Assembly (NCBI RefSeq): GCF_002156705.1
Contig: NZ_CP019893.1
Span: forward strand, 2,046,001 to 2,110,000
DNA from: Natrarchaeobaculum aegyptiacum
GTDB taxonomy: Archaea > Halobacteriota > Halobacteria > Halobacteriales > Natrialbaceae
Direction: 5' to 3'
DNA: 64,000 nt
Shown: positions 1 to 64,000 of the stretch, piece after piece
Position numbering within the stretch: position 1 is the first letter of the stretch
Layout of the letters: each line of letters begins with the position of its first letter
Translations under genes and position numbers: made by a program
Notes under the pieces: generated by a model
Told to the model about the DNA's origin: nothing
The model's database searches: none
What the model saw: the letters and a program-made list of their open reading frames with translations, nothing else

Positions 1-968
1 GGAAGGCCCTGGGTACGATCGGTATCTGGGCCGGTGTGTTCACGGTCGTCTTTGGCTATCTGTACGACGACATCTTCGGCGTGCACATGAGCGATATCGG
101 CATCCACCTGCCGCTCGCCGGGACGCTCACCAAGGGCCTGCAAACGACCGAATGGGCAATGCTGTGGATCCTGCTGAGCCTCGTGTTCGGTCTGATCCAC
201 CTCAACCTCGGCCTGATCGCCGGATTCGTCAACGAGCTCAGCCACGGGCTCAAGGCCGCCATCTACGAGCGGTTCTCGTGGATCCTCGCGATGAACGGCC
301 TGTTCATCTGGATCTTCACGCACAACGAAGCTGGCTCGGCCGGCCTGCCCATCGACACGACCGCATCGGAGACGAAGCCAGACTTCCTCGTGGGGACGCA
401 TCCCGACGCCGTCCTCTACGAGTTCTTCGGTTTCGCTGGCCTCCCCGAGATCGTCGGTGTCGTCGGCCTCGCGATGCTCTTCGTGGGCATCGTGCTCGTC
501 GGCATCGGTGAAGGGGTCGCCGGACTGCTCGAGTCGCCGGCGTGGGCGTTCGGTCACGCGCTCTCGTACCTCCGGATGGTCGCGGTCCTGCTCGCGAAAG
601 GTGGGATGGCGTTCGTGGTCAACCTCCTGGTGTTCGGTGCCTGGGAGACCGAAGAAGGCTACATGAGCTTCTCGTTCTTCCAGCCGCCAGCGGCCCACGA
701 CGAAGCCGCCGACATCACCTTCGAGGGGCTCGTCTGGATCGGGCTCGAGGGCAGTGTGCTCGTGATGATCCTCGCCCTGCTGGCTGCACTCCTCGTGTTC
801 GTCCTCGGCCACATCGTGGTCCTCCTGCTGGGGATCACCGCCGCAGGGATCCAGATGCTGCGTCTGGAGTACGTGGAGTTCTTCCAGAAGTTCTACGAGG
901 GCGGCGGCGAAGAGTACGAACCGTTCGGTCAGGAATCTGGGCCACAGCAGGCTCAGCAGGCCGACTGA
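1..968 (+). CDS. atpI: A-type ATP synthase subunit I (C-terminal part, 5' truncated by window edge)
   Basis: This is the membrane stator subunit a/I of the archaeal A-type ATP synthase, which provides the proton or sodium half-channels against the K-ring. The frame is open through base 3, so the start lies upstream; the GTG at 36 is internal. The visible part is the polytopic C-terminal domain with at least six hydrophobic segments. The essential channel arginine is in a SYLRM motif (codon at 573-575), followed by a conserved ALLAKGG-like helix. The acidic, Gln-rich tail is typical of haloarchaea. It leads the atp cluster that continues downstream on the same strand. Confidence 0.95.
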   Translation, partial: KALGTIGIWAGVFTVVFGYLYDDIFGVHMSDIGIHLPLAGTLTKGLQTTEWAMLWILLSLVFGLIHLNLGLIAGFVNELSHGLKAAIYERFSWILAMNGLFIWIFTHNEAGSAGLPIDTTASETKPDFLVGTHPDAVLYEFFGFAGLPEIVGVVGLAMLFVGIVLVGIGEGVAGLLESPAWAFGHALSYLRMVAVLLAKGGMAFVVNLLVFGAWETEEGYMSFSFFQPPAAHDEAADITFEGLVWIGLEGSVLVMILALLAALLVFVLGHIVVLLLGITAAGIQMLRLEYVEFFQKFYEGGGEEYEPFGQESGPQQAQQAD

Positions 969-1147
969 CGCCGCCTTCCTGATTCGACGACAGTCGCCTC
1001 GGCGCGTTCTCTCGAGTTTCGTCTCTCACGGTACTGTTCTCGTCGTGACGCTGATTCGTTCCCCGTCTGAAGCACGGGTACTGTCACCACTTATCATTCG
1101 ACTCGTCACCGGGCGAGGACGGTGTTTTCGCGGGATTGTTTCGAGAG

Positions 1148-1155
1148 CTTTATAG
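1148..1155 (+). promoter_or_regulatory. Probable internal TATA box before atpK
   Basis: The 250 bp between atpI and atpK has no gene. It holds a TATA-like CTTTATAG about 65 nt before the atpK start and an AT-rich TTTAATAAATC directly before the ATG. This suggests extra transcription starting at the proteolipid gene, which is needed in many copies per complex. It is inferred from sequence only. Confidence 0.4.
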
Positions 1156-1218
1156 GGTGTGCAGAGACAGATACGCCTGTTCGGAGCCAATCGAACCTAC
1201 AGAGGGATTTAATAAATC

Positions 1219-1482
1219 ATGATCGAAGCACTCGAACCCGTCGCCGAGACCGTATTGCAGAATGGAGACGTTACTGAAGCGCCGTTCCTCGAGAACGAGG
1301 GCGCTGCTGCCATCGCCGTCGGCCTCTCGGCTATCGCTGCTGGCTACGCAGAGCGTGGTATCGGTGCCGCTGCGATCGGAGCAATCGCTGAAGACGACGA
1401 CCTCTTCGTCCCGGGCCTCATCATGACGGTCCTGCCCGAGACGCTGGTGATCTTCGCGCTCGTCGTCGTCTTCATCATCTAA
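1219..1482 (+). CDS. atpK: A-type ATP synthase subunit K (proteolipid c-ring subunit)
   Basis: The 87-residue proteolipid forms the rotor ring in the membrane. It has two hydrophobic helices (about residues 28-58 and 63-87), rich in Gly and Ala, joined by a short polar EDDD loop. The ion-carrying carboxylate is Glu74 in the LPET motif of helix 2. A charged N-terminal segment of about 25 residues precedes helix 1. A single hairpin is the usual haloarchaeal size, unlike the duplicated forms of some other archaea. It lies between atpI and atpE. Confidence 0.95.
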   Translation: MIEALEPVAETVLQNGDVTEAPFLENEGAAAIAVGLSAIAAGYAERGIGAAAIGAIAEDDDLFVPGLIMTVLPETLVIFALVVVFII

Positions 1483-1505
1483 GCGACCACCCCCTTCTCT
1501 CACCA

Positions 1506-2093
1506 ATGAGTTTGGACACAGTCGTCGAAGACATCAGAGACGAAGCCCACGCGCGTGCGGAGAACATCCGCGACGACGGTGAGTCTCGCGCCGACGAGAT
1601 CGTCTCGGCCGCCGAAGAGGACGCCGACGAGCTCCTCGAGGACGCCGAGGCCGACGTCGAACGCGAGATCGACCAGTTGCGTGAACAGCGACTCTCCAGT
1701 GCGAAACTGGAGGCGAAACAAACACGCCTGGAGGCACGCCGTGACGTCCTCGGCGAGGTCCGCGAACAGGTCGAAGCCGAACTCGCCGGCATCGAGGGCG
1801 GCGACCGGGAAGAACTGACCCGGGCGCTGCTCGAGTCCTCGAGCGACGAGTTCGACGAGGGCGACGACGTCCGCGTCTACGGTCGCGCTGACGACGACGA
1901 ACTGCTCGAGTCGATCCTCGACGACGAGGAGTTCGACGACTACGAGTACGCCGGCGAGTACGACTGTCTCGGCGGCGTCGTCGTCGAGAGCGACCAGTCC
2001 CGCGTTCGCGTCAACAACACCTTCGACTCGGTGCTCGAGGACGTCTGGGAGGACAACCTCCGGGAGATCAGCAACCGACTCTTCGAGCAATGA
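1506..2093 (+). CDS. atpE: A-type ATP synthase subunit E (peripheral stalk)
   Basis: The 195-residue subunit is the peripheral-stalk component that pairs with subunit H (encoded outside the window) and holds the A3B3 head. Residues 1 to about 90 are a very acidic, Ala/Glu/Arg-rich coiled coil with repeated D-E-x-x-x-D/A patterns. The C-terminal half is the globular head-binding domain with a GGVVVES strand. It starts 24 nt after the atpK stop, and its stop overlaps the atpC start, so the two are translationally coupled. Confidence 0.92.
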   Translation: MSLDTVVEDIRDEAHARAENIRDDGESRADEIVSAAEEDADELLEDAEADVEREIDQLREQRLSSAKLEAKQTRLEARRDVLGEVREQVEAELAGIEGGDREELTRALLESSSDEFDEGDDVRVYGRADDDELLESILDDEEFDDYEYAGEYDCLGGVVVESDQSRVRVNNTFDSVLEDVWEDNLREISNRLFEQ

Positions 2094-3142
2094 TGCGAGG
2101 TGCCTCGAACACGGAATACGTCAGTGCTCGCGTTCGAGCACGGCGAGCGGCGCTGTTCGCCGACGAGGATTACCGCAAACTCGTCCGGATGGGACCGAGC
2201 GGCATCGCTCGGTTCATGGAAGAGTCGGAGTACGAACGCGAGATCAACGAACTCGGGGCACGCTTTTCGGGAGTCGATCTGATCGAGTACGCGCTGAACC
2301 GAAATCTCGCGAAACACTTCGGAGACCTCCTCGAGTGGTCCGAGGGTCGGATCTACGACCTGATCGCCCGATACCTGCGGAAGTTCGACGTCTGGAACGT
2401 CAAGACGATCATCCGCGGGATCTACACCGAAACCGATCCCGAGGAAATCCGGACGGACCTGATCCGCGCTGGCGAACTCGAGGACGCGACGCTCGACCAG
2501 CTGGTCGAGGTCGACACCATCGAGGACGTCATCGAGGTCCTCGACGGGACGACCTATCACGACCCGCTCGAGGCGGCCTACAGCGAGTACGAGGAGTCGG
2601 GCACGCTCGTGCCGCTCGAGAACGCACTCGACCGTGAGTTCTACGAGCACTTGCTCGACGACCTCGGTCGCCCCAACGAGGGGCCAGCGGCCAACTACGT
2701 CGAGTTCCTGCAGGCCGAGATCGACTTCCGGAACGCCCGGAACGCGCTACGGCTCGCTCGCAGTGGCGCCGACGTCGACCCGGCGAGCTACTACATCGAG
2801 GGTGGCGTGCTGTTCGACGAGGGCGAGCTTCGCAGGCTCGTCACCGATACCGACGAACTCGTCGATCACATCGCCGAGAACAAGCGCTACGGCAAGCGTC
2901 TCTCGGACGCCCTCTCGCGGATGCGGGAGGCCGACAGCCTGATCCAGTTCGAACACGCCCTCGACGCAGCCTTGCTCCAGTACGCCGACACGCTCTCGAG
3001 CATCTATCCGGTCTCGGTCTCGTCGGTCATCTCGTACATCCTCGCCAAGGAGCGCGAGGTCGAGAACATCCGCGCCATCGCGCGCGGTCGCGAGGTCGGG
3101 CTCTCCGAGAGTGAGATCGAAGAGGAGCTGGTGATCCTATGA
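2090..3142 (+). CDS. atpC: A-type ATP synthase subunit C
   Basis: The 350-residue subunit C/d is the cap that joins the central shaft to the K ring. The fold is all-helical and matches the family length. The start is one of two overlapping ATG codons (2090 or 2093); the first overlaps the atpE stop. A GASNTEYVSARVRARR N-terminus is characteristic of the family. The stop overlaps the atpF start as ATGA, which indicates tight operon coupling. Confidence 0.93.
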   Translation: MMRGASNTEYVSARVRARRAALFADEDYRKLVRMGPSGIARFMEESEYEREINELGARFSGVDLIEYALNRNLAKHFGDLLEWSEGRIYDLIARYLRKFDVWNVKTIIRGIYTETDPEEIRTDLIRAGELEDATLDQLVEVDTIEDVIEVLDGTTYHDPLEAAYSEYEESGTLVPLENALDREFYEHLLDDLGRPNEGPAANYVEFLQAEIDFRNARNALRLARSGADVDPASYYIEGGVLFDEGELRRLVTDTDELVDHIAENKRYGKRLSDALSRMREADSLIQFEHALDAALLQYADTLSSIYPVSVSSVISYILAKEREVENIRAIARGREVGLSESEIEEELVIL

Positions 3143-3468
3143 GCCAGGAAATCGCAGTCGTCGGCAGTCCGGAGTTCACGACCGGCTTTCGCCTCGCTGG
3201 CGTCCGCCGGTTCGAGAACGTCCCGGACGACGAGAAAGGCACAGACTTAGACGACGCCGTCACGAACGTTTTAGACGACGAGGACGTCGGCATCGTCGTG
3301 ATGCACGACGACGACCTCGAGTACCTCTCGCGGAACGTCCGTCAGACCGTCGAAACGAGCGTCGAACCAGTCGTCGTCACCATCGGGAGCGGCACCGGCG
3401 GTGGCGGGCTGCGCGACCAGATCAAGCGGGCGATCGGTATCGACCTGATGGAGGAGGACGAACAATAA
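3139..3468 (+). CDS. atpF: A-type ATP synthase subunit F
   Basis: The 109-residue subunit F is the small Rossmann-like protein at the central stalk that helps couple the D shaft. It begins with a VVGSPEFTTGFRLAG strand-loop typical of the family and carries an acidic DDE-rich stretch around residues 40-60. A glycine-rich GSGTGGGG loop comes near residue 87, and the protein ends with an acidic tail. The ATGA overlap with atpC and the 3-nt gap before atpA place it within one transcript. Confidence 0.92.
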   Translation: MSQEIAVVGSPEFTTGFRLAGVRRFENVPDDEKGTDLDDAVTNVLDDEDVGIVVMHDDDLEYLSRNVRQTVETSVEPVVVTIGSGTGGGGLRDQIKRAIGIDLMEEDEQ

Positions 3469-3471
3469 ACC

Positions 3472-5235
<1,764 letters not shown>

Positions 5236-5238
5236 ACC

Positions 5239-6657
5239 ATGAAAGAGTACCAAACCATCACGGAAGTCAGCGGCCCGCTGGTGTTCGCCGAGGTCGACGA
5301 ACCCGTCGGATACGACGAGATCGTCGAGATCGAGACGCCGGCCGGCGAGACCCTGCGCGGGCAGGTGCTCGAGTCGAGCGACGGGCTCGTCTCGATCCAG
5401 GTCTTCGAGGGGACGGGCGGTATCGACCGCAACGCCTCCGTTCGGTTCCTGGGCGAGACGATGAAGATGCCGGTCACCGAGGACCTGCTCGGGCGCGTGC
5501 TCGACGGCTCCGGCCGACCGATCGACGGCGGACCGGAGATCGTCCCCGACGACCGCATCGACATCGTCGGCGAAGCGATCAACCCCTACTCGCGAGAGTA
5601 CCCCGAGGAGTTCATCCAGACTGGCGTGAGTACCATCGACGGCATGAACACGCTGGTTCGCGGTCAGAAGCTGCCGATCTTCTCGGCGTCGGGACTTCCC
5701 CACAACGATCTCGCTCTGCAGATCGCCCGTCAGGCGACGGTGCCGGAAGAAGAAGGCGGCGACGACGAGGACGGCTCTGAGTTCGCAGTCATCTTCGGTG
5801 CGATGGGGATCACGCAGGAAGAGGCAAACGAGTTCATGGAGGACTTCGAACGGACGGGCGCACTCGAGCGCTCGGTCGTCTTCATGAACCTCGCGGACGA
5901 CCCCGCAGTCGAGCGGACGGTCACGCCGCGACTCGCCCTGACCACCGCGGAGTACCTCGCCTTCGAGAAGGATTACCACGTGCTGGTCATCCTGACCGAC
6001 ATCACGAACTACTGTGAGGCACTGCGTGAGATCGGTGCTGCACGTGAGGAGGTTCCGGGTCGGCGTGGCTACCCCGGATACATGTACACCGACCTGGCCC
6101 AGCTCTACGAGCGGGCGGGTCGTATCGAGGGCCGTGAGGGCTCTGTCACTCAGATTCCGATCCTCACGATGCCCGGTGACGACGACACCCACCCGATCCC
6201 CGACCTGACGGGGTACATCACGGAAGGCCAGATCGTGATGGACCGCGACCTGAACAGTCAGGGGATCGAGCCGCCGATCAACGTCTTGCCGAGCCTCTCG
6301 CGGCTCATGGACGACGGGATCGGCGAGGGCCTGACCCGTGCAGACCACGCGGACGTCTCCGACCAGATGTACGCCGCGTATGCAGAGGGTGAGGACCTGC
6401 GCGACCTCGTGAACATCGTCGGCCGCGAAGCGCTCAGCGAGCGGGACAACAAGTTCCTCGACTTCGCCGACCGCTTCGAGGCCGAGTTCGCCCAGCAGGG
6501 GTACGACACCAACCGATCGATCGAGGAAACCCTCGAGATCGGCTGGGACCTGCTCAGCATGCTCCCCAAGGAGGAACTCAACCGCGTCGACGAGGACCTC
6601 ATCGAGGAGCACTACCGCGAAGACGCCGCCGAGGAAGCGGCCGTTCAGGCCGACTGA
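5239..6657 (+). CDS. atpB: A-type ATP synthase regulatory subunit B
   Basis: The 472-residue non-catalytic subunit B alternates with subunit A in the head. It has the same three-domain plan but lacks a Walker A motif; the equivalent place reads SASGLPHND, the usual B-subunit signature. A low-complexity GGDDEDG insert near residue 173 is an acidic haloarchaeal surface loop. The helical C-terminus ends in an acidic tail. This is the last gene of the tight atp cluster; atpD, which often follows directly, is displaced to 12.5 kb. Confidence 0.96.
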
Positions 6658-7038
6658 TCCGGCTGTTTCCGCGCGATCTACTCTTTCGATTTTCACGTCC
6701 CTGAGAGCGTTCTGTCGTCGCCTCCAGTGACTTCACACTCGAGAGGTCGTCCAACCTCGAGTTCGAGTCCCGTCAGTGCCGATCGATCAGTGGGTCTGGT
6801 CGAAGTGGATATACAACGCATCACTTTCCGGCTCGGGTCGAATCTCGACTCGTTCGTTTTCCGGCTGCCGGTATCACTGTTGAGATCTGGATCGGCCGTC
6901 GCGACTCGAGTGTCGAGTTCCGAACCCAGTTTCACGCCAGCCGATCAGACTGTCAGCTCGAGTAGGGTAGAAAAACCGCCATACGGCGGGTCAGTGAGCT
7001 GTTGGTGTGCTGACCCAACGTGGTCGCAATCGAAACTA
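6658..7038. other. Intergenic stretch without a supported gene
   Basis: About 380 bp lie between atpB and the first acyl-CoA ligase promoter. An open frame on the plus strand (6727-7044) has Ser/Arg-rich, non-acidic composition unlike the neighbouring genes and is not supported. No hairpin terminator with a clear T-tract was found directly after atpB. Base composition becomes AT-richer toward 7000 as the ligase promoter begins. Confidence 0.5.
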
Positions 7039-7046
7039 ACTTAATT
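7039..7046 (+). promoter_or_regulatory. Probable TATA box for the first acyl-CoA ligase
   Basis: The AT-rich ACTTAATT lies about 27 nt before the ATG at 7070, the spacing expected for a leaderless haloarchaeal mRNA. It is preceded by CGAAA, a possible BRE. The paralogous ligase at 9101 has a related CGAAATGAACTTACC at nearly the same distance, which suggests that the promoter was duplicated with the gene and has since diverged. Confidence 0.55.
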
Positions 7047-7069
7047 ATCGTTAATGTCCTTTAATATGT

Positions 7070-8686
7070 ATGCACAAACCACTGCTCGTGACCGACTTTC
7101 TCGACCGGGCGCGACGGCACTACGCCGACGAGGAGGCGGTCGTTGCAACGACCGGGGAACGGTTTACCTACGCTGAACTTGGCGAGCGTGCCGATCGATT
7201 CTCGGCCGCCCTCGAGCAGCGAGGTATCGAGAAGGGCGACCGGGTCGCGGTGCTCGATCCGAACACTCACTACCACCTCGAGGCAGCCTACGGGATCATG
7301 CAGCTGGGGGCGATTCACGCGCCGCTTAACTATCGGCTAACCCCCGACGACTACGTCTATCTGCTCAACGATGCCGGCGTGAAGGCGATCTACGCAGACT
7401 ACGAGTATGCAGACAAGATCGAGGAAGTTCGTGATGAGGTCCCAACCGAGACGTTCATCACGAACGATCCCGACGCCGTTTCCGGCGACTGGGAAGATTT
7501 CGAGGAGGTGCTGGCCGACAGCGACCCCGACGCGTACGAGCGCCCCGAGATGAGCGAAGACGAGATCATCACGATCAATTACACCTCGGGGACGACGGGT
7601 GACCCGAAAGGCGTCTGTCGAACGCACCGAACCGAGGCGCTCCACGCTCAACTCGTGACGATCCACCACGAGATCAGCGACGACGACGTCTACCTCTGGA
7701 CGTTGCCGATGTTCCACGTCAACGGCTGGGGCCACATCTACGCGATCACCGGTATGGGTGCCAAACACGTCTGTACCCGCGGTGTCGACGTCGAGCAGAT
7801 TTACGGGGCGATCAACGAGGAAGACGTCTCGTTCCTCTGCTGTGCGCCGACAGTCCTCAGCATGCTCGGTGATTACCGCGACGAAAACGACGTCTCCACG
7901 ACGGGCGACAACCCGATGCGCGTCACTGCCGCGGGTGCCGCCCCGCCGGAAGCCGTCATCCAGATGGTCGAGGAGGACTTCGGCTGGCACTTCCGCCAGC
8001 TCTACGGCGCGACCGAAACCGGTCCACTCATCAGCACTTCGGCGACCCGTCGCCTGATCGACGAGGATAGTCAGGACCGGTTCTCGCTCAAGAAACGCCA
8101 GGGCATCTCGCCGCTGGCAACCGAGGTCGACGTCGTCGACGAGGAGGGCAACTCCGTTCCGTGGGACGACGAGACGATCGGCGAAATCGTCGTCCGCGGC
8201 AACCAGGTCATGGACAGCTACTGGGAGAAACCCGACGAAACCGAGGAGGCCTTCAGCGGCCGCCGCGACGGCTGGTACCACACCGGTGACCTCGCCGTCG
8301 TCAACGAGGTCGGCATGGTCTCCATCCAGGACCGCGATAAGGACATCATCATCTCCGGCGGGGAGAACATCTCGAGCATCGAACTCGAGGACACGCTGTT
8401 CGAGCACGAGGCGGTCTCGGAGGTGGCGGTCATTCCGGCCCCGAGCGAGGAGTGGGGGGAGACGCCGAAGGCCTTCATCGTGCCCCAGAACGGTGATCCG
8501 GACGAGCCGGGCGTGACGGTCGACGAACTCGTCGAGTTCTCCCGAGAGAACCTCGCGAACTACAAGACTGTCAGACGAATCGAGTTCGTCGACGAGTTAC
8601 CGACGACGGCGACCGGCAAGGTCCAGAAGTTCGAACTCCGCGAGGAAGAGTGGGAAGACGAAGACCAGATGGTTGGGCAGGGCTGA
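7070..8686 (+). CDS. AMP-forming acyl-CoA synthetase (copy 1)
   Basis: The 538-residue protein is a member of the ANL superfamily (acyl-CoA synthetase/AMP-binding), which activates a carboxylic acid to an acyl-AMP and then a CoA thioester. Visible motifs are the P-loop-like YTSGTTGDPKG near residue 173, the LYGATETGP motif near 313, a TGD motif near 403, the hinge region and the C-terminal catalytic lysine in PTTATGKVQK. The length fits medium or long-chain ligases. The substrate cannot be read from sequence. It is transcribed with atpB but from its own promoter, and it is a paralogue of the next gene. Confidence 0.9.
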   Translation: MHKPLLVTDFLDRARRHYADEEAVVATTGERFTYAELGERADRFSAALEQRGIEKGDRVAVLDPNTHYHLEAAYGIMQLGAIHAPLNYRLTPDDYVYLLNDAGVKAIYADYEYADKIEEVRDEVPTETFITNDPDAVSGDWEDFEEVLADSDPDAYERPEMSEDEIITINYTSGTTGDPKGVCRTHRTEALHAQLVTIHHEISDDDVYLWTLPMFHVNGWGHIYAITGMGAKHVCTRGVDVEQIYGAINEEDVSFLCCAPTVLSMLGDYRDENDVSTTGDNPMRVTAAGAAPPEAVIQMVEEDFGWHFRQLYGATETGPLISTSATRRLIDEDSQDRFSLKKRQGISPLATEVDVVDEEGNSVPWDDETIGEIVVRGNQVMDSYWEKPDETEEAFSGRRDGWYHTGDLAVVNEVGMVSIQDRDKDIIISGGENISSIELEDTLFEHEAVSEVAVIPAPSEEWGETPKAFIVPQNGDPDEPGVTVDELVEFSRENLANYKTVRRIEFVDELPTTATGKVQKFELREEEWEDEDQMVGQG

Positions 8687-9052
8687 ATCCCCTCTCGTCG
8701 GTTCGCACGTCCTGTTTGCACGTCTCACGCGGAGGATTGACGCGCTATGCGTACGCCCCGTCGCTGCCTGAAGACGGCAGTCTGTGCTATCGGCCACTGT
8801 CAGGCTGCGTTCGGTTTTCGGTTTCGCCCGTATCGTCCTCGACCGGCACACTGATACGGTCTGCTGTAGCTCATTCCCGGAGCAACCGCGACCCGTCCTG
8901 CGATTGTTCCGGTACATCGGTACAGTAAACCGTATGACGTGGTGTGGCTCCTCTGGCCGCTACCAGTTTGGTCAGGCTGTGATGCTGTCTCCTTCGAATC
9001 GTCGAAACCCAAGTGACGTGTCTGTCACCGACCTAAACCGTCCAATTGTCGT
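8687..9052. other. Intergenic stretch between the ligase paralogues, holding a structured repeat
   Basis: There is no supported gene; short open frames on both strands lack acidic composition. The stretch contains the 82 bp structured element at 8854-8935 (listed separately). The remaining sequence shows no promoter-like AT box until the region just before 9101. Confidence 0.5.
8854..8935 (+). repeat. 82 bp structured intergenic element, copy A
   Basis: The element starts ATACGGT and ends ACCGTAT, giving imperfect terminal inverted repeats. Compared base by base with the element at 47009-47090 it has the same length without gaps and 62 of 82 identical positions by my count. It has a central weak hairpin arm around AACCGC/GCGATT. 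No open frame is shared. It could be a miniature inverted-repeat element or a structured RNA; its location between two duplicated genes is compatible with either. Confidence 0.65.
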
Positions 9053-9100
9053 GTGGTAATCGAAATGAACTTACCTCTCGTTGGCGCTACGGTGATACAT

Positions 9101-10714
9101 ATGCACAAGTCACTGCTCGTGACCGACTTTCTCGACCGGGCGCGGAGACACTACGCCGACGAGGAAGCGATCGTCGCGACGACCGGTGAACGATACACGT
9201 ACGAAGAGTTCGGTGACCGAGCCGACCGTTTCTCTGCAGCGTTACAGAAGCGTGGTATCGAGAAGGGCGACCGGGTCGCGGTGCTCGATCCGAACACCCA
9301 CTACCACCTCGAGGCGGCGTACGGATCGATGCAACTCGGGGCGATTCACACGCCGCTGAACTATCGGTTGACGTCGGACGACTTCGCGTACATTCTCGAG
9401 GATGCGGGGGTCGATGCGATTTACGCCGATTACGAGTACGCCGGGAAGATCGAAGCGGTTCGCGACGACGTGCCGACGGAGACGTTCATCACGAACGACG
9501 TCGACGAGGTCGACGGTGACTGGGAGGCGTTCGACGACGTGCTCGAGGAGGCGGGTACGGAGTACGAGCGCCCGGAGATGGCCGAAGACGACATTATTAC
9601 GATCAACTACACCTCGGGGACGACGGGTGACCCGAAAGGCGTCTGTCGAACGCACCGCGCCGAGACGATCCACGCCTACAGCACGAGCGTCCATCAGGAG
9701 ATCAGCGACGACGACGTCTACCTCTGGACGTTGCCGATGTTCCACGTCAACGGCTGGGGCCACATCTACGCGATCACCGGCATGGGGGCCAAGCACGTCT
9801 GCACTCGCGGCGTCGACGCCGCTGGCATCTTCGAGGCGGTCCGAACCGAGGACGTCTCGTACATGTGTGGCGCTCCCACGGTGTTGAACATGCTGATCGA
9901 CTACTACGAGGAGAACGACCCCGAGACCACCGGCACGAACGACGTTCGGATCGCGACTGCAGGAAGCGCGCCGCCGGAAGCGACCATCCGAACGGTCGAA
10001 GACGAGTTCGGGTGGTACCTCAAACACGTCTACGGTGCGACCGAGACTGGCCCGCTCATTACGACCTCAGACGCCCGTCGGCACTTCGACGACGACAGTC
10101 GCGACCGGTTCGCGATCAAGAAACGACAGGGGCTCTCGTTCCTCGGCACCGAGGTCCGCGTCGTCGACGAGGACGGCAACGACGTCCCGCGGGACAACTC
10201 GACGATCGGCGAGATCGTCGTCCGCGGCAACTCGGTCATGGAGAAGTACTGGAACAAACCGGAAGAGACCGAGGAGGCCTTCTCCGACCGGATCGAGGGC
10301 TACTACCACATGGGAGACCTCGCCGTCGTCGACGAGAACGGCATGATCTCCATTCAGGACCGCAAGAAAGACATCATCATTTCCGGCGGCGAGAACATCT
10401 CGAGCATCGAACTCGAGGACACGCTGTTCGAGCACGAGGCGGTCTCGGAGGTGGCGGTCATTCCGGCCCCGAGCGAGGAGTGGGGGGAGACGCCGAAGGC
10501 CTTCATCGTGCCCCAGAACGGCGATCCGGACGATCCGGGCGTGACGGTCGACGAACTCGTCGACTTCACCCGCGACAACCTCGCGAGCTACAAGGCGGTC
10601 AAGCGCGTCGAGTTCGTCGACGAGTTGCCGACGACGGCGACCGGCAAGGTCCAGAAGTACGAACTCCGCGAGGAAGAGTGGGAAGACGAAGACCAGATGG
10701 TCGGCCAGGGCTAG
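9101..10714 (+). CDS. AMP-forming acyl-CoA synthetase (copy 2)
   Basis: The 537-residue protein is a paralogue of the gene at 7070, with the same MHK-x-LLVTDFLDRAR start, which decides the start at 9101 rather than the upstream in-frame GTG at 9053. It keeps the YTSGTTGDPKG nucleotide motif, the YGATETGP motif and the PTTATGKVQK lysine. The C-terminal domain is almost identical to copy 1, with a 131-nt stretch without a single difference, while mid-protein segments have diverged (for example around residues 190-210 and 250-275). Such patchy identity suggests recent duplication followed by gene conversion, possibly with diverging substrate range. Confidence 0.9.
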   Translation: MHKSLLVTDFLDRARRHYADEEAIVATTGERYTYEEFGDRADRFSAALQKRGIEKGDRVAVLDPNTHYHLEAAYGSMQLGAIHTPLNYRLTSDDFAYILEDAGVDAIYADYEYAGKIEAVRDDVPTETFITNDVDEVDGDWEAFDDVLEEAGTEYERPEMAEDDIITINYTSGTTGDPKGVCRTHRAETIHAYSTSVHQEISDDDVYLWTLPMFHVNGWGHIYAITGMGAKHVCTRGVDAAGIFEAVRTEDVSYMCGAPTVLNMLIDYYEENDPETTGTNDVRIATAGSAPPEATIRTVEDEFGWYLKHVYGATETGPLITTSDARRHFDDDSRDRFAIKKRQGLSFLGTEVRVVDEDGNDVPRDNSTIGEIVVRGNSVMEKYWNKPEETEEAFSDRIEGYYHMGDLAVVDENGMISIQDRKKDIIISGGENISSIELEDTLFEHEAVSEVAVIPAPSEEWGETPKAFIVPQNGDPDDPGVTVDELVDFTRDNLASYKAVKRVEFVDELPTTATGKVQKYELREEEWEDEDQMVGQG

Positions 10715-10933
10715 CCGGTCGCTGCCACGTTTACCAGCGCGCCAGTCGGCCGGGAGCGTGCCACCGCGCGAACTGCGTGGTGGCGTGTGACCCAGCAGAA
10801 GAGCACGCTCTTCCGAGCATCCGAACACTCCTGTCCTTCCTGTGGCTTCACGGCGGACAGAGACTGGAACGCGACCTACAACATCTTGGTGCGCGGACTG
10901 AAGCAAGTAGGGACGGGCTGTCCCGAATCAACG

Positions 10934-10993
10934 TCCTCAGAATCGCACAGCGATTCTGATGGGCTGTGAAAATCGCTCAGCGATTTTCGAACG
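10934..10993. repeat. Paired-hairpin block 1 (60 nt)
   Basis: There are two perfect stems with 3-nt loops: 10937-10959 (10 bp, loop ACA) and 10968-10988 (9 bp, loop TCA), separated by a spacer containing GGGCTGT. The block is in frame with the tnpB text on both sides and brings in the TGA stop. Confidence 0.75.
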
Positions 10994-11046
10994 CCTGCGG
11001 AGACTGCGCTCCCTGCGGGGACCGATTCGGTTCCTGCAAAGCGCGT

Positions 11047-11092
11047 TCGTGAGATAACATCTCACGGGCTGTCAGACGTAGTCTGACAACGT
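11047..11092. repeat. Paired-hairpin block 2 (46 nt)
   Basis: There are two perfect 8-bp stems with 3-nt loops: 11048-11066 (loop AAC) and 11070-11088 (loop GTA). The junction again reads GGGCTGT (11066-11072). The 46-nt length shifts the tnpB frame by one base. Confidence 0.75.
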
Positions 11093-11111
11093 CGTGGAAA
11101 CAGGAAGCCCC

Positions 11112-11171
11112 ATCTGCTCACGGGCGCAAAGCGTCCGTTCGCGTGGTCCGTGAGACCTTCGGTCTCACGCT
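11112..11171. repeat. Paired-hairpin block 3 (60 nt)
   Basis: There are two stems with 3-nt loops: 11120-11138 (8 bp including one G-T pair, loop AAA) and 11149-11169 (9 bp, loop TTC). The block adds an in-frame TGA. The junction sequence resembles, but does not equal, the GGGCTGT of blocks 1 and 2. Confidence 0.65.
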
Positions 11172-11284
11172 ACCCTCGAGGAGCGAGCGGCGCAAGCCGT
11201 GAGCGAGTAGGGTGGGGAGGAAGTCACTGTTGCTTTCTCAACATGGCACGTGGATTGATCAAATCGATCTTGAGAGAATACTGG

Positions 11285-12310
11285 TCAGGTCTCGTAGTCG
11301 GGGCACTGCCTCTCGAGTGGCGACTCCTTTTCGGAAGCGATCACGAAGCGCTCGAGCGTCGATGCCGTTTCGTCGGGGTCGTCGAGGACCGACCTCGAAC
11401 AGCGTAGCGAGCGGTGGCCGTGCCGGTCGATGACGAGTTGCGTCGACTCGAGTCGGACGTCGGTGACGTCGTCCCAGGCGACGAACTGCTGTCCGATCGG
11501 CCCTGGTGCGACGAGGCCGGTTTCGTACACCTCGAGGGTCGGTGTTCCCCAGTTGCTGTCGGATCCGGGGGTGGCCGAGTACCGCGAGCCGTACACCTTT
11601 TTCCCGGGCTCTCGCGGGCGAACTTTCTCGAGCAGCGACTTCTCACCGGTGGCTTCTGATCGAGCGGCGAGGCCGGATAAGACGAGGACGACGCCGACGA
11701 TCATCGCGACGAGTGCGACGCTTCCGGACGCCTGAATCAACCACGGCCCGATTTCGGTCCCTGCGAGGCCACCACCGATGAACGTCCCCACGGCGAGGAC
11801 GATCGACGCGATTCCAAGCCCGACGGATGCGCGAGCGTGTACTGGATCGAGCCACGGAATCGTCGCCACCGGCTCGTCGGGGGTGACGGCTCGAGCGTAG
11901 CGCGTTCGAGCCATCGCGGCGAACGAGAGTGCCGCGACGCCGCTCGCGACCGCGCCGAACCCCGTTCCGACGGCCGCGATCGTCTCGATGGCAGGAACTG
12001 CGACTACGACGGCAGTGCCGACGCCGAGGCCCAGCGGTGGGACAAAGAGGAGTGCCAGTGATCGGCGTCGACGCCCGAGTCTGGCCGCGGGCCCGTCGAT
12101 GCGACGTGCGAGGATGGAACCGACGACGACGCCGACCGTCGCTACCGTCGAAACGATGCCCACGGTGGTCGCGACCGACCCGCCGAGCGCGAGGCTGACG
12201 CTGATCGCGACCGCCACGAAACAGACGGCGACGTACGCGCCGACGGCAGCGACGACGCCGACGTCGGGGGATTCGAGCGTGTCCGGGAGGGGATGGACCG
12301 TCGGTGCCAC
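11285..12310 (-). CDS. Hypothetical membrane protein with C-terminal PH-like soluble domain
   Basis: The 341-residue protein has a GTG start. Residues 1-230 hold about six hydrophobic segments arranged in pairs. From about residue 240 the protein is soluble, with a beta-rich stretch (LEVYETGLVAPGP, QQFVAWDDVTDVRLE) that resembles bacterial PH-type or YdbT-like domains in layout. It is not a recognised family to me. It runs against the atp genes and lies between the tnpB remnant and atpD. Acidic, gene-like codon use supports it as real. Confidence 0.7.
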   Translation of the reverse strand: MAPTVHPLPDTLESPDVGVVAAVGAYVAVCFVAVAISVSLALGGSVATTVGIVSTVATVGVVVGSILARRIDGPAARLGRRRRSLALLFVPPLGLGVGTAVVVAVPAIETIAAVGTGFGAVASGVAALSFAAMARTRYARAVTPDEPVATIPWLDPVHARASVGLGIASIVLAVGTFIGGGLAGTEIGPWLIQASGSVALVAMIVGVVLVLSGLAARSEATGEKSLLEKVRPREPGKKVYGSRYSATPGSDSNWGTPTLEVYETGLVAPGPIGQQFVAWDDVTDVRLESTQLVIDRHGHRSLRCSRSVLDDPDETASTLERFVIASEKESPLERQCPDYET

Positions 12311-12497
12311 GAGTGGCCGATACTACGTCGGCTGTCGTCATATACGTTCACTCGCTGTCAGCTCCGTAGAGTGCGTGACGGCGACGAAGACTCGTGGAAG
12401 TACACGGTGGGTGCGTGTGAACGTCACTCGGCTGGAGAGACCGACGCGGAGGAAACTGTAAACAGTTATCCGACTGGGGGCGCAAACTCCCCTCAAG

Positions 12498-13217
12498 ATG
12501 GCCAAGGACGTCAAGCCCACCCGCAAGAACCTCATGGAGATCGAGGATCGGATCGAACTCTCCGAGCGGGGGCACGGGACCTTAGAAAAGAAACGGGACG
12601 GGCTGATCATGGAGTTCATGGACATCCTGGACAAGGCCCAGGACGTCCGTGGCGACCTCGCCGACGATTACGAGCAAGCCCAGAAGAAGATCAACATGGC
12701 TCGCGCCATGGAAGGTGACGTCGCCGTTCGCGGTGCCGCGGCGGCCCTGCAGGAACATCCCGAGATCACCACCGAGTCGAAAAATATCATGGGCGTCGTC
12801 GTCCCACAGATCGAATCCTCGCGCGTCTCGAAGAGCCTGGACGAGCGTGGCTACGGGATTATGGGCACCTCCGCTCGTATCGACGAAGCCGCAGAGGCCT
12901 ACGAGGACCTCCTCGAGAGCATTATCCTCGCCGCCGAGGTCGAGACGGCGATGAAGAAGATGCTGCGCGAAATCGAGACTACCAAGCGCCGCGTCAACGC
13001 CCTCGAGTTCAAACTCCTGCCGGAACTCTACGAGAACCAGGAGTACATCGAGCAGAAACTCGAAGAACAGGAACGCGAGGAGACCTTCCGCCTGAAGAAG
13101 ATCAAAGAGAAGAAAGAAGCCGAGGAGAAAGCAGAACGCGAAGCTGCAGACGCCGACGACGAGGTCGGGAGCGCCGACGAACCGGCCGCCGCAGCGGGTG
13201 CGGTAACTCAGGACTGA
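12498..13217 (+). CDS. atpD: A-type ATP synthase subunit D (central shaft)
   Basis: The 239-residue subunit D forms the rotor shaft inside the A3B3 head. It has long N- and C-terminal antiparallel helices (about residues 10-70 and 150-215) with a [19 protein letters not shown] start typical of the family. A Lys/Glu-rich coiled coil is followed by an Ala/Glu acidic tail that is longer than in bacteria. The gene has its own upstream AT-rich AACTGTAAACAGTT about 30-43 nt before the ATG, as expected if it had to regain a promoter after separation from atpB. Confidence 0.95.
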
Positions 13218-13262
13218 ACTGGGCTCGCGTTCGCCCTCGCGTTCGATCGTTCATACGCTCTG

Positions 13263-13694
13263 ATGGCCACTTCGTGTCCAGAATGCGGAACCGCCGCATC
13301 ACCGATCGTCTTTTCGGTCCCGTCAGCCGCCCGTCTACATCTCGAGGCCGACACTGCCGCGTTCTGCCCTCACTGTCTGCACCTCAGGTGCTCGCGTGAC
13401 GGCGCTCGCGAAGCGTTCGCGGACGCTGTCGAAGACGACGCAGAACCTGATTTCTCCCGCGTTAGCGACGGCTTTCCCGATCACGACGAGGCGGCGATTC
13501 CCCTCGCACTCGCACTCGGGCTCTGTTCGTCGCTCGCGACGAACCGGCAGGCGATCGACGCTCTCCTTCGGGAGGTCGAACGCGCCGGCACGGACCCCTT
13601 GCTCGCGATCGACCGGCTCCTCGCAGATCCGGACGTCGAGCCGGCGATCGACCTCGAGCGGCGGGCTCACCAGCTCGAGCAGTTGCTGTACTGA
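13263..13694 (+). CDS. Conserved haloarchaeal zinc-ribbon protein (DUF6276-like)
   Basis: The 143-residue protein has two CxxC pairs (CPEC near residue 5, CPHC near residue 39), which make a probable zinc ribbon. An acidic helical region follows with LALALGLCSSLATN and a repeat of DxLLxE/DRLL heptads. The layout matches a small haloarchaeal family that I believe is DUF6276, though this cannot be checked here. It sits just after atpD and just before the IS insertion. Confidence 0.7.
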   Translation: MATSCPECGTAASPIVFSVPSAARLHLEADTAAFCPHCLHLRCSRDGAREAFADAVEDDAEPDFSRVSDGFPDHDEAAIPLALALGLCSSLATNRQAIDALLREVERAGTDPLLAIDRLLADPDVEPAIDLERRAHQLEQLLY

Positions 13695-13846
13695 GCCGAT
13701 AGCGCCCGTCCCGCCGTCTCCGGTCGCAACTGACGTGGCCACCCACACGCACTTGCTCGACGGCGTCGAACGTGGTTTCGTGACATCCTCCCCGTCGTAA
13801 ACAGTAGACGCCGAACCTAATTTGTGCCGTTGCTGGTAGGGATGCT

Positions 13847-14959
13847 ATGGTCGAAACGACCGAAGCAAAACAGGTCTGTCGCGCCGCTTCTACCGTCGTG
13901 TATCCAGCGCTCGACTTTGGCATCAAGCCCTGTGGGAGCTACACGAGAGAGGACTTCGAGAAGCTCCTCTCTCGTGTCGCCTTCGAACAGGAATTTGCCA
14001 ACACAGCTGGGAAAACGTGCCAACTCGATGACGGCGAGCCCGTCGACGTCACGTCGACGGCTCGCAACGGACTCGCAAAATCGTTCCTCTACCACCTCCG
14101 GAACATGGAGGCGGACGCCATCGACGGCCAGTTCGATGGCGTCCGCGACGACCTCTTCGAGATCATCCGGAAACGACGGCTGTTACCCGAGTATGTCGAT
14201 GTTGCGATCGATCTCCACGAGTGGCGGTTTTACGGCGATGCAGACACTGACTACGTCTTGATTACCTATCCCGACCAGGGGACCAATCGAACGTACTGTT
14301 TTGCGACCATCTGTATCGTCGCACCGGGAACACGATTTACACTCGACGTGCTGGCGCTGGAGGCGAACGGCTTTCGCGAAAAGCGCGAAGCCGTTCGCTC
14401 GCTGCTCGAAACCGCACGAGAGCACGTCTCGATCAGCCACGTCTACCTCGACAGAGGGTTCTACCAGGTCCACGTCGTTGCGGAACTCGAGCAGCACGAT
14501 GTCGACTATATCGTCCGTGCACGTCCGAGTAAGGGGATGAAAGCCCGTCTCAGCGCCGGCGCTGAGACGGTTGTCGACGACTATCTCATGCAGCGAAAAC
14601 GTAAGCCGACCGCTTCGGTTGCAGTGACTGTGTTTGCTGTGCCCCATCGGTCAAGCGAAGACGAGCACGTCTGGTTCGTTACGAATCTCGATCTTGAACC
14701 TGAGGCAGCGAGAGCGTACGCGGCGGCGTTCCGCCGCCGCTGGGGAATTGAAACCTCCTATCGCCAAATCGGAGACTTTCTCCCGAGAACGTCGTCGCCG
14801 ACGTTCTCGGTGCGACTGTTCTACTTTCTGTTCGCAGTTGCGCTGTACAATCTCTGGGTTCTGGCGAACGTTCTCGTCACAGAGGGAACGATTCCTGGGA
14901 ACCCACCGATCTCGACGAAGATTTTCCGTGAATTCGTGCTCGTGACTGACTACGGCTAG
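13847..14959 (+). CDS. ISH3-like DDE transposase (copy 1)
   Basis: The 370-residue cut-and-paste transposase is of the IS4-like clan. The catalytic triad candidates are Asp in AIDLHEW, Asp in YLDRGFY and Glu in the GIETSYRQ motif. The C-terminus has hydrophobic LFYFLFAVALYNLW typical of ISH3-group enzymes. The frame is intact with no stop, so it is probably active. The protein of copy 2 is the same length and differs at about 50 of 370 residues by my count. The start at 13847 is the first ATG after the left inverted repeat. Confidence 0.88.
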   Translation: MVETTEAKQVCRAASTVVYPALDFGIKPCGSYTREDFEKLLSRVAFEQEFANTAGKTCQLDDGEPVDVTSTARNGLAKSFLYHLRNMEADAIDGQFDGVRDDLFEIIRKRRLLPEYVDVAIDLHEWRFYGDADTDYVLITYPDQGTNRTYCFATICIVAPGTRFTLDVLALEANGFREKREAVRSLLETAREHVSISHVYLDRGFYQVHVVAELEQHDVDYIVRARPSKGMKARLSAGAETVVDDYLMQRKRKPTASVAVTVFAVPHRSSEDEHVWFVTNLDLEPEAARAYAAAFRRRWGIETSYRQIGDFLPRTSSPTFSVRLFYFLFAVALYNLWVLANVLVTEGTIPGNPPISTKIFREFVLVTDYG

Positions 14960-15021
14960 ACCACTCTCTGCACCGACCGAGAAGATCGGTCAAGAAAAAG
15001 CAAAGTGAGTGACAACGCTTC

Positions 15022-15044
15022 GGAGCGCCGCTGTACGGCGCTCC
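15022..15044 (+). terminator. Hairpin downstream of transposase in IS copy 1
   Basis: Stem GGAGCGCCG pairs with CGGCGCTCC over a 5-nt loop, followed by TTCGCTTCC. The equivalent hairpin in IS copy 2 has two base-pair changes that keep pairing, so the structure is conserved. It could be a transcription terminator, an mRNA 3' end or a transposase-related DNA structure. Confidence 0.5.
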
Positions 15045-15182
15045 TTCGCTTCCTTGATCGTGCCGCTCCAGCTATCGTACGCTAGTGCCACCAACTACGG
15101 TAACGAATCAAAGAGTTTCAGGAAGTTTGGTCCGTTGTTTCGGCAACTACTGTGAAGGCCGGGATTCCCTCCTCGAAGGAAG

Positions 15183-15494
15183 ATGGGAAATGACACCGAC
15201 GAGACCGACACCGGCGACGCCGATCCGGACGGAACCCGGGTGTGGCTCGTCGAGCGAACGTACTCCGACGACGAGCAGAACCTGATCATCCTCGTCTACG
15301 CGACCCCTGACGGACGCCAGTACTTCAGGAAAGAGCGCGCACTGCCGTCGCTCGAGGCAGCGCGCGAGACGACCGCCGCAGTGACCGCGGCTCCGGAGAA
15401 CCTCGGATCGGTCGACGACCCCGACCTGCGAGAGCGCTACGCGACCGAGGCAACGCGAATGGCAGCCGAACACGAACCTGACGACGTCCTCTGA
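15183..15494 (+). CDS. Hypothetical small acidic protein next to IS copy 1
   Basis: The 103-residue acidic protein has a low-complexity DTDETDTGDADPDG start. A predicted compact domain follows with strands WLVERTYSD and LIILVYATPDGR and two helices, ending DDVL. It is not recognised. Its ATG is only 30 nt after the right end of the insertion sequence, so its native promoter was probably removed, and its expression may depend on the IS. Confidence 0.6.
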   Translation: MGNDTDETDTGDADPDGTRVWLVERTYSDDEQNLIILVYATPDGRQYFRKERALPSLEAARETTAAVTAAPENLGSVDDPDLRERYATEATRMAAEHEPDDVL

Positions 15495-15597
15495 GGTCGT
15501 CCCGCTGCCGTCGGCGGGTCAGCCACGACCCGAGTGGCGGTTCGGTTCGACACCGTCGACACTAGCCTGTGCCGAGCGCTCGCTCACGATGGCTCAC

Positions 15598-16008
15598 TTA
15601 CTTTCCAGTTGGCCTGATCCCGTCGCCGAGAGCCTGTTTCATCTGGAGGGCAGCGCTGGCGGCGAGTCCGCGGGCGACTTCGGTGCGTTCGTCGTCGCTG
15701 ATCAGTTCGGTGCCGTCGCTTTCGCCGTCGGCCACGTCGTCGACGTTCGGCGTGAAGCCGGCGCTGACCGCGTGTCCGACCGGCGGCCGGACGGCGACGG
15801 TGACCCGTGGCCCGGAGATGCCGGTCGAGACGTCGGCGTCGACGACGTACTCGTCGGGCAGGAACTCCCGGGTGCGGTTGGCGATCCGGGAGACGTCGCG
15901 GTGAAGCAGTCGTTTCTGGGTCGCAGAGAGGGTTGGAACGTCCGCCGCGGTTCGCTGACCCGCGTTCGTCTGCCCGGGAAGTCCGGCGTACGGCGTATTT
16001 CCATTCAT
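15598..16008 (-). CDS. Conserved haloarchaeal protein (DUF5811-like)
   Basis: The 136-residue protein is a small soluble haloarchaeal protein. It has an N-terminal helix with QKRLLHRDVSRIAN, a strand-rich centre (VVDADVSTGISGPRVTVAVRPPVGHAVSAG) and a C-terminal helix. I associate this pattern with DUF5811, without a check. The start is the ATG at 16006-16008; the open frame continues far upstream, but that part is Arg/Pro-rich and antisense to the histidine kinase coding region. The function is unknown. Confidence 0.65.
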   Translation of the reverse strand: MNGNTPYAGLPGQTNAGQRTAADVPTLSATQKRLLHRDVSRIANRTREFLPDEYVVDADVSTGISGPRVTVAVRPPVGHAVSAGFTPNVDDVADGESDGTELISDDERTEVARGLAASAALQMKQALGDGIRPTGK

Positions 16009-16126
16009 GAGAAGGCGTACCCCGGATTTGGGTACCGGTGAGTATAAACGATTCGACTCGAGGCACTCGTTACCACGGAACGCGCTTGCTCGAGGAGTGT
16101 CGCCTGCAGGGTGGTGCCCCGTCCGA

Positions 16127-18502
16127 TCACCGGTCGTCGGCTGCAGCGAGCGGCACTGTGAACGAGACCGTCGTTCCCTCACCTGGTTCGGATTCGACCC
16201 ACATCCTGCCGCCGTGGCGCTCGACGATCCGTCGGCACATCGCCAGCCCGATGCCGATTCCGGCGTGCTCGTCGTGCCCGTGTAACCGCTGGAATACCTC
16301 GAAAATCCGTTCCTGATCGACCTCGGCGATTCCGATTCCTTCGTCGCGTACCGAGATGACCGCGTCAGGTCCAGCGTTCTCGGCGGCCTCATCGCGTCGT
16401 TTCGAGGCGCGTGGCGCGTCGCGTCGCTCGGCACTGACGTGGACGCGTGGCGGTTCGTCCCCGCTGTAAGTGATGGCGTTTTCGAGCAGGTTCTGAAAGA
16501 CGCGATGGAGCTGTCGTTCGTCGCCGACGACGACCGGTAACGAGTCGGCGGTGATCTCGGCGTCGTGTTCGGCGATCGAAACCTCGAGACTCTGCTGTAC
16601 GTCCTCGAGTACCGTCTCGAGGTCGACCGGTTCGAACGGGTCGCCTTGGGTCTCGATTCGGGAGTACTCGAGCAATCCGTCGATCATCTCACGCATTCGG
16701 TCGGCGCCGTCGACGGCGTAGGCGAGGAACTCTCGCCCGTCCTCGTCGAGGTCGTCGGCGTATCGGCTCTCGATAAGCTGCAGGTAACTCGAGACCATCC
16801 GTAACGGCTCCTGGAGGTCGTGTGAGGCTGCGTAGGCGAACTGCTCGAGGCGTTCGTTCGATTCTTTCAGGTCGTCGATGTACTCCCGTCGGTCGAAGTG
16901 GAACTTCAGCAGCGTCGCGAGCGTCTCGATCAATCGCTGTTCTTCCTCGAGGAACGTCCCCGTCTCCAGACGCTCGTCAGCCGCCAGAGAAGCGACCTCG
17001 ATGGCGATCGGAGTCCCGTTGACCGTGCGCTGGCGGGCAGTGATCTGTCGGTCACGCGACTCGAACGCTGCGGTCTTCGCGACGGTCTCGCCGACTGTCA
17101 CCTGAACCGCGGTCTCCGCTGGCTCGAGGAAAAACTGTGGAAGGGAGTCTGCAAATTCCTGGACGAGCTGGGACACCGGCCGATCGTCTCCCTCGAGTAA
17201 GTTCGTCGACAGCTGGACGGCCTCGAGTTCCTTCTCTCGCTCCCTGAGGTCTCGTTTGCGTCGCTCTAACAGTTGCTTGAGTTCGGTGACGTCTGTCGCC
17301 GTCTCGACGACCTGCTCGGGCGTCCCGTCCTCGTCGGTGATCGCCCGCGCGTTGATCGAGAGCCACCTGTGGCGTCCGTCCGACCGTTTCAGCAGCACTT
17401 CCTGGTCGACCACGGGGTCGCCGGTCTCGAAGACCCGGGACACGGGCCGTTCGTCGACCGGCAGCCGATTGCCATCGGCATCGTACAGATCCCGTTTGTC
17501 CGCGACGTAGGGCCGTTCACCGTCGGAGAGATCGAGAAGCTCCGTCATCCGTTCGTTCGCACGAAGGGTCGAGCCGTCGGCGTCGATGACGGCGATGCCG
17601 ACGGGACTCGTCTCGAGGAGTTTGTCGGTGAGTTCGTATTCGCGCCGGAGTTCGCGCTCCTGTTCTTTGCGCGCGGTGATGTCGTAGTAGAGTTCGACAC
17701 GTCCACCGGCGTACCTGCCGGCTTCGATCGGCTTGCTGCGGTGCTCGAGCCACCGTTCGGCCCGGTCGGGGCCGGCCGTGAGCTGACACTCGAACTGTTC
17801 GACGTACGTGTTGTCGTCGTAGGTGGCGAGTACCGTCTCGGCGAACGACTCGGGGTCGGCGAATCGCTCGCTGATCGACTCCTCGACGAGCATTCGCTTG
17901 TCCCGCCCGACCACCTCGGCCCGATCGATACCGAAGTACTCCTCGATGGTCTCGTCGATCCAGACCACGTCGAACGTCTCGTCGAGGACGAACATTCCGG
18001 CATCGGCCTGGTCGATGACGGTCGAGATCGGCCCCGGGTCCTCCCACGCCGTCGGGAAGCTCCCTGACGACTGGACGCGGTCCGGGTCTTCGACCCACCG
18101 GGCGACGCCGACGCTTCCCTCGAACGCGCCGTCTTTCTCGAGCAGGCTGAACCCAACGTTCGCGTGGACGCAGTCGCCGCTCGCGGTTTCGATCGAAAGC
18201 GTGTTCGTCGTCTCTGGGTCGGTGTCGGTCTCGCGACGCCGATCGATTTCACGCTCGAGGCGGTCGGCGTCCGACTCCGTCAGCAGCACCGACACGTGCT
18301 CGCCGAGCAGGTCGTCTCGAGCGTACCCCGTCGTCTCGACGACGGCGTCGTTGACGGCCACGAATCGACTCTCCTCGTCGAGCTGGTAGATCCCGTCGTC
18401 GACCGCGTTCAGCGCCGCCAGACACTGCGACAGCGCCTGGGGGTCTGCATCGTCGACGGTGCTCGAAAACGGCGTACTCGAGCCCCGCCCCTGATCACGC
18501 AT
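16127..18502 (-). CDS. Multi-PAS sensor histidine kinase
   Basis: The 791-residue soluble kinase contains no membrane segment. In order it has three PAS domains (roughly residues 28-140, 155-280 and 290-415), a coiled linker, a GAF-like region (about 420-545), a HisKA dimerisation helix with phospho-acceptor His561 in SHDLQEPL, and a HATPase domain with the N box (QNLLENAITYS), G1 (DEGIGI) and G2 (GIGIGLAM) motifs. It probably senses a cytoplasmic signal such as redox or light through PAS. No response regulator is adjacent, as is common for haloarchaeal kinases. Confidence 0.92.
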   Translation of the reverse strand: MRDQGRGSSTPFSSTVDDADPQALSQCLAALNAVDDGIYQLDEESRFVAVNDAVVETTGYARDDLLGEHVSVLLTESDADRLEREIDRRRETDTDPETTNTLSIETASGDCVHANVGFSLLEKDGAFEGSVGVARWVEDPDRVQSSGSFPTAWEDPGPISTVIDQADAGMFVLDETFDVVWIDETIEEYFGIDRAEVVGRDKRMLVEESISERFADPESFAETVLATYDDNTYVEQFECQLTAGPDRAERWLEHRSKPIEAGRYAGGRVELYYDITARKEQERELRREYELTDKLLETSPVGIAVIDADGSTLRANERMTELLDLSDGERPYVADKRDLYDADGNRLPVDERPVSRVFETGDPVVDQEVLLKRSDGRHRWLSINARAITDEDGTPEQVVETATDVTELKQLLERRKRDLREREKELEAVQLSTNLLEGDDRPVSQLVQEFADSLPQFFLEPAETAVQVTVGETVAKTAAFESRDRQITARQRTVNGTPIAIEVASLAADERLETGTFLEEEQRLIETLATLLKFHFDRREYIDDLKESNERLEQFAYAASHDLQEPLRMVSSYLQLIESRYADDLDEDGREFLAYAVDGADRMREMIDGLLEYSRIETQGDPFEPVDLETVLEDVQQSLEVSIAEHDAEITADSLPVVVGDERQLHRVFQNLLENAITYSGDEPPRVHVSAERRDAPRASKRRDEAAENAGPDAVISVRDEGIGIAEVDQERIFEVFQRLHGHDEHAGIGIGLAMCRRIVERHGGRMWVESEPGEGTTVSFTVPLAAADDR

Positions 18503-18558
18503 GACTCTGAGGTGGGTGCTCGAGACAGTAAACCATCACGCCGGCAATGCCTACGGCG

Positions 18559-19038
18559 CTACAGGATCGGTTCGCTGTCGCCGTAGACCGCGAGCGCCAG
18601 CGCGGTCGTGTAGGTGCCGGCGTCGGCGTCGCTGCTCTCGACGACGACGTTCGGCTCGTCGAACTCCCAGTCGCGCAGTTCCTGTCCGGCGGCCAGCCCC
18701 TCGAGAACGGCTCGCTCGACGTTTTCGGGATCGGTCTCGCCCGAGGTTTCGTAGAACAGCCCCGGCCCACCGTCGACGGACTGGGACCACGCGAGTGCAG
18801 CGCTGACGCGTCCGGGACCGACGGTCGTCGCTCGGGACTCGACTACTGTCAGGCGCTCACCGGCCGGCCCGAGATCGGGCGCGGTGCCGACGGCCTCGAC
18901 GTCGACATCGGCGGGGATCACCGACGATACCGAGACGAGGTTGTAGTTCTCGACGCCAGCGTCGGCGAGGGCGGCGTCGTAGGAGGACATGGCGGTCGGC
19001 CCCGTGGCCGATCCCCAGACGACTCGAATCAGGCTCAT
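18559..19038 (-). CDS. pdaD: Pyruvoyl-dependent arginine decarboxylase
   Basis: The 159-residue proenzyme makes agmatine from arginine. The enzyme cleaves itself at the Ser-Ser bond in NLVSVSSVIP to form the pyruvoyl cofactor, and that motif is intact here. Agmatine feeds polyamine synthesis and agmatidine modification of tRNA-Ile2, so the gene is expected to be essential. The start is MSLIRVVWG at 19036-19038; the frame extends upstream but that segment is not protein-like. It is transcribed the same way as the histidine kinase and PAN. Confidence 0.9.
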   Translation of the reverse strand: MSLIRVVWGSATGPTAMSSYDAALADAGVENYNLVSVSSVIPADVDVEAVGTAPDLGPAGERLTVVESRATTVGPGRVSAALAWSQSVDGGPGLFYETSGETDPENVERAVLEGLAAGQELRDWEFDEPNVVVESSDADAGTYTTALALAVYGDSEPIL

Positions 19039-19212
19039 AGTCGCGTTCGGGGATCGACGGCGTAAGGCGTTGCGGTTTGCGGGAACTGGGGGCGATCGAA
19101 CGATGCTCGAGTCACTAGACGTCGTCCGACTGGCGTCGGCGGTGGGTCGACGAGCCAGTGGCCACGGCACGCCCACGAGAACGAATCGAGACGGGACGAG
19201 AACAGACGTTCG

Positions 19213-20445
19213 CTACTGATAGAAGTAGCCTGCCGAGGCGACGACGTCGCTCGAGTCGTCGTTTTCGATCTTCTCGAAGGCGTCGACGAAGTCCGCCTGG
19301 GTAACCTCCTCGCGGTCGTTTCGGATGGCGAACATGCCCGCCTCGGTGGCCAGACTCTCGATTTCGGCACCGGAGTAGCCCTCGGTGTCGGCAGCCAGCG
19401 ACTCGAAGTCGACGTCGTCGTCGACGTTCATCTCGCGGGTGTGGATCTCGAGGATCTGCTCGCGGCCCTCCTGGTTGGGTTCTGGGACCTCGATGAGGCG
19501 GTCGAACCGGCCGGGGCGCAAGATTGCGCGGTCGAGCATGTCGAATCGGTTGGTCGCGGCGATGATGCGAATCTCGCCGCGGGCCTCGAAGCCGTCCATC
19601 TCCGCGAGCAGTTGCATCATGGTGCGCTGAACCTCGGCGTCGCCGGAGGTCTTCGACTCCGTTCGGGTGGTCGCGATGGCGTCGATTTCGTCGATGAAGA
19701 TGATTGCGGGTTCGCGCTCGCGGGCGAGTTCGAACAGGTCCCGGACGAGACGCGAGCCCTCGCCGATGAACTTGCGGACGAGTTCGGAGCCAGCCATCTT
19801 GATGAAGGTGGCGTCGGTCCTGTTGGCGACGGCTTTCGCGAGCATCGTCTTGCCCGTCCCCGGCGGGCCGTACAGCAGGACACCGCTTGGCGGTTCGATT
19901 CCGACTTCGGCGAAGACTTCCGGTTCGGCGAGTGGCTGTTCGACGGCCTCGCGGACCTCCCGGATCTGCTCGTCGATACCGCCGATGTCCTCGTACTCGA
20001 CGGCCGGCCGTTCGGTGATCTCCATCGACTGGGCGCGCGCGTCGGTCTCGGCGTCGAGGATGCGCTGGATGGCGAAGGAGTCGTCGACGGCGACCCTGTC
20101 GCCCGCGTCGATCCGCTCGACGAGCTGTGGCGTCGCCTCCGTGAGCACTTCCTGGTTGTTCCCGTGTTGTTTGACGACGATCTCGCCGTCGCCGAGGACG
20201 TCCTCGACGGTCGCCACGTACAGCGACGAGCTCTTGAGGGTCTCGTTCTCGCGCTCTGCGCGTTCGACCTGCTCGCGGAGCGTCTGGTTGCGCTCGCTCG
20301 CGTTCTCGAGTTGGGTCTCGAGCTGGTCGTTGATCGTCACGAGGTCCTCGAAGTGGTCGCGCAGCGCCTCGAGCCGTTCGCCGGGTGGGAGATCGGGGTC
20401 GATATCGCGGTGAGGTCGGTCGGGAAGAGACGGGCTTCGAGACAT
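19213..20445 (-). CDS. pan: Proteasome-activating nucleotidase (PAN)
   Basis: The 410-residue AAA+ ATPase unfolds substrates for the 20S proteasome. It has an N-terminal coiled coil (about residues 22-75), an OB domain (about 78-130), Walker A GPPGTGKT at 193-200, Walker B IIFIDEID and a second-region GRFDRLIEV motif. The C-terminus ends FYQ, matching the HbYX gate-opening tail. Haloarchaea commonly have two PAN paralogues; which one this is cannot be told here. It is divergent from the small Tat protein at 20573. Confidence 0.95.
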   Translation of the reverse strand: MSRSPSLPDRPHRDIDPDLPPGERLEALRDHFEDLVTINDQLETQLENASERNQTLREQVERAERENETLKSSSLYVATVEDVLGDGEIVVKQHGNNQEVLTEATPQLVERIDAGDRVAVDDSFAIQRILDAETDARAQSMEITERPAVEYEDIGGIDEQIREVREAVEQPLAEPEVFAEVGIEPPSGVLLYGPPGTGKTMLAKAVANRTDATFIKMAGSELVRKFIGEGSRLVRDLFELAREREPAIIFIDEIDAIATTRTESKTSGDAEVQRTMMQLLAEMDGFEARGEIRIIAATNRFDMLDRAILRPGRFDRLIEVPEPNQEGREQILEIHTREMNVDDDVDFESLAADTEGYSGAEIESLATEAGMFAIRNDREEVTQADFVDAFEKIENDDSSDVVASAGYFYQ

Positions 20446-20572
20446 CCTGTCGTACGGCGATAGGACGCCGACCGTAAATGTGCCTTTGGGTCCCGGTTGG
20501 ATTTCGTCGGACTGGGCCGGTTTTCAGGAACGAACCAACAGCAACTCCTGTCCCGTCGACCGAGTACGAACG

Positions 20573-21016
20573 ATGTTTACGCGGCGGCAACTGCTCGGGA
20601 TGACTCTCGCTGGCGTCGGCGCTGCCGGGACCGTCGTCGGCGTCGATCGATCGGTCCTGCAGGGAACGGTGTACGAAAAGTGGGTCCGCGGCTACGACCC
20701 GGACGGCTCCGAACTGGTCCACTCGGTCGTCCTCGACAGCCTCGAGACGCCGTACGTCGTCGACTCGATCGACGACCTCGACCTGTTCGACGGCCGGAGC
20801 GGTCGTCGGCCCGTGATCACCGACGACGCCCACGTGCGCCTCCTCGAGCGGTACGAATCCGTCGAGTACGGGATCGACGTCTGTTCCGGTGACGCACGTC
20901 GTGAGTGCCACGGCGGCGCGATCGACAGGGACGGCTTCAACGCCGTCCAGATCGCAGACGAGGTGACCGTCGCACAGGTTCGCAACCGGGTTCGCCTCCT
21001 TCGAACCGCCGACTGA
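20573..21016 (+). CDS. Small secreted protein with Tat-like signal
   Basis: The 147-residue protein has an N-terminal FTRRQLLGMTLAGVG signal with twin arginines and a hydrophobic core, which indicates export by Tat. The mature part is acidic with about two strand-helix units and two cysteines (DVCSG and REC) that could pair outside the cell. The ATG at 20573 is chosen because it places the RR near the N-terminus; an upstream in-frame start at 20480 would not. The function is not recognised. Confidence 0.6.
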   Translation: MFTRRQLLGMTLAGVGAAGTVVGVDRSVLQGTVYEKWVRGYDPDGSELVHSVVLDSLETPYVVDSIDDLDLFDGRSGRRPVITDDAHVRLLERYESVEYGIDVCSGDARRECHGGAIDRDGFNAVQIADEVTVAQVRNRVRLLRTAD

Positions 21017-21118
21017 CAACTCGAGCACCGTCACGAACTCCTCGCGTCTGGCTGTCAGTGTCGAGGTGTGTCCGCACCGCCCGAGCGCCTGCGACGCTCG
21101 AGCGGTCTCACGCTGTGT

Positions 21119-21481
21119 TCAGGGCTCGAAACACGGATCGGTCGCGGAGGTGGCCTCCCATGGTTCCGGGCAGTCATCGGTGTCGCCGATGTCGCCGATG
21201 TCGAGGTCATCCGTAGTGTCCTCGACGCATTCGGTCCGTCGGATTGGCCCGGTATGGGCACCGCTTCCGAGGGGTCCGCCGGGAATTTCTGCACACTTGC
21301 ACGTCTCGCCGGGACCGCACTCGCTCTCTTCGGCACTGGTACACGAACACTCACTCGCCTGTGCCGATGCGGAGGAAGAAGCTGCGCCCGCACCGGCGAG
21401 CGCTGCCGCTCCGGTTGCGACCGTTCGAAGCATTCGTCGCCTGTTCACCGATCGCGAATCGCCGCCTTCGTTTCGAGACAT
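21119..21481 (-). CDS. Small Tat-exported cysteine-rich protein
   Basis: The 120-residue protein has a twin-arginine signal, NRRRMLRTVATGAAALAG, ending near SASAQA. The mature region is only about 75 residues with a dense cysteine cluster, CSCTSA...CGPG..CKC, then further single cysteines near TEC, DDC and DPC, plus a DIGDIGDTDD acidic repeat. It may bind metal or form disulphides on the cell surface. No family is recognised. The upstream region (21482-21530) is AT-rich (TTTATGACTTAATTTTT), consistent with a promoter for this minus-strand gene. Confidence 0.65.
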   Translation of the reverse strand: MSRNEGGDSRSVNRRRMLRTVATGAAALAGAGAASSSASAQASECSCTSAEESECGPGETCKCAEIPGGPLGSGAHTGPIRRTECVEDTTDDLDIGDIGDTDDCPEPWEATSATDPCFEP

Positions 21482-21650
21482 TGCACTCGAATTTCTACTA
21501 TTTATGACTTAATTTTTGACACTAGTTATTGAGGCCACACTCGGGTATGAGGCTTTGGCGCGCTTACCGCTGAGACGTCCAGTGACCACGATAGCATACG
21601 CGCCCGGTCGCTGGTCGTCGCTGATCTCCATCTCGACCCGCCAACTGCAC

Positions 21651-22568
21651 CTACGCGTCGACGTCACCGACGGGGTGCTCGAAGAGTCGTTCGTCCGTGT
21701 CCGTGCAGGTGACGGCGACGACCTCGTAGGACTGACAACAGGATTCGACCGTCTCCTGACCGAGGGCGACCTCGCCACCCGTCGTCGGACACGTCTCGAG
21801 GAACAACCGCAGGCCGTTGAGCAACGCCCCCTGTTGTTCGACGGCGAGGGACGCCCACTCGTCGTCCCAGTTCTCGAGTACGCGTGCGGCGGCCACGTCG
21901 GCGACGAGGGCTGCCTGCGACGGCCACTGACCGATGGGCTGGTCGTCCGTTCGGAGGACGCGACCGTCGCCGTGGCGCTCGATCTCGAACGTGGCGTCGT
22001 CGTCCAGACCGATCGCCGCTACCGCGTCGTCGGCGTCGAGGGCGTCGGCGTCGATCCGGTCGATCTCCTCGACCCACGCCGATTCGAACGACCCGGTGAG
22101 ACAGAGGTCGTCGACGTCCTCGCAGGGCTCGACGATCTCACGCTCGAGGAAGTATTCCTCGGGCACGATGCGATCGGCCGGGTCCTCCGGTGCCCGTTCT
22201 GGGTCGGCCTGATTCGCCACGGTCGATTCGCCCGGGGCAGCGGCCGACGACGGCGGTCCGTGGTGGATCGAGTCGACGCCAGCGAATCCGCTGGCGGTCG
22301 CCGGTTCCGGTTCCTTCCCGAACAGCCGGAGGACGGCAGGTGGAAGGTATCGCTTCGTCAGCGTCGGGGTGCCGGGGACGAGATACCCGCGCAGGTAGAT
22401 CACCACCCCGGCGATGCCGAGCGTGACAGCAGCGGCGAGCTTCGATTTTCGAGCGACCAGTGCGCCGAGGACCGCCGCGATACCGACGTTGACGACGGTA
22501 CAGGCCTCACACCGGTTCTCTCCAGTGTACTCGGGCTGGTGGAGCGTATCGAACAGTCTCTCTTTCAT
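21651..22568 (-). CDS. Hypothetical membrane-anchored acidic protein
   Basis: The 305-residue protein has an N-terminal NRCEACTVVN CxxC motif followed by two hydrophobic helices (about residues 27-60). A long acidic soluble part carries the charged surface of halophile proteins, with EEYFLEREIVEPCEDVDDLCL in the middle and a CC pair (ESCCQSY) near the end. Cysteine placement hints at redox or metal binding, but no family is recognised. It stands alone between a Cys-rich secreted protein and PepF. Confidence 0.65.
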   Translation of the reverse strand: MKERLFDTLHQPEYTGENRCEACTVVNVGIAAVLGALVARKSKLAAAVTLGIAGVVIYLRGYLVPGTPTLTKRYLPPAVLRLFGKEPEPATASGFAGVDSIHHGPPSSAAAPGESTVANQADPERAPEDPADRIVPEEYFLEREIVEPCEDVDDLCLTGSFESAWVEEIDRIDADALDADDAVAAIGLDDDATFEIERHGDGRVLRTDDQPIGQWPSQAALVADVAAARVLENWDDEWASLAVEQQGALLNGLRLFLETCPTTGGEVALGQETVESCCQSYEVVAVTCTDTDERLFEHPVGDVDA

Positions 22569-22674
22569 TCTGCTAGGAATGGTACGACAATAACCATCAG
22601 TATTACGGTGGGGGTACCGGCCGCTCCGTCCGCGACCTCGAACTGGTGGCGACGAGCGTCGGTGGCGTCGCCGT

Positions 22675-24468
22675 CTACTCCATCAACGCCTCGAACTCCT
22701 CGAGTCGCTGCCCGTAGGTCTCGAGGGCGCGCTCGACCGGTTCGGACGTGCTCATCTCGACGCCAGCGATTTCGAGCAACTCGAGAGGGTACTCCCGGGA
22801 GCCCTGTCGCAGGAACGAGCGGTAGTCTGCGGCAGCCGACTCGCCCTCCTCGAGGATGCGGTCGACGATGGCGAGAGCGGCGGAGATGCCGGTGGCGTAC
22901 TGGTAGACGTAGAACGCCCGGTAGAAGTGGGGGATACGCATCCACTCGCGGGCGATCCGGTCGTCGACGACGGCTGGCTCGTAGTAGTCGGCCTTGAGTC
23001 CCCGGTAGAGGTCGTCGAGTCGATCCGCGGTGAGGGGTTCACCCTCCTCCTCGAGGCGGTGGGCCTCGTGTTCGAACTCCGCGAAGAGCGTCTGGCGGTA
23101 GAGCGTCGAGCGTACGCGTTCGAGGAACTCGTTCAGGACGTGTTTGCGGAACTCGGGGTCCTCGACGGTTTCGAGCAGGTGGGTCGTCAGCAGCGCCTCG
23201 TTGACGGTACTCGCGACCTCGGCGACGAAGATTTCGTAGCTCGAGTAGATGTACGGCTGTTCGTCTTTGGTCAACTCCGAGTGCATCGAGTGGCCGAGTT
23301 CGTGGGCCAGCGTGTACATCGAGGAGACGTCGTCCTGGTAGTTCATCAGGATAAAGGGCTGGGTGTCGTACGTTCCGCCGGAGTACGCACCCGACTGCTT
23401 GCCCTCGTTCTCGTAGACGTCGACCCAGCGCGACTCGAGCCCCTCCGCGACGCGGGACTGGTACTCCTCGCCGAGTGGCTCGAGGGCGTCGACGACGTAC
23501 TCGGTCGCCTGATCGTACTCGAGGTCCGGCCCCTCGTCGCCGGTCAGGGGCATGTAGAGGTCCCACATCTGCAGGTCGTCGACGCCGAGAGCCTCGCGTT
23601 TGAGTTCGGCGTGGTGGTGGAGTTTGTCGACGTTGTCGTGGACGGTCTCGACGAGCGTGTCGTAGACGGAGACGGGGACGTTCGGGCCGTCGAGGGCGGC
23701 TTCGCGGGCGGTCTCGTAGTTGCGCGCCTGGGCGAGTTTGACGTCGGCTTTGACGCTGTTCTTGTAAGCGGTCGCGACGGCGTTGCGGACTGCCTGCCAC
23801 TCGTCGAAGTAGCCCTCGTACACCCGGCGGCGGAAGTCGCGGTCGGGTCGTTTGAGCAGGTTCGTGAAGTTGCTCTGGGTGATCTCGACGGGGTCGCCGT
23901 CACCGTTTTCGACGGTGGGGAACTCCATGTCCGCGTTCGAGAGCATCGTGTAGACCTCCCCCGCCGCGCCGGTGACCTCTCCTAACTCGGCGAGCAGTTC
24001 CTCGACCTCCGCCGACCGGGTGTGGGGTTTCAGCCGCAGGACGTCGTCGACGTAGTGGTCGTACGTCTCGAGCGCCGGTTCTGTCTCGACCATCTCGGTG
24101 AACTCCTCGGCGGTCAACTCCTGGAGTTCGGGTTCGATGAACGAGGCCGCAGACTGGGCGTCCGAGGCCAGCGACTGGGCGCGAGCGGTCAGCGCCTGAT
24201 AGTGCTGGTCGGTGGTGTCTTCGTCCCGGCGCATCCGGGCGTAGGCGGCGACCACCGACACCTCGCGCATGATCTCGTCGCGTAACTCCAGTACCGACAG
24301 CAGCGTCTCGGCGTCGTCGGTGACCTGTCCCTCGAAACTCGAGAGGTCGTCGACGCGCTCAGAGACCTCCTCGTAGGCCGCCTCCCAGTCCTCGTCGCTC
24401 GCGAAGATACTCTCGAGGTCCCACGTGTACTCGTCGTCGACCTCGGAGCGGTCGGGAACGGAACTCAT
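22675..24468 (-). CDS. pepF: Oligoendopeptidase F (M3B metallopeptidase)
   Basis: The 597-residue cytosolic zinc peptidase hydrolyses oligopeptides of moderate length, probably recycling proteasome products. The zinc site is HELGHSMHSEL with the third ligand glutamate about 25 residues further in the EVAST region. The N-terminal helical M3 domain and family length are normal. The start is the ATG at 24466-24468 (SSVPDRSEVDDEY); the upstream extension is not acidic. It is on the same strand as the transducer gene upstream. Confidence 0.93.
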   Translation of the reverse strand: MSSVPDRSEVDDEYTWDLESIFASDEDWEAAYEEVSERVDDLSSFEGQVTDDAETLLSVLELRDEIMREVSVVAAYARMRRDEDTTDQHYQALTARAQSLASDAQSAASFIEPELQELTAEEFTEMVETEPALETYDHYVDDVLRLKPHTRSAEVEELLAELGEVTGAAGEVYTMLSNADMEFPTVENGDGDPVEITQSNFTNLLKRPDRDFRRRVYEGYFDEWQAVRNAVATAYKNSVKADVKLAQARNYETAREAALDGPNVPVSVYDTLVETVHDNVDKLHHHAELKREALGVDDLQMWDLYMPLTGDEGPDLEYDQATEYVVDALEPLGEEYQSRVAEGLESRWVDVYENEGKQSGAYSGGTYDTQPFILMNYQDDVSSMYTLAHELGHSMHSELTKDEQPYIYSSYEIFVAEVASTVNEALLTTHLLETVEDPEFRKHVLNEFLERVRSTLYRQTLFAEFEHEAHRLEEEGEPLTADRLDDLYRGLKADYYEPAVVDDRIAREWMRIPHFYRAFYVYQYATGISAALAIVDRILEEGESAAADYRSFLRQGSREYPLELLEIAGVEMSTSEPVERALETYGQRLEEFEALME

Positions 24469-24604
24469 TGTCACCGGATTGGGAACGAGGCTGGTAAAGC
24501 GTGTCGAAGGCCCCCACGACGTGACGACGACGGTCACCAGTCGACTGCCCGGGCGACCATCGCGTCCTTCGATGGTCCCGAAAATAGTACCGAATCGACG
24601 ACGG

Positions 24605-26377
24605 TCAGACCGTCTGGGGACGGGCCTCCCGTCGCGTCACCTCGCCGTCGCTCGAGACGGTGAACTCGTCGAGCTGGGCGTTGAGCTCCGTCGCGGTGTT
24701 CGATAGCGCACTCGCGGCGTCCGAAATTTCGGAGATCGTCGCCGTCTGTTCCTCCGCGGCAGCGGCGACGCTCGTGGTTTCCTGGAGCGTCTGCTCGCTC
24801 TGTTCTGTCGCCTGGTCGACCATGGTGACGACCTGCTGGCTCGTCCGGGCCTGTTCGTCGGTCGCGTCGTTGATCGACTGGACGCCGTCGTTGGCCTCCT
24901 GGACCTGGTCTGCGATCTCCTCGAGTGCCGAGAGACTGTCCTCGATCGTCTTCGCGCCCTCGACGACACCCCGTTGCATCCGTCGGATCTCCTCGACGGC
25001 CTCCTGGGCGGACTGCTGGACGTCTCCGACCATCTCGTCGACCTCGCGGGTCGCGTCACCGGTCTCTTCGGACAGGGACTTGACCTCGCTGGCGACGACA
25101 GCGAACCGACCACCTTCGGCCCCGGCGCGTGCGGCCTCGATCGAGGCGTTGACCGCGAGCAGGTTCGTCTCTTCGGCGATCTCGTCGATGACGTCGACGA
25201 CCTCGCTGACCTCGGCCAGTTCCGCGTCGAGCGCTTCGATTCGGTCGACGATCGTGGCCGACCGATCCTCGATGCGCTCGAGTTCCTCGACGGCGTCCCC
25301 TGCCGTTTCACGACCAGCACGGGCCCGGTCGGCCGCCTGTGCGGAGACGTCTGCGACGCCGTCGGCCGTCGAGGCGATCTCTTCGATCGTCGCCGAGAGA
25401 TCGCTCATCTCCCCGAGGACGTCCTCGAAGCGATCGTTTTGCTCGTCGGTGGCGATCGAAATCTCTTCGGCGGAGGTGCTGACCTCCGCGCTGGCCTGTT
25501 CCATCTCGGCGACGCTGGTCGAAACCTCCTCGCCGACCTCGTCGACTTCGTCGGCCAGCGACTGGACGCGCTGGATGGCATCTTCGACGTCGTCTAACAT
25601 CGCGTTCAGCGCGTCGGCGATTTCTTCCATCGCCTCGTTGTCGCTCTCGACACTGACCCGGTCGGTGAAGTCCCCCTCCGCGCACTCGCGCAGAACTGTC
25701 CGGATTCGGTCGGCGTCGGCCTCGAGCGCCGCGTTTCGCCGTTCGACCTCTTCGCGCTGTCGCTCGATGCGTTCGCGACTCTCCTCCAGTTCGTCGATTC
25801 GCTTCTGGAGGCCGACCTGCATCGACTCGAGGGAGTCGCCGAAGTCGCCGGGGACGGATTCAGAGAGGACGTCTGCCTCGAAGTCCTCGCGGGCGAGTGC
25901 GTCGGCCTGGTCGGCGACCGTCGTCAGGTAGTCGTGCATGGTCTGGAACGAGCGGGTGAGATCGCCCGTCTCGTCGATCTGGTCCGTTTCTGCGGGCGGA
26001 TTTTCGAGGGTCCCGCTCGCGATCTCTTCGGCGGTCGACTGCAACGCCGCCAGCGGTTCGACGATGTCCCTGCGGGCGATCAGGATGGTGTTGACGAACG
26101 CGACGACGGCGAGCAGGAACACGACGGCTGTCAGGACGATCTGTCCGGTCGGGAAGACGGCGAACGCTTCGCTCGGCCCCAGAAAAACCAGCGGGAGCGC
26201 GAACACCGCGAGCGTCGCGAGAAACTGGAGCAAGACTGCCGCCGTCATCTTCCGCTCGACGCTCTCGGTGATCCCCAGATGGTCCATCGTCCTCCAGAGG
26301 ACCGATTCGTACCGTTCGAGGGCCCCGGCGGATTCCTCCCCACCCGCCTCGAGCTGTGCTGCAGAACTGGTCGACAT
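24605..26377 (-). CDS. Methyl-accepting chemotaxis transducer without an extracellular domain
   Basis: The 590-residue transducer has two membrane helices (about residues 46-68 and 79-100) separated by only about ten residues, so there is no extracellular sensing domain. A HAMP domain (about 100-155), coiled coils and the conserved signalling hairpin with [17 protein letters not shown] follow. It probably senses membrane state or cytoplasmic signals, or partners with another membrane protein. cheD and a double cheC lie 29 kb away. An AT-rich CTTAAAA (26403-26409) about 29 nt upstream may be its promoter. Confidence 0.9.
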
Positions 26378-26402
26378 ACCGTGTTACACGATGCGGCCGT
26401 CA

Positions 26403-26409
26403 CTTAAAA
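26403..26409 (-). promoter_or_regulatory. Probable TATA box for the transducer gene
   Basis: On the minus strand this reads TTTTAAG, centred about 29 nt before the start codon at 26377, a leaderless spacing. It is seen by pattern only. Confidence 0.45.
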
Positions 26410-26634
26410 TCGCGGTGAATTACCAGAGCTGGATAACTACCTGTTCGCTGAACGGTGGTGTCGAACTCCCGGGAGATGGGTTCCAGAGGCCACTCTATCT
26501 TGTTTCTCTGGTTCACGTGATGATAATATGTCTGCGATGTTGGAAGAATACGTCTGGGATACCTGCCGGCGCGTTCTGGGCTGGCTTCGACGCGTCGCGG
26601 CAATCGATCGCCGCACTCGAGCCAGGGGGCCGTC

Positions 26635-26856
26635 TCACTCGAGTCGGACGTTGTCCGTGAAGACGACGACCGATCCCGCCTCGAGCGGGTCGTCGGCCGA
26701 GCCGTCTCCATCGAGCCGAGCGAGGAATGCCTCGAGTTCGGCGGGAGAGAGTTGATCGACGTGTCGAACGGTGGCACCCGGCGGAATCGACTCGAGTCGG
26801 CGGGTCGTTGCTGGTTCGCAGTCGTACTCGCCCGCCGTTCGTTCGCGCGTTGCCAT
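26635..26856 (-). CDS. Small acidic hypothetical protein
   Basis: The 73-residue protein has a TRRLESIPPGATVRHV strand region, a DQLSPAELEAFLARLDG helix and an EAGSVVVFTDNVRLE strand, a beta-alpha-beta-like order. The start ATG at 26854-26856 is preferred because a CCTAAGTG box lies about 30 nt upstream; an earlier in-frame ATG exists at 26880. It is divergent from archaeosortase A. It is not a recognised family. Confidence 0.5.
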   Translation of the reverse strand: MATRERTAGEYDCEPATTRRLESIPPGATVRHVDQLSPAELEAFLARLDGDGSADDPLEAGSVVVFTDNVRLE

Positions 26857-26994
26857 GTGTATAGTTACCATGTGGCACAACCCACTTAGGTGTATCGTTC
26901 GGTCCCGATCGCTGGGCAGGGGCTACTGATCCGGCGTGGGCTGGCCGTGAGACGCCAGATTGATAGCGCGAGCGTTCGTCGGTGCGAAGTGACG

Positions 26995-27996
26995 ATGTCT
27001 GCCGTCCCCGTTACGTCCGGGAGTCTCCCAGTCGGCGGTCTCGAGTCCGTCGTCGGTGGGTCCGTGACCCCGGCTGTCCTGTCTTCCCCTGCCCTCGACG
27101 CCCTCGCGTGGGTCGCCATCGCGGGTTTCTTCGTCGCAGTCGTCGCCCAGTGGCGCGATCAGGCCGACCTCGCGCGCCTGCTGGCGGCGGGTTCGTGGGT
27201 CGTCTTCGGAGTCTTCTGGCTCACGATGGTGCCGTACTACTATTACGACGCCCAGAGCCCCCTCCAGACGATCCTCGCACTCGCCGCGCTTCCGCTGTGT
27301 GCCTACACCGGCTACCTGCTCTACGGCGGCCGGGAGTCGCTGCTGTTGCTCTCGAAGGCGGTCGCTCTCATGGGGCTGATCTACTTGCCCGCCGAGACGA
27401 TCCCGTTCGTCCGACAGTGGCTCATCGAGACCACGGCGATGCAGGCCCACCTCGTGATGGACCTGATCGCCGAGAGCCCCGGCCTCAGTGAGGGTGCCAA
27501 CGGCTACCAGAGCCGGTTCGACTTCGATCCCGACGAGACCGCCACCGGTCGAACGACCTACATCGTACTCGCGTGTACCGGCATCGGGAGCATGGCTATC
27601 TTCGGTGGCCTGATCGCGGCCGTCTCCGCACCGCTGAAACGAAAACTCGGCGCGTTCGCACTCGCAATCGGAGTCATCTGGTTTCTGAACCTCCTGCGCA
27701 ACGTCTTCATCGCGCTTGCCTCACCACACGGCTGGTTCCAGTTCGACTGGCTCGTCAGCTTCATGACCACCTACATGGGGGCCCAGCCCGACCGCGTCTC
27801 CTTCCTCGTCGCCCACAACTACATCGCCCAGAGTCTCTCGGTCGTCGCCCTCGTGGGAATTACCTTCCTCGTCGTCCGGATCCTGCCGGAGATCCTCGCC
27901 CCGCTCGAGGAGGTCCTCTTCATCATCTCCGGCACCGAGTACGACCTCTTCGAGGCCCTCGGCAAGGAAGACGCCAGACCCGACGACTGGCGGTGA
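26995..27996 (+). CDS. artA: Archaeosortase A
   Basis: The 333-residue polytopic membrane transpeptidase removes the C-terminal PGF-CTERM helix from surface proteins such as the S-layer glycoprotein and links them to lipid. The exosortase/archaeosortase catalytic residues are visible: Cys194 in VLACTGIGS, Arg235 in NLLRNVFIA, and Arg267 with nearby His274 in PDRVSFLVAHN. About eight membrane segments are present. The ATG at 26995 gives the usual N-terminus; the longer frame from 26890 is unlikely. The metallophosphoesterase at 28021 follows by 24 nt. Confidence 0.93.
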   Translation: MSAVPVTSGSLPVGGLESVVGGSVTPAVLSSPALDALAWVAIAGFFVAVVAQWRDQADLARLLAAGSWVVFGVFWLTMVPYYYYDAQSPLQTILALAALPLCAYTGYLLYGGRESLLLLSKAVALMGLIYLPAETIPFVRQWLIETTAMQAHLVMDLIAESPGLSEGANGYQSRFDFDPDETATGRTTYIVLACTGIGSMAIFGGLIAAVSAPLKRKLGAFALAIGVIWFLNLLRNVFIALASPHGWFQFDWLVSFMTTYMGAQPDRVSFLVAHNYIAQSLSVVALVGITFLVVRILPEILAPLEEVLFIISGTEYDLFEALGKEDARPDDWR

Positions 27997-28020
27997 CTCA
28001 CCCCTGATCGACCCAGAGCC

Positions 28021-28740
28021 GTGACCGACGCCACACCCGCCGTCGACCTTCCGTTCATCCTCGCCCCGCGAGCCGTCTACATTCCCGCAGCCGACGCGCT
28101 CGTCCTCGCCGACGTCCACCTCGGTCGCGGCGTCGCCTCGAGCGTCGACGCTCCCCTCGACGACGCCGGCGACGTCCGGAATCGACTCGAGCCCCTGCTC
28201 GAGCGCTTCGAGCCGGGAACGGTCGTGATCGCGGGCGACCTGCTCCACGCCTTCGACCGCCTCCCGTACGGCGTCGAACGCGACCTCGCCGCCCTCGAAT
28301 CGCACGTCGACGCGGCGGGTGCGGACCTCGTCGTCACGCCCGGGAACCACGACGGGATGCTCGAGTCGGTCTTCGACGGCGAGACGACCTCGGCCTACCG
28401 GCTGAGAGACGGCGAGACGGTCGTCTGCCACGGTCACGAGCGCCCCACTCTCGAGGCCGAGCGGTACGTGGTCGGTCACGATCACCCGGCGCTCTCGGTC
28501 GACGGTCGCAAGCGGCCGTGTTTCCTCTACGGCCCCGCTGCCTACGAGGGTGCGGACGTGCTCGTCCTGCCTGCCTTCACCCGGCTAGCATCGGGTGCGA
28601 CGGTCAACGGCATGCGCGCCCGAGACTTCCAGTCGCCGCTGGTATCCGACGTCGACCGGTTCCACCCGGCGCTCTGGGATTCCGGGAGCGAGCAGGCGCT
28701 GTGGTTTCCGCCGCTCGGCGAGTGTCGGCATCTTCTCTAA
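28021..28740 (+). CDS. Metallophosphoesterase (YfcE/PdeM-like)
   Basis: The 239-residue calcineurin-like phosphoesterase has a GTG start. Its metal-binding motifs are present in order: DVHLG, GDLLH, GNHDG and GHERP...GHDHP. The group resembles the ligase-associated PdeM-type nucleases and phosphodiesterases of archaea. The substrate is not known from sequence. It is cotranscribed with artA by distance, a neighbourhood that I believe recurs in haloarchaea. Confidence 0.88.
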   Translation: MTDATPAVDLPFILAPRAVYIPAADALVLADVHLGRGVASSVDAPLDDAGDVRNRLEPLLERFEPGTVVIAGDLLHAFDRLPYGVERDLAALESHVDAAGADLVVTPGNHDGMLESVFDGETTSAYRLRDGETVVCHGHERPTLEAERYVVGHDHPALSVDGRKRPCFLYGPAAYEGADVLVLPAFTRLASGATVNGMRARDFQSPLVSDVDRFHPALWDSGSEQALWFPPLGECRHLL

Positions 28741-28766
28741 CAGGAGGTGATGTTCGTCCACTCGTG

Positions 28767-29594
28767 CTACCGGTCTGCAACGACGACGTACGATTCCATC
28801 GGCGAGACGATTCCGTCGTCGTCACGATACGTGGCTAACGCATCCTCGACCTCCCGAACCAGTTCGTCTCGAACCCCGCTTTCGAGGGCTGTGATTGGTT
28901 CGGCAAGCGGCGAACTCGCAGCCTCGCGGCGAACGAACTCCTCGACCGACGGATAGCGAACGGACCCGATCTCGACGGTGACCGAGACGTCGTCGAATCC
29001 TGCATCCTGAACGAGTGTTCGCAGGTCACTGCCATCCCAGTCGGGAAACGGAGAGCGCATCATCTTTCCGGCCTCGTCACCGACGTGATCCGCCAGTGCG
29101 TCGGCCAACGCCACGTACGCAGGCTGAAACTCGAGCGGTCGCCAGACACTCGAGGTCATCCGTCCACCTGGAACGAGAACCCGATGCATCTGCCGGACTG
29201 CCGCGACAGGATCGTCGACGAACTGGAGGGCCTGTTGGCAGCAGACGACGTCGAACCGCTCGTCGGAGAACGGGAGGTCGGTCGCATCGCCCCGTCGCCA
29301 CTCGACCGACGGGTGACTGTCGGCGGTGGTCGCTGCCGCAACTGCGAGCATCCCCTCGTTGACGTCGACTCCCACGACGGACCCACTCTCGCTCACCCGG
29401 GACGCAACACGTCGTGCCACGATGCCGGTCCCGCAGGCAACGTCCAGCACTCGGTCGCCCTCTCGGACGTCACTGGTCTCGATCAGTCGGTCAGCCCACG
29501 GCGCGAACATGGGCGGGACGAGATACTGTTCGTAGGCTTCGGATGCACTCTGTTCGACCTGCCAGCCGGCCGATTGGTGTGGGGAATTGGTCAT
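28767..29594 (-). CDS. Class I SAM-dependent methyltransferase
   Basis: The 275-residue cytosolic methyltransferase resembles the UbiE/MenG type. SAM motif I is VLDVACGTGIVAR, motif II is near VVGVDVNEGML, and RGDATDLPFSDERFDVVCC follows. The N-terminal AYEQYLVPPMFAPWAD segment occurs in UbiE-like small-molecule methyltransferases. The start is the ATG at 29592-29594; the upstream in-frame extension lacks halophile composition. The substrate is unknown. The gene is convergent with the phosphoesterase and downstream of no obvious operon. Confidence 0.85.
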   Translation of the reverse strand: MTNSPHQSAGWQVEQSASEAYEQYLVPPMFAPWADRLIETSDVREGDRVLDVACGTGIVARRVASRVSESGSVVGVDVNEGMLAVAAATTADSHPSVEWRRGDATDLPFSDERFDVVCCQQALQFVDDPVAAVRQMHRVLVPGGRMTSSVWRPLEFQPAYVALADALADHVGDEAGKMMRSPFPDWDGSDLRTLVQDAGFDDVSVTVEIGSVRYPSVEEFVRREAASSPLAEPITALESGVRDELVREVEDALATYRDDDGIVSPMESYVVVADR

Positions 29595-29681
29595 GGGCGT
29601 CCACCACGAGGCGCTACGGCCGGAGTGGGAGTATAACTGCCTGGTGAAATAATTCACACCGTGAAAGCGTGATCGCCGAGG

Positions 29682-30551
29682 CTACTTCGAGTCGGATCGC
29701 ATCGATCGTCGAATCGAATCGACTGAGTGCCGGTCAGCCGCGTCCGTCGCGTCCGTCGGGTCAGCCGCGTCAGTGAGCGCTCGAGCCTCGTCTCGGAACC
29801 GTTCGTAGTGGGAGTCTGCCCACGTCCGCATCTCGTCGCTTCGAGTGTCGACGAGCGACTGTAACGTCCCCGTTTCCGGATCGTAGCAGCAGATGCTGAC
29901 AGCCTCGTCGAACAGGCAGATTCCACATCGCTCGTCGAGCGGAAGACCGTCGTGGAGCAAGACGGTGTAGTTGGAGCGTCTCACCGCATCCAGGACGGTT
30001 TCTTCGTCCCACCTGAGGAGGCTCTCGAGGACGGTGGGCGGATAGATGTACTCACACTCCAGGCCATCCCGAACGTGGTCGAAGAAGGGTTCCAGATTCC
30101 CCGACTTGAGCAGTGCCATGCCGAACCCCCGCATCGTGCTCGTCGTCGCGAAGAGTTCCGTGAGCCGTTCGACGGGTTCGTAGGGATATCCCGGTCCTGG
30201 CTGGGAGACTACCACGTCGGTGAACAGTGCACTGTCGAACCCCTCGAGTTCGTGGGGCAGCCACGACCAGACCTCGCGGAGTCGGCGTTGAGCCGCCATG
30301 GCGTTCCGGAACTCCCCAAACTGGGTGGCGACGAATTCGCCGAGGCTGGTTAGGCGGTAGACGTTCCCGTCTCGTTCGATCCAGTGGCGCTCCCGGAAGT
30401 CGGTGAGGATTCGTCCCATGGTCGGGGACGACGCTCCCGTTGCGACGCACAGATCCCGCCTGTCACTCGGACCGGTGGCCAGTGCCTCGAGCACCCCGAC
30501 GCGGTGGCCCGAACTGACGAGGAACTCGATGTCGTCGAGTGTCGCACCCAT
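29682..30551 (-). CDS. Winged-helix regulator with FilR1-type C-terminal domain
   Basis: The 289-residue regulator has an N-terminal winged helix (about residues 5-75, with RVGVLEALATGP and ASSPTMGRILTDFRER as the recognition region). The C-terminal domain (about 130-260) is of the FilR1/DUF1724 type found in many haloarchaeal regulators; FILR1 of Methanosaeta is the named relative. It has a low-complexity ADPTDATDAAD tail. A perfect palindrome, TGTGTCGACACA (30562-30573), between its TATA region and start suggests autoregulation. The ATG at 30549-30551 is chosen for its promoter spacing. Confidence 0.82.
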   Translation of the reverse strand: MGATLDDIEFLVSSGHRVGVLEALATGPSDRRDLCVATGASSPTMGRILTDFRERHWIERDGNVYRLTSLGEFVATQFGEFRNAMAAQRRLREVWSWLPHELEGFDSALFTDVVVSQPGPGYPYEPVERLTELFATTSTMRGFGMALLKSGNLEPFFDHVRDGLECEYIYPPTVLESLLRWDEETVLDAVRRSNYTVLLHDGLPLDERCGICLFDEAVSICCYDPETGTLQSLVDTRSDEMRTWADSHYERFRDEARALTDAADPTDATDAADRHSVDSIRRSMRSDSK

Positions 30552-30561
30552 GATCGTGGTA

Positions 30562-30586
30562 TGTGTCGACACACAATAATCGTATA
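30562..30586 (-). promoter_or_regulatory. Promoter with 12-bp palindromic operator
   Basis: The palindrome TGTGTCGACACA (30562-30573) is followed on the minus strand upstream by a TATACG box (30581-30586). The box is about 30 nt from the start codon, so the palindrome would overlap the transcription start. This fits a repressor site for the adjacent winged-helix protein. It is inferred and not tested. Confidence 0.55.
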
Positions 30587-30702
30587 GGCAGTGCTCTCGA
30601 CGAGCAACTGCGCTGTACAACACTGTCTCGGTACTGAGATGATGCAAGGTGTTTCCCGAACGGGATTCCCCTGCAACACTCGAAGTACCGACCACTGGTG
30701 CG

Positions 30703-31026
30703 TTAGAAGAGAACCCCGCCCAGCGGCACCGATTTCCCCGGTTCGACGAGCACCGGATATCCATCTTCGTCCGGAACACCGACGGTCAATGCCTCGGACT
30801 CGAATCCGGCGATGCGGACGGACCCGAGATTCGTCGCACACAGCACCTGTCGCCCCTCGAGGTCGGCCGGCTCGTAGTGGTGGGCGTACTGGCCAGCCGA
30901 CTGGATTTCCCGACCGCCGAGGTCGATCCAGAGTTTGGTCAGCTTCGGCTTCTCGGCTTCGGGAAACGGTTCGGCGGCGACGACCTCCCCGACTTCGATT
31001 TCCACGTCGAACGGACTCTCGACCAT
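30703..31026 (-). CDS. tRNA-binding OB-fold protein (MetRS C-terminal/CsaA-like)
   Basis: The 107-residue free-standing tRNA-binding domain is of the Trbp111/CsaA/MetG-C family. Recognisable features are IEVGEVVAAEPFPEAEK at the start, KLWIDLGGREIQSAGQYAHHYEP in the middle and LCATNLGSVRIAGFESEALTVG near the end, corresponding to the five-stranded barrel and its conserved tail. The start at 31024-31026 is used, since the nine residues before it (PTGLERMG) are likely upstream sequence. It follows thiD by 41 nt on the same strand. Confidence 0.88.
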   Translation of the reverse strand: MVESPFDVEIEVGEVVAAEPFPEAEKPKLTKLWIDLGGREIQSAGQYAHHYEPADLEGRQVLCATNLGSVRIAGFESEALTVGVPDEDGYPVLVEPGKSVPLGGVLF

Positions 31027-31067
31027 GCCCATCCGCTCGAGTCCCGTCGGCAAAAAGACGGCGCTGA

Positions 31068-31868
31068 CTACCTGTCGACGCCGTGGTTGACCGCACCCGG
31101 ACCCTGCCCGACCTCGTAGTGGTGTTCGACCGCCCGTGCGAGAAAGTCCGTCGCTCCCTCGACTGCCGCCTCGAGGTCCTCTTCGCGGGCCAGTCGGGCA
31201 GCGATGGCAGCCGCGAGCGAACAGCCCGAACCGTGGGTCGCCTCGGTGTCGACGCGCTCGTGGTCGAACGTCGTTACCCCTTCACCAGTGACGAGGTGAT
31301 CGCGGACCGTCTCGCCGGGGACGTGGCCGCCCTTGACGAGCGCGGCGTCGGTCCCGAACTCGAGTAGCGTCTCGCCGGCCTCGCGTGCGCTCTCGTCGTC
31401 CTCGACGGCAATGCCCGTCAGGACCTCGGCCTCGTCGGTGTTCGGCGTGACCAGACGGGCTTCGCCGCAGAGGTCTTCGTAGGCGCGTTCGGCGTCCTCG
31501 TCGAGCAGTCGGTCGCCGGTCGTCGCGACCATCACGGGGTCGACCACGACCGGGAAGTCGAACGCGCTCGCTCGCTCGGCGACGAGTTCGACGACCTCGG
31601 TGGTCGCGAGCATCCCGGTCTTGGCCGCACCGACGTCGAAGTCGCCGACGACGGCGTCGATCTGTGCGGCAACTTCCTCGACCGGGAGCACGAACGACGA
31701 TTCGACGCCGCGGGTGTGCTGGGCCGTGACGGCGGTGATCGCCGACGTGCCGAAGACCTCGTGGGTCGCGAACGTCGCGAGGTCGGCCTGAACGCCGGCC
31801 CCGCCGCCGGAGTCGCTTCCGGCGATCGTGAGCGCGACTGGCCGCTGTTCCGGTGTGGGTTCTCTCAT
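31068..31868 (-). CDS. thiD: Hydroxymethylpyrimidine/phosphomethylpyrimidine kinase
   Basis: The 266-residue ribokinase-fold enzyme phosphorylates HMP and HMP-P in thiamine synthesis. Motifs are TIAGSDSGGGAGVQADL at the N-terminus, DPVMVATTGDRLL in the middle, and the nucleotide-binding and anion-hole THGSGCSLAAAIAA. Length is normal, with no fused ThiE or ThiN domain. It is divergent from the MBL gene at 32004. The start is the ATG at 31866-31868. Confidence 0.94.
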   Translation of the reverse strand: MREPTPEQRPVALTIAGSDSGGGAGVQADLATFATHEVFGTSAITAVTAQHTRGVESSFVLPVEEVAAQIDAVVGDFDVGAAKTGMLATTEVVELVAERASAFDFPVVVDPVMVATTGDRLLDEDAERAYEDLCGEARLVTPNTDEAEVLTGIAVEDDESAREAGETLLEFGTDAALVKGGHVPGETVRDHLVTGEGVTTFDHERVDTEATHGSGCSLAAAIAARLAREEDLEAAVEGATDFLARAVEHHYEVGQGPGAVNHGVDR

Positions 31869-32003
31869 ACCGTGTTCTATCGGTCGGTTGTACAAAGCGG
31901 TGATGGTGTCCGAACGGGATCGGATCGAACGGGCGAGGTCGGCGAGCAGTATGTCGAGAGTGAACACGGAACGTACAAGTTCGCAGGCGTCGACCGTGGG
32001 GCC

Positions 32004-32885
32004 GTGACCGAACTCGAGCCCGATATCGAACGCGTACCTGGAACCGACGACATCTATCGCGTCGACGGCCGCCTGATGGGCCAGCCCGAACAGCTCGCGG
32101 TCTACGTCCTCGATACGCCGGAGCCAGCCGTCGTCGACACCGGAGCGGCCGATACGACCCCGGCTGCCGTCCTCGCGGCACTCGAGGAACTCGGCATCGA
32201 CCGCGAGGACGTCGCCCACCTGATCCCGACGCACGTCCACCTCGACCACGCCGGCGGGACGGGGGAACTCGCCGGGGACTGTCCGAACGCGACCGTCCAC
32301 TGCCACGAGCGCGGCATCGACTTCCTCACCGATCCCGACCTCCTCGAGAAGCTCAAGGAAAGCGTCGAACGAGCCATCGGCATGCCCGAGCCCTACGGCG
32401 ACCCGGATCCCGTCCCGCCTGAACGTGCCCGGTCGATCACCGACGGCACCACGATCGATCTCGGCGACCGGACGCTCGAGGCCATCGACGCGCCGGGCCA
32501 CGCACCCCATCAGGCCTGTCTGTTCGACCCCTCGACGGACGTCCTGTTCACCGCCGACGCGGTCGGCATGTGGTACGACGAGGAGATCTACCCGGCGACC
32601 CTGCCGCCGAACTTCGACCTCGAGGACTGCCTCGACACCCTCGAGCGACTGACGGAACGCGAGCCCGAGGTCGCCTGCTTTCCCCACTTCGGCGTCGCGC
32701 CCGACGCGATGGCCTGCCTCGAGCGCTACGAGCAGCGCCTCCCCGCGTTCGTCGACGCGGTCGCCACGGCCGCCGAGACGACCGACGATCCGGTCCAGAT
32801 CGCCAACGAGCTCCGCGAGGAGTGGGGCAGCATGGGCCTCGAGGGCGACGTCGCCGGCGTTCTCCTCTACCTGTCGGACGACTGA
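32004..32885 (+). CDS. Metallo-beta-lactamase-fold hydrolase
   Basis: The 293-residue protein has a GTG start (TELEPDIERVPGT). The THVHLDHAGG motif binds the two metals, with further ligands in the GHAPHQ and CFPHFG motifs. The family includes glyoxalase II-like thioester hydrolases, but the substrate is not clear. The longer frame starting near 31716 is antisense to thiD and is rejected. It is divergent from thiD. Confidence 0.85.
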   Translation: MTELEPDIERVPGTDDIYRVDGRLMGQPEQLAVYVLDTPEPAVVDTGAADTTPAAVLAALEELGIDREDVAHLIPTHVHLDHAGGTGELAGDCPNATVHCHERGIDFLTDPDLLEKLKESVERAIGMPEPYGDPDPVPPERARSITDGTTIDLGDRTLEAIDAPGHAPHQACLFDPSTDVLFTADAVGMWYDEEIYPATLPPNFDLEDCLDTLERLTEREPEVACFPHFGVAPDAMACLERYEQRLPAFVDAVATAAETTDDPVQIANELREEWGSMGLEGDVAGVLLYLSDD

Positions 32886-33011
32886 CCGGGGCTTCGCTCA
32901 CCCGCGTGGAGGGCACCGGGACGGTACCAGAACTGGTTTCGTCCACTCGCCACCGAAACTCTTGTTGATTTCTCGAAAGAACGAGGGTCGTCGAGCCGAA
33001 CCTAGGTGTAG

Positions 33012-34121
33012 ATGGCCTACTCGAGCAGTACGGGAGAGGAAACAGCACTCGAGTTCTCGCTCCGGGAACTGACGGGGGCGCTAGGGGATTCGGTTACAGT
33101 ACTCCCGTTACTGATCGCCCTCGCGGCCACGACGAGCGTCTCGCTTCCCCACGTGCTGGTCGGCTTCGGCGTCTTTCAGATCGTCTGGGGGCTGTTTTAC
33201 GGGTTGCCGCTGTCGGTCGAGCCGATGAAGGCGCTGGTCGGTCTCGCCATCGTCGGCTCGCTCTCGTATCCAGAACTGGCCGCGGCCGGACTCCTCGCTG
33301 GTGTCGTCCTCCTCGTCGTCGGCCGACTCGGATTCGTCGGACTCCTCGAGGCCGTCGTCGGCGAACCCGTCGTTCGTGGCGTCCAGTTCGCCGTCGCCTT
33401 GCTCTTGCTCGAGGCCGCCCTCGGACTCTCGCTCGAGACGCCCGTGGTCGCACTCGCTGGGCTCGCCCTCGTCGGCCTGTTCGCGCTCGCGGGCGCACAC
33501 CGCTCGAGCGTCCTCGTCGTGCTCGCCCTCGGTGGCGTCGCCGCCGTGGCCACCGCGGGCGTTCCGGCACCCCGGCTTCCCGAACCCGCGCTCTTCCCCG
33601 CTGGGACGCCGACGATGACGGGGGCCGCACTCGAGGGGACCGTCGCCCAGCTCGGGATGACGATCGGCAACGCGGCCATCGCCACCGCGTTGCTCTGTGG
33701 CGACCTCTACGATCGGGACGTCTCCGCGGACAGGCTCTCCCAGAGCATGGGCGTCACCTGCCTCGCAGCGATCCCCGCCGGCGGCGTCCCGATGTGTCAC
33801 GGCAGCGGCGGTCTCGCGGGCAAGTACGCCTTTGGCGCCCGGACCGCCGGCGCGAACGTCCTCCTCGGAATCGGTTACCTCGCGCTCGCGTTCGTGGCCG
33901 CCGGCGCGCTGCTCGCTGCCTTCCCGGTGGCGCTGCTCGGCGTCTTGCTCGTCGTGGTTGCCCTCGAGCTCGGACGGGCCGCGTTCGCGCCCGTCGGCGT
34001 CGGTGACGTACAGTCGCTCGCGCTGGTGGTCGGCGTCGGCGTCGTCGGCCTGCTGGTCAACGTCGGCGTCGCGTTCGTCCTCGGGGCGGTCGTCTACTGG
34101 GTGCTCTCTCGGCCGGCCTGA
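33012..34121 (+). CDS. Molybdate/sulfate transporter of the MOT1 family
   Basis: The 369-residue polytopic protein has about ten helices. It has the two characteristic MOT1 motifs: GALGDSVTVLPLL near residue 24, with the PMKA motif near 71, and GGVPMCHGSGGLAGKYAFG near residue 260. It probably imports molybdate or sulfate by secondary transport. It starts 126 nt after the MBL gene with its own AT-rich upstream segment (TTGTTGATTTCTCGAAAG). Confidence 0.85.
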   Translation: MAYSSSTGEETALEFSLRELTGALGDSVTVLPLLIALAATTSVSLPHVLVGFGVFQIVWGLFYGLPLSVEPMKALVGLAIVGSLSYPELAAAGLLAGVVLLVVGRLGFVGLLEAVVGEPVVRGVQFAVALLLLEAALGLSLETPVVALAGLALVGLFALAGAHRSSVLVVLALGGVAAVATAGVPAPRLPEPALFPAGTPTMTGAALEGTVAQLGMTIGNAAIATALLCGDLYDRDVSADRLSQSMGVTCLAAIPAGGVPMCHGSGGLAGKYAFGARTAGANVLLGIGYLALAFVAAGALLAAFPVALLGVLLVVVALELGRAAFAPVGVGDVQSLALVVGVGVVGLLVNVGVAFVLGAVVYWVLSRPA

Positions 34122-34206
34122 TTCGTTCTGGTCTCGCTGGACGAACTGTCTCTTGACCCTATGCGAGACCACACGGCTTTCCCGTTGCACCGTCAACTAT
34201 CGACCG

Positions 34207-34851
34207 ATGACGACGAGCTGGAGCACTCTCTTCGACCGCGCCGCCGAGTACGACGTCACGCTCGAGCAGGTCCAATCGGCGGACGTGCCCGACGTCGACG
34301 GTCGTGGGCGTGGTGACGACGACGCCGAGACCGACGACGAAGACGCGGGTCCCCAGCCGGGGAACGGTCCCGACGACGACCACCCGGACCCTGCACGCGT
34401 CGTCGCCGACCCACGGGTACTGGCCGCGGACCTCCTCGTGGATGGCGACGCTCGCGCCGCGCTCGCCCACGTCCGCCAGCACTCGTGGATCGACCTCGTC
34501 GCGAGTGACCAGCTCCTCGAGCAAACCGAAATGCTCGTTTCCGACCTCACTGACGCCGATTCCGAGCTGGCGGCTGCCCACCGGGACCGGCTCGCGGCCG
34601 AGCGAGTCCGGGTCGACCAGCCCGCAGGTGACCACCCGGCGCTTGCGTCGGCCTACCGGGGGAACGCGGCCCACCTCCTCTCGTACGACGAGCGGCTGGC
34701 GTCGGCGAAAGCCGGACTCACGCTCCAGCCCCGCGTCTCGGTGAGTGTTCGCCCGCCGGACGCCTTCGCTCGCCTGTTCGACCCCGAGAGTCTTTACGAG
34801 GCCGTCGAAGGTGGTGAGTATCCCGGTCCAGACCGGACGCAACGTTCCTGA
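34207..34851 (+). CDS. PIN-like domain protein with acidic linker
   Basis: The 214-residue protein starts at the ATG at 34207. Residues 1-28 are a small helix, about 30-65 an Asp-rich disordered linker, and the rest a PIN-like fold: DPRVLAADLLVDGDARAAL, WIDLVASDQLL, then HLLSYDERLASAKAGL, spaced as in PIN metal sites. The sequence resembles a haloarchaeal uncharacterised family (possibly DUF7384). Its role may be RNA cleavage, but this is inference only. Confidence 0.65.
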   Translation: MTTSWSTLFDRAAEYDVTLEQVQSADVPDVDGRGRGDDDAETDDEDAGPQPGNGPDDDHPDPARVVADPRVLAADLLVDGDARAALAHVRQHSWIDLVASDQLLEQTEMLVSDLTDADSELAAAHRDRLAAERVRVDQPAGDHPALASAYRGNAAHLLSYDERLASAKAGLTLQPRVSVSVRPPDAFARLFDPESLYEAVEGGEYPGPDRTQRS

Positions 34852-34931
34852 GGACCCACAGCAGCCACCCGGTAGCTCGACCTCGTTCTCCTTCACGAAT
34901 TTTTATCAGGATGCCGTCCTGTCGATATTGT

Positions 34932-35375
34932 ATGCAGAGACGATCGCTGCTACTCGGCGGTAGCAGTGTGACGATCGCAGCGCTCGCCGGGTGCACGCTC
35001 CCGGGAGAGAACGGACAGGATGGCGACGAGGCTACCGGCGACGGAGACGATCCGGAGTTCAATTTCGACTTTTTCGTCGACACGATCGACGAGGACCTCG
35101 GCGTCGAAGACTCTAGTTTCGGCACTGACTCTGCCAGCATCGAGTTCTACTCGAGCGGCGACCCGGAACAGGACGTTCAGGCCGTCGCCACTTCCTACGC
35201 CGCGGCCGTCATGGGCGGGGTCGAGGCCGACCTCGAGGCCGTGGCGCTGTCGCCCGACGATCCGGACGAGGCGGTCCACTCGTTCGTGATCGAAGCCGAC
35301 CTCGTGGAGTCGTTCAACGATGGCGAGATTTCCGAGGCGGAGTACTTCGAGACGATCGGCGAAACCGCCGAGTAG
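34932..35375 (+). CDS. Small acidic lipoprotein
   Basis: The 147-residue protein has the signal QRRSLLLGGSSVTIAALAGCT, with a twin-arginine-like start and lipobox LAGC, so it is anchored outside the cell. The mature part is acidic with alternating helices and strands (FNFDFFVDTIDEDLG, ASIEFYSSGD, SFVIEADLVESFNDG), as in haloarchaeal lipoproteins of unknown function. The ATG at 34932 puts the RR near the N-terminus. It follows the PIN-like gene and is convergent with rdgB. Confidence 0.7.
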   Translation: MQRRSLLLGGSSVTIAALAGCTLPGENGQDGDEATGDGDDPEFNFDFFVDTIDEDLGVEDSSFGTDSASIEFYSSGDPEQDVQAVATSYAAAVMGGVEADLEAVALSPDDPDEAVHSFVIEADLVESFNDGEISEAEYFETIGETAE

Positions 35376-35426
35376 GCCGGACGTCGTCGGTTATCCTCGA
35401 AAAATGTGCCGTCGTTTCAGCGACTG

Positions 35427-35975
35427 CTACTCGGCGTCGGCCAGCCATTCGGCGAACGTCGCGAGCGCCCGCCCCCGGTGTGAGATCGCGTTCTTCTCCT
35501 CGGTGCTCATCTCGGCCATCGTCTGGCCGTTGTACTCGAAGATCGGATCGTAGCCGAACCCACCCTCACCGCGCGGAGCGACGATCGTTCCACCCACGCT
35601 GCCGTCGAAGGTCTCGACTCGCTCGCCGTCGGCGTAGGCCAGCACCGTCCGGAAGTGTGCCCGGCGATTGTCCTCGGCCTCGACGAGCCGCCAGAGCCGC
35701 TCGACGCCGACCGTGTCCTCGACGTAGGCCGAGTACGGCCCCGGAAAGCCACCGAGTGCGTCGACGAACAGTCCCGCGTCGTCGACCAGCACCGGATCCG
35801 CGCCCTCGAGTGCCTCGTATGCCTCCTGTGCGCCGTGGCCAGCGATCTCTTCGAGCGAGTCGCTCTGAACCTCGGTGTAGTCGTATGCGACCTGTTCGAC
35901 GTCGGCGACGCCCTCGAGGTAGGCGTCGGCCTCGCGGGCTTTACCCTCGTTGCCGGTGACGAATCGAATGCCCAT
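35427..35975 (-). CDS. XTP/dITP pyrophosphatase (HAM1/RdgB)
   Basis: The 182-residue house-cleaning enzyme hydrolyses deaminated purine nucleoside triphosphates. Motifs are FVTGNEGKAREA at the N-terminus, DDAGLFVDALGGFPGPYS, GGFGYDPIF and a SHRGRAL C-terminus. The archaeal Bud32 neighbourhood often holds this gene, and here Kae1-Bud32 is about 0.9 kb away on the same strand. The ATG at 35973-35975 is chosen; the upstream extension is antisense text. Confidence 0.92.
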   Translation of the reverse strand: MGIRFVTGNEGKAREADAYLEGVADVEQVAYDYTEVQSDSLEEIAGHGAQEAYEALEGADPVLVDDAGLFVDALGGFPGPYSAYVEDTVGVERLWRLVEAEDNRRAHFRTVLAYADGERVETFDGSVGGTIVAPRGEGGFGYDPIFEYNGQTMAEMSTEEKNAISHRGRALATFAEWLADAE

Positions 35976-36112
35976 GGGCGAGGCGGGGGCTGCCGGGGGA
36001 ATATAGCCGTCGGTTGTGCTCGCGCCGCTGCGCCGTGGACGGTGAGTATTTCTCGAGAGCGCGGCGAGTTGCAACTGCGGTAGTGGGTGACTGGGACAGT
36101 TCAGGAGAGGAG

Positions 36113-36391
36113 TTACTCGTCGTCGACGATCACTTCGACGGGTTCGTCCTCGTCGGCCTCGTCGGCCGCGGCGGCGCTTCGTTCCTGCTGGTACAGCAGC
36201 GCGCCGGCGACGAGCACGACGAGCCACGACCGCCAGTTCGCGAGGTTGAGCGTGTAACCGACGCCGAAGGGCTTCTCGACGAGCATCCCTTCGCCCGGTT
36301 GCCAGTACGACGAGAGCATACGGCTGAGACTTGGTCGCTCGAAGTTGTACGGTACGCCGAGGATCTCTCCGGATGTCGGCTTGTCTGCCAT
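36113..36391 (-). CDS. Small membrane protein with DUF5808-like motif
   Basis: The 92-residue protein has a LGVPYNFERPSLSRMLSSYW motif, which I associate with DUF5808, followed by VEKPFGVGYTLNLAN. A single hydrophobic helix (WLVVLVAGALLYQ) and an acidic tail complete it. The function is unknown. It lies on the same strand as rdgB, 138 nt away, and is divergent from the DUF2892 gene. Confidence 0.75.
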   Translation of the reverse strand: MADKPTSGEILGVPYNFERPSLSRMLSSYWQPGEGMLVEKPFGVGYTLNLANWRSWLVVLVAGALLYQQERSAAAADEADEDEPVEVIVDDE

Positions 36392-36586
36392 GCGCAATGA
36401 TACGTTCTCCCCCGATAAGAGTATTGTGTGCTCGTCTCGCTCGGTGGAACGATCGCTGCGAATCCCGTTTCGCACGTCTCGAGTCGTCCGGTGATCCGTC
36501 GATCGGACAGTCTCGACCCCGGTCCCCGGTCTGCGGTCCCACGGGTCGGGGAAACAGCTTTCAGGGAGTCTGGAAACACGTCTTCT

Positions 36587-36832
36587 ATGGAACGGAACGT
36601 GGGTGGACTCGATCGCATCGCTCGCGGCGCACTCGGCGTCGTGCTGGTCGTCGCCGCACTCAGTTCCTACCGCAGTCGAAAGCGCAATCGGGCCGCCATC
36701 GCCGGAATCGCAGGGATCGGATTGCTGGTCAACGCCGTCACCTGTTTCTGTGGCGCTAACTACGCACTCGGAATCGACACGACGTCGGACTCGACGGTCG
36801 AGGGCGCGGCGCTCGAGGAGACTCACTCCTGA
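36587..36832 (+). CDS. DUF2892 (YgaP-like) membrane protein
   Basis: The 81-residue protein starts ERNVGGLDRIARGALGVVL, the standard DUF2892 opening. It has two short hydrophobic helices and ends with a CFCG motif. The family sits next to rhodanese domains elsewhere, but none is seen here. The stop overlaps the end of the opposite Kae1-Bud32 gene by 10 nt. Confidence 0.8.
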   Translation: MERNVGGLDRIARGALGVVLVVAALSSYRSRKRNRAAIAGIAGIGLLVNAVTCFCGANYALGIDTTSDSTVEGAALEETHS

Positions 36833-38601
36833 TATCTGCCACGCCCTTCGATCGTCCGGAGGCGCTCTAGCACCCGTTCGTCGCCCACGTGGCGGTACCC
36901 TTCACGGACCGCCTCGCGCAGCGGGTCGGGGTCTGCGGCCGTGCCGACGAGGCTCTGGTCGAAGACGTGCAGGTCCATCGCGTAGTCCTCGACGTGGTCG
37001 GTGTGGTAGCCGAGACCGAAGTCGATGAGGTACGTCCGATCCGAATCCCGCTCGCGGCCGTCGGCCGCTCGCCCGGTCTGGGACGCGTCGCGTCCCGCAC
37101 ACCCGACCCGCACGTTTCTGGTCGTCGGATCGCCGTGGACGAACCCCGCCCGGTGCAGTCTTGCGAGGTGTCGCCCCACCTCCCGGACCCGTTCGGACGA
37201 GAGGTCGTCCCGGAGATCCGACTCGCCGACGTGGGCGAACTCGAGTCGCGCCTCGGCTGGATCGACGTCTCGCAGGACGGGCGTCGGGACGCCCTCGCGG
37301 CGGGCGAGGCTGGTCAGGCGGGCCTCGAGCGTGGTTCGCTCCCGGCGCAGGCGGTCGTCGAGGGCGGGGTGGCGGTAGCTCTTTTCGACCCGGCGTTTGG
37401 TCACCCGGCCAGCCTCGGGTTCGAGGTCGACGATCGCCTCTGCACCCTGTACGGTAGCGTCTTCGCCGTCGTCTGCGACTGCAGCCGGGTTCACCATCCC
37501 CTCGCGCTGCTCGGGCGGCCCACGCCAGGTTACGTCGACCTGATCGGGACGGAAGTTCGGATCGACGCGGGACTCCTCGAGTGCCAGCGTATCGCCGGCC
37601 TCGTACATCCGTGCGCCGAGGACGGCGATCATGCCGGCGTTATCGCGCAGGAAACGCGGATCGGGGGCGTGAAAGTCGGCCCCGCGCTGGTCGCACATCT
37701 CGGCGAGCATCTCCCGAAGGCGGGCGTTTTGCCCGACGCCGCCGCCGAGGACGAGTTCGTCGCTGCCGGTCAGCGACAGCGCTCGTTCCGAGACCTCGGT
37801 CAGCATGCCGAAGACGTTCTCCTGCAACGAGAAGCAGACGTCCTCGACGGGCGTCCCGTCGTCTACGGCCTGCTTGGCGGCGCTCATGATTCCCGAAAAC
37901 GAGAAGTCCATCCCCTTGACGACGTAGGGCAGGTCGACGTACTCGCCGTCTTTCGCGGCCGCCTCGACTTTCGGACCGCCGGGGTGGGACCAGCCGACGT
38001 GGCGGGTGAATTTGTCGATGGCGTTGCCGACGCCGGTGTCCATCGTCTCGCCGAGCACACGATACCGGCCGTTCCGGTAGGCCAGCAGGTGGGCGTTCGC
38101 GCCGCTGGCGTTCAGACAGACCGGATCGTCGAAGCCGGCGGTGTGGCGGCCGATCTCGAGGTGGGCGACCATGTGGTTGACGCCGACGAGCGGGACGGAA
38201 AGCGACTGGGCGAGCGCGCGTGCGGCCGTCCCGACGATCCGGAGGCAGGGGCCGAGGCCGGGGCCGCGAGAGAAGGCGACGGCGTCAACAGGCGCAGCCT
38301 GTTTGTCCGACGAGCAGCGCTCGTCGACGTCCACCGGTGGTTCACCCGCACCCCCGTCGTGGGTCTCGACGGCGTGTGCGAGCGCACGCTCGACGACCTG
38401 CGGGATCGCCTCGTGCATGTGCTCGGCGGCCTCGCGGGGGTGAATGCCGCCGCTGTCGGGCTCGTAGGCGTCGGTTTCGATGACGACGGAATCGACGCCG
38501 TCCGCGGCGTCGTAGACCGCTGCGCTGGCTGCCCAGGCAGTGCCTTCGATACCGAGAATGCGGGTGTCGGATTGTCCGGTCGTTCCGGAGTGGTCACTCA
38601 C
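36823..38601 (-). CDS. Kae1-Bud32 fusion (KEOPS tRNA t6A synthesis)
   Basis: The 592-residue protein makes the threonylcarbamoyl transfer step of tRNA t6A and carries its regulatory kinase. The N-terminal Kae1 half shows metal-binding His143 and His147 in NHMVAHLEIG, with GGGVGQNARL further on. The C-terminal Bud32 half has VHGDPTTRNV and LIDFGLG kinase motifs. A low-complexity insert of about 20 residues (about 82-104) between early strands is longer than usual. The fusion is normal in haloarchaea. It follows S24e and S27ae on the same strand, an arrangement conserved in archaea. Confidence 0.94.
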   Translation of the reverse strand: MSDHSGTTGQSDTRILGIEGTAWAASAAVYDAADGVDSVVIETDAYEPDSGGIHPREAAEHMHEAIPQVVERALAHAVETHDGGAGEPPVDVDERCSSDKQAAPVDAVAFSRGPGLGPCLRIVGTAARALAQSLSVPLVGVNHMVAHLEIGRHTAGFDDPVCLNASGANAHLLAYRNGRYRVLGETMDTGVGNAIDKFTRHVGWSHPGGPKVEAAAKDGEYVDLPYVVKGMDFSFSGIMSAAKQAVDDGTPVEDVCFSLQENVFGMLTEVSERALSLTGSDELVLGGGVGQNARLREMLAEMCDQRGADFHAPDPRFLRDNAGMIAVLGARMYEAGDTLALEESRVDPNFRPDQVDVTWRGPPEQREGMVNPAAVADDGEDATVQGAEAIVDLEPEAGRVTKRRVEKSYRHPALDDRLRRERTTLEARLTSLARREGVPTPVLRDVDPAEARLEFAHVGESDLRDDLSSERVREVGRHLARLHRAGFVHGDPTTRNVRVGCAGRDASQTGRAADGRERDSDRTYLIDFGLGYHTDHVEDYAMDLHVFDQSLVGTAADPDPLREAVREGYRHVGDERVLERLRTIEGRGRYQE

Positions 38602-38625
38602 GAGTCGTCCTCGAGTCGGTGGGAT

Positions 38626-38760
38626 CTACTCCCACTCGGTGTAGCCACACTTCCCGCAGTGAGAGCGGTCGCCGTGGTCGGCGAGGAACGCGTCGGCACA
38701 GCGGGGGCACTGTTCGCGGTCGGTGCTGCCGTCGTCGTTGTAGAGTTCGTAGTGTGCCAT
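38626..38760 (-). CDS. rps27ae: 30S ribosomal protein S27ae
   Basis: The 44-residue zinc-ribbon ribosomal protein is too short for most ORF callers. Translating the minus strand gives a [11 protein letters not shown] start, CPRC and CGKC pairs, and a GYTEWE end, all of which fit archaeal S27ae. Its ATG directly follows the S24e stop (TAA at 38761-38763 on the minus strand), so the two are coupled; Kae1-Bud32 starts 24 nt later. Confidence 0.92.
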
Positions 38761-39099
38761 TTAGGCTTCCTCCGCTTCGGGTTCGGCTTCGGCCTCTGCG
38801 TCGGCCTCCGGTTCTTCGCCGACGCCGATCTTGTTGCGCTCGAGCATGTGGTCCTGCTCGACGTCGCGGGCGAAGTCGGCGGTCTCGTAGACCTTTGCCT
38901 CGCCGACGGTCTTTCGCATCCCGAACTTGGTCTCGAGTTTGCGCACGACGACCTCGTCTGCGTTCTTGTTGAGCGTCGCGGCGAGGCTGTCCCGAACCTG
39001 CAGGCGTTCGGGCGTAGCGTCGTCGTGAGTCAGTTCGAAGGTCACGTCGGTCCGATGCAACATGGGGTTCTCCTCCTCGGAGACGATGTCGATGTCCAT
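38761..39099 (-). CDS. rps24e: 30S ribosomal protein S24e
   Basis: The 112-residue small-subunit protein has an N-terminal strand DIDIVSEEENPMLHRTDVTFEL, then TPERLQVRDSLA and KFGMRKTVGEAKVYE, the typical S24e layout. The C-terminal tail is a long Glu/Ala acidic repeat (EPEADAEAEAEPEAEEA), common in haloarchaea. It is first of the S24e-S27ae-Kae1 run; spt4 and rpoE, often upstream in archaea, are not found here. Confidence 0.94.
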   Translation of the reverse strand: MDIDIVSEEENPMLHRTDVTFELTHDDATPERLQVRDSLAATLNKNADEVVVRKLETKFGMRKTVGEAKVYETADFARDVEQDHMLERNKIGVGEEPEADAEAEAEPEAEEA

Positions 39100-39270
39100 G
39101 GTCAGTTACCCTACTATGCCCCTGTCGCGACTAAAAGGATTTCGAAGCATCTACCCGCGAATCCTGCCAGCGGCGTCGCCAACTCGACCGTCCCCGCGCC
39201 CGTCGTTCCGTTCCGGTCTCCGTCGGTCATATAGAAAGATACTCACGTCATTCTGACGAGCATTCGACCG

Positions 39271-40521
39271 ATGCCCTCCAGACGGAGCGTCCTCGCAGCC
39301 GGGAGCCTCGCCGCCTCCGCGCTCGCTGGATGCACTCGAGCGGCTGACGGCCCGACCTCGAGCGCCGACGCTCGAGTGGCCGCCGACGCCGCGGACTGGC
39401 CCATGGCCCGGTACGACCCCGCCGGAACCGGACACGCGGCGTCGACCGCCGGCCCCAGAGACGACGTACAGGTGGCGTGGGAACGCGATCCCGGTGAGCG
39501 GGTTCGCTCGGAGTCACCGCCGATCCTGCTCGGGGACACCCTCTACGTGGTCGGCCGCCGATCGTTGATCGCACTCGGGCGCGACACTGGCGACGTCCGA
39601 TTCACCCGGAACGGCTCGTACCAGTCGACGCCGGCCCGAGTGGTGGCGAGTGCATACCGAACCCCGACACTGGCCGTCGCCAGCACAGCCGGCCTCTACG
39701 GACTGAGCGCCGACGGCGGCTTCGAACTCCTGGGGCTCGAGTTCGGGAGCGAACGTTGGTATGGCCCCGGTTCGGAACCCGACGTCTTCCGGATCGGGCC
39801 GCCGGCGGAACCTGCACCCGTGGCCGCAGACGGAACGGTGTACGCTGTCGATCCCGGAACCGACCGGCTGCTCGCGCTCGACGGGAGCAGCGGCAGCCTC
39901 GAGTGGAAACGGACGATCGGCGACGGACGCTCGATCGGAACGAACCGGCCGGCGGTCCGCGACGGAACCGTCTACGTCTCGAGCCGTCCCGGTGATCTCG
40001 TCGCGGTCGACGCCGAAACGGGTGACCGAGACTGGGACGTCAGACCCGACGCTCACGAGGGCAGTTCCCTGCGATACCGAAACTTCCGTCCGCCCACGGC
40101 GACGGCCGCCGGACTCGTCGTCCCGGACAGGGAAGGGGTGACGTTGTTCGATCCGGCCAACGGCGACGTGCTGTGGGAGTACACCCACGACGGCAACCTG
40201 ACCGGCGGGACCGCCGCCGTCGCCGACGGGACGGTCTTCGTGCCAGACGGTCGGGACTCGTTGCACGCGATCGACCTCGAGAGCGGTGACGAGATCTGGA
40301 CGGTCGACTACGGGTACCCGGTCCGGCCGATCGTCTCCGACGGCGTCGTCTACCTCGGTTATCGCTCTCTCCCAGAATTGATCGCGCTCGACGCAGAAAC
40401 GGGCGAGCGGCGCTGGTCGTTCGAGGGCGAGTCCGGTTTCTCACAGCCGATCGTCGCCGACGGCGTCCTGTACGCGACCGGGTGGGACGGTGTCGTCGCC
40501 CTCGAGGAGGCATCCCAATGA
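39271..40521 (+). CDS. Secreted PQQ-like beta-propeller lipoprotein (module copy 1)
   Basis: The 416-residue protein has Tat signal PSRRSVLAAGSLAASALAG and lipobox cysteine LAGC. The mature part has about seven PQQ-like repeats with GTVYAVD, LLALDG and SGSLEW motifs. Such propellers act as scaffolds or BamB-like and dehydrogenase-like folds; no catalytic site can be assigned. Its stop overlaps the ATG of the next membrane protein, so the pair is coupled. It is a paralogue of the propeller at 41394. Confidence 0.85.
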   Translation: MPSRRSVLAAGSLAASALAGCTRAADGPTSSADARVAADAADWPMARYDPAGTGHAASTAGPRDDVQVAWERDPGERVRSESPPILLGDTLYVVGRRSLIALGRDTGDVRFTRNGSYQSTPARVVASAYRTPTLAVASTAGLYGLSADGGFELLGLEFGSERWYGPGSEPDVFRIGPPAEPAPVAADGTVYAVDPGTDRLLALDGSSGSLEWKRTIGDGRSIGTNRPAVRDGTVYVSSRPGDLVAVDAETGDRDWDVRPDAHEGSSLRYRNFRPPTATAAGLVVPDREGVTLFDPANGDVLWEYTHDGNLTGGTAAVADGTVFVPDGRDSLHAIDLESGDEIWTVDYGYPVRPIVSDGVVYLGYRSLPELIALDAETGERRWSFEGESGFSQPIVADGVLYATGWDGVVALEEASQ

Positions 40522-41309
40522 CGGATCGACCACCACGCGTGTTCGACCCGCGAGACGACCCTGCGAGCGACGACGCCGATCACTGGGATCCGCTCACGGT
40601 CGCGCTCGTTCGAATCCGTCGGGACCCCAGACTGATCGTCCCGTTTCTCCTCGCCGGCGTCTTCCTCACGCTCGTCGATTACCTTCGACTAGAGGACCCG
40701 ATCCCCACGGTCGAACGCGCGGTCCCGTGGTCGAACGGCGTTTCGATCGACCTCGCGTACGCCGGCTTCCCGACCGGCGTCCCGCAGACGACGACCCACC
40801 TCGAGTCGCTCGTCGGCCTCCACCCGGAGTATCTCGCGTGGGGACTCGCGCTGTACCTGTTCCCGCTGCTCGCAGTGGCCGCGGCGGGGGCGGTTACGAT
40901 CGCCCGCGCGATGGACCAGCCCGTCCGACTCGAGGCCGTTGGCGCCGTCTTCGGGTTCGTGCTCGCGGCGGACCTCCTCCATCGGCTGCTCGGCTCGATC
41001 GAGCTGCTTCAGGGGATGGGGCTGGTGGGGGTTCCACTGCTCGTCGGTTACCTCCTCGTGACGGTCCGGCTGTTCGCCGTTCCGGGCTTGCTCGTCGCCG
41101 GACGCTCGTTCGTCGAGGCGATCCGCGAGAGCGCGCGACGAACCCGGGGCCGCGGCTGGACGATCGTCGGCGTAATCTTCGTCGTCGGACTCTCGAGCTG
41201 GTTCCTCGCGAGTGTCGCCGCCGGGACGTTCGTGACCACCGCCCTCGTCGCGCCGCTGCACGCCGTTGCCATCGTCTCACTGCTCGAGTGGGATACAGCG
41301 GACGGCTGA
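40518..41309 (+). CDS. Multi-pass membrane protein (module copy 1)
   Basis: The 263-residue protein has about five or six helices. It starts inside the propeller stop codon (ATGA). The region between helices has an external loop with TGVPQTTTHLESLVGLHPEYLAWGLA. The C-terminal half contains VRLFAVPGLLVAGRSF, a motif also in its paralogue at 42686. It is probably a partner that keeps the propeller near the membrane; no enzymatic motif is seen. Confidence 0.7.
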   Translation: MTDRPPRVFDPRDDPASDDADHWDPLTVALVRIRRDPRLIVPFLLAGVFLTLVDYLRLEDPIPTVERAVPWSNGVSIDLAYAGFPTGVPQTTTHLESLVGLHPEYLAWGLALYLFPLLAVAAAGAVTIARAMDQPVRLEAVGAVFGFVLAADLLHRLLGSIELLQGMGLVGVPLLVGYLLVTVRLFAVPGLLVAGRSFVEAIRESARRTRGRGWTIVGVIFVVGLSSWFLASVAAGTFVTTALVAPLHAVAIVSLLEWDTADG

Positions 41310-41393
41310 CCGGCAGGCCGGCTCGCTCGAACTCGATTCGATCGTCAGGCGTGATGACAAGAATTACGGGAGTCGCTTCTGTGGTCGGTGTCG

Positions 41394-42689
41394 ATGCCCT
41401 CCAGACGTCGATTCCTCGCCGGCGGTGGCCTCGCGCTCGCCGGTATCGCCGGCGGCTCGGCCGCGCTCGGCCGCTCGAGCGACTCACCGTCCTCGGCGAC
41501 GAATGCGGTTGTCGAGGCGAACGCCGGTCCAGGCCCAGACCCGGACCCGGACGCAACCGCGACCGTGACCGTAGATACGATCGACTGGCCCATGGTCCGA
41601 TACGATCCCGCGGGAACCAGTCACAACCCGGACGCGTCGGGGCCGAGAGACGACGTTCGCGTCCGCTGGGAGCGCGAGATCGACCCCGGATCCTACGACT
41701 GGCACTCGCCTATCCTCGTCGGCGACACGCTGTTTGCGACCGGGCGCGACTCGATCGTCGCGCTGGATCGGGAGACCGGCGCGGTTCGATTCACACGCTC
41801 GGGAACGTTTCGGTCTGCCCCGGCTCGAGCGTCGGCGAGTGCCTACCGGACCGACACGCTCGTGGTCAGTCACCCCGGCGGCATTCGCGGGTTGAACGCC
41901 GCCGGGGGCTACGACCTGTTCGGCCTCGAGTTCGGTCTCGAGCGCTGGCACGGCGCCGGGAACGGGACCGGCACGCCCGCTCGATCCTCGCCGACGACGC
42001 GGCCGCCCGTGACCGACGGCGAGACGGTGTACGCGATCGCCCCCACCGCCCACCGAGCGGTGGCCCTCGACGCAAGCAGCGGCGACCTCCGCTGGGAGTT
42101 CTCGATCGGCGACCTCCCGCTCGGGACGCCCTACCGCCCCGTCCTGTGGGACGACACCGTCTACGTCGTTGGGTACCCGACGACGGTCGCGGCCATCGAC
42201 GCGGAAACGGGCGAAAGACGCTGGGCCGTCGGCCTCGAGCAGATCGACCTGCTCGCGCCGACAGCGGCCGCCGAGGGGATTCTCGTCCCCGGAAATCGGC
42301 AGGTCTCGTTGCTCGATCACGACGACGGCGACGTGCTGTGGGAGTACACCCACGGCGGCAACGCAGACGACGGAACCGTCGCCGTCGCCGACGGAACTGC
42401 GTTCTGTACCGACGGCACGGGGACACTGCACGCGATCGACCTCGCGGACGGGACCGAACGCTGGACTGCAGACACCGAGTACAGCTTCCAGACGAGCCCA
42501 GCGGTCGCCGACGGCGTCGTTTACCTCGCTGACTTCTGGTGGGACGAGTTGCTGGCGTTCGACGCCGAGACCGGCGACCGGCGGTTCGTCTACGACGACG
42601 GGGCCGGTTTCTCCCAGCCGATCTTCGGTGATGGCGTCTGCTACGTCGTCGAATCCCAGCGGATTCTCGCCCTCGAGGAGGCCGCGTGA
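41394..42689 (+). CDS. Secreted PQQ-like beta-propeller (module copy 2, no lipobox)
   Basis: The 431-residue protein is a paralogue of the propeller at 39271; blades align through DWPMVRYDPAGTSHN and later repeats such as VYAIAPTAHRAVALD. The Tat signal is PSRRRFLAGGGLALAGIAGG, but there is no lipobox cysteine, so this copy is probably released or held another way. A low-complexity PGPDPDPDATATV linker precedes the blades. The ATG at 41394 matches the paralogue start; an in-frame GTG lies 6 nt earlier. Confidence 0.82.
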   Translation: MPSRRRFLAGGGLALAGIAGGSAALGRSSDSPSSATNAVVEANAGPGPDPDPDATATVTVDTIDWPMVRYDPAGTSHNPDASGPRDDVRVRWEREIDPGSYDWHSPILVGDTLFATGRDSIVALDRETGAVRFTRSGTFRSAPARASASAYRTDTLVVSHPGGIRGLNAAGGYDLFGLEFGLERWHGAGNGTGTPARSSPTTRPPVTDGETVYAIAPTAHRAVALDASSGDLRWEFSIGDLPLGTPYRPVLWDDTVYVVGYPTTVAAIDAETGERRWAVGLEQIDLLAPTAAAEGILVPGNRQVSLLDHDDGDVLWEYTHGGNADDGTVAVADGTAFCTDGTGTLHAIDLADGTERWTADTEYSFQTSPAVADGVVYLADFWWDELLAFDAETGDRRFVYDDGAGFSQPIFGDGVCYVVESQRILALEEAA

Positions 42690-43558
42690 GCATGGTGGGA
42701 AGTTCGCCCCCCGGCGACGACGTCACCGACGACGATCGTATTCCGCTCGCTCGAGACTCCCCACACCCGCTCGTGGCGGCGCTCGAGACGATCCGTCGCG
42801 ATCCAGTCCTGCTCGTCCCGTTTTTCGTCGTCGGACTCGCACTCGCCGCGCTCGACTGGCTGCGCCGGGCTGATCCGCTTCCGACTCCCGAGCACGTCGT
42901 GTTCGACGGGAGCCACCTCGACCTGCACGTCACGTACGTCGGCTATCCAACTGGGGTTTCACAGACGACCGTCCCCCTCGAGTCGCTGGTCGCCCTCCAT
43001 CCGCACCTGCTGGGGTGGGGGCTCGCCAGCTACGTCCTCCCGCTGCTCGCGGTCACCGTCGCCGGAGTGGTCACGATGGCTCGACCGATGGGCCGAGAGC
43101 CGCAACTCCGGATGGTCGTCTCGCTGTTCGGATTCGTCCTCGTCGTCGACCTGACCGATCGGCTGCTGGGTTCGGTCGACGCCCTGCAGGGGATGGGACT
43201 GTGGGGGCTCCCGTTGCTCGCACTGCTGCTCTTCGTCATGGTTCGGCTCTTCGCCGTGCCGGGACTGCTCGTCGCCGGTCGTGGACTGCCGGCTGCGATC
43301 GGGGAGAGCAACCGCCTGACGGCGGGGCGCGGGTGGCAACTCGCGGGACTCGTGCTCGCGTTCGGACTCGGCGCGTGGCTGCTCGCGGACGTCTCGACCG
43401 TCGGCGCGCTGCTCAGCACCGCGATCGTCGCGCCCGTCCACGCGGTGGCGATCGTCGTCGTGCTCGACGCGAGTCCCGACTCGGCACTCGGCTCCGAACC
43501 GAACGCTGACTCCGATCTCGAGGCCGACCCCGAGGGCGAGACCGAACCCGACGACTAG
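42686..43558 (+). CDS. Multi-pass membrane protein (module copy 2)
   Basis: The 290-residue protein is a paralogue of the gene at 40518, sharing a GYPTGV-x-QTT loop, LESLVALHPHLLGWGLASY, and VRLFAVPGLLVAGRGL. It is longer by an acidic C-terminal tail (about 30 residues, EPNADSDLEADPEGE). Its GTG start (ATG 6 nt later) overlaps the end of the preceding propeller, the same coupling as in copy 1. This completes the tandem two-gene duplication. Confidence 0.7.
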   Translation: MSMVGSSPPGDDVTDDDRIPLARDSPHPLVAALETIRRDPVLLVPFFVVGLALAALDWLRRADPLPTPEHVVFDGSHLDLHVTYVGYPTGVSQTTVPLESLVALHPHLLGWGLASYVLPLLAVTVAGVVTMARPMGREPQLRMVVSLFGFVLVVDLTDRLLGSVDALQGMGLWGLPLLALLLFVMVRLFAVPGLLVAGRGLPAAIGESNRLTAGRGWQLAGLVLAFGLGAWLLADVSTVGALLSTAIVAPVHAVAIVVVLDASPDSALGSEPNADSDLEADPEGETEPDD

Positions 43559-43559
43559 T

Positions 43560-44636
43560 CTACGCGTCGACGACCGCCAGCCCGCGCGGCGTCTGGCCCT
43601 CGTAAGCCTCGGGCCACTCGAGTCCCAGCGGCTCCCAGCGACCGCCGAAGTCCTCGCTCACGAAGAGCCCGTGGTTGTTGAACGCGTAGACGACGCCGTC
43701 GTCGCTTGCGGTGGCGAACAGCGCGCGAACGACGCCGTTGCCGGTGGGCAGACCCGTGTCCTCGAGTCGGTCCCACGCCGCGCCGGTGGCGTCTTCGGCA
43801 CCGGCACCCGATCGGCGGTAGACGTACGTCTCCGCGTTCTCGGCCGTGTGAGCCGTCCGAGCGCCGCTCGCACTCGAGACGATCACGGCCCCGGGATCGC
43901 CGGGGTCGACGGCCAGTCCCCAGCAGTAGGTGTGCTCGAGGCCCCGCTGTGGGTGTCGCCAGAACTCGCCGCCGTCGTCGCTCTCGGCGTAGCCGTCGCC
44001 CGCGGCGGTGTAAACTCGACCCTCGCGGTCGGGGTGGACGGCGAGGGTGTGATTGTCCCGTCGCGACCCCTCGGGACGCTCGTCCCACGTCTCGCCGCTG
44101 TCTGTGCTGTAGACGAACGCGCCGGCCTCGATGCCGACGTAGAGCCGCTCCGGATCGAAGGGGTCGACCTCGAGCCAGCGGACGTGGTGGGTGTGTGGTC
44201 GCGGCGGGAAGTACCACTCCTCGGCGGAGGGCAGATCGCCGATGCCCTCGAGGTGGGTCCAGGAGTCGCCGCCGTCCGAACTACGGTAGACGCGGCTCGG
44301 TTCCGTCCCGGCGTACACCACGTCGGGGTCGTGCGGACTGACCTCGAGCGCGGTGACGGACTCGCTGACGAACGGTGTCTCGAGCGGGTCGAACGAGCCC
44401 CCACCGTCGGTCGTTCGGAAGAGGCCGCCGCTCACGGGTTCACCGGTCGCTCGTTCCGAGCCGCTACGTGCCTCGCTCTCCTCGAACGTCCCGACGAACG
44501 CTCGCTCCGGCGCGTCCGGAGAGGCAGCGACGCACTCGAGTCTGTGGCCCTCGAGACGGACCTCGCTCGTCCACTCGACGCTCGAGTCGGTACAGACGAG
44601 GAGCCGATCCTCGAGGCAGGCGTAGACAGTCGCCAT
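43560..44636 (-). CDS. BNR/sortilin-type beta-propeller protein
   Basis: The 358-residue cytoplasmic propeller has Asp-box repeats such as SSDGGDSW, STDSGETW and SDDGGEFW, and blade strands VVYAGTEPSRVYRS and RLYVGIEAG. The family includes sialidase-like and photosystem assembly factor-like folds; no active site is visible. There is no signal peptide, which is unlike the two Tat propellers next to it. It is convergent with the module copy 2 and ends 1 nt after its stop. Confidence 0.8.
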   Translation of the reverse strand: MATVYACLEDRLLVCTDSSVEWTSEVRLEGHRLECVAASPDAPERAFVGTFEESEARSGSERATGEPVSGGLFRTTDGGGSFDPLETPFVSESVTALEVSPHDPDVVYAGTEPSRVYRSSDGGDSWTHLEGIGDLPSAEEWYFPPRPHTHHVRWLEVDPFDPERLYVGIEAGAFVYSTDSGETWDERPEGSRRDNHTLAVHPDREGRVYTAAGDGYAESDDGGEFWRHPQRGLEHTYCWGLAVDPGDPGAVIVSSASGARTAHTAENAETYVYRRSGAGAEDATGAAWDRLEDTGLPTGNGVVRALFATASDDGVVYAFNNHGLFVSEDFGGRWEPLGLEWPEAYEGQTPRGLAVVDA

Positions 44637-44851
44637 GGTTCGTCTTGGCGTTCCAGGGGCTTATGACCGTTCCCGGCCGTGCCGGGCCGGTCGGCGCGTC
44701 CCAGCGGTGGTTCCCCGTTTCGTCCTCGCGATACGCTCGAGTCAGGACAGTCTGGTTCGCGGCGACCCGGCCGCTGTACAGGTATCACTCGCCTTTGCGA
44801 AGACTGATTAGCTCCCTCGAGAACGCATCCGACGGGTGACGATCGACAGTC

Positions 44852-46045
44852 GTGCGTGTTATTTCCGAACCGAAACGCGTGATTGCAGACCTCCGGAGCG
44901 ACGGGCGCGGAACCATCCTGCTGGCCGTGGCCTTTGGCTGGTTCCTGTCGATCAGCGTCAGGATGATCTACCCGGCGCTGTTGCCGGAGATCAGCGAGAC
45001 GTACGACCTCACGCTGACGACCGCCGGGCTCTTGATCACGGTGCTCTGGGTCGCCTACGCGTTCGGACAGCTTCCCGGTGGCATCCTCGCCGACTGGGTC
45101 GGGGAACGCCCGCTGTTGATCGCCAGTTCGCTGCTCGCCGCGACGATGCTCGCGCTCGTCGTCTTCGCGAACTCGCCGATCGTCCTCTTTCTGGCGACGA
45201 CGCTGTTCGGCGGGGCAACGGCCCTCTACGGTGTCTCGAGGTTCACGATCCTGAAGAAGGTCTATCCCGATCACCTCGGGACGGCGACGGGCGCGACGAT
45301 GGCCGCCGGCGACGTCGGCAACACGGTGATGCCGCCTCTCGCCGGGGTCCTCGCGGCTGCAGTCGCCTGGCAGTACGGCTTCGGCTTCGCCATCCCGCTG
45401 TTCTTGCTCGCGGCGGTCGGGCTCTGGACGACGCTCCCGAAACGGACCACGGAGCCGACGTCGCTGGGTGAGACGATCACACTCGAGGACGTCACCGCGA
45501 CGCTTTCCCGGCCGTACGTCCGGCGCGCGACCCTCCTCCTCGTGCTGTGGGCGCTCGTCATCCACGCCTTCATGGGCTTCTATCCGACGTACCTCATGGA
45601 CGAAAAGGACCTCTCCGCGGCGGTCGCGACCGGACTCTTTGGCTTTTTCTTCGCACTCGGCATCCTGCTGAAGCCGATCGCCGGGCGAACCTACGACCGG
45701 ATCGGCGTCCGGGCTCCGCTGCTGGTGATCATGGCTTCGGCCGCGCTGGCGCTCGTCGCACTACCGTTCGCAGGAGAACTGTGGCTGTTCGTCGTCCTCA
45801 CGATCTTCGCGAGTAGCCTCCTCGGATTCGAGACGATCGTGATCTCCGACCTCACGCGACGGCTTCCGGACGGCACACAGGGGACGAGTCTGGGTGCGCT
45901 CCGAACAGTCTACATCGCGCTCGGGGCCTCGAGCCCGGTCATCTTCGGAGCGATCGCCGACCGCGGGTACTTCGACGAGGCGTTCGTCGGACTCGGCGGG
46001 ATCGCGCTGGTGGTCCTCGTGGTCGTCTTCGTCTCGAGTGACTGA
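44852..46045 (+). CDS. Major facilitator superfamily transporter
   Basis: The 397-residue 12-helix permease has a GTG start (RVISEPKRVIADL). The MFS loop-2 motif GGILADWVGERPLL follows helix 2, and LKPIAGRTYDRIG is the matching loop in the second half. The substrate is not assigned. It stands alone between the BNR propeller and the toxin-antitoxin-like pair. Confidence 0.88.
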   Translation: MRVISEPKRVIADLRSDGRGTILLAVAFGWFLSISVRMIYPALLPEISETYDLTLTTAGLLITVLWVAYAFGQLPGGILADWVGERPLLIASSLLAATMLALVVFANSPIVLFLATTLFGGATALYGVSRFTILKKVYPDHLGTATGATMAAGDVGNTVMPPLAGVLAAAVAWQYGFGFAIPLFLLAAVGLWTTLPKRTTEPTSLGETITLEDVTATLSRPYVRRATLLLVLWALVIHAFMGFYPTYLMDEKDLSAAVATGLFGFFFALGILLKPIAGRTYDRIGVRAPLLVIMASAALALVALPFAGELWLFVVLTIFASSLLGFETIVISDLTRRLPDGTQGTSLGALRTVYIALGASSPVIFGAIADRGYFDEAFVGLGGIALVVLVVVFVSSD

Positions 46046-46100
46046 CCGGGTGGCCGGTGAGAGCGCGAGAAACTGCCCCGCTCACTCGGGACCACAGCCA

Positions 46101-46132
46101 TACTTAATGCGTTGCAACACGATGCAATACAC
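46101..46132 (+). promoter_or_regulatory. Promoter and operator of the toxin-antitoxin-like pair
   Basis: TATA-like TACTTAAT (46101-46108) lies 24-32 nt before the ATG, which gives a leaderless mRNA. An inverted repeat TTGCA-N6-TGCAA (46112-46127) sits between the TATA box and the start codon, where bound antitoxin would block transcription start. It is a typical auto-repression layout, inferred from the sequence. Confidence 0.6.
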
Positions 46133-46429
46133 ATGGAGAACGTGACCGCTCGGATGAGCGACGAGGAACTGACGCTCCTCGATCGGCTCGCCGAACAGCG
46201 CGGGAGCGGCCGCAGCGACGCGATTCGGGAGGCCGTCCGGCGCGGTGCTCGCGAGGAACTGATTCGGATCGCCCTCGAGCGCTACCGCGAGGGCGAGGTC
46301 GGGATGCGCGGGGCCGCCGAAATCGCCGACGTTTCGATCGCGCAGATGATGGCTGAAGCGAACGAGCGAAACGTCCTCTCGAACTACGACGACGCCGATC
46401 TCGAGGCGGACGTCGACGCGCTCCGGTGA
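46133..46429 (+). CDS. UPF0175-type antitoxin-like protein
   Basis: The 98-residue protein has an N-terminal ribbon-helix-helix-like region (ENVTARMSDEELTLLDRLAEQ, then SGRSDAIREAVRRGA), followed by a UPF0175-like helix (ALERYREGEVGMRGAAEIADVSIAQMM). It is the likely DNA-binding partner of the next gene. The ATG at 46133 gives a leaderless start; four nucleotides separate its stop from the next ATG. Confidence 0.82.
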   Translation: MENVTARMSDEELTLLDRLAEQRGSGRSDAIREAVRRGAREELIRIALERYREGEVGMRGAAEIADVSIAQMMAEANERNVLSNYDDADLEADVDALR

Positions 46430-46433
46430 GCGG

Positions 46434-46997
46434 ATGAGCGACGATCGGACCGACCGCCGGACGCTCCTCGTCGACGCGAGCGTCTTCATCACACTGGCAG
46501 ATATCGGCTCGCTGGAGTTGCTTCAGGAGACCGGGGGAGACGTTTCGATGCCGCACGCGGTCGTCGAGGAAGTCTCGTCCGAACCCGCCACGAGCGACCT
46601 CGAGCGGGCTCGCGGTGACTGGCTTTCGACGGTCGATGGTCACGATTCCTCGACGTCTGATGAGTGGGCCGACCGGCTCGAGACGGCCGCGACCCAGCTC
46701 GGCCGGTCGACGAACCCGGACGACCGGGCCGGTGACGTACCGCTACTGGCGGCAGCGTTGGCTCACGAAAACCCGGTCGTCGTCACCGACGACAAACCCC
46801 TCCGAAAGACCTGCAAGACCCTCTCGATTCCCGTCTCCAGTTCGATCGGCGTCCTGATACGGGCCGTCGAACGCGGCGATCTCGAGCCCGGGACGGCGAC
46901 CGACAGGCTCGAGGCGATGGACGAAGTTGGGGCACGACTCAGTGTTGGGCTGTTCAGGCGTGCAGAGCGGTTGATCGAGGAAGCCACAAAGAAGTAA
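46434..46997 (+). CDS. PIN-domain toxin-like protein (DUF3368 type)
   Basis: The 187-residue PIN nuclease candidate has acidic metal-site residues in LLVDASVFITLA, a glutamate in VVEEVSSE, DVPLLAAAL and VVTDDKPLRK. The UPF0175 plus DUF3368 pair is a recognised archaeal and bacterial toxin-antitoxin-like arrangement. PIN toxins cut RNA; the target is unknown. The frame is intact. It ends just before the structured repeat at 47009. Confidence 0.82.
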   Translation: MSDDRTDRRTLLVDASVFITLADIGSLELLQETGGDVSMPHAVVEEVSSEPATSDLERARGDWLSTVDGHDSSTSDEWADRLETAATQLGRSTNPDDRAGDVPLLAAALAHENPVVVTDDKPLRKTCKTLSIPVSSSIGVLIRAVERGDLEPGTATDRLEAMDEVGARLSVGLFRRAERLIEEATKK

Positions 46998-47008
46998 CGG
47001 GTCGGGTC

Positions 47009-47090
47009 ATACGGTTTACTGTACGTCAGTTCCGCCACGACCGCGATCCGCCCTGCGGTCGAGCCGGTAAATCGATACAGTAATCCGTCT
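47009..47090 (+). repeat. 82 bp structured intergenic element, copy B
   Basis: Ends ATACGGTTTACTGTA and, read inverted, AGACGGATTACTGTA pair over 13 of 15 positions. A central 6-bp stem GACCGC/GCGGTC lies at 47039-47060. It aligns without gaps to copy A. It contains ACTGTACGTCAGT, which recurs as ACTGCACGTCAGT in the inverted element at 50172. Its last base touches the uvrA stop codon. Confidence 0.65.
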
Positions 47091-50053
47091 CAGTCGTCGT
47101 CCATCGGTGCCGTCACGGGCTCGACGCGCTCGCCGCGTGGCCCCTCGAGATCCACTTTCGGGAGCAGGTCCCGGAGGTAGCGCCCCGTGTGCGAATCCTC
47201 GAGTCGGGCGACCTCCTCGGGGGTTCCGGTGGCGACGATCTGGCCGCCGTGCTCGCCGCCTTCGGGGCCGAGGTCGATGACGTGGTCGGCGTTTTTCACG
47301 AGGTCGAGTTCGTGTTCGATGACGACGACGGTGTTGCCGTTGTCGGTCAGCCGGTGGAGCACCTCGATGAGCTTGCGCTCGTCTTCGTGGTGTAAGCCGG
47401 TGGTGGGCTCGTCGAGCAGGTAGAGGGTCTCGCCGGAGTCTTTCTTCCCTAACTCTTCGGCGAGTTTGATCCGCTGGGCTTCGCCACCGGAGAGGGTGGT
47501 CGAGGGCTGTCCGAGGGTCATGTAGTCGAGGCCGACGTCCTTCAGCAGCTTCAGCCGGCGGCGAATCTGGGAGTTCGACTCGAAGAACTCGTAGGCCTCG
47601 CCGACTTCCATGTCGAGGACGTCCGAGATGGTCTTGCCCTTGTAGGTAACGTCGAGCGTGGCGTCGTTGTAGCGAGCGCCGTCGCACTCCTCACAGGGAA
47701 CGTAGACGTCGGAGAGGAAGTTCATCTCGATCTTGACGGTGCCCTGTCCGCCACACTCCTCACAGCGGCCGCCCTTGACGTTGAACGAGAATCGCCCCTT
47801 CTCGTAGCCCCGTTGCTTCGAGAGCTTCGTCTGGGCGAACAGCTCGCGAACGTAGTCGAAGACGCCGGTGTAGGTCGCCGGGTTCGAGCGTGGCGTCCGA
47901 CCGATCGGCGACTGGTCGATCAGGCGTACGGTCTCGATTTCCTCGAGCCCCTCGAGTGCGTCGTGGTCGCCGGGGACGACCGAGGTGTTGTCGTTCATGT
48001 CTCGGGCGAGGCCCTTGTAGAGGACCTCGTGCATGAGCGTCGACTTGCCGGAGCCCGAGACGCCGGTGATCGCGGTAAAGCATCCCAGCGGAATGTCGAC
48101 GTCGACGTCGTCGAGGTTGTGCTGGCGGGCCCCACGGATCGTCAGTGCACCGTCGGGGTCGCGACGCTCCTCGGGGACCGGGATCTGTGTGCGCCCCGAG
48201 AGGTAGTCGCCGGTGATCGACTCCTCGCAGTCCATGACCTCCTCGACGGGGCCGTTGACGACGACCTCGCCCCCGCGCTTGCCTGGCCCGGGACCCATGT
48301 CGATGACGTTGTCCGCCCGGCGCATCGTCTCCTCGTCGTGTTCGACGACGAGCAGGGTGTTGCCGAGGTCCCGGAGTTCACAGAGCGTGTCGAGCAGGCG
48401 GTCGTTGTCCCGCTGGTGGAGCCCGATCGAGGGCTCGTCGAGGACGTACAGCACGCCCACGAGGCCGGAGCCGATCTGGGTTGCGAGCCGAATGCGCTGG
48501 CTCTCCCCGCCCGAGAGCGTCGATGCCTCTCGATCGAGGGTCAGGTACTCGAGTCCGACCTCGACCATGAAGCCAAGCCGGGCGCGGATCTCTTTGAGGA
48601 TTTCCTCGGCGATCACCTTCTCGCGCTCGGAGAAACTCGCCTCGAGCGTCTCGAAGTGCTCCAGGGCGTCGCCGATGCTCATCGCGTTGATCTCCGTGAT
48701 CGCGGTGTCGTCGACGAGCACGGCTCGGCTCGCGGGCTTGAGGCGGGTTCCGTCACAGGACGGACACGCCGTCGCGGACATGTAGTCCTCGATGTGCTCG
48801 CGGGTCGAATCCGAGTCCGTCTCGAGGTACCGGCGCTCCAGGTTGGGGATGACGCCCTCGAAGCGTTTGCGCTTGCGCCGGGTACCGTTCTTCGTGTGAC
48901 GTTCGAAGGTGACCTGCTCGCTCGTTCCGTAGAGGAACGCCTGCTGGATCTCCTCGTCTAGCTCCTCGAACGGGGTCGACAGCGAGACGTCGAAGTGGGC
49001 GGCGACGGCGTCGAGTCGGGTCTGGTAGTACGACCGGTTGTAGCTCCAGGGTTCGAAAACGTGTTTCAGCGGCTTCGATTCGTCCTGGATCACGAGACTC
49101 TCGTCGATCTCCTTGGTCTCGCCCAGCCCCTCACACTCCGGACAGGCACCGTGTGGGGAGTTGAACGAGAACGACCGGGTCTCGATCTCGGGGACGTCGA
49201 TCCCGCAGTGAGTACAGGCGAGATCCTTCGAGAACTCGGCGACGAACCGATCGTCGTCGTCGTCCTCCTCGCCCAGCGCACCGGTCCGGCGCGCCTCGGT
49301 GCCGAAGTCCTCGACGACGTCCTTGGGTGCGTCCGGCAGGATGACCTTCATGACGCCGTCGGCCTCCTCGAGTGCGGTCTCGACGCTGTCGACGATCCGC
49401 GGGCGAGCCTCGGTGCTCACCTTCACGCGGTCGACGATCACGTCGACGGTGTGGACGAAGTTCTCGTCTAAGTCGGGTTTCTCGAGGGTGAGGTCGTGTT
49501 CCTCGCCGTCGACTTCGACGCGGGAGTAGCCTTCCGAGACTAGCTCGTCGAAGAGGTCCTCGAAGGCTCCCTTCTGATCGCGGACGACCGGCGCGGCGAG
49601 TTTCGCCTTCGTTCCCTCGGGCAACTCGAGGATGCGCTCGACCATGTTCTGGGCCGACTGCTCGCCGACCTCGCGGCCACACTCCGGGCAGTGGGGGGTT
49701 CCCACCCGGGCGTACAGTAGCCTGAGGTAGTCGTGCAACTCGGTGACGGTCCCGACGGTCGAGCGGGGGTTGTTCGCGGCGTTCTTCTGGTCGATCGAGA
49801 TCGCCGGCGAGAGGCCTTCGACGGTCTCGACCTGTGGTTTGTCCATCTGCCCGAGGAAGTTCCGGGCGTACGCAGAGAGGCTCTCGATGTAGCGACGCTG
49901 GCCTTCGGCGTAGACGGTCTCGAAGGCGAGTGAGGACTTGCCCGACCCCGAGAGGCCGGTGACGACGGTAAACGACTCCCGTGGGATCGTCACGTCGAGG
50001 TCTTTCAGGTTGTGCTCTTCGGCGCCCCGTACCTCGATATTCTCTCTCGTCAT
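47090..50053 (-). CDS. uvrA: Excinuclease ABC subunit A
   Basis: The 987-residue DNA-damage recognition ATPase of nucleotide excision repair is complete. The first P-loop GLSGSGKSSLAFE is near residues 34-46. Zinc-finger cysteines are present (CPEC near 120, CTHC...CPEC near 290-320, CEEC...CEEC near 780). The two ABC signatures are LSGGESQRIRLA and LSGGEAQRIKLA, and the second Walker A is GVSGSGKSTLM. It has normal length with an acidic insert GEEDDDDD. UvrB and UvrC are not in the window. Confidence 0.97.
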   Translation of the reverse strand: MTRENIEVRGAEEHNLKDLDVTIPRESFTVVTGLSGSGKSSLAFETVYAEGQRRYIESLSAYARNFLGQMDKPQVETVEGLSPAISIDQKNAANNPRSTVGTVTELHDYLRLLYARVGTPHCPECGREVGEQSAQNMVERILELPEGTKAKLAAPVVRDQKGAFEDLFDELVSEGYSRVEVDGEEHDLTLEKPDLDENFVHTVDVIVDRVKVSTEARPRIVDSVETALEEADGVMKVILPDAPKDVVEDFGTEARRTGALGEEDDDDDRFVAEFSKDLACTHCGIDVPEIETRSFSFNSPHGACPECEGLGETKEIDESLVIQDESKPLKHVFEPWSYNRSYYQTRLDAVAAHFDVSLSTPFEELDEEIQQAFLYGTSEQVTFERHTKNGTRRKRKRFEGVIPNLERRYLETDSDSTREHIEDYMSATACPSCDGTRLKPASRAVLVDDTAITEINAMSIGDALEHFETLEASFSEREKVIAEEILKEIRARLGFMVEVGLEYLTLDREASTLSGGESQRIRLATQIGSGLVGVLYVLDEPSIGLHQRDNDRLLDTLCELRDLGNTLLVVEHDEETMRRADNVIDMGPGPGKRGGEVVVNGPVEEVMDCEESITGDYLSGRTQIPVPEERRDPDGALTIRGARQHNLDDVDVDIPLGCFTAITGVSGSGKSTLMHEVLYKGLARDMNDNTSVVPGDHDALEGLEEIETVRLIDQSPIGRTPRSNPATYTGVFDYVRELFAQTKLSKQRGYEKGRFSFNVKGGRCEECGGQGTVKIEMNFLSDVYVPCEECDGARYNDATLDVTYKGKTISDVLDMEVGEAYEFFESNSQIRRRLKLLKDVGLDYMTLGQPSTTLSGGEAQRIKLAEELGKKDSGETLYLLDEPTTGLHHEDERKLIEVLHRLTDNGNTVVVIEHELDLVKNADHVIDLGPEGGEHGGQIVATGTPEEVARLEDSHTGRYLRDLLPKVDLEGPRGERVEPVTAPMDDD

Positions 50054-50171
50054 GGGTTCGTGACGAACGGCGGGGACGGTCTCCGACTCGGTACCCGATT
50101 CATCGTGATATCGTCAGTGGCCCGAGCAACTTAACGGGTCTGATACCGGCCTGCAGGCCGCTCTGTTCTGT

Positions 50172-50255
50172 TATAGTAACAACTGCAACGATCCACACAC
50201 TGATCGCCGATCCGTCTGGCGATCAGGTGCGTACTGACGTGCAGTGACTACTATA
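50172..50255 (-). repeat. 84 bp double-hairpin intergenic element, copy C
   Basis: The ends TATAGTAACAACTGCA and, inverted, TATAGTAGTCACTGCA pair over 13 of 16 positions. A central perfect stem TGATCGCC (50201-50208) pairs with GGCGATCA (50218-50225), extendable by one pair. Read on the minus strand it shares ACTG-y-ACGTCAGT and, 53 nt further, ATCG-n-T-r-CAGT with copy B, with the same spacing. The element lies between uvrA and the coiled-coil gene. Confidence 0.65.
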
Positions 50256-50311
50256 GCACGTATCAGGATTCGGTCCAAAGTGACTTCGCCCGGGAGTGAG
50301 AACCCTCCGGC

Positions 50312-50833
50312 ATGGACGAGGACACCGAGGAGGCCACCGCGGCGGCGCTGTCCCGCGCGGACGTCGTCGAGTACTGTCGCATTCAGGCTGGACTCCTCTC
50401 GGGCGAGGTCGAACGGATGGGCGAGGAGGCGACCGATCTGCTCGAAGAAGTCGACGAACACGTCACCGAGATTCGCGCCCGGCTGGCAGACCACAAGGAC
50501 CGGACCCGGACCGAGACGCCACCGTCGACCGACGGTCCAGCACCCGGCGGGCCCGACGTCGCCGAACTCGAGTCGCTGCAGGCCGACCTCGAGGAAAAGC
50601 AGGCGCGAGTCGAGCAAAAACAGGCCCGGATGGAAGCCACCCAGGAACTGGCCGCGAGCTACGTCGGCCTCGCCGAGGACATAGAGTCGGACGGCGTCGA
50701 CGGGACGACGGCCCTCGAGCGTGTCCTCCAGTTCGAGGCAGACGAAGACGCCCCCGCGTACTTCACCGAGCGGGAGACGTTGCTCGAGGCTGCGGCGTCG
50801 TCGGGCGCGTCACGAGAGTCCGGCGAGGAGTAG
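50312..50833 (+). CDS. Coiled-coil protein of unknown function
   Basis: The 173-residue acidic protein has a first helix (VVEYCRIQAGLLSGEVERMGEEATDLLEEVDEHV) and a second heptad run (VAELESLQADLEEKQARVEQKQARMEA) separated by a Pro/Asp linker. It probably forms a helical hairpin or dimer. It is not a recognised family. It is convergent with the UspA gene. Confidence 0.6.
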   Translation: MDEDTEEATAAALSRADVVEYCRIQAGLLSGEVERMGEEATDLLEEVDEHVTEIRARLADHKDRTRTETPPSTDGPAPGGPDVAELESLQADLEEKQARVEQKQARMEATQELAASYVGLAEDIESDGVDGTTALERVLQFEADEDAPAYFTERETLLEAAASSGASRESGEE

Positions 50834-50860
50834 CACGTGATCGGTCAGTGTCCTGCTCGC

Positions 50861-51715
50861 TCAGTCCTGCGCTGCGGTGACCGTCAGCACCGGAACCGGC
50901 GCTGTCCTGAGCACGCGTTCGGTGACGCTGCCCAGCAGGAGTCGATCGAGACCACTTCGGCCGTGGGTCCCCATCACGATCAGGTCGACGTCGTTCTCGA
51001 CGGCATACGATCGGATCGACCGGTAGATCGACCCGTAGCGGACCGCACTCGTCACCTCGACCCCTGCAGCCTCGGCCCGGTCGACGGCGTCCTCGACCAC
51101 CGTCTCGGTGTGGGTCTCGAGACGGTCCACCCGGAGGTCGCTGCCCTCGCTTACCTCCGCTGGAGCGACGTCGATCGCCGAGAGCACGTGGCAGTCCACC
51201 GAACCCTCGGCTTCGCCCTCGAGATCCTCGACGAGCGAGATGGCGCGTTCGAGGGCGGCATCGGCGTGGCTGCTCCCGTCTGTGGGGACGAGGACGCGCT
51301 CGATGGGACAGGGCCGTCGGACGTCGTCGCCAGCACGGACGACGAGAACCGGGACGTCGGCGTCGCGAACGACGTCCTCGGTGACGCTACCCAGTAGCAG
51401 CCGGCCGACTCCCCGCCGGCCTCGGGTCCCCATCACGATGGCGTCGATCGGCTGTTCGGCAGCGAACTCGAGAATCGACTCGACGGGCGTCCCCGTCCGG
51501 ACCTCGTCGATTACGGGCGCGTCCGCCTCGGCCGCCCACGATCGGTCGTCCTCGAGCAGGTCGTCGATCGTCGCCTCGTCGCCGCCTGCGTCTCCCTCTC
51601 GCACGTGGAGGACGTGGACGGTGACGGCCGATCGGGCGGCGATCTCGCCGGCGTACTCGAGGGCGGCGCTCGCCGGCTCGCTTCCATCGGTCGGGACCAG
51701 AATGCGCTCGAACAT
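50861..51715 (-). CDS. Universal stress protein with two UspA domains
   Basis: The 284-residue protein has two tandem UspA domains (about residues 1-140 and 145-284). Each has the ILVPTDGS/VLVPTDGSS strand-loop and a nucleotide-binding GxRGRRGVGRLLLGSVTE or GTHGRSGLDRLLLGSVTE motif. These G-2x-G-9x-GS/T motifs predict ATP binding in both. The ATG at 51713-51715 gives the standard MFERILVP start. The role is in stress adaptation; a specific signal cannot be named. Confidence 0.92.
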   Translation of the reverse strand: MFERILVPTDGSEPASAALEYAGEIAARSAVTVHVLHVREGDAGGDEATIDDLLEDDRSWAAEADAPVIDEVRTGTPVESILEFAAEQPIDAIVMGTRGRRGVGRLLLGSVTEDVVRDADVPVLVVRAGDDVRRPCPIERVLVPTDGSSHADAALERAISLVEDLEGEAEGSVDCHVLSAIDVAPAEVSEGSDLRVDRLETHTETVVEDAVDRAEAAGVEVTSAVRYGSIYRSIRSYAVENDVDLIVMGTHGRSGLDRLLLGSVTERVLRTAPVPVLTVTAAQD

Positions 51716-51811
51716 ACAGGGGGGTACGAGGAAGGTGTACTTGACGATGGGTGTCGATTCCAGTAGCCGGGAGTGTTCCGACCGCGTGTCTCTCACAGCC
51801 GTCGCATCTGC

Positions 51812-51958
51812 TCACTCGCGGTCGATACCGGGCCGATCGAGTACCGCGTCTGTCTCCTCGCGATCGACCGCCTCGAGTCGACCGAGCCGCTTCCGCTGGC
51901 GCTGGGCCGATTCCTCGTCCATCCAGCCAGCCCAGTCGACGAGTGACCAGTCGGTCAC
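51812..51958 (-). CDS. Possible 48-residue small protein
   Basis: The frame starts GTG at 51956-51958 and ends TGA at 51812-51814. The translation begins TDWSLVDWAGWMDEES and continues with QRQRKRLGRLEAVDREE, a short amphipathic and charged sequence with acidic halophile-like composition. It lies between the aminotransferase (stop 52014) and the UspA gene on the same strand. There is no family, and it could be a chance frame. Confidence 0.35.
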   Translation of the reverse strand: MTDWSLVDWAGWMDEESAQRQRKRLGRLEAVDREETDAVLDRPGIDRE

Positions 51959-52013
51959 CGTCGGTCACTCCTCTCATCATCGACCGTCGACCCGATCACC
52001 GGAAGTGGAACGA

Positions 52014-53132
52014 TCACGACGCCAGCACCTCGAGCACCCGATTCACCTCGGCCTCGGTGTTGACGGCGTGGATCGACACCCGTACGGCCCCGGGATAGGG
52101 GAGCGAGCGGATCACGATCCCCTCCTCGGCCAGTCGATCGACGGTCGCCTCGGGATCGTCGTCGGCGATCGTCACCAGGCCGGACTCGAACTCGAGCGGG
52201 CTCAGCAGTCGCTCCTCGGGAAGCCCGTCTTTCAGGTGGTCGGTGAGCGACTCGATCCGGCTGCCGATCGTCTCGAGGCCAACGTCCTCGACGAGGTCGA
52301 TGGCCGCGGCGAGGCCCGCGTGGGGAGCCGGACTCGAGGTGCCGACCTCGAACCGTCGTGCGCCCGACTCGTACTGGTAGGGGTCGGCGTTCGCGTCGTC
52401 GACGCTCCGGTAGCCGATCGCTTGCGGGACGAGGTCGTGCTCGTCGACGACACCTTTCCGGACGAAGAGAAAGCCCGAGCCGAACGGGCCCATGAGCCAC
52501 TTGTGGCCAGCACCGGCGACGAAGTCCGCGCCCCACTCGCGGACGTCGACGGGGACCTGTCCCGGCCCTTGCACGGCATCGACCAGCACCAGCCCACCGG
52601 CCTCGTGGGCGATTTCGACCACGTCGGCCACCGGCAGCCGCGTCCCGTGGGTCCAGGTGAGCGAACTCAGGCAAACGAGTCGGGCCTCCGCGGTGACCGC
52701 AGCGACCTCCTCGAGATCCAGTCGACCGTCTTCGGTCTCGAGCACCCGGACGTCGATCCCGCGCTCGCGCTCGAGGCGCTGCCACGGGAGGACGCCGGCG
52801 GCGTGCTCGAGATCGGTTCGGACGACGACGTCGCCTTCGTTCCAGTCGATCGCGCCGGCGACGCGATTGATACCGTCGGTCGTGCTCTCGGTGAGTGCGA
52901 TCTCGTCGGGAGAACCTTCGAGGAAGTCGGCGACGGTAGCCCGTGCATCGTCGAAGGCGTCGAACGCGGCGGTGTAGGGTCCCTCGGCGGTCGGCGCGTC
53001 GTACTCGTGGTGCTCGAGAGCCGACTCGGCGGCCTCGACGACCTGCCGGGGACTCGGTCCGGCAGCGCCCCAGTTGCAGTAGACGCCCGACTCGAGGGCG
53101 GGGATCGACTCGCGCAGCGCGATCGGGTCCAT
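52014..53132 (-). CDS. Class V aminotransferase-fold PLP enzyme
   Basis: The 372-residue PLP enzyme has the Schiff-base lysine in AGAGHKWLMGPFG, TWTHGTRLPV near 170 and the LVDAVQGPG cofactor motif. It resembles cysteine desulfurase and isopenicillin-N epimerase relatives, but no cysteine is present in the C-terminal loop (LPYPGAVRVSIHA), so a desulfurase role is not supported. The substrate is unknown. The left IS copy end begins about 90 nt beyond its start codon. Confidence 0.85.
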   Translation of the reverse strand: MDPIALRESIPALESGVYCNWGAAGPSPRQVVEAAESALEHHEYDAPTAEGPYTAAFDAFDDARATVADFLEGSPDEIALTESTTDGINRVAGAIDWNEGDVVVRTDLEHAAGVLPWQRLERERGIDVRVLETEDGRLDLEEVAAVTAEARLVCLSSLTWTHGTRLPVADVVEIAHEAGGLVLVDAVQGPGQVPVDVREWGADFVAGAGHKWLMGPFGSGFLFVRKGVVDEHDLVPQAIGYRSVDDANADPYQYESGARRFEVGTSSPAPHAGLAAAIDLVEDVGLETIGSRIESLTDHLKDGLPEERLLSPLEFESGLVTIADDDPEATVDRLAEEGIVIRSLPYPGAVRVSIHAVNTEAEVNRVLEVLAS

Positions 53133-53329
53133 GCGAGGTTCGACGGCCCGCTGGTGGTTCGTTCTGTCGGTTTGGCCAGTCGACTGCCGGGACCGGTGCG
53201 GTTGACATCTTCCCCGCGCTGAACAGTAGTTGCCGATTCAACGCGGACAGACGAACGAAACTGGTCGATCAATCGATTTGGATTGCAGCGTTCCAACGAT
53301 CTATGCGACACAGCGAGGAAGGGAGCGAA

Positions 53330-53354
53330 GAAACGCCGCTGTCGGCGGCGTTTC
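53330..53354 (-). terminator. Hairpin downstream of transposase in IS copy 2
   Basis: Stem GAAACGCCGC (53330-53339) pairs with GCGGCGTTTC (53345-53354) over a 5-nt loop. It is equivalent to the copy 1 hairpin; two stem positions changed on both sides so that pairing is kept. It is a possible terminator or structural element. Confidence 0.5.
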
Positions 53355-53414
53355 TGAGCGTTGTCACTCAGTTGCGGCGTTCTGACCGATCAGCTCGGTC
53401 GGACCGATCTCTCT

Positions 53415-54527
53415 CTATCCGTAATCGGTCACAACAATGAATTCCCTGAAGACACGCGTCGAGATCGGCGGTTTCTCCGGGATAACACCGCCAGAGACGA
53501 GTACATTTGCGAGGATCCACAGATTGTACATCGAAACCGCGAACAGGAAGTAAAAGAGCCGTACCGAGAACGTCGGCGACGACGTTCTCGGGAGAAAGTC
53601 ACCGATCTGGCGGTAGGAGGTCTCAATTCCCCAGCGGCGGCGGAACGCCGCCGCGTACGCTCTCGCTGCCTCAGGCTCGAGGTCGAGATTCGTGACAAAC
53701 CAGACGTGCTCGTCCTCGGTCGATCGATGTGGGACCGCAAACACAGTCACGGCAGCTGAGGCGGTTGACTCACGCTTCCGCTGCATGAGATAGTCGTCGA
53801 TAACCGTCTCAGCACCGGCGCTGAGACGGGCTTTCATCCCGTTGCTCAGGCGTGCACGGATGATGTAATCGACGCCAAGTTGCTCGAGTTCCGGAACGAC
53901 GTGAATCTGGTAGAACCCTCTGTCGAGGGAGACGTGTCTGATCGAGGCGTACTCTCGTGCCGTTTCCAGCAGCGAGCGAACGGCTTCGCGTTTTTCGCGA
54001 AAGCCGTTCGCCTCCAGTGCCAGCACGTCGAGCGTGAACCGCGTTCCTGGTGCGACGATACAGATCGTCGCAAAACAGTAGGTTCGATTCGTTCCCTGAT
54101 CGGGATAGGTGATCAGGACGTGGTCAGTGTCTGCGTCGCCGTAAAACCGCCACTGGTAGAGGTCGATCGCAACATCGACACAGTCGGGCAAGAGTCGTTG
54201 TTTCCGGAGGATCTCGAAGAGATCGTCGCGGACGCCAGCGAACTGGCCGGCGATGGCGTCCGTCTCCAGATTTCGAAGGTGGTAGAACAGTGATTTAGCG
54301 AGTCCGTTGCGAGCCGTCGACGTCACGTCGACCGAATCGCCATCATCGAGTTGGCACGTTTTCCCGGCGGTATTGGCAAACTCCTGTTCGAAGGCGACAC
54401 GGGAGAGGACGGTCAGAAAGTCCTCTCTCGTATAGCTCCCACAGGGTTTGATATCGAACTCGAGCGCTGGATACACGACGGTGGAAGCGGCGCGACAGAG
54501 CTGTGTTGCTTCGGTCGTCTCGACCAA
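53415..54527 (-). CDS. ISH3-like DDE transposase (copy 2)
   Basis: The 370-residue transposase is intact, with Asp in AIDLYQW, Asp in SLDRGFY and Glu in GIETSYRQ. About 50 residues differ from copy 1, spread along the protein and mostly conservative, so the two copies are not a very recent duplication. The start on the minus strand at 54525-54527 is the first ATG after the right inverted repeat. Confidence 0.88.
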   Translation of the reverse strand: MVETTEATQLCRAASTVVYPALEFDIKPCGSYTREDFLTVLSRVAFEQEFANTAGKTCQLDDGDSVDVTSTARNGLAKSLFYHLRNLETDAIAGQFAGVRDDLFEILRKQRLLPDCVDVAIDLYQWRFYGDADTDHVLITYPDQGTNRTYCFATICIVAPGTRFTLDVLALEANGFREKREAVRSLLETAREYASIRHVSLDRGFYQIHVVPELEQLGVDYIIRARLSNGMKARLSAGAETVIDDYLMQRKRESTASAAVTVFAVPHRSTEDEHVWFVTNLDLEPEAARAYAAAFRRRWGIETSYRQIGDFLPRTSSPTFSVRLFYFLFAVSMYNLWILANVLVSGGVIPEKPPISTRVFREFIVVTDYG

Positions 54528-54784
54528 AGCCGCCCTACCAGCAACGGTGCAAATTAGGTTCGGCGTCTACTGTGAAGGGCGAGGCTTTCGCCTCGAATTT
54601 TTCGTAACGTGGGTCATCCAGTCGCCGTGGACACCGCGTCCATCTCGGAAGTCACCTCTGCCAGTCCGTATCACCAGTTTCGATCCGCGATGGCCGATCG
54701 CTCGTGGGCGTCGACGGCCGGAACTACTACCACCGCCGACTGACCATGTGAACCCGGAGCCACAGCTCTTTGGGTGATTTCGCC

Positions 54785-55273
54785 GTGGAAGATACGACCA
54801 GACCCGTGCCAGTCGGCGTCGCAGAGTACGCCATCTCGAGCGACGAGCGGCCGCTCCGGACCAGCGGCGTCGGCTCCTGTGGCGTGGTCGTCGTCCACGA
54901 CGAGCGGGCGGGCGTCAGCGGCCTCTTGCACTTCATGCTCCCGACGGCTGGTCGACGAGCCGACCGGGATCCCGACGCGAAGTTCGCCGACTCGGGGATC
55001 GAGGCGCTACTCGAGGCCTTCGAAGACGCGGGCGGCTCGCTGGCGCGTGCGTGGGCGAAGCTGGCCGGCGGTGCGGCGATGCTCGACTTCGAGAGCTTCG
55101 ATCGGCCGATCGGAGAGCGGAACGTCGAGGCCGCCCGCGAGGCGCTGGCGGCCCACGACGTGCCGGTCCGGGGCGACGACGTCGGCGGCGACGCCGGCCG
55201 GATGGTCACGTTCGACCCGGCGACTGGCACGTTACGGGTGAAGACGGCGACGGGCGAGCGCCGTGAGATCTGA
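54785..55273 (+). CDS. cheD: Chemoreceptor glutamine deamidase CheD
   Basis: The 162-residue enzyme deamidates glutamines of transducer proteins to glutamates. The catalytic Cys32 in GVGSCGVVVV and His49 in SGLLHFML are 17 residues apart, as in Thermotoga CheD. The GTG at 54785 is chosen as start; an upstream TTG would add five residues. It is convergent with the double cheC gene. Transducers of this organism, such as the one at 24605, are likely substrates. Confidence 0.9.
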   Translation: MEDTTRPVPVGVAEYAISSDERPLRTSGVGSCGVVVVHDERAGVSGLLHFMLPTAGRRADRDPDAKFADSGIEALLEAFEDAGGSLARAWAKLAGGAAMLDFESFDRPIGERNVEAAREALAAHDVPVRGDDVGGDAGRMVTFDPATGTLRVKTATGERREI

Positions 55274-55281
55274 GCTATCGC

Positions 55282-56511
55282 TCAGTTCCCCGAGTGAAAC
55301 ACGTCCCCGGGGTCGGCCCGGGTCTCGGTCGCCCGTTCGACGAGCAACTCCTCGAGTGCCGACTCGAGTTCGCCGGGTCGGGGGAGCGCAAAGAGCTGGC
55401 AGGTGACCGACTCGGCGTCGGGGGTTTCGATGCTCGAGTCCAGCAGGAACGCGTAGTTACCGGAGCGAGCGACGTCGGCGACGATGGGGCTGACGATCGA
55501 CGAGCCCATGTCCGCAACGAACGACGGCGGGGAGTGCTTGATCGACGTCTGGAGGACGTTCGCCCACCCGTCGAGAAAGCCGCTGACGACGACGTTACAC
55601 AGTTCCTCGAAGGCACCCTGCGCCGTGTCGTCCCACTCGATCGGCTCGCCGTCTCCGGCCCCGTCCTCGAACGCCACGGGGGCCAGCGCTTCGACGCTTC
55701 GACGCGCCGACGCCGGATCGAACAGGACTGCGAGGTAGCCACTGGGCGTTCCCCGGTACTCGACGACCGTACCGACGCGCTGGTCGTCGCCGACTTGCCG
55801 GGAGATGTCCGTCACGGGCGTGAAGTTGAGCCGATTGACCTCGACGTCGGTCTCGAGGCCGGTCATCGTCGTCACGTTCTCGGCTGCGCGGACCGCCCCG
55901 CGCTCGGTCATCTCCGTGAACACCTCGAGTTTTTCGAGCGAGACGCCGCCGCTCGTCCGTCGTTCGAGCAGTCGCTCGAGCGCGTCGACGTCCGGAACGA
56001 GGAGGATGCTGAAGTGCACGTCCTCGTCCACGGCGTCGACGCTGCTCCGGAAGACGAGAATCGGTCGTTCGTCGCCCGTCTGGTACGGGAGGACGGCCGA
56101 GCCGGTTCCCTCGAGGTACGATGGTGGTGCGGTCTCGACTTTCGTCCCGAGGTAGTCGGCCCAGCCGCTGACGAAGCCGTTTGCGACGATGTTACCAACC
56201 TCGACGATCGCGCTTTCGGCCCGGTCTTCGTCGCCGGGCGGAACCAGTTTCCCGGTGATCGTCTCCCGGCCGTGGTCGTCGAAGACGAGGACTGCCTCGC
56301 CCGAGAGCGGTTCACCGAGGGCGACGCTGACGCCGGCGTACTCGTCGTCGCCGTACTCGGCCCGGAGATCCGCCGGCGACTGGATCGAGACGCCGGTCAC
56401 CTCGACGTGCGTCTCGATCCCCGTCAGTTTCGACAGCGCCGCGGCGGCCGATTCGGCGCCATCGCGGGCGAGTTCGTTGTAGATCTCGAGTGACTGGACG
56501 TCGACCTCCAT
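55282..56511 (-). CDS. Double CheC-type CheY-P phosphatase/adaptor
   Basis: The 409-residue protein has two fused CheC domains (about residues 1-200 and 205-409). Active-site-like motifs E-x-x-N occur as VEVGNIVANGF and EELCNVVVSGF, each followed by the PP(S) turn. The other motif of each domain is degenerate (SAAAALSKLTG and GAVRAAENVTT). CheC dephosphorylates CheY-P and binds CheD, so the adjacent cheD fits. The ATG at 56509-56511 is used as start. The fused architecture is longer than a standard single CheC of about 200 residues. Confidence 0.82.
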   Translation of the reverse strand: MEVDVQSLEIYNELARDGAESAAAALSKLTGIETHVEVTGVSIQSPADLRAEYGDDEYAGVSVALGEPLSGEAVLVFDDHGRETITGKLVPPGDEDRAESAIVEVGNIVANGFVSGWADYLGTKVETAPPSYLEGTGSAVLPYQTGDERPILVFRSSVDAVDEDVHFSILLVPDVDALERLLERRTSGGVSLEKLEVFTEMTERGAVRAAENVTTMTGLETDVEVNRLNFTPVTDISRQVGDDQRVGTVVEYRGTPSGYLAVLFDPASARRSVEALAPVAFEDGAGDGEPIEWDDTAQGAFEELCNVVVSGFLDGWANVLQTSIKHSPPSFVADMGSSIVSPIVADVARSGNYAFLLDSSIETPDAESVTCQLFALPRPGELESALEELLVERATETRADPGDVFHSGN

Positions 56512-56722
56512 CGACTCATCCCCCCGCCGCGGACGAGCGACCGGCTGTGCGTGGCATACGGCCACACTAGTCGGGTCGGCTAATCTATCTTTGGGAAGAC
56601 TGCCAGTTTCGCTAACCGATCGCCGGCGACCTGCCAGTTCGCCATCGCTGGCGACTCCAGTCGGTTGGGGGGCCCCGTGGGTATTTCACTGCAGAACGCG
56701 TTCTCGAACGTGGGGTCAGTCA

Positions 56723-56872
56723 ATGCCAGAAACGATCGAACTCGACGACGACCTGTACGAACGGATCGAAAGCCACCGCGACGACGGCCAGTCTGTCGAG
56801 GAGTTCCTCGAGGAACTGGTCACGATCTACGAGACGGAAGGAGCGTTCCTCCAGGAAGGATACTCCGAGTAA
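56723..56872 (+). CDS. 49-residue antitoxin-like protein (DUF7557-like)
   Basis: The small protein reads PETIELDDDLYERIESHRDD then SVEEFLEELVTIYETEG, matching small haloarchaeal ribbon-helix-helix-type antitoxin sequences; I associate it with DUF7557, without a check. Its stop is 3 nt before the next ATG. No toxin gene with a PIN or RelE signature is nearby, so it may act alone. Confidence 0.6.
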   Translation: MPETIELDDDLYERIESHRDDGQSVEEFLEELVTIYETEGAFLQEGYSE

Positions 56873-56875
56873 TCG

Positions 56876-57574
56876 ATGGGGCTGTCGTACCCACTCTTCC
56901 TCGTCAATTTCAAGAGCTACCGGGGGACCGCCGGCGAGGACGCCCTTCCGTTCCTCGAGACGATCGAACGGGTGAGCCGCGAGACCGGGACGCGATTCGC
57001 CGTCGCTCCGCAACTACCGGACCTCCGGTGGCTCGCCGACCGGACCGACCTCCCGCTGGTCGCCCAGACCGCCCTCCCGCGCGAACGCGCCGGGATGGGC
57101 GACGTCAGCCTCGAGAGCGTCGCCGACGCCGGGGTGGCCGGGGCGTTTCTCTCCCATCCCGAACGGACGGTTGGTCTCGAAGCGCTCCGCCCGGCGATCG
57201 ACCGCTGTCGCGAACTCGACCTCGAGTCGATCGTCTGGGTACCCGACCGCGAGACCGCTCGAGCGGCACTCGCGCTCGAACCCGACTGTCTGCTGTTCGA
57301 GCGGCCGGCTGACATCGCCTCCACTGAGGGGATGGTCCGGACCGATCCAGAGCGGATCGAGCGGTTCGTCGAGACGGTTTTGGCCGCCGACTCGGGCACG
57401 GGGAAACGGCCACACGTCTTCGTCGGCGGCGGCGTCCGAACCGGCGAGGACGTTGCACGCGTCTTCGCCTGTGGTGTCGACGCGACCGGTGCCGCCTCCG
57501 CCGCAGTCGAGGCCGACGACCGCGAGACGTGGCTGCGAGCCGTCGCCGACGCCGTTCCCGGATCGCTCGAGTGA
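56876..57574 (+). CDS. Divergent triosephosphate-isomerase-like protein
   Basis: The 232-residue TIM-barrel protein aligns with archaeal triosephosphate isomerases. The catalytic lysine motif is kept (VNFKSY), and the glutamate motif reads LFERPADI in the place of VEPPELIG. The usual catalytic histidine (AQH) reads AQT, and the GSHTG phosphate loop is replaced by RAGMG, so normal isomerase activity is doubtful. A separate standard tpi gene would be expected elsewhere. It follows the 49-residue gene by 3 nt. Confidence 0.75.
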   Translation: MGLSYPLFLVNFKSYRGTAGEDALPFLETIERVSRETGTRFAVAPQLPDLRWLADRTDLPLVAQTALPRERAGMGDVSLESVADAGVAGAFLSHPERTVGLEALRPAIDRCRELDLESIVWVPDRETARAALALEPDCLLFERPADIASTEGMVRTDPERIERFVETVLAADSGTGKRPHVFVGGGVRTGEDVARVFACGVDATGAASAAVEADDRETWLRAVADAVPGSLE

Positions 57575-57607
57575 GCCTCGAGGAGAGCACCACCGGGGTG
57601 ATCCTCT

Positions 57608-58984
57608 TCACTCGTGACTGCCAGTGCCGCCAGTGCCGGCTTCCGAACCGCCGTGGCCACCCTCGTCGATTCCCCGCTCGTGGCGCAGGTGTTCGATCGC
57701 GTGGAGTTCGACCACGGGGAACACCTTGGTGATGAGCAGGAAGAACAGCGTCACCATCCCGATCGTCCCCGTGATCGAGGCGATTTCGATCAGGCTCGGC
57801 TGGTAGGTCCCCGGTGTCGCCCCGTAGATTTCGAACGACGGGTGCAAGAACCCCTCGACGACGAACAGCACCTTCTCGAACAGCGTCGCCGTCAGCACGG
57901 CGACCGCACAGACGATCGCTCGCTCTTTCGAGAACAGCGCCGGTCTGATCGTCTGGGCGAAGATGTACGCCAGCACGAGACCGACCAGTGACATCGCGAA
58001 GATGTAGATCGGTGCCTCGATGGTCGCGATCCAGGCGACCTCGAGTTCGATCGGTGGGAAGAACGTGCCGGTGGTGACCTGCTGGAGTTGCAGCCAGAGG
58101 AACAGCAGGCAGAAAAAGCCGAGCCAGAGGGTCAGCCCGCGGAAGACGTCGTCGGTGATGATGTGCCCCCAGTCGTAGGCCCGGCGGAACGCGTACGAGA
58201 GGATGATGACGCCGGAAATTGCGGAAGTGAGTGCGATCGTGAGGAACTGTGGCCCCTGCACGCCGCCGAACCAGCGTGGATACGTCGGGAGGACGGCGAA
58301 CAGCCACGGGATCACCCCGCCGTGGAGGAGGAGTGGTGCCATGATGATGATCGCCAGCGCGAGCCACCAGACCATCCGCTGGACGACCTCGTCCTCGCGT
58401 TCGGTGTACCCGATGGTCAACATCGTGTAGATCGGGCTGAAGTGACTCGGCAACTGGTCGCGCAACCTCGAGACGTCGTACCGGAGCGTCAGCCCGAGGT
58501 AGGTCGCCGTCAGCACGAGGTAGGCCGTGATGACGGTCACGTCCCACACGAGCGGCGAGTTGTGGACCGTGATGTGGTAGTGGCCGAGGACGCTCGTGAC
58601 CATCCGGTCGGGACGGCCCATGTGGACGATGATGTAGAAGCCCGCGGCGGAGAGGCCGGCGATCGTCAGCAGTTCGGCCAGCCGCGCGACCGGCATGTAG
58701 CGGTCCATGCCGAGCAGGCGAACCGCCGCCGAGAGGATGATTCCCCCGTGGGCGATTCCGACCCACCAGATGAACGCGCCGATGTACACCCCCCAGGTGA
58801 CGCCACCGCCGGTCCCCCAGTCGGAGAGACCGGTGACCGCGAGTCCCTCGTACAGCTGATACATCCACCCGATCAGGAACGCACCGAACGCCAGCGCCGC
58901 CAGCGCAAACAGCGCGTAGTAGGCGGTCGACGTCCCCTGAAACGGCCGCAGAATGTCGGCCTCTCGTGGCGTTTTCGTGCTCAT
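57608..58984 (-). CDS. NrfD/PsrC-type membrane quinol oxidoreductase subunit
   Basis: The 458-residue protein has about ten membrane helices. It begins TKTPREADILRPFQ and has the NrfD signature AHGGIILSAAVRLLGM and FYIIVHMGRPDRM, with a His-rich C-terminal tail (HLRHERG). NrfD proteins accept electrons from quinol or pass them to a 4Fe-4S subunit, but none is adjacent. The FAD reductase at 59154 is on the same strand. The ATG at 58982-58984 is taken as start; earlier in-frame ATGs exist. Confidence 0.85.
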   Translation of the reverse strand: MSTKTPREADILRPFQGTSTAYYALFALAALAFGAFLIGWMYQLYEGLAVTGLSDWGTGGGVTWGVYIGAFIWWVGIAHGGIILSAAVRLLGMDRYMPVARLAELLTIAGLSAAGFYIIVHMGRPDRMVTSVLGHYHITVHNSPLVWDVTVITAYLVLTATYLGLTLRYDVSRLRDQLPSHFSPIYTMLTIGYTEREDEVVQRMVWWLALAIIIMAPLLLHGGVIPWLFAVLPTYPRWFGGVQGPQFLTIALTSAISGVIILSYAFRRAYDWGHIITDDVFRGLTLWLGFFCLLFLWLQLQQVTTGTFFPPIELEVAWIATIEAPIYIFAMSLVGLVLAYIFAQTIRPALFSKERAIVCAVAVLTATLFEKVLFVVEGFLHPSFEIYGATPGTYQPSLIEIASITGTIGMVTLFFLLITKVFPVVELHAIEHLRHERGIDEGGHGGSEAGTGGTGSHE

Positions 58985-59153
58985 TCCGAGTTCCCGATAC
59001 CTATCCCGGCCACCCACGTCGTTCGATCCCATGCCTGTGCAAGTCACTGCCGGGCGCTCTCGAGGCCGTGCCGGGAGCCACCGCTCGCGTCGTCGAAAAC
59101 TGTAGCCGATACCGGTCGTCGAAAATCGCCGCCGACGCTGGAATGGCGGGGCG

Positions 59154-60392
59154 CTACTGCTCCTGGGCGGGCGCGAGTTCGTCGGCGTCGACGGACTTCT
59201 CGAGGAGGACCTCTGCCTGATCGGCGACGACGCGCTGTTCGCGCATCAGTTGTTTGAGCGTGCTCTGCGGGGAGAGGTCGCCGATGAGGACGCCGCCGAC
59301 GATCTTGCCGTCTTTGAACGCGATGCGTCGCCACTCGGTGTCGGAGTACTTCCGTTCGGCGTGCTCGTCGCCGAGGGTCGGATGGCCGAAGGAGAGGAAC
59401 GGGAAGTCGAAGTGGGTGATCGAGTACGAGGAGACCCACTCGAAGGCCTCTTTTTCTTCGTCGGCAGCCATGTTGACCGCGGCGATGCGGCCCTGTTCTT
59501 TTGCCGAGCCCCACGAGCCGTTCTGGGCCTGCTCGCCGAGCAGGACGTCGTAGAAGCGGGTGATGTCGCCGGCGGCGTAGACGTCATCCACGGTCGTCTG
59601 CATGTACTCGTCGACGACGATGCCGTTGTCCTGTTCGACGTCCGTCTCGCGGAGGAACTCGGTGTTGAACGTCAGGCCGATGGCGACGCCGGCCCAGTCG
59701 CACTCGTAGCGCTCGCCGTTGGGATCGACCGCAGCCGTGACGTGCCCGTCGTCGTCGACCTCGAAGCGGTCGACGCCACTGTCGAAGACCGGTTCGACGC
59801 CCACGTCGCGCATGCCCTCGTGCATGATCTCGGCGCCGTCGGCCGACAGCGCGTAGCGCCACCAGCGGTCCCCGCGCATCAGGTACGATCCCTCGACGCC
59901 CTGTGCACCACAGACCGCGGCGAAGTCGATGCCGAGCAGTCCCGCGCCGACGATGACTGCCTGCTCTGAGTTCTCGGCCGATTCCTTGATCCGCCGGGCG
60001 TCCTGGAACGTCCAGAAGTGGTGGATGCCGTCGGCGTCGCTGTTCTCGACCGGCAGCTGGGTCGGCGTCCCGCCCGTCGCGACGAGGAGCTTGTCGTACG
60101 GGAGGTCCTCGCCCTCGTGGGTCCGGACGACCTTCTCGTCCGTGTCGACGGTCGTCACGTGGGTGTTGAGCGACAGCTCGATGTCGCGCTCGTCGTACCA
60201 CTCCTCGTCGTGAATCGAAATCGGCGCCTCGGGGAGCTTGCCCTTCGCGTGCTCTTTGATGAGAATCCGGTTGTACAGGGGCTCCCCCTCATCGGTGACG
60301 ACGGTAATACCTGCCTCCGGGTCAGCTTCCCGGAGTGTCTCGGCAGCCGAACTGCCGGAGATACCGTCCCCGATGATCACGTACTGGGTCAT
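59154..60392 (-). CDS. FAD-dependent pyridine nucleotide oxidoreductase (NirB/rubredoxin-reductase-like)
   Basis: The 412-residue flavoprotein has two Rossmann motifs, VIIGDGISGSSAAETLREADP at the N-terminus and VIVGAGLLGIDFAAVCG near residue 147, plus VYAAGDIT, the second FAD site. The pattern fits NirB N-domain and rubredoxin reductase relatives. The TRP loop RDGKIVGGVLIGD is typical. It lies upstream of the NrfD gene on the same strand with a gap of about 170 nt, so it may feed or drain electrons for NrfD. A TTAA box 25 nt upstream of its ATG suggests leaderless start. Confidence 0.87.
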   Translation of the reverse strand: MTQYVIIGDGISGSSAAETLREADPEAGITVVTDEGEPLYNRILIKEHAKGKLPEAPISIHDEEWYDERDIELSLNTHVTTVDTDEKVVRTHEGEDLPYDKLLVATGGTPTQLPVENSDADGIHHFWTFQDARRIKESAENSEQAVIVGAGLLGIDFAAVCGAQGVEGSYLMRGDRWWRYALSADGAEIMHEGMRDVGVEPVFDSGVDRFEVDDDGHVTAAVDPNGERYECDWAGVAIGLTFNTEFLRETDVEQDNGIVVDEYMQTTVDDVYAAGDITRFYDVLLGEQAQNGSWGSAKEQGRIAAVNMAADEEKEAFEWVSSYSITHFDFPFLSFGHPTLGDEHAERKYSDTEWRRIAFKDGKIVGGVLIGDLSPQSTLKQLMREQRVVADQAEVLLEKSVDADELAPAQEQ

Positions 60393-60414
60393 GTCCGGAT
60401 GGTTCGTAATCCGG

Positions 60415-60421
60415 GTTAAAG
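60415..60421 (-). promoter_or_regulatory. Probable TATA box for the FAD oxidoreductase
   Basis: On the minus strand it reads CTTTAAC about 25 nt before the ATG at 60390-60392, a leaderless spacing. Confidence 0.45.
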
Positions 60422-60713
60422 TGGGTTGCTATCCCGTCTATTTTGCCTGCCGTGCTGACCATTCGAAACGATCTACGTTCGATTCGACGAATCGGTTTAC
60501 AATTTTAATCTTCACACCCCCTCGAGCCACCTGCCCGTGCCGTTTGCACGATTTGCCCCTGTCTCCGACGCCCATGGCACGTGGTTTCACTCTTTTCGGG
60601 TCGGTGCCCCTCCTCGCTCCTCGCGCTCGTATCGCCCGCCGCGGTCCCGAACTGCCGGTCGCCAACCGATAGCCTCAGTACCCGTCGCGTCCCGCTACGA
60701 AAAGAACACGCGT
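60422..60713. other. Divergent intergenic region between oxidoreductase and MFS genes
   Basis: About 290 bp contain an AT-rich stretch (ACAATTTTAATCTTCACA near 60500) that may be a second promoter for one of the genes. The short open frames here are basic and not supported. Confidence 0.45.
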
Positions 60714-61979
60714 ATGGAGGCGAACGATCGATCGATCGCCGGGTTCACTATGGCAGGCCACGGACTCGTCCACTGGTTCGAGACGGCGATTCCGATCTTC
60801 CTCGTCGTCTGGCTCGCCGAGTTCGACGTCGGCGTCGCCCTCCTCGGCCTCGTCGTCGCGCTGGGGTACGCGCCGTTCGGCCTCGGCGCGCTCCCAGCCG
60901 GCATCCTCGTGGATCGGTTCGGACCGAAACGACTCGTTCTCGTCTGTCTCGCGGGGATGAGCCTCGGCTTCTTCGCGCTCGCGGCGAGTCGCTCGATCGT
61001 CGCCATCGCACTCGCGCTCGTCTGCTGGGGCGTCGCCGCGAGCATCTACCACCCCGCCGGGCTGGCGCTCATCAGCACCGGCGTCGAGGATCGGGGCACC
61101 GTCTTCGCCTGGCACGGCATCGCCGGCAACGTCGGCATCGCACTCGGCCCGTTCGTCGCCGCGACGCTACTGATCGTCCTCGAGTGGCAACTCGTCGCGG
61201 CGATCATGGCCGTCCCCGGACTGCTCGCAATCGGCTACGGGCTCACCGCCGACTTCGACGCGACCGCTGCGGTCGACGACGACGTCGACGCCGGCCCCGC
61301 CGAGGCGCTGTCGCTGTCCGAACTCCTCACGAACTCGCGCGCACTCTTCGCGAGCGCGTTCGCCATCGTCTTCGTGATCGTCACCTTCGAGGGGCTGTAC
61401 TACCGCGGGATGCTCACCTACCTCCCCGAGATCCTCCACGGGCTACCCGCGATGGAAGCCATCGCACTTCCGGAGGGACTCGAGGGGATCGAGGCCGCAG
61501 ACTACGTCTACGTCGGCCTGCTCGTCGTGGGGATGGCCGGCCAGTACGTCGGCGGGAAGCTCACGAACCGCGTCGACCCCGGCCGCGGTATGGCCGTGCT
61601 GTTCGCCGTCTTCGCCCTCCTCGCGCTGGCGTTCGTTCCGGCCATCCAACTGGGGCTCGGCGCGATCGTCGTCCTCTGTGGCGTCTTCGGCTTCTTCCTC
61701 TTTGCTATCCAGCCGTTTTACCAGAACGCCGTCGCCGTGTACACGCCCGCAGACACTCGCGGACTCTCCTACGGCTACACCTACCTCGGCGAATTCGGCC
61801 TCGGCGCGGCCAGCATCGCCATCGGCGGCTACGTCCTCGACGGCTTCTCCACGGCCGCGTTCTTCTTCCTGATCGCCGGCTTCGCTCTCGCCGGGATGAT
61901 TCTCTCGGCGGCCCTCGCAGCCGGTCTTGATCGCGTGCTCGAGGCCAGGACGCCCGTCGAGACTGGAACCGACGACTAA
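60714..61979 (+). CDS. Major facilitator superfamily transporter
   Basis: The 421-residue permease has 12 helices. The loop between helices 2 and 3 contains GILVDRFGPKRL. A His-containing AGHGLVHWFETAIP in helix 1 and YHPAG in helix 4 are features of proton-coupled MFS exporters such as fosmidomycin-resistance-type proteins. The ATG at 60714 is chosen; the upstream in-frame extension is basic and unlike the gene. It has no operon partner. Confidence 0.85.
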   Translation: MEANDRSIAGFTMAGHGLVHWFETAIPIFLVVWLAEFDVGVALLGLVVALGYAPFGLGALPAGILVDRFGPKRLVLVCLAGMSLGFFALAASRSIVAIALALVCWGVAASIYHPAGLALISTGVEDRGTVFAWHGIAGNVGIALGPFVAATLLIVLEWQLVAAIMAVPGLLAIGYGLTADFDATAAVDDDVDAGPAEALSLSELLTNSRALFASAFAIVFVIVTFEGLYYRGMLTYLPEILHGLPAMEAIALPEGLEGIEAADYVYVGLLVVGMAGQYVGGKLTNRVDPGRGMAVLFAVFALLALAFVPAIQLGLGAIVVLCGVFGFFLFAIQPFYQNAVAVYTPADTRGLSYGYTYLGEFGLGAASIAIGGYVLDGFSTAAFFFLIAGFALAGMILSAALAAGLDRVLEARTPVETGTDD

Positions 61980-62072
61980 CCGGCCCGGATAACTGCTGGC
62001 GTCCCGTAGACTGGACTCGAGGATACCGGAACCGCGCCGGCAGTTTCAAACCGCGAAACTGGGACTTCGGAC

Positions 62073-63440
62073 CTACAGCCAGGGCGGGGAGACGAACTCG
62101 CTGGTCGCGTGTTCGTCAGGCCAGATGACTTCCTGGACGCCCTCGCCGTCGTCGTTCTCCTGCCACTGGAAGAATAGTGTGTCGGCCCCCTGATACTGGA
62201 GGTCGTGAGCGAACTCGTGGTCGCGGTCGTAGAACTCGATCGTACCCGTCGCACCCTCGAACGAGACGTCCTCGAGCGCCGGGACCAGGTCGTCTTCGTC
62301 GAACGTTCCGGCCGATTCGACGACGTGGTCGTAGAGCATGACTGCCTCGTAGGTCGTGTAGCCGGTGTACACCGGGTTTTCGTCGAACTCGCTCTCGTAA
62401 GCGGAGACGAAGTCCTGGGTCAGCGGCCCGGGTTCGCTGTTTGCGGTCGCGCTGATCTGACTGAACGTGTACCGGCAGGCCCCATTCGTCTGGTCGTAGT
62501 AGGACGGAAGCTGGGCCGGGACGTGGATGCCGCCGAAGGCGAACGGATACGGTCGTCCGCTGGGCGGGGCCGCCCAGTCGAGAAGAGCGTCCGTGCCAGT
62601 GTGGGCCATCGCGACGAGTGCGACGTCGGCACCCTGCTCGCTCACGGGGTCGTACAGGTCGACGAAGTCGTCGGTCGCGGGCGGATAGCGCTCCTCGAGC
62701 ACGACGTCGAGACCGGTTTCGTCGAGGTCGTCCTGCAGGACCGACCACGGACCGTCGGACCAGTCGTAGTCCTCCGCCAGCACCGCGACCGACTCCCAGC
62801 CGACGTCGGGTGCGATCCCATCGACGAAGTCGACGGTTCCGCGTCCGAGGTCGATCTCGTTCGTCGGACCGACCCGGAAGTGGTACTTGTACGACTCGTA
62901 GTCCTCGCGGATGAGTTGACTCGTCACCGTCGTCGCTGCCCCCGTCGTCAGGTGGAGCAGTTCCTGCTCTGCGATGTCTTCCATCACGTGCACGAGCGCC
63001 GGGCTATCGAACATCCCGACGGTCACGTCAGCGCCTTCCTCGAGGACGAGTCGGTGGTACTCGCGCCGGGCCTCGAGTGGGTTCGCCGCCGTGTCGCCGA
63101 CGGCCAGTTCGACGTCGCGGCCACCGATGCCTCCGCGCTCGTTGAGTTCGGCGACGGCCACTTCCGCTCCGCGAGCCATCGACCGGCCGACGAAGTCCCC
63201 GTCGGGATTCGGTGCGAGCACACCGACGGTCACCGGTCCCTCGGCAGCCTCTGTCGATCCGATCAACCCCTCGAGACTCGTCTCCTCGAGACAGCCAGCG
63301 AGTGCGAGCGTCCCGGCGCCACCGGCAGCCTGTAACACGCGCCGCCGTGATCGCGTCTCTCGCCCACCACGCCCGCCAGCTGTCGATTTCAGTCTCTTCT
63401 GCTCGCCCGTACCCCACGAATTTTCACCCATATCTTTCAT
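62073..63440 (-). CDS. ABC transporter substrate-binding lipoprotein (branched-chain amino acid/urea type)
   Basis: The 455-residue protein has Tat signal RRRVLQAAGGAGTLALAGC with lipobox Cys, so it is anchored outside the cell. The periplasmic-binding type I fold follows with VGVLAPNPDGDFVGRSM and ELNERGGIGGRD as the first strand-helix and NPLEARREYHRLV as the next. It resembles LivJ or urea-binding proteins. No permease or ATPase genes are inside the window. The minus-strand start at 63438-63440 fits the TATA-like box 24 nt upstream. Confidence 0.88.
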   Translation of the reverse strand: MKDMGENSWGTGEQKRLKSTAGGRGGRETRSRRRVLQAAGGAGTLALAGCLEETSLEGLIGSTEAAEGPVTVGVLAPNPDGDFVGRSMARGAEVAVAELNERGGIGGRDVELAVGDTAANPLEARREYHRLVLEEGADVTVGMFDSPALVHVMEDIAEQELLHLTTGAATTVTSQLIREDYESYKYHFRVGPTNEIDLGRGTVDFVDGIAPDVGWESVAVLAEDYDWSDGPWSVLQDDLDETGLDVVLEERYPPATDDFVDLYDPVSEQGADVALVAMAHTGTDALLDWAAPPSGRPYPFAFGGIHVPAQLPSYYDQTNGACRYTFSQISATANSEPGPLTQDFVSAYESEFDENPVYTGYTTYEAVMLYDHVVESAGTFDEDDLVPALEDVSFEGATGTIEFYDRDHEFAHDLQYQGADTLFFQWQENDDGEGVQEVIWPDEHATSEFVSPPWL

Positions 63441-63460
63441 GCAAAACGCCCATTACGTTT

Positions 63461-63466
63461 AATATT
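63461..63466 (-). promoter_or_regulatory. Probable TATA box for the substrate-binding protein
   Basis: An AATATT box, within GTTTAATATTTTC on the plus strand, lies 21-26 nt before the ATG of the minus-strand gene. This supports the start MKDMGENSWG as a leaderless mRNA. Confidence 0.5.
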
Positions 63467-63572
63467 TTCTTGTCCTGACAGGCGGTTGACCAGTATCGGT
63501 GGGGCGCAGTCGCTCCGAACAGGTCGAGGCAACTCGGGCAGACAGAGGGGCGATCAGATCGACGTCGGGCGT

Positions 63573-64000
63573 TCAGGACCAGTCGGGCTCGACGTACTCG
63601 CTCGTCGCGTGCTCGTCAGGCCAGATGACTTCCTGTGTGCCCTCGCCGTCGTCGTCTTCTTGCCACTGGAAGTACAGCGTCTCTCCTCTCTGATAGACGA
63701 GGTCGTGTGGGTATTCGTGATCTCGGCCGTAGAACTCGATCTGTCCGGCGCTTCCGGTAAACGCGATGTCCTCGAGCGTCCCGACGAGGTCGTCAGCGTC
63801 GAAGGTTCCGGCCTGTTCGACGGCTTCTGCGAAGAGTGTGACGGCGTCGTAGGCGAAGTAACCGGTGTAGACGGGGGTCGATACGCCGTATCGATCCTCG
63901 TAGGCGTCTTCGAACGTCGACGTCTTCTCGGTAACGTCGGCGCCCAGCGGGGCGCTGCTCTGCCCGATGCCGTACAGGCAGGCCCCGTTCGTCGCGTCGT
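63573..64000 (-). CDS. Second substrate-binding protein (C-terminal part, cut by window end)
   Basis: The frame runs to the window end. The visible part matches the C-terminus of the gene at 62073: GRDHEYPHDLVYQRGETLYFQWQEDDDGEGTQEV and a WPDEHATSEYVEPDWS end against EFVSPPWL. The tandem paralogue is separated by the 130-nt promoter region of the first gene. It is probably also a lipoprotein with a related ligand, but the N-terminus is not seen. Confidence 0.85.
   Translation of the reverse strand, partial: DATNGACLYGIGQSSAPLGADVTEKTSTFEDAYEDRYGVSTPVYTGYFAYDAVTLFAEAVEQAGTFDADDLVGTLEDIAFTGSAGQIEFYGRDHEYPHDLVYQRGETLYFQWQEDDDGEGTQEVIWPDEHATSEYVEPDWS

Follow-up and report, generated by a model that had tools for sequence, protein, structure and literature searches.

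CGTC-tagged REPs have been described from five bacterial phyla, with no archaeal member, and have no transposase of their own (PMC3733652). Two of the Rickettsia palindromic elements (RPE), RPE-4 and RPE-6, are CGTC-tagged as well (PMC10969869, PMC3733652). In the haloarchaeon Haloquadratum walsbyi the small element SMR-A is known, with an unknown mobiliser (PMC3119063). The double hairpins of Allomyces mitochondria have been described, and no flanking duplications were reported for them (PMC2800124).

These systems were compared with three blocks of paired hairpins in the tail of a tnpB gene of Natrarchaeobaculum aegyptiacum. The blocks lie in a stretch of 64,000 nucleotides, called the window throughout. 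They are probably separate insertions of small (~45-60 nt), non-autonomous double-hairpin elements into the tnpB tail.

The tnpB remnant and its three blocks

The original prediction, made from the letters of the window, described six stems with 3-nt loops, grouped as three pairs of 60, 46 and 60 nt, that cut the 3' end of a tnpB. Six hairpins, all with 3-nt loops, were located in the tnpB tail in just this grouping, and the lengths are exact when the locus is set against a paralog in the same genome. This paralog, at 3350309-3350546, is 97% identical (segments 96-100%) and lacks exactly 60, 46 and 60 nt. The features are listed below.

10824..11227, + strand: 3' remnant of an IS605/IS1341-type tnpB with its right end; segments 96-100% identical to the intact paralog, and a TNB zinc-ribbon match
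10824-10929, 10990-11043, 11090-11111 and 11172-11210: coding text of the remnant, with the stop codon TAG at 11208-11210
Up to 11227: right-end stem and terminal GTCAC, placed by the common ...GTCAC/TTCAC and the divergence beyond it
10930..10989, + strand: block 1, type A double hairpin, 60 nt (CGTCC tag, TCAGAATCGC hairpin, linker TGGGCTGT, GAAAATCGC hairpin, AACG); exactly missing in the paralog, same element and site in other species, covariation
10937..10959, + strand: block 1 hairpin 1, 10 bp, loop ACA
10968..10988, + strand: block 1 hairpin 2, 9 bp, loop TCA
11044..11089, + strand: block 2, type B double hairpin, 46 nt (CGTT tag, two 8-bp triloop hairpins flanking GGC, AACG end; CGT ambiguous); exactly missing in the paralog
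11048..11066, + strand: block 2 hairpin 1, 8 bp, loop AAC
11070..11088, + strand: block 2 hairpin 2, 8 bp, loop GTA
11112..11171, + strand: block 3, type C double hairpin, 60 nt (TCTGCTC, ACGGGCGC hairpin, linker TCGCGTGGTC, CGTGAGACC hairpin, CTA); exactly missing in the paralog, family found with covariance model R1
11120..11138, + strand: block 3 hairpin 1, imperfect stem of 8 positions, loop AAA
11149..11169, + strand: block 3 hairpin 2, 9 bp, loop TTC

The paralog encodes an intact TnpB of 409 aa with the C-terminal end ...CPESTPAETALPTGTDSVPAKRVVETGSPTLKKRAAQAVSE. The frame that had been predicted to open once the blocks are removed (CPEST-PAETALP ... AKRV-VETGSP ... GSP-TL..RAAQAVSE) is the real tail of this protein. 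The claim that the blocks cut a tnpB 3' end holds in part: they do lie inside a tnpB tail, but the gene is itself a 3' remnant already. Homology in the window starts at 10824 and only positions 39-60 of the TNB zinc-ribbon profile are matched; what the blocks interrupt is therefore not an otherwise whole gene.

Set against the empty-site paralog, the limits of blocks 1, 2 and 3 are ambiguous by 4, 3 and 1 nt, and block 1 can equally be read as 10934-10993 (AACG is repeated). The junction GGGCTGT is common to blocks 1 and 2, as had been noticed; that of block 3 differs (TCGCGTGGTC). The window and 20 stretches of the same genome were scanned for two adjacent perfect hairpins with 3-4 nt loops, which gave 24 pairs, and 0 in a shuffled control. 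Two of these are blocks 1 and 2, while block 3, with its imperfect first stem, lies outside the scan's definition. The same scan found no perfect pairs in eight unselected 20-kb stretches of the genome, and no perfect paired triloop hairpins of like strength elsewhere in the 64 kb or in its shuffled control. An exact-pattern search for GGGCTGT and AAAATCG returned the window plus one chance match.

Several other repeats and genes were seen around this locus. A different repeated hairpin family (GTGTGACCCAGCAGAAGAGCACGCTCTTCCGAGCATC) is represented by a fragment at positions 10780-10826, immediately upstream of the remnant. It recurs in the genome near 2301981, 2243292 and 3916072, and its full copies (L028 1968-2012, L031) resemble one more paired hairpin. 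Positions 7070-8686 and 9053-10714 are tandem paralogous genes that by eye resemble AMP-forming acyl-CoA ligases (538 and 553 aa) and are highly similar to each other over their whole length. At 3351794-3351917 of the genome (L181/L186), two different pairs stand back to back in a left-end hot spot of the insert-free-tail paralog.

Filled and empty sites across haloarchaea

The comparison set consisted of 80 TnpB loci from named genomes and local paralogs. Across these loci the three block positions are empty or filled independently of one another: none is filled in L019, only C in L076 and L067, only A in L087, only B in L102 and L022, A and C in L058, A and B in L098, and all three in the window. 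Block 2 stands alone at 2928008 of the window's own genome and in Natronorubrum (L102), in the latter with other stem sequences. The block-1 nucleotide (GAATCAACG/CC, the slash marking the point) takes at least three element types that differ in linker and second hairpin, the linkers being TGGGCTG in type A, TGTGCG in type G and TGATCA in type D. The block-3 site is occupied by types C and H, and the Halorubrum locus L171 has the linker TAGCA there. In L088 and L062 one pair is nested in another.

The three blocks are insertions. The reading of the blocks as mobile palindromes, one of those offered in the original prediction, is supported by empty sites that are exact, both within this genome and across many species, by blocks that are present or absent independently, and by different types at one site. 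Similar pairs also occur at other sites; their absence had been named as a refutation, and the same pair types were found elsewhere. Of the checks proposed with the prediction, a comparison of tnpB genes at the same codons found both states, with and without blocks, across species, and the search for empty sites and target duplications found clean empty sites but no fixed duplication. In 63 comparisons of filled and empty sites (overlapping loci contribute the same site in some of them) the repeats range from 0 to 6 nt and are mostly CG.

A tnpB tree of 94 rows was built with the insert columns left out, and the block-1 site was scored in 93 of them. The site changes 15 times on this tree (shuffled mean 17.6), with 9 changes forced by strongly supported branches, giving at least 9 gains or losses, a count in which gain and precise loss are not told apart. 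The site is empty in 75 of the 93 rows, and the filled copies are mostly isolated tips carrying different element types. Recombination among tnpB copies may spread an insert at one site without a new insertion.

The position of the pairs within the IS605-type units is uneven. Left ends hold 24 pairs and tails or right ends 13, altogether 37 in 59 kb of the 80 loci, with 0 in 84 kb of main tnpB coding sequence, 8 in 336 kb outside, and 0 in shuffled sequence. Pairs near tnpA appear to be located in IS left ends. Three hot spots lie in the left-end palindrome (AAGGAG/CAACG, GTAGCG/CAGTAGGG and ATACAGCG/CCG), and the others are the window's three positions and a few inside tnpB. Insertion points are mostly directly 3' of CG. 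Most clean cases show a repeat of 0-2 nt at the joins: CG, or CA in L171, and none for type D. Longer repeats occur only where target and element end are alike by chance, as with AACG at the block-1 site. In the window's genome, 8 of 11 distinct matches to covariance model R2 lie within or adjoin a tnpB. D-like pairs (linker TGATGA or similar) were also seen in the loop of the right-end stem (ggggtc...gacccc) of L018, L024, L029 and L032.

Each of the 18 inserts measured at the block-1 site has a length divisible by 3 (54, 57 or 60 nt), and most are translated; among left-end copies, lengths of 53, 55 and 56 nt occur as well. Around codon 373, a minority of the 80 TnpB loci have 19-20 extra residues, each of them a double hairpin. 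An annotated full-length TnpB of 429 aa from Halorussus halophilus, WP_158059630.1, has ...SESTSSESQSDSDGLRKSHSDFRTPVE... at the window's block-1 codon. Intact proteins with the blocks as coding text had been given as evidence that would overturn the prediction, and the Halorussus protein is one in a sense, but such coding blocks are still insertions because most close homologs are without them at the same codon. The exception to the in-frame pattern is block 2 (46 nt), which always shifts the frame, close to the protein end. Most block 3 copies hold a stop codon. Separately, L032 (2574625-2576025 of the window's genome) has an open tnpB frame of 467 codons with two translated in-frame pairs, an antisense TGGCA-linker pair near the start and a G-type pair near the end, and this frame stops inside a type C element.

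Stems are mostly 8-10 bp long (mode 9), loops have 3 nt in 85 of 92 cases, and no CCA-like tail was seen in the element alignments. CGT[C/T] stands at both outer ends in 46 of 88 distinct non-C pairs (~1% expected), and a further 19 carry a CGT[CT] tag at one end (background 10% per end); type C, the window's block 3, is without it. The tag is partly formed by the target CG, becoming CA in L171 and perhaps CT in L094, which means that the ends of the elements are not entirely fixed. Types A and G have 9 base pairs with changes on both sides. Their covariation score was matched by 0 of 500 shuffles and that of type C by 1 of 500, relatedness not being corrected for in either. The stems are shown to be base-paired under selection. 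Rfam gave no family match at the blocks or the scanned tnpB tails.

Hairpin modules were observed in different combinations in L023, L061, L136, L141, L162 and L010, as if single hairpins were exchanged between pairs: TCAGAA with AAAATC, ACGAGA or CACAAGAG; CACAAGAG with ACGAGA; and CGTCAGAC with AAAATC. L033 has a four-hairpin array starting with type C twice (1172-1278 and 1470-1576), 298 nt apart.

Covariance models were used to follow the elements through the class. The types A+G model, counted at E<=1e-4, matched 166 of 194 Halobacteria genomes and 61 of 65 genera, with 1-26 copies per positive genome. The type C model R1 matched all 61 genomes and all 28 genera of the window's taxonomic family, with up to 51 copies. 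In a draw of 148 genomes from the phylum, all 21 genomes with matches belong to the window's order. When the blocks were searched against plasmids, the matches were haloarchaeal except for short chance ones at E ~4 to 5, and the first half of the Haloquadratum plasmid PL100 has no such pairs. Many standalone type C copies lie within a larger intergenic repeat (cctccccaaccgattcgctcgctcatcc; L064, L065, L070, L072, L075, L085), which is common in the window's family of haloarchaea.

Proposed movement of the elements and rival explanations

Two families of elements are proposed. Types A and B, with the related G, D and H, would each consist of two different REP-like hairpins, inverted and with CGTC/CGTT outer tags, and would be haloarchaeal CGTC-tagged REP dimers; type C, which lacks the CGTC tag, would form a second family built in the same way. 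Insertion is precise, mostly after CG, with a target repeat of 0-2 nt, at recurrent positions in the structured IS605/IS1341 ends and the tnpB tail. In coding sequence mainly in-frame inserts persist, read as ~20 extra residues.

The elements may move in the form of single-stranded hairpins, with IS200/IS605 elements supplying a Y1 (HUH) transposase in trans, a suggestion that we put forward tentatively. The near-absent target repeats, the precise empty sites, the hairpins themselves and the company of IS605 elements fit Y1 hairpin chemistry, and archaea have only the IS200-type subclass (PMC6006769). Y1_Tnp was found in 18 of 19 R2-rich genomes versus 9 of 20 without matches, a correlation confounded by the number of IS605 elements because TnpB counts rise too. 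One rich genome (G071) has 9 copies and no detected Y1 gene. For both reasons Y1 movement is something that we can only infer, and no mobiliser has been linked to the elements.

Survival at few places is probably due to selection, with elements persisting where extra hairpins are harmless: hairpins would be accepted in loops, whether at the ends or in the guide-RNA tail, and multiples of 3 at coding sites. Haloarchaeal guide RNAs lie at the 3' end of tnpB, and by this known position the tail in the window would encode one (PMC12558985). The two sotRNA/guide-RNA families named in PMC12558985 gave no match to these tnpB tails, so we infer the exact guide RNA limits here. The suggestion in the original prediction that the guide-RNA region tolerates the blocks fits their position.

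The blocks might instead be ancestral parts of the guide-RNA region that vary through loss and gene conversion, with no insertion at all. The three positions are common to paralogs of the window's genome (866736, 2811312) and to many genera, and the block-free paralog is the closest in sequence to the window's copy, which fits precise loss there. Such an origin is nevertheless quite unlikely, given the dominance of empty sites on the tnpB tree, where most filled sites stand at isolated tips and differ in element type, and the occurrence of the same elements in left ends, outside tnpB and nested in one another. It is also unlikely that the blocks are miniature IS200/IS605 derivatives, in which a left-end and a right-end hairpin have fused into a minimal PATE moved by its own TnpA. 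Two hairpins, almost no target duplication, a size near the 52-bp terminal-only PATEs of Haloquadratum (PMC3119063), the company of IS605 ends and the Y1 correlation would all agree with this, but by eye the hairpins are unlike the palindromes that the IS elements of these loci carry at their left and right ends, their stems vary freely while linkers and ends stay, and there is no TTCAC-type end.

The original prediction had also raised processed segments, that is, introns or other excised RNA removed from the transcript so that the gene still works. Removal of the blocks restores the frame, block 2 shifts it and a stop codon interrupts most block 3 copies, all of which fits this reading. However, inserts at the block-1 site keep the frame and are mostly open and translated, which splicing would not require and which makes introns unnecessary. 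Elements also occur in left ends upstream of tnpB, and in a study of haloarchaea no bulge-helix-bulge motif was found at circular guide RNAs (PMC12558985). Excision from RNA is very improbable. MITEs were considered and rejected: long terminal inverted repeats are absent, and the filled and empty pairs show no constant duplication.

Separate insertion of non-autonomous double hairpins is the reading preferred here. It can be widened to a class-wide superfamily of modular double-hairpin elements that parasitises TnpB transposons, a picture that is possible if rather doubtful. Its modules would be reshuffled by recombination and would settle in fixed loops, both in the ends and in the tail that encodes the guide RNA. 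TnpB and its guide RNA would be altered in this way, and the RNA-guided nuclease possibly silenced or retuned. Movement would be by single-strand hairpin chemistry in trans.

TnpB elements are the ancestors of Cas12. The hot spots lie in the ends and in the tail coding for the guide RNA, and they amount to natural experiments in how far the guide RNA and TnpB tolerate added structure; the dozens of exact empty and filled sites allow the insertion chemistry to be worked out. Double-hairpin inserts would also explain the odd insertions of 19-20 residues in annotated TnpB proteins.

Comparison with described elements

No description of 45-60 nt haloarchaeal pairs was found in the literature, a search in which subscription journals were mostly not covered. 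The original prediction knew of no described haloarchaeal element with this layout, but precedents exist for the layout in bacterial CGTC-tagged REP dimers and for the targeting in Haloquadratum SMR-A.

Like SMR-A (PMC3119063), the pairs described here are haloarchaeal, free of transposase and of target duplication, and inserted into near-terminal palindromes of IS605-type transposons. By its description SMR-A is ~110 bp long, has prominent terminal inverted repeats and is known from one species (PMC3119063), whereas here double hairpins of 45-60 nt occur class-wide, also in tnpB coding sequence, and their ends share only CGT[CT]/[AG]ACG tags. The PATEs of Haloquadratum are also haloarchaeal palindrome elements, down to 52 bp, but PATE ends are IS605 ends and the block hairpins are not (PMC3119063). 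Rickettsia palindromic elements likewise lie in frame within protein genes; they were first described at ~150 bp, from many unrelated genes of one bacterial genus (PMC10969869, PMC3733652), while the haloarchaeal coding inserts are found in one gene family and its element ends. The Allomyces double hairpins and the sponge RHEs (PMC2800124) are paired, show evidence of mobility and occur in genes and spacers, but they are mitochondrial, have other sequences and have no link to transposon ends.

The non-C pairs have a strong likeness to the head-to-head dimers of CGTC-tagged REPs (PMC3733652). Both have inverted hairpins of 8-10 bp with CGTC/CGTT/TGTC outer ends, are often heterodimers, form dispersed multicopy families, also occur inside genes as 20-30 residues, and have no transposase of their own. 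The bacterial repeats differ in their loops of 4-5 nt and their CCA tail (PMC3733652), the haloarchaeal pairs in their 3-nt loops, in linkers such as GGGCTG, TGTGCG and TGATCA, and in a strong focus on IS605/TnpB. The tags are partly target CG and the loop and tail features differ, so the pairs are placed beside the CGTC-tagged REPs by likeness and not filed as members. With these pairs, tagged hairpin repeats, so far reported from bacteria, extend to nearly all haloarchaeal genera.

Follow-up and report, generated by a model that had tools for sequence, protein, structure and literature searches.

The transposases of insertion sequences (IS) that target REPs belong to the IS3 and IS110 families, and REPs themselves are thought to be moved by an IS200-like TnpA_REP. 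For ISPsy8 and others, every copy was described as occupying one and the same point in a repeated palindrome, with ISPsy8 at the REP symmetry axis flanked by a 3-bp duplication (Tobes and Pareja 2006, PMC1525189); ISPa11 lacks a duplication. Haloquadratum walsbyi carries the repeat SMR-A, whose reported insertion sites are palindromes near the ends of IS605-type transposons and of PATEs (Dyall-Smith et al. 2011, PMC3119063). According to that paper, most insertions of a MITE into another element in Haloquadratum strike IS605 or PATE elements; SMR-A is about 110 bp long and without a transposase, with terminal repeats unlike those of any transposon and reportedly no target duplication, and its mobilisation is termed enigmatic (PMC3119063). 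Here we analyze a group of ISH3-like IS from haloarchaea and consider it very probable that a clade of these DDE elements inserts selectively in the near-terminal hairpin loops of IS200/IS605 elements and of their TnpB-less remnants.

Two ISH3-like copies in the window

The window, by which we mean the whole stretch of 64,000 nucleotides of Natrarchaeobaculum aegyptiacum DNA that was analyzed, contains two ISH3-like IS with the following features.

13781..13797, + strand: left foot and arm of copy 1, TGACATCCTCCCCGTCG
13798..13801: left flank of copy 1, TAAA, one base off the TGAA on the right side
13802..15152, + strand: ISH3-like IS copy 1, 1351 bp, ends CAGTAG...CTACTG
13847..14959, + strand: transposase of copy 1, 370 aa
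15153..15156: right flank of copy 1, TGAA
15157..15169, + strand: right arm and foot of copy 1, GGCCGGGATTCCC
53202..53219, + strand: left foot and arm of copy 2, TTGACATCTTCCCCGCGC (F1, the outer side of an IS605 right end)
53220..53223: left target duplication of copy 2, TGAA, the hairpin loop
53224..54572, - strand: ISH3-like IS copy 2, 1349 bp, ends CAGTAG...CTACTG, the same ends as in relatives
53415..54527, - strand: transposase of copy 2, 370 aa, DDE_Tnp_1 by Pfam and alignments, NCBIfam ISH3 best though below cut-off
54573..54576: right target duplication of copy 2, TGAA
54577..54606, + strand: right arm GGGCGAGG and foot CTTTCGCCTCGAATTTTT of copy 2 (F2, the outer side of an IS605 left end)

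The two copies are 85% alike over 1257 aligned bases of DNA, and their transposases are 86% alike. Copy 1 is inverted relative to copy 2 and was detected by BLAST; a direct-repeat search of the window did not pick it up. Both copies appear to be intergenic from a reading of the open reading frames, and neither TnpB nor tnpA was seen beside the two sites. A preliminary description, made from the sequence alone, had placed copy 2 at 53224-54573 and both copies in the TGAA loop of a hairpin; we confirm copy 2 at 53224-54572, with TGAA at 53220-53223 and 54573-54576. The flanks are as it quoted them, and at copy 2 the duplication of TGAA is exact on both sides; however, copy 1 is flanked by TAAA and TGAA and has no exact duplication, only 6 of 8 arm positions pair at copy 2 and 5 of 8 at copy 1, and the rejoined sites fold as single strands no better than their shuffles (z -0.92 and +0.23). 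The orientation of F1 at copy 2 was taken from the TnpB-bearing loci L021 and L132 and that of F2 from the TnpB-bearing loci L078, L074 and L264. With an F1 flank on one side and an F2 flank on the other, we read the copy 2 site as a probable fused, TnpB-less remnant. Both window sites are of this fused type. For copy 2 this is clear; for copy 1 it is our reading of the flanks, which the flank patterns class as a right end. Five related loci were checked for an orthologous empty site of the window copies, and no hairpin motif was present there. By itself the evidence in the window is suggestive, and it is the copies elsewhere that decide.

For both transposases the best family was NCBIfam NF033541 (ISH3), the model that we take to cover the canonical ISH3/ISH27 elements, yet the scores (140.8 and 148.6 bits) lie below its cut-off of 225; Pfam PF01609 (DDE_Tnp_1) matched with E values of 1.7e-12 and 1.4e-13. 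Residues D122, D202 and E302 are conserved in the copy 2 transposase, and by our own reading they form the DDE triad. A structure model of poor to modest quality (mean pLDDT 61) found its best Foldseek match in Tn5 transposases (TM 0.4, rmsd about 12), and this loose match suggests cut-and-paste transposition; a search of PDB sequences returned nothing at E 0.1. In a quick tree of 49 transposases, in which long branches separate the clades and the root is a midpoint root only, the two groups found in hairpins (A and B) form a clade with an SH-aLRT of 100, as do the canonical ISH3 transposases. The tree thus supports the hairpin transposases as a clade apart from canonical ISH3. For nearly all of the wider ISH3-related transposases of 540-590 aa, our search turned up no end repeats with a duplication. 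ISH3-related transposase genes of about this length (~540-590 aa) occur in series ~5 kb apart without recognisable ends, as at L344/L362 (G027:C2), L347 (G082:C3) and L351/L358 (G058:C2).

Related copies in the same genome and across haloarchaea

The 3.93-Mb genome of N. aegyptiacum contains four more related IS of 1387 bp each, with 0 differences among them, whose transposase (L018) shares 50% identity with the copy 2 enzyme. Each is flanked by an exact 4-bp target-site duplication (TSD) that forms a hairpin loop (TGAA, CAAA, TGAA and TTTA), and the arms around these loops pair at 8, 8, 8 and 7 of 8 positions. Two of the rejoined sites fold well (z -3.45 and -3.66), as does the intact paralogue of a third (z -4.24). 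This paralogue provides the empty site that the preliminary description had proposed to look for: compared with the occupied site, the TnpB-side flank has 99.86% identity over 693 bp, the opposite flank is identical through TTGACATCCTCCCGCGCC and then diverges, and the TnpB proteins of the two loci are 99% identical over 156 residues. Here, then, a TnpB element received an IS in the loop of its right-end hairpin. Elsewhere, at 2915529-2915571 (L017, G000:C1), a solo IS end abuts TTGACACCCTCCTCCCAC-TGAA, a hairpin half-site. About 12 kb from L017 and beside a tnpB, an internal piece of this type of IS lies at 2927315-2927945 (L016), and the two are perhaps one split copy. The same genome also has, at L024, L026 and L027, an uninterrupted TTGACCTCCTCCCGCGCC-TRAA/TACA that is followed within ~10 bases by GGTATGCGCT; these sites may represent another family of solo, imperfect palindromes.

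We searched 391 genomes of the class for relatives of the transposase at E 1e-40 or better and found them in 60 genomes and in 28 of 86 genera; phage records gave no match at E 1e-20. The loci from this search, together with 55 named loci, seven plasmid loci and the four copies described above, make up 144 loci, which yielded 111 copies with distinct flanks (L125 and L197 being one locus counted twice, and L114 being kept in the counts with a wrongly called left end). Both ends were found for 82 copies, one end for 23 and no end for 6. When 8-bp arms were scored around the 4-bp site, at least 6 of 8 positions paired in 67 of the 82 two-ended copies and at least 5 of 8 in 74, as compared with 0.8% and 3.8% for random positions in the same loci (41,000 draws). 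These counts support the proposal first made from the window, that the IS selects a hairpin loop and duplicates it as a 4-bp target. An exact 4-bp TSD flanks 50 of the 82, including 42 with at least 6 of 8 pairs, and a 5-bp repeat was found in 1 of the 82. Alignment of the flanks gave loops that are mostly TTCA, TGAA, TAAA or TTTA; the exact TSDs are TTCA and TAAA (13 each), TGAA (10), TTTA (8), TCAA (3) and TTTG, TGTA and TAAC (one each). The left loop is TRAA in 41 copies, TTYA in 29 and another sequence in 12, so that both IS orientations occur. Half of such a hairpin was seen by eye in 22 of the 23 one-ended copies, the exception being the long relative L203, whose one end lies outside any hairpin; for the group C transposases (L122, L123 and L125) a single end was found, on a hairpin side. 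Most copies are inside such hairpins, and the few with an exact TSD outside them are L233 (TTTA) and L261 (TCAA); L266 has half a hairpin only, L110 is next to one arm of a hairpin of greater length, and L090, L114 and L235 are damaged or miscalled. Together, these comparisons make site-selective insertion in IS605 hairpin loops a well-supported reading of the sequences, with a 4-bp duplication that is the loop itself, mostly T-R-A-A or its complement.

The 32 two-ended copies without an exact TSD comprise 18 that are one base off, 11 whose loops are reverse complements (exactly so in 8, but for one base in 3) and 3 others. Recombination between copies explains some of these, for example L071 and L113, which have right-end feet on both sides. 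Reverse-complement 4-bp flanks together with a natural pair of feet, judged by pattern or by eye, are seen at L241, L112, L074 (one change), L255, L260 and L262; such natural-foot sites may reflect palindrome-templated correction of one loop.

Elements without a transposase are found in the same kind of site. Six places in four genomes carry an element that shares these ends and is 183 bp long, except for one of 267 bp; at four places its arms pair at 6, 5, 7 and 5 of 8 positions and the duplication is exact in three, and at L299 and L300 the last hexamer is changed and hairpin halves were seen by eye on both sides. Two 63-bp elements in one genome and 50-bp elements in two genomes (one each) also lie in loops with 6-7 of 8 arm positions paired, and one of these four has an exact duplication. 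For a 61-bp match (L325), half a hairpin is present on just one of the two sides. In 382 genomes, a pattern search for short elements returned fewer hits than did the reversed control, most of them due to chance, and short elements were counted only if their terminal repeats match. The short derivatives look like MITEs that may be moved in trans. A separate 71-bp repeat, CAGTAGGTGCTGAATCTG...TTCTACTG, which is not in hairpins, was noted at four places in one genome and one in another (L316, L330 and L331 in G283; L314 in G199), two of them at contig ends.

The target hairpin and what is recognised

To characterize the hairpin itself we compared it with known RNA families and with nearby genes. 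Rfam RF02656 (sot0042), a haloarchaeal sense-overlapping or omega-RNA, matches the intact locus L022 (62.4 bits, E 6.5e-14) with the hairpin as its 3′ end, and at the occupied locus L132 (65.8 bits) the match spans the loop up to the IS junction; both scores are below the gathering score of 88. The family was found in six of 53 loci scanned and, as far as checked, runs across the target hairpin only at L132 and the intact L022. TnpB adjoins 10 of 79 loci examined within 1-1.5 kb (some less), and also L264 as annotated; most targets are remnants, or have TnpB further off. These observations agree with the early suggestion that the target is an IS200/IS605 end palindrome. Often, however, the hairpin is that of a fused remnant and not of a live IS605 end.

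TnpB served to orient four kinds of flank, with L021 and L132 as right ends and L078, L074 and L264 as left ends. By foot pattern, in classes defined after the sequences had been seen, the 82 sites fall into 27 with both outer flanks, 22 left ends, 9 right ends and 24 that are unclassified or mixed and lie outside the three natural pairs. We read the 27 sites with two outer flanks as likely fused, TnpB-less remnants of the PATE type (PMC3119063). Left, right and fused ends are therefore all used, in both IS orientations and also by the transposase-less derivatives. Intact F1-type hairpins without an IS, whether right ends or fused, are present in 112 of 194 genomes, and free targets are therefore common; a hairpin half followed by an IS end was found at 19 sites, derivatives and relics counted, in 14 of the 194.

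The dependence on pairing was assessed by shuffling the right arms within each of two transposase groups. None of 10,000 shuffles matched the observed pairing, over all eight pairs or over the inner five; this is not a strict probability, as the copies are related, yet 80 of the 82 targets are distinct from one another within 12 bp of the loop. Pairing is thus kept while the sequence of the site changes, which argues for a role of the palindrome, although this does not prove that its extruded form is what the transposase reads. Canonical ISH3 elements served as a control. Their 50 loci gave 46 with ends, and 0 of these 46 sites reach 6 of 8 pairs; 19 distinct sites, chosen for a 5-bp TSD and having strong terminal repeats, pair at 0-4 positions. 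The N. aegyptiacum genome itself has four canonical copies with 5-bp TSDs (ATACT, AAAAT, ATGCT and AAGAT) and arms that pair at 0-3 of 8.

Based on these results we propose that a Tn5-like cut-and-paste transposase would cut across the loop with a 4-bp stagger, and that it would recognise not a single fixed sequence but a hairpin (an extruded cruciform or a single-stranded stem-loop) with a TNNA loop. Insertion at a right end would separate the guide of the omega-RNA from the 3′-terminal hairpin and, likewise, the end recognised by TnpA from its element. The host transposon would thus be disabled, and the IS would come to rest in DNA that is presumably harmless to the cell.

An alternative is that the transposase reads a double-stranded consensus of the IS605 end (CCC...TRAA...GGG plus feet) and that the hairpin is incidental. 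We regard this as a serious contender, if the less probable account: most targets do carry outer CCC/GGG and a TNNA loop, and the hairpin-less insertions at L233 and L261 are still at TTTA and TCAA. In the fetched loci, which are a biased sample, 23 of 29 intact CCC-N5-TRAA-N5-GGG sites have at least 4 of 5 inner pairs; such sites are mostly hairpins anyway, and readings by sequence and by shape are therefore hard to part. Nevertheless, the arms vary (CCCCGCCC, CCCACGGC, CCCACGAG, CCCACCCC, CCCGCGCC and others) and the feet are of four kinds, while pairing within each copy is kept. The copy at L206, with an exact TTTA and 6 of 8 arm pairs, has none of the usual feet by our patterns and flanks unlike IS605 ends, and may speak for recognition by shape. 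The outer CCC/GGG and the feet could also contribute by being read as sequence.

Two further explanations do without target selection altogether. The arms and TGAA might belong to the IS as longer terminal repeats, and in 11 of the 82 copies the 4-bp flanks are indeed reverse complements, so that arm, loop and end make one inverted repeat. This reading is scarcely credible: the four IS that are identical over 1387 bp differ in their loops and one in its arms, intact F1-type hairpins exist without any IS in 112 of 194 genomes, and the empty site refutes it. It is also highly improbable that insertion is random or biased to intergenic DNA, with the survivors in dead transposon ends reflecting selection. 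Transposon remnants are neutral DNA and both window copies look intergenic, as such survival would have it, but the insertion point at the hairpin sites is the loop, selection could hardly pick one 4-bp loop among all neutral DNA, and canonical ISH3 copies in the same genome sit at four 5-bp targets without hairpins.

Comparison with described elements

In the literature, with most subscription journals and ISfinder lying outside our search, we found no ISH3-like IS that targets IS605 hairpins. SMRs and MITEs that hit palindromes and bacterial IS that hit REPs are already known; what is new is a clade of autonomous ISH3-like elements that specialises in the loops of IS605 hairpins. Here one selfish element uses another, the TnpB-carrying IS200/IS605 group, as a landing pad, and repeatedly breaks its end hairpins, at some sites the guide-RNA end. 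A natural DDE transposase that is strongly site-selective for a short palindrome of variable sequence also offers a system for asking whether DNA shape is read. That the shape of the hairpin is recognised, that TnpB is disarmed and that these IS are linked to SMR-A are inferences. Taken jointly they compose a picture that we put forward tentatively, as rather unlikely to hold in every part: the transposase would recognise the extruded hairpin and duplicate its loop, and the clade, with derivatives down to 50-63 bp, would act on TnpB transposons as a hyperparasite that severs the omega-RNA scaffold from its guide and disables RNA-guided cutting, with this clade or a relative as the missing mobiliser of SMR-A.

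Canonical ISH3 elements resemble the hairpin groups in having a DDE_Tnp_1-type transposase and a similar length, and the commonest canonical type found here starts with CAGTA. In contrast to their 5-bp TSDs without hairpins, the hairpin groups have 4-bp TSDs and a branch of their own. The REP-targeting bacterial IS (IS1397, ISKpn1, IS621, ISPsy8 and ISPpu9/10) are alike in having palindromes as targets, though theirs are bacterial REPs, and instead of IS3- or IS110-type enzymes the hairpin-targeting transposases are DDE_Tnp_1/ISH3-like. With SMR-A, compared here by its published description, the likeness is in the target palindromes; the elements described here differ from it in being autonomous IS with a 4-bp duplication and short derivatives of their own. 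They thus offer a candidate autonomous partner for the transposase-free Haloquadratum repeats that occupy the same palindromes, a question left from 2011.
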